Both the position numbers and the translations under genes were made by a program. Of a stretch of DNA of 7,191 nt, positions 1 through 7,191 are shown piece after piece; the stretch's first letter is position 1, and every line of letters starts with the position of its first letter. The notes beneath the pieces are model-generated. The model had not been told where the DNA came from and ran no database searches. It was given only the letters and a program-made list of their open reading frames with translations. The stretch comes from a bacterium (GTDB taxonomy: Bacteria; SZUA-182; DTGQ01). The stretch is taken from positions 1 through 7,191 of the forward strand of contig JBFLZW010000051.1 of the NCBI GenBank assembly GCA_040755755.1, read 5' to 3'.

Positions 1-7
1 CTATACC

Positions 8-49
8 GCTCAGTAAAATTGACCCGTCTGTGCTCAGATAAATTGACCC
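8..49 (+). repeat. Left terminal inverted repeat (two transposase-site copies)
   Basis: Two direct copies of a GCTCAG-n-AAATTGACCC motif begin at 8 and 32, exactly 24 bp apart. The 42-bp block matches the reverse complement of 5149-5190 at about 36 positions. IS21 ends are known to carry several transposase-binding sites, and these copies are the likely IstA sites. Confidence 0.85.
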
Positions 50-104
50 ACCTGTAGTAGGTTTTACTCTTATAGCTATCATTGGTAAAAATTAAGCCCA
101 TCAA

Positions 105-150
105 CAAAAAACCCCATCCTACTCATCGAAATTGATGTGGTAGAATGGGG
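105..150 (-). terminator. Intrinsic terminator, leftward
   Basis: Read on the minus strand, an 11-bp stem (CCCCATTCTAC pairing with 112-122, one G-U pair) is followed directly by six T residues (complement of 106-111). The inner CATC/GATG (124-127 and 133-136) can extend the fold. There is no T-run on the plus-strand side, so it works leftward only. It lies just inside the left end of the transposon, where no leftward protein gene exists. It could end a small RNA or antisense transcript, or stop transcription leaving the element. Confidence 0.7.
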
Positions 151-169
151 CATGTCGAAAATCATTAGT

Positions 170-198
170 ATTATAAGTCAAAACCTGGCTTTTTTATA
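170..198 (-). promoter_or_regulatory. Possible leftward promoter
   Basis: The minus strand has a perfect TATAAT -10 (complement of 170-175). The -35 placed 17 bp upstream is TATAAA (193-198), a poor match. A start near 163 would give an RNA of only about 55-60 nt ending at the 105-150 terminator. Spacing and -10 are good and the -35 is weak, so this is tentative. Confidence 0.3.
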
Positions 199-261
199 GT
201 AAAAATTCAATTATCCTACCAATTTCTTCCCAGATGGTACCGAGAGAAGGATATTCGGGAC

Positions 262-825
262 ATGGTATTACAGTATTACTATGTCCTTCGTTCAGTTCTT
301 CGGGCCAGTCCGCATTTACGGCAGTGCTTAACCAGGTGTAGGCATTGTCGGATTTTTTTCCTCACCCACCCCCGAAATGCCGGTCGAAGTGATCTTTTGT
401 GTCCATTTGGCTGTAGGCAGGCCCATCGCAAAGAGTGTTCAACGAAACGGAGTATCGAATACTACCGCACCGATGAGGGCAAAGCCAAGAAGAAGGCCCT
501 CAATGAGCAGCGGCGAAGCAGTCAGGAGCAGCAGGCGTGTAATGGAGACCATGCTGGCAATGCTGGCAGTAATGACGCTGATAGCAGTGATACTGATGAT
601 GAGAAACCATCTGGCCAAGCTTCTGAAACTGCCCATGCTTCTGAACCGGTCTATGATGAGGTCACAGTTCATTATCTTCAGACAATCATTGGCTTGATTG
701 AAGGCCGCTGGGTAAGTATGGATGAGATCCTGGCCATGCTGGAAAAGATCATGAGACAACACAGCATGGGAAAACGCAAAAGGTTCAGGTATGATTTTGC
801 TTACCCCAGGGCAGAGGTGCCGTGA
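262..825 (+). CDS. Zinc-finger protein of the IS21-like element
   Basis: A 187-residue protein and the first gene of the transposon operon. A conserved-looking N-terminal block (residues ~20-85) has a probable four-cysteine zinc site, C26/C29 and C47/C51, around the segment FLTHPRNAGR. It is followed by a very basic stretch ending in GKAKKKALNEQRR. A low-complexity, acidic and serine-rich linker (~87-130) joins it to a helical C-terminal region (~133-165). The block resembles, from memory, small proteins that recur beside ParB and IS21-type genes in other environmental bacteria; this was not checked. Zinc and basic residues suggest DNA binding, perhaps at the element ends or a target, but no function is established. 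An AAGGA at 247-251 lies ten bases before the chosen ATG; the first ~20 residues are the least certain. The stop is 34 nt before the ParB-like gene. Confidence 0.75.
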   Translation: MVLQYYYVLRSVLRASPHLRQCLTRCRHCRIFFLTHPRNAGRSDLLCPFGCRQAHRKECSTKRSIEYYRTDEGKAKKKALNEQRRSSQEQQACNGDHAGNAGSNDADSSDTDDEKPSGQASETAHASEPVYDEVTVHYLQTIIGLIEGRWVSMDEILAMLEKIMRQHSMGKRKRFRYDFAYPRAEVP

Positions 826-859
826 GGAGGAAAGAGGGTGCCATGAGGAAGGAAAAAGG

Positions 860-1795
860 ATGGAGAAGGTAGAGCAGGTAGAGATATCGAGTTTGGATTT
901 GCGGTATGAAAGCTACCGGATGAGGCATGAGGGAGCCGAGAAGGCGCTTTTGTGCTCAATTTCAGACTATGGCATCCGAGATCCCCTGGAGGGGGTTGAC
1001 ACCAGGGTTGACACGGGGGCAGGCACAGAAGATAAGCGGATTTTGCTCAATGGGTTCAAGCGCCTGCGCTGTGCCAGGAAGCTGGGTATCGGGATGGTGC
1101 CTTATTGCTCGCTCGGAACCGATGAGGCTATGGGGATTATCCACCTGATACGCATCTCGAATGCCAGGAGCTTGACTATCCTGGAGCAGGCCAGGCTGAT
1201 TGATGATCTTGTGCAGGTACACAAGATGGGCCTGCTGGAAATAGCCCAAAGCCTGGAGAGGAGCAAGGGATGGGTAAGTATGCGGCTTGGAATCATAGAA
1301 AAGATAAGCGATAGCGTGATGGAGAAGCTCTTCAAGGGGGAATTCCCGGTTTATTCCTACATGTATACTCTTCGCCAGTTCATACGTATGAACTCGAATT
1401 CCGGGCAGGGCAGTGAGGTTGACGAATTTGTAAACCTGGTGGCTGGCAAGAATTTGAGCATCAGGGACATAGAAAGGCTTGCGCATGGCTATTTCAATGG
1501 CCCCGATCATTTCAGGGAGCAGATCAAAAGCGGCCATATCGTGTGGGCCTTGGATCAGTTGCGGCAGATGCCCCAGGCGGGAGGCAATTTGAGTGAACCT
1601 GAGTGCAGTATGCTCAAGAGTCTTGAGATCATACAAAAATATATGCGCAAGGTTATCTATCAGGGGAAGGACGAGCGGTTTAAAAACAATTCCTTCTTTG
1701 CCCAGGCCAACCTTCTGGCAGGAGGAATTTTGAGTAAGCTGCCCATTTTCTCGAAGTCATTGAAGGAGTTCTATGATCGATCAGGACAAGCGTAA
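860..1795 (+). CDS. ParB/Spo0J-like DNA-binding protein
   Basis: A 311-residue protein with ParB layout. The N-terminal ParB/sulfiredoxin-like domain (~5-100) contains the box GFKRLRCARKLG (65-76), equivalent to the GERRxRAA region of ParB. A helix-turn-helix segment follows at ~121-145 (LLEIAQSLERSKGWVSMRLG), then a helical C-terminal part. ParB-family proteins bind specific DNA sites and many are CTP-driven clamps; no ParA partner is present here, so plasmid-style segregation is unlikely. In an IS21-like operon the protein may bridge transposon ends or pick targets (inference). The ATG at 860 is preferred over the in-frame ATG at 791 because it has a purine-rich ribosome site (848-859), avoids overlapping the preceding gene, and begins where the domain begins. 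The 3' end overlaps istA by 23 nt. Residues 47-54 contain a short duplicated VDT, from a 12-bp-period repeat at 993-1014. Confidence 0.85.
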   Translation: MEKVEQVEISSLDLRYESYRMRHEGAEKALLCSISDYGIRDPLEGVDTRVDTGAGTEDKRILLNGFKRLRCARKLGIGMVPYCSLGTDEAMGIIHLIRISNARSLTILEQARLIDDLVQVHKMGLLEIAQSLERSKGWVSMRLGIIEKISDSVMEKLFKGEFPVYSYMYTLRQFIRMNSNSGQGSEVDEFVNLVAGKNLSIRDIERLAHGYFNGPDHFREQIKSGHIVWALDQLRQMPQAGGNLSEPECSMLKSLEIIQKYMRKVIYQGKDERFKNNSFFAQANLLAGGILSKLPIFSKSLKEFYDRSGQA

Positions 1796-3302
1796 GGCTA
1801 TTTTTTTACTCCACAGGGAAGGCATGAAAATACGGGACATAAGTTTCAGGCTGAAGATAAGCCGCAATACGGTGCGCTCTATCATCAAGCAAGGCGGTAG
1901 GGCACCTTGTTCTGTGCGGGGGGACAAGATCATGATCGATCAAGAGCTTCTCGTCCGGCTCTACGATGAGTGTGCAGGCAGAATCCAGCGAATACACGAA
2001 AAACTGGCCGAAGAGGAGGGGGTGAAAATCGGCTACTCCACCTTGAGCCGCCTCATCCGAGAGCTTGGCCTTGGCGGGGCTGCCAAGGGCCGCTGCTGTC
2101 GTGTGCCGGATGAGCCTGGGGCAGAAATGCAGCACGATACCTCATCCTATATTCTGCCCATTGGCGGCAAAAGTATCAAGGTCATAGGCAGCATCCTGTA
2201 CTTCCGATACTCCAAGGTGCGCTATCTGAAATTCTACCGCTCATTCGACCGCTTTAAGATGAAATGTTTTTTTCATGAGGCGCTTACCTTCTTCGGCTAC
2301 AGTGCCAGGGTGTGTATCATTGATAATACCAACCTGGCCCGCCTTCGGGGCAGCGGGAAAAATGCCATTATCGTACCTGAAATGGAGCAGTTCGCCAGAC
2401 AATTCGGCTTCACCTATGTTTGTCACGAGCTGAATCACCCAAACAGGAAAGCCGGTAATGAACGCAGTTTCTACACGGTGGAGACCAATTTCTTCCCAGG
2501 CCGCAGCTTTGAGAGCATGGAGGATTTAAACCAAAAAGCCCTTGAGTGGGCAACGCTGAGAATGGCCAATCGGCCAGTGAGCAGAAGCGGCCTTATTCCG
2601 GCCAAAGCCTTTGAGCATGAAAAATCGTATCTGGTAAAACTGCCCCCCTTTGTTTCCCCACCTTACCTTGCCCATAAGAGGGACATCGACCAGTATGGGT
2701 ATGTAGCCTTTGATGGCAACTTTTACTGGGTGCCAGGCACCTCACGGGGAGAGGCCCTCCTTCTGCAATACAGCAGTGATCTTAAAGTTTACCTGGCTCA
2801 AAAGTTGCTGGCCGAATATCGCCTGCCTCCCTGGGGAGTGAAAAACCAGCTCTTTACCCCTGGCGGGGTGCCAAAACCAGAATATAAACCAAAGAACCGC
2901 AAAGAGCCAACTGCCCAGGAAGAAAAAAACTTGAGGGCACTGGACAAGGATGTGGATGCCTACCTTGAGTTTGTTCTCAAATCCAAAAAAGGCAAAGAAA
3001 AGCATAAAGTTATCAGAGAATTGTTCGGGCTGTATCAGAAGATCACCATGCCCTTGTTCATCAAGACCATCAAACGTGCTCTATGCTATCGCATCACCGA
3101 CAGCCGCTGTGTTGAGAGGATCGCTCTTTTGTACCTGACCGGCGGTGAGGGTGAAATCAGGCATGTCCCCATTGACCAGGAATTTCAAAAAAGACCAGCC
3201 TACCTTGAGGGCCGCCTGAGTGATGAAGCGAATCTGGCCGTGTATGAGAAGCTGCTGGAGGATGTGCTGGTGGAGCCGAAGGTGGAGGAGGATGAATCAT
3301 GA
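1773..3302 (+). CDS. istA: IS21-family transposase IstA (DDE recombinase)
   Basis: A 509-residue transposase that would cut and join the element ends. An N-terminal helix-turn-helix (~5-40, IRDISFRLKISRNTVRSII) is followed by a second DNA-binding helical region (~55-100). An integrase-core (rve) domain has the catalytic triad D122 (MQHD), D184 (IIDN) and E230 (KAGNE), with spacings of 61 and 45 residues, normal for IS21 transposases. A beta-barrel-like segment (~305-350) and a basic C-terminus follow. Length and triad are complete, so the enzyme looks active. The ribosome site GAAGGAG (1763-1769) lies inside the end of the ParB-like gene, and the two genes overlap by 23 nt, implying translational coupling. 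The stop overlaps the istB start as ATGA. Confidence 0.95.
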   Translation: MIDQDKRKAIFLLHREGMKIRDISFRLKISRNTVRSIIKQGGRAPCSVRGDKIMIDQELLVRLYDECAGRIQRIHEKLAEEEGVKIGYSTLSRLIRELGLGGAAKGRCCRVPDEPGAEMQHDTSSYILPIGGKSIKVIGSILYFRYSKVRYLKFYRSFDRFKMKCFFHEALTFFGYSARVCIIDNTNLARLRGSGKNAIIVPEMEQFARQFGFTYVCHELNHPNRKAGNERSFYTVETNFFPGRSFESMEDLNQKALEWATLRMANRPVSRSGLIPAKAFEHEKSYLVKLPPFVSPPYLAHKRDIDQYGYVAFDGNFYWVPGTSRGEALLLQYSSDLKVYLAQKLLAEYRLPPWGVKNQLFTPGGVPKPEYKPKNRKEPTAQEEKNLRALDKDVDAYLEFVLKSKKGKEKHKVIRELFGLYQKITMPLFIKTIKRALCYRITDSRCVERIALLYLTGGEGEIRHVPIDQEFQKRPAYLEGRLSDEANLAVYEKLLEDVLVEPKVEEDES

Positions 3303-4039
3303 TCGACGAGGAACTGGTCAAGATGATAAAGTTCCTCCGCCTTCAGGGATTGCTGGCCAATTGGGACAGGTTCCTGACTATGGCTCAGGAGGAAAACTTC
3401 TCCCATCCCCGCCTTCTCAAATATGTCATCGAAGAGGAATATAAAAACAAGAAGGAAAATTCAAGAAAAATGAGGCTCAAAAGGGCACAAATCCCTGAAC
3501 AACTGGTTATGGAAACCTTCCCTTTCCAAAGACAACCTAATCTGGACAGAAACAAGATCATGGCCATCTATGACTCCTTTGATTATATGGCCAAAACACA
3601 AAACATAATCTGGATCGGTCCAACAGGCACCGGCAAATCAGGGCTGGCCACAGCATGTCTCATCAAGGCCATTAATCATGGCTACAGCGGGCGATTCATC
3701 CTGTTCCCCGACCTCATCGAGGCACTCTATAAATCAAGAGCCGACATGTCCGAACACAGACTGATTAAACAATTTGCCTCTTATGATTGCCTGCTTATTG
3801 ATGAGCTTGGCTATGTCGAGATTGAACCTGTTCAGGTGGGTCTGTTTTTTACCCTGATGCAAAAAAGGCACAAGCAAAAGACGACCCTGATTACTTCCAA
3901 TCTTGGCTTTGAGCAGTGGATTTCATTTCTCAAAAATGACCAGTTGACAGCAGCACTGATCGACCGCCTGACGGAAAACAGTCATGTTATCAATATGAAA
4001 AACTGTCTCAGCCTGCGGCCTCGCCTCGTCCAAAGTTAA
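3299..4039 (+). CDS. istB: IS21-family helper ATPase IstB (AAA+)
   Basis: A 246-residue DnaC-like AAA+ ATPase that in IS21 binds and remodels target DNA and recruits the IstA-transposon complex. Visible motifs are Walker A GPTGTGKS (107-114), Walker B LLIDE (165-169) and a sensor-1-like ITSN (198-201). R223 in IDRLTE could serve as an arginine finger. The N-terminal ~80 residues form the family's helical targeting domain. Length is typical. The start overlaps the istA stop by 4 nt (ATGA), a classical istA-istB coupling. Nothing appears broken. Confidence 0.95.
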   Translation: MIDEELVKMIKFLRLQGLLANWDRFLTMAQEENFSHPRLLKYVIEEEYKNKKENSRKMRLKRAQIPEQLVMETFPFQRQPNLDRNKIMAIYDSFDYMAKTQNIIWIGPTGTGKSGLATACLIKAINHGYSGRFILFPDLIEALYKSRADMSEHRLIKQFASYDCLLIDELGYVEIEPVQVGLFFTLMQKRHKQKTTLITSNLGFEQWISFLKNDQLTAALIDRLTENSHVINMKNCLSLRPRLVQS

Positions 4040-4044
4040 TTACC

Positions 4045-4062
4045 TTTTGCCCGATGGCAAAA
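4045..4062 (+). other. Small hairpin between istB and the TOPRIM gene
   Basis: A perfect 7-bp stem TTTTGCC/GGCAAAA encloses the loop CGAT. It sits in the 45-nt gap after istB. Neither strand has a following T-run, so it is not a convincing terminator. It might protect mRNA or tune expression of the next gene. Confidence 0.4.
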
Positions 4063-4084
4063 AGAGAGCCTGAAGAAAAGGCAA

Positions 4085-5002
4085 GTGCATCCCTATATGT
4101 CTGATACCTTCAACGAGATAAAAAATAAGGCCAACCTTGTTCGCCAAATCGACCTGGTATCGGTCTTAAAGCTGATCGAAGCTGTCCAGGATAAATCCGA
4201 TAAGCATAAGTGGCATACTTCACAAGGTGTTATCTCTGTCTCAGGTACCAAATTCATCAACTGGAATAAAGGTATTGGAGGTGGCGGTGCCATTGATCTG
4301 GCTATCCATTTAAACAATTTCGATTTCAAAACCGCTGTCTTTTGGCTGGCCAGGACATTCCTCTCCGGTGATATGCACAGACCTTGTGATAGTAAACTCA
4401 TCAAGGAATCCGAGGATAGATGCATCCCAAGGTTCATCACCCCAAAGTCCACCTTCCAATCACCCCCAAAAGATGATACCAGACTGCCACAGGTAGTAAA
4501 TTACCTCCTGAATACTCGATCTATTCCCCTGCCCCTGATAAAATCTCTCATTCATTCAGGCAAACTCTATGCTGATATAAAAGGTAATGCAGTTTTTTTA
4601 CTCCTTGGAAAAGAAAAAAAGGTGGTAGGTGCTGAACTTCGAGGAACCACTCGGATACGGTGGCGAGGTATGGCTCCTGGATCGAGAAAGGACCTGGGCT
4701 ACTTCTGTGTCGAAAACCCCTCTGCCAAAAATATGGTACTTTGCGAATCTGCCATCGATGCTATCTCCTTTTTTGCCCTTTGCCCCACTTTCCTGGCTGT
4801 GTCAACAGCAGGTGCCAATCCAAACCCTCTCTGGCTGGCACCGTTTATCGATAACGGATATGAGATTTATTGCGGATTCGATTCTGATGAAACCGGAGAT
4901 CGGCTAGCTCAAAAGATGATCGCCCTGTACCCAACTGTCAAAAGGCTCCGGCCATCAAAACATGATTGGAATGATGTCTTGATCGACAAGTCAAGAAGTT
5001 AA
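4085..5002 (+). CDS. TOPRIM/DUF3991 primase-like protein
   Basis: A 305-residue protein and last gene of the element. The N-terminal part carries a glycine-rich segment WNKGIGGGGAIDLAIHL (60-76), as in the CHC2-like/DUF3991 region of mobile primase-related proteins. Residues ~139-190 match the DUF3991 style (YLLNTRSI ... GNAVFLL). A TOPRIM fold follows with E221 (CESAID) and the D-x-D pair D266/D268 (GFDSDETG), ending with HDWND. The metal-binding acidic residues therefore look intact. No cysteine cluster typical of a primase zinc finger is seen before the glycine-rich segment. Such domains occur in phage and plasmid primases and topoisomerase-related enzymes; here it may act on DNA intermediates of transposition (inference). 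GTG at 4085 has AAAAGG four bases upstream; ATG at 4097 (four codons later) is the alternative start. Confidence 0.8.
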   Translation: MHPYMSDTFNEIKNKANLVRQIDLVSVLKLIEAVQDKSDKHKWHTSQGVISVSGTKFINWNKGIGGGGAIDLAIHLNNFDFKTAVFWLARTFLSGDMHRPCDSKLIKESEDRCIPRFITPKSTFQSPPKDDTRLPQVVNYLLNTRSIPLPLIKSLIHSGKLYADIKGNAVFLLLGKEKKVVGAELRGTTRIRWRGMAPGSRKDLGYFCVENPSAKNMVLCESAIDAISFFALCPTFLAVSTAGANPNPLWLAPFIDNGYEIYCGFDSDETGDRLAQKMIALYPTVKRLRPSKHDWNDVLIDKSRS

Positions 5003-5148
5003 TCTTACTCCCTCCTTAAAAGCAACCCATTGCCCCTCAATAGCTTGTCCGTAAAAGTAAAATAACCTCATTACCTCATCCCTCACCTCTATCCACATCT
5101 ACAACTCCTGCTTCATACCCAGCTTATCGATTTACAGTGTGGATGAAC
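5003..5148. other. Noncoding right arm of the transposon
   Basis: About 145 bases between the TOPRIM gene and the right end. It is pyrimidine-rich on the plus strand with degenerate repeats of an ACCTCAT-like heptamer near 5066-5091. No gene or terminator with a T-run is seen. The repeats might be accessory protein sites, but this is weak. Confidence 0.4.
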
Positions 5149-5190
5149 GGTCCAATTTATCTGAGCGCACATGGGTCAATTTTGCTGAGC
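5149..5190 (-). repeat. Right terminal inverted repeat (two transposase-site copies)
   Basis: On the minus strand, GCTCAG copies lie at 5190-5185 and 5166-5161, again 24 bp apart, each followed by an AAATTG core. The inner copy reads TTGGACC in place of TTGACCC. The block aligns over 42 positions to 8-49 with about six differences. The match may extend to a shared CTAT just outside each end, so the tip is uncertain. Confidence 0.85.
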
Positions 5191-5191
5191 G

Positions 5192-5468
5192 CCATAGGTT
5201 TGACTTTGACCTGGACCCGGAAGAATCCCGGATCGTAGAGCGGGTATTCATGCTTTACTCTCAGGGCATCGGCTATGCCAGGATAAAGAAGCTGACCGGC
5301 TGTCCTCTCTCAATATGGGGAATTGCAAAGCTCCTGGAGAATCCATTCTATGCCGGTAAGGTGAAATTCGGCGGGATTGTGGAAACCAATAATCATCAGG
5401 CAATCGTATCTGAGAAGTTATTCAAAAAGTGCCAAAAGGTAAGAGAAAGCAAAGGATTAAAGGTGTAA
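5192..5468 (+). pseudogene. Serine recombinase, C-terminal part, interrupted by the transposon
   Basis: From 5193 onward the frame encodes about 91 residues typical of the Recombinase domain of large serine recombinases: FDLDPEESRIVERVFMLYS, a helical segment, then ENPFYAGKVKFGGIVETNN and a closing basic helix. Such enzymes integrate and excise phages and mobile elements. The N-terminal resolvase domain with the catalytic serine is absent, and the frame upstream of 5192 is transposon end sequence. The open frame extends to a GTG at 5139, but those codons lie in the terminal repeat and lack a ribosome site, so that start is probably meaningless. The C-terminus stops soon after the Recombinase domain, with no zinc ribbon or long coiled coil, so the parent was either a shorter member of the family or also truncated at this end. 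The missing 5' half should lie left of position 1 if the gene was split. Confidence 0.8.
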
Positions 5469-5470
5469 GG

Positions 5471-5635
5471 TATCAACTTCGTTAGAACGAGGTTGATAGT
5501 AGGGCAGGAATTAAAGGCGGTCTCGGAAGGTGGGCAAACACCATTCCGAGACCTGGCCGTCGAGGTTTTAACCGGAGCCTTACCACGACGGTTAAGTCAT
5601 TATCTCAAAAGGCTCCCTCCACGTAAAGAGAGGGA
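5471..5635 (+). other. Hairpin-rich noncoding region, possible structured RNA
   Basis: Four consecutive inverted repeats fill this gap. 5471-5498 is an 11-bp stem with one G-U pair and loop TTAGAA. 5519-5553 is GGTCTCGGAA pairing with TTCCGAGACC, extended by GGTG/CACC around one bulged base, with loop GGCAAA. 5557-5591 is CCGTCG/CGACGG, which competes with TAACCG/CGGTTA over 5570-5593. 5614-5635 is TCCCTC/GAGGGA. None is followed by a T-run, so they are not ordinary terminators. The position after an integrase gene also allows a recombination site. No known RNA family was recognised. Confidence 0.45.
5614..5635 (+). promoter_or_regulatory. Hairpin covering a ribosome binding site
   Basis: TCCCTC (5614-5619) can pair with GAGGGA (5630-5635), which is the ribosome binding site just before the ATG at 5638. 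Folding would hide the site, so translation of the 76-residue protein may be controlled. The stem is only 6 bp, so the effect could be modest. Confidence 0.35.
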
Positions 5636-5637
5636 AT

Positions 5638-5868
5638 ATGAATCACCATCCTTCAGATGTACCAGAAAACGTTTCCATTCCCGGAAGCAGGAAAAAAGAG
5701 CCTGACATCACCGCTTACCTGACCACTCCAGAGCTTGCCGAACTATGCGAGATCGGAGAGGCGCGGGGGGCAATCCTGGTCATACAGCAGTATCTAAACT
5801 CAAGGGAAGGGGCAATATTCAAGCTGGCTCGATCCCGTATGCCTGACGGTGGGAGGGCTTGCCCATGA
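5638..5868 (+). CDS. Small protein of unknown function (76 aa)
   Basis: A 76-residue protein I do not recognise. A polar, charged N-terminus (~1-25) is followed by a likely helical core, TPELAELCEIGEARGAILVIQQYLNS (~29-54), and a basic tail. There is no signal peptide, membrane segment or cysteine motif. A good AGAGAGGGA site precedes the ATG by a few bases, which supports translation, though the site lies in a small hairpin. It sits between the recombinase remnant and a likely origin or control region, where small regulators or excision factors are common in integrative elements; nothing in the sequence confirms such a role. The stop overlaps an ATG (5865) opening a 14-codon frame that ends at 5909, too short to call. 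Confidence 0.5.
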   Translation: MNHHPSDVPENVSIPGSRKKEPDITAYLTTPELAELCEIGEARGAILVIQQYLNSREGAIFKLARSRMPDGGRACP

Positions 5869-5919
5869 TCGACCAGGGGAGAGATGACAGCCTTCTCCTT
5901 GGGGCTTAATTGACGTTCA

Positions 5920-5954
5920 CCCCTGGCCAGGTTTACGGTGATCCTGGCCAGGGG
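5920..5954. repeat. Twin palindromes CCTGGCCAGG, likely operator
   Basis: The 10-bp perfect palindrome CCTGGCCAGG occurs at 5922-5931 and again at 5943-5952, 21 bp centre to centre, about two helical turns. Together they form a perfect 12-bp inverted repeat (5920-5931 and 5943-5954) with an 11-base spacer. It could bind a dimeric regulator cooperatively or fold as an RNA hairpin. No T-run follows. Confidence 0.6.
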
Positions 5955-5962
5955 GATTTACG

Positions 5963-6017
5963 GGTATGACACTGGTATGACACTGGTATGACACTGGTAT
6001 GACACAAATATGACGAG
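5963..6017 (+). repeat. Five 11-bp iterons (GGTATGACACT)
   Basis: Exact copies of GGTATGACACT start at 5963, 5974 and 5985. The copy at 5996 ends in A instead of T, and a diverged copy (AATATGACGAG) begins at 6007. The 11-bp period puts every copy on the same DNA face. The period is not a multiple of three and stop codons occur in it, so it is not a protein repeat. Likely a site for an initiator or regulator. Confidence 0.75.
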
Positions 6018-6056
6018 TGAAAACCCTAACACATTGAAATTTAACAAATTTTTTGC

Positions 6057-6085
6057 TTGTTATACGTAAAAAAATCTGATAATAT
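6057..6085 (+). promoter_or_regulatory. Rightward promoter, sigma-70 type
   Basis: TTGTTA (6057-6062) and TAATAT (6080-6085) are separated by 17 bp within AT-rich DNA. Transcription would start near 6092, immediately before the 6097-6121 hairpin, and read into the HTH gene and the RepA-like gene. The iterons lie just upstream, where a bound protein could activate or repress. Confidence 0.55.
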
Positions 6086-6096
6086 ACTGAAACAAA

Positions 6097-6155
6097 GCCC
6101 CTTAGTAGCGAGCTAAGGGGCGGGTGGGAAAAACTTAAATTTTTTGGCTCCTTAG
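6097..6155 (+). promoter_or_regulatory. Leader with two mutually exclusive hairpins
   Basis: GCCCCTTAG (6097-6105) pairs perfectly with CTAAGGGGC (6113-6121) around a 7-base loop. The same CTAAGGGGC can instead pair with GCTCCTTAG (6147-6155), with one G-U pair and an inner A-run/T-run stem. The two upstream-strand copies are direct repeats 50 bp apart. No T-run directly follows either stem, so simple attenuation is not proven. Confidence 0.45.
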
Positions 6156-6273
6156 TATATCAAATTTCCTGCCGTAACAACAACCCCATAAATCATAACT
6201 TAAACCTTGTTTTTCAAATATTTAGTCATTAAAAATAACTTACGATTACAATTTGTAAAGAAAGGAAAAACTA

Positions 6274-6489
6274 ATGACAATTCATACGGTTAAGCCACAT
6301 CCCCTAAAAACCGAAATTAGAAAAGCCAAAATCAGGCTATGGCAAATAAAATTGTTTCTGGGGGGGCTGCCAAGCGAGGGGACCCTGTGCCGCATGCTTA
6401 ATGGGCTTACGCCCATGAGCCCGCGAGTAGAGCGAGGGATCAAACGCATCCTCGATGAGACCAAAAAAACTGTTGCGGCAACAAAGTAA
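6274..6489 (+). CDS. Small helix-turn-helix regulator (71 aa)
   Basis: A 71-residue basic protein. Residues ~12-64 look like a compact helix-turn-helix: IRKAKIRLWQIKLFLGG is followed by a recognition-like segment SEGTLCRMLNGL and a closing helix VERGIKRILDETK. This pattern (xLWQ, LSRxLNG, PMxPxxExxIKxIL) resembles small XRE-like phage and element regulators. An AAAGGA site lies 8 bases before the ATG. The stop is 15 nt before the RepA-like gene, so they form an operon. It probably controls the replication genes or its own promoter, with the iterons or twin palindromes as possible binding sites; an excisionase role is also possible. The role is inferred from fold and position only. Confidence 0.65.
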   Translation: MTIHTVKPHPLKTEIRKAKIRLWQIKLFLGGLPSEGTLCRMLNGLTPMSPRVERGIKRILDETKKTVAATK

Positions 6490-6504
6490 GGGCGGAGGTG
6501 GGCG

Positions 6505-7191
6505 ATGGCAGAGCAGGTTGATGAGCAAATTGAGGCAATAATCTCCGCGAGGTATCAAGGCAGATCTGGTAAGGATTACTGGCAAGGCCAAGTAGTCGAT
6601 TGGGATATTGGCCTATGCCGTATTATGGCCGGACTGGGTATAGATGCTGACCGGATCGATCAGCTTATTAGGCTGGCTCCGGCATGGCCAGACATCGCCA
6701 ACAAATGGGATGGCCACCCCGATGACCAGGGCCGGACATATGGTAAGCGGACCATATTGCTGGCCACAGCAGCAAGCAGAGGTAAGCAGGCTCAGCCAGA
6801 CCAGCAAGCCAAACCAGTAACACCGAGCAGGCCACAACCAGCAAGTGCGGCAGAGTTGATGCAGCGGGATATACCGCCGATCCAGTGGATCATACCCGGA
6901 TTGTTGCCACAGGGCCTTACCGTATTGGCGGGCAAACCCAAGGTGGGCAAGAGCTGGCTGTCCTTACATTGGGGGCTCGGTGTGGCCTACGGCGGCAAAG
7001 TGTTAAGCTCCGTAGATGTACCACAAGCCGACGTGCTCTACCTGGCGCTTGAGGACTCGGACCGGCGATTAAGGGAGAGGATCGGCAAGCTTACTTGTGG
7101 ATCGGCGGTACCGAGCAACCTGTATTACTGTACGGAGTGGCCATGCTTGCCACTGGCAGCAATAGAGCTTACGGATTGGCTTACCGATCAC
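6505..7191 (+). CDS. RepA-like AAA ATPase with primase-associated N-terminus (partial)
   Basis: An open frame of 229 codons runs off the window end, so the C-terminus is missing. Residues ~30-88 (WDIGLCRIMAGLGIDADRID ... KWDG ... GRTYGKRTI) resemble the helical-bundle domain found in phage primase-polymerases of the NrS-1 type and related replication proteins. A proline- and glutamine-rich linker (~95-115) leads to a RepA/RecA-like ATPase with Walker A GKPKVGKS (143-150) and a probable Walker B strand VLYLALED (177-184). Such proteins load or act as the replicative helicase of plasmids, phages and satellites. GGAGG (6494-6498) precedes the ATG by six bases, a strong ribosome site. The iteron-bearing region upstream may be its origin. 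Confident as a replication ATPase; whether it also contains a primase domain cannot be seen. Confidence 0.8.
   Translation, partial: MAEQVDEQIEAIISARYQGRSGKDYWQGQVVDWDIGLCRIMAGLGIDADRIDQLIRLAPAWPDIANKWDGHPDDQGRTYGKRTILLATAASRGKQAQPDQQAKPVTPSRPQPASAAELMQRDIPPIQWIIPGLLPQGLTVLAGKPKVGKSWLSLHWGLGVAYGGKVLSSVDVPQADVLYLALEDSDRRLRERIGKLTCGSAVPSNLYYCTEWPCLPLAAIELTDWLTDH

Follow-up and report, generated by a model that had tools for sequence, protein, structure and literature searches.

Background

IS21, with its two proteins IstA and IstB, is among the simplest models of ATP-dependent DDE transposition and is related to the MuA/MuB and TnsB/TnsC systems. Members of the IS21 family, including IS21 itself and IS5376, combine a DDE transposase (IstA) and an AAA+ ATPase (IstB) encoded in overlapping frames with terminal inverted repeats that each contain two repeats, and generate a short target duplication (PMC10122671). 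The family is stated to have only two genes, istA and istB, the products of which suffice for canonical elements, and in IS5376 a terminal CA carries the donor 3'-OH (PMC10122671).

Here we describe an element in a 7,191-nucleotide stretch of bacterial DNA (the whole of which is henceforth termed the window) that shares all of these general features with the IS21 family. However, it carries two or three extra genes, five in all, and its ends read CTAT...ATAG with the target duplication directly abutting them, in contrast to the terminal CA of IS5376. As it has neither the two-gene content nor the terminal CA, we do not file it as a plain member of the IS21 family; rather, it belongs to a distinct IS21-related clade that is widespread over many phyla.

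Limits of the element and its copies in the host genome

Comparison of the ends places the transposon at positions 1-5197 of the window (Table 1), which corrects the limits of 7-5191 given in a preliminary description that had rightly recognized an element here. The inverted ends (1-45 and 5153-5197) are 87% complementary, and each holds two copies of a 24-bp repeat unit, GCTCAG..AAATTGACCC. Ends equivalent to the left end are found in relatives, and within the host genome (5.26 Mb in 88 contigs) the left end recurs as the terminal 127 bases of contig C78 and the right end as the opening 125 bases of contig C44. The flanks of these two contig termini read GGTAGTAA followed by CTATACC and CATAG followed by GGTAGTAA, respectively, a perfect 8-bp target duplication abutting the ends; the two termini represent a single insertion. 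The right flank of the window copy differs from that of the C78/C44 copy, and therefore the genome contains at least two near-identical copies, which points to an element that has recently been mobile. Since one interior alone was assembled, we infer that the interiors of the two copies are identical. The right flank of the window copy codes for the C-terminal portion of a large serine recombinase, whose gene was probably interrupted by the insertion. The left flank missing from the window copy was sought through the resolvase family and not found; a second left flank would be expected to bear the target duplication GTTTGACT.

Table 1. Features of the element and its right flank, in window coordinates
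Feature	Position	Strand	Remarks
Left end	1..55	+	Terminal CTATA, then two 24-bp direct repeats (8-31, 32-55) with GCTCAG..AAATTGACCC
RNA hairpin	112..150	+	3' arm contains the first gene's purine-rich ribosome-binding region
0-frame leader	152..199	+	MSKIISIISQNLAFL; N-terminus of the zinc-finger gene, with ATG at 152, 15 codons and a closing TAG
-1 slippery heptamer	190..196	+	U UUU UUA; 0-frame stop directly after
Zinc-finger protein, -1 frame	196..825	+	C-x2-C...CPFGC motif, basic helices; listed plain ORF from 262
ParB-like protein	860..1795	+	ParB-N, HTH and unmatched C-terminal region
IstA, DDE transposase	1773..3302	+	Homologous to IS5376 IstA; 23-nt overlap with the ParB-like gene
IstB, helper ATPase (AAA+)	3299..4039	+	ATGA overlap with istA
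DUF3991/TOPRIM primase-like protein	4085..5002	+	Catalytic E and DxD kept, CHC2 cysteines absent; slot variable in relatives
Right end	5149..5197	-	Two repeats, terminal ...CATAG; matching end on contig C44
Flank	5198..5468	+	C-terminal part of large serine recombinase; Recombinase PF07508 8e-9, integrase phrog_95

The transposase, its ATPase and the fifth gene product

Five genes lie between the ends, in the order zinc finger, ParB-like, IstA, IstB and TOPRIM. IstA matches the IS21 transposase model NF033546 with E 1.2e-35, its score of 123.5 lying below the curated NCBIfam cut-off of 160, and an IstA profile matches the IS5376 IstA of solved structure (8q4d/8b4h; E 5e-16). Its catalytic residues D122, D184 and E230 show no variation across 13 aligned proteins, and it is about 25% identical to IS21 transposases from a plasmid-borne sample. 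IstB matches Pfam PF01695 (4e-50) and NCBIfam NF038214 (1e-58), in the latter case at 198.7 bits, again below the curated cut-off (200). Along with the ends and the 8-bp duplication, these matches bear out the initial view of the locus as an IS21-like transposon. The fifth gene product contains the DUF3991 (6e-13) and Toprim_2 (5e-10) domains, with the catalytic Glu and DxD present as CESAID and GFDSDETGD; the zinc-binding CHC2 cysteines of DnaG-type primases were not found in it, and a search of PDB sequences with this protein gave no match.

A widespread ParB-bearing clade with a variable fifth slot

One scan of genome contigs recovered 16 loci with an IstA 53-65% identical to that of the window, in bins labeled as Bacteroidetes, Oligoflexia, Spirochaetales, Planctomycetota, Verrucomicrobia, Fibrobacter, Riflebacteria and several Desulfobacterota/Deltaproteobacteria, bearing in mind that individual contigs within a bin can be mislabeled; viral contigs searched with the IstA profile yielded no relative. 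A ParB-like gene lies directly upstream of istA in every relative whose contig reaches that far, and is usually or nearly always preceded by a zinc-finger gene, which is of several types. More distant IstAs from whole genomes (about 28-35% identical where directly compared) also follow a ParB-like gene. In the IstA tree all 25 rows with a ParB group together in one clade (support 100/99), standing apart from the IS21 elements with istA and istB only; two IS21-like elements that encode a zinc finger and a small winged-helix protein without a ParB (L121, L122) fall outside it. The identities of the ParB and IstA proteins correlate across 13 elements (Mantel r 0.89, p 2e-4), i.e. the two have diverged together. 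Matches to the ParB profile below 1e-20 adjoin istA but for one uncheckable exception, and those weaker than about 1e-12 resemble ordinary ParB/Noc genes. Two truncated ParB copies sit at contig ends, out of reach of a check for istA (G003, 4.5e-38, with a stop; G017, 2.6e-14). Target duplications of 4-6 bp were observed in L008, L015, L017 and L020, and none was seen in L007, L009 or L013.

The conserved core of these elements comprises the zinc finger, ParB, IstA and IstB genes, and the fifth gene occupies an exchangeable, mostly primase-derived slot outside it. A TOPRIM gene fills the slot in the window, L014, L017, L064, L065 and L066, with a remnant in L020, whereas a gene for a DnaG-type CHC2 zinc-finger protein takes its place in L010, L011, L013, L015, L021, L061 and the pHRM2a element discussed below, and the proteins encoded there in L010 and L013 have the CHC2 zinc-binding cysteines. 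The slot is filled by an unrelated small protein in L008 and holds nothing recognizable in L007 and L009; L022 has no fifth gene, and its right end follows directly after istB. The preliminary description had treated the five genes as a unit, a view that relatives of this istA with matching ends but without the three extra genes would speak against. The order is indeed present in the window, and ParB lies beside istA in all 25 members of the clade, with strong family matches confined to that position apart from the two truncated copies. For TOPRIM, such relatives exist: closely related elements with matching ends carry another gene in its place or none at all. For ParB, no such relative was found.

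Because IS21 elements with only istA and istB move without them, the accessory genes might simply be passengers, useless to transposition and caught in a compound transposon. The sufficiency of IstA and IstB for canonical IS21 (PMC10122671) and the variability of the fifth gene agree with such a view. Nevertheless, we consider it very improbable, given that the ParB-like gene adjoins istA in 25 of 25 clade members and co-diverges with IstA, that the reading frames overlap and that the upstream control elements are conserved.

Probable control of the zinc-finger gene by a hairpin and a predicted frameshift

The zinc-finger gene had been correctly spotted earlier, albeit as a plain ORF from 262; its true coding region spans 152-825 and includes a predicted -1 frameshift. 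A good start is missing near the conserved N-terminus of the zinc-finger ORF. Instead, the protein begins in a short 0-frame leader, the pattern of which (M..xISxISxxLAFL) is kept in relatives, and beyond the heptamer the -1 frame reads IVKIQLSYQFLPRWYRE... into the zinc-finger protein. An X XXY YYZ heptamer is conserved in phase between the leader and the main frame in 10 elements, as TTTTTTA in five, TTTTTTG in four and GGGTTTA in L017. Based on this pattern, the first gene appears to need a programmed -1 ribosomal frameshift, which we predict to take place in cells. Transcriptional slippage is less likely: L017 has GGGTTTA and no T6 run, and this replacement of T6 preserves the X XXY YYZ pattern, which favors a shift on the ribosome over one by RNA polymerase. 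In three of the 10 frameshift elements (L019, L065, L066) no obvious start codon directly follows the hairpin; L015, which is near-identical to L013, bears an indel next to the slip site, and L020 requires no shift.

The hairpin preceding the leader folds better than shuffles of its sequence (z -3.1) and shows covariation over nine elements, with both sides changed in 5 of 11 pairs and 13 compensatory cells, a number and a covariation score that none of 500 shuffles equaled. Under a simple shuffle control, similar hairpins precede the first genes of L016, L061, L121 and L122, which encode another zinc-finger type; with the same control none was seen in L060, and that of L028 is weak. From the position of its 3' arm, the hairpin appears to hide the ribosome-binding site and thereby keep the first gene in check. 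A search elsewhere in the element for further operator copies of the hairpin arm turned up none that was convincing, an Rfam scan of the window gave no match, and promoter and terminator scans did not exceed chance level.

The zinc-finger protein itself had no significant match among Pfam, PHROG or PDB sequences, and Foldseek found none with its structure model. Comparison of profiles among the zinc-finger types gave weak matches (E 2e-4 and 8e-4; probability 50 and 24%), making it plausible that these types share one origin. A decayed piece of the zinc-finger gene is also borne by contig C76 of the host genome.

The ParB-like protein is a divergent ParB homolog

Pfam recognizes the ParB-like protein weakly. 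Profile searches against solved structures, however, recovered Spo0J, ParB and Noc, the best being Spo0J (6sdk; E 6.9e-9), and Foldseek searches with its AlphaFold2 model ranked ParB at the top. The model is of middling quality (mean pLDDT 67.6), and its HTH part aligns to 1vz0 with Z 8.5, likewise a middling value. Taken together, these relationships establish the protein as a true ParB homolog. Its N-terminal domain is of low confidence in the model, which is therefore no basis for judging the nucleotide pocket. Among the aligned relatives GFKR is invariant in place of GERR, and a sequence of the type R-x-SNAxS stands in place of ENxQR.

In the preliminary description this protein was a clamp, and a new mode of transposition was proposed. 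In its full form this reading would have a ParB CTP sliding clamp bridging the ends or marking targets, with the primase-like enzyme starting replication. The true ParB homology, the retention of the TOPRIM catalytic residues and the presence of some primase-derived fifth gene in most elements are all in keeping with it. Yet the absence of the ENxQR nucleotide motif leaves a CTP-dependent clamp role unsupported, and to this are to be added the change of GERR to GFKR in all aligned relatives, the low confidence of the modeled N-terminal domain and the loss or replacement of the fifth gene in relatives with the same ends. The clamp is accordingly weakened, and none of the observations reveals a new chemistry of transposition, the DDE IstA, the AAA+ IstB, the repeated ends and the 4-8 bp duplications all being IS21-like; we regard this reading as improbable.

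A second possibility is that the zinc-finger and ParB-like proteins act simply as KorB-like transcription regulators, which silence the operon and hold its activity at a low, controlled level while remaining outside the transposition reaction. Weak KorB/HTH_ParB matches, the place of both genes at the head of the operon and the gating of translation that hairpin and frameshift already appear to impose would all suit such regulators. Against this, the tight co-divergence with IstA fits contact within the transpososome or co-evolving ends, though shared descent could suffice to explain it, and no operator copies beyond the hairpin arms were found in the element. We hold a purely regulatory role to be possible, if somewhat unlikely.

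A proposed mechanism

Based on the above observations, we propose, with a probability of roughly 60%, that this is an IS21-related DDE transposon with dose-limited accessory DNA-binding factors, a double translational gate and an exchangeable fifth module. IstA would bind the repeated ends and join them to a target site selected with the help of the AAA+ IstB, with the 8-bp target duplication as the outcome. The istA-istB pair constitutes the downstream half of a tight, partly overlapping operon headed by the zinc-finger and parB-like genes, the first of which would be gated twice at translation, by the enclosure of its ribosome-binding site within the hairpin and by the dependence of the full zinc-finger protein on a -1 shift at the U UUU UUA heptamer. 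We infer functions for all three accessory proteins: the zinc-finger and ParB-like proteins are likely to be scarce DNA-binding factors that bind the ends, take part in synapsis and/or repress the operon, and our preference is for end binding combined with autoregulation. The ParB-like protein would work through sequence-specific binding by its HTH and not as a clamp driven by CTP. As a guess, the fifth module, usually of primase origin (CHC2-like, TOPRIM being present or not), may play a part at replication forks or in post-insertion repair.

Counting against this proposal are the CTAT..ATAG ends as opposed to the CA of IS5376, the lack of an obvious start codon right behind the hairpin in L019, L065 and L066, the indel of L015 and the unshifted frames of L020. 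The zinc fingers of L121 and L122, which occur without ParB, count against it as well. A bolder variant, in which the ParB-derived and zinc-finger proteins, usually with the primase-derived module, are transpososome parts that couple IstA and IstB to replicating DNA or a chosen target and are metered by frameshifting of the accessory gene, appears to us unlikely.

Irrespective of these details, a broad clade that keeps a ParB-like gene beside its transposase, usually preceded by a zinc-finger gene that appears to be translationally controlled, would illustrate how target or regulatory factors can be added to a two-gene system, and it offers a natural set for testing what such factors contribute.

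Comparison with known systems

Searches of open-licence papers for IS21 together with ParB, with passenger genes or with frameshifting turned up no account of this clade; an earlier listing in ISfinder is possible. With ParB, Noc and KorB the window protein has in common the homology of its ParB-N and HTH regions, and it differs from them in the absence of ENxQR, the presence of GFKR for GERR and the unmatched C-terminal region; further, the element itself has no ParA gene. This calls for caution, as some genes that carry the annotation "chromosome partitioning protein ParB" belong to transposons.

Translational control of insertion sequences has precedents in the -1 frameshifting of IS3-type elements and in the hairpins that hide the Shine-Dalgarno sequence in IS10/IS50-type elements. 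Gating of the same kinds is proposed for the window element, but here the gated gene is the accessory zinc-finger gene and not the transposase.

The pHRM2a element of Desulforapulum autotrophicum HRM2 is annotated not as a transposon but as separate genes (for a hypothetical protein, ParB, an HTH protein, an ATP-binding protein and a CHC2 protein). It agrees with the window element in gene order, in the type of its ends and in having an 8-bp target duplication (GTGGAGGC), and differs from it in a zinc finger of another type and in the presence of CHC2 instead of TOPRIM.

Flanking regions and relatives of the element

The tandem repeats in the right flank of the element resemble iterons, suggesting that this flank belongs to an integrative element or plasmid-like unit. 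Elsewhere in the host genome, we observed a lone, decayed fragment of the zinc-finger gene with 89% identity to window 371-765 (G000:C76:20639-21062; loci L002 and L025); no istA occurs near this fragment, which is the remnant of a further copy of the element.

Features of the right flank and of the fifth slot in a relative
Feature	Location	Context
Tandem repeats, 4 x 11 bp, unit ACTGGTATGAC	window 5960-6014	3' of probably interrupted recombinase, 5' of RepA-like AAA_25 protein
RepA-like AAA_25 protein	window 6505-7191	
Small protein, unmatched	L008 3955-4275	fifth slot

The small protein of the relative L008 is, as judged by eye, possibly ssDNA-binding, and finds no support in Pfam. In the relative L018, the stretch after istB (4003-6161) encodes a tyrosine recombinase together with a second transposase-like protein; these perhaps constitute a separate element inserted there.

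The distant relative L060 codes for a winged-helix (HTH_36) protein (1016-1456) between its zinc-finger and ParB genes, its operon being an extended version with this added gene. In two IS21-like elements outside the ParB-bearing IstA clade (L121, 1041-4101, and L122), two genes precede istA, one encoding a zinc-finger protein and the other a small winged-helix protein with a weak HTH_36 match; there is no ParB, and here too a hairpin covering the ribosome-binding site precedes the zinc-finger gene.
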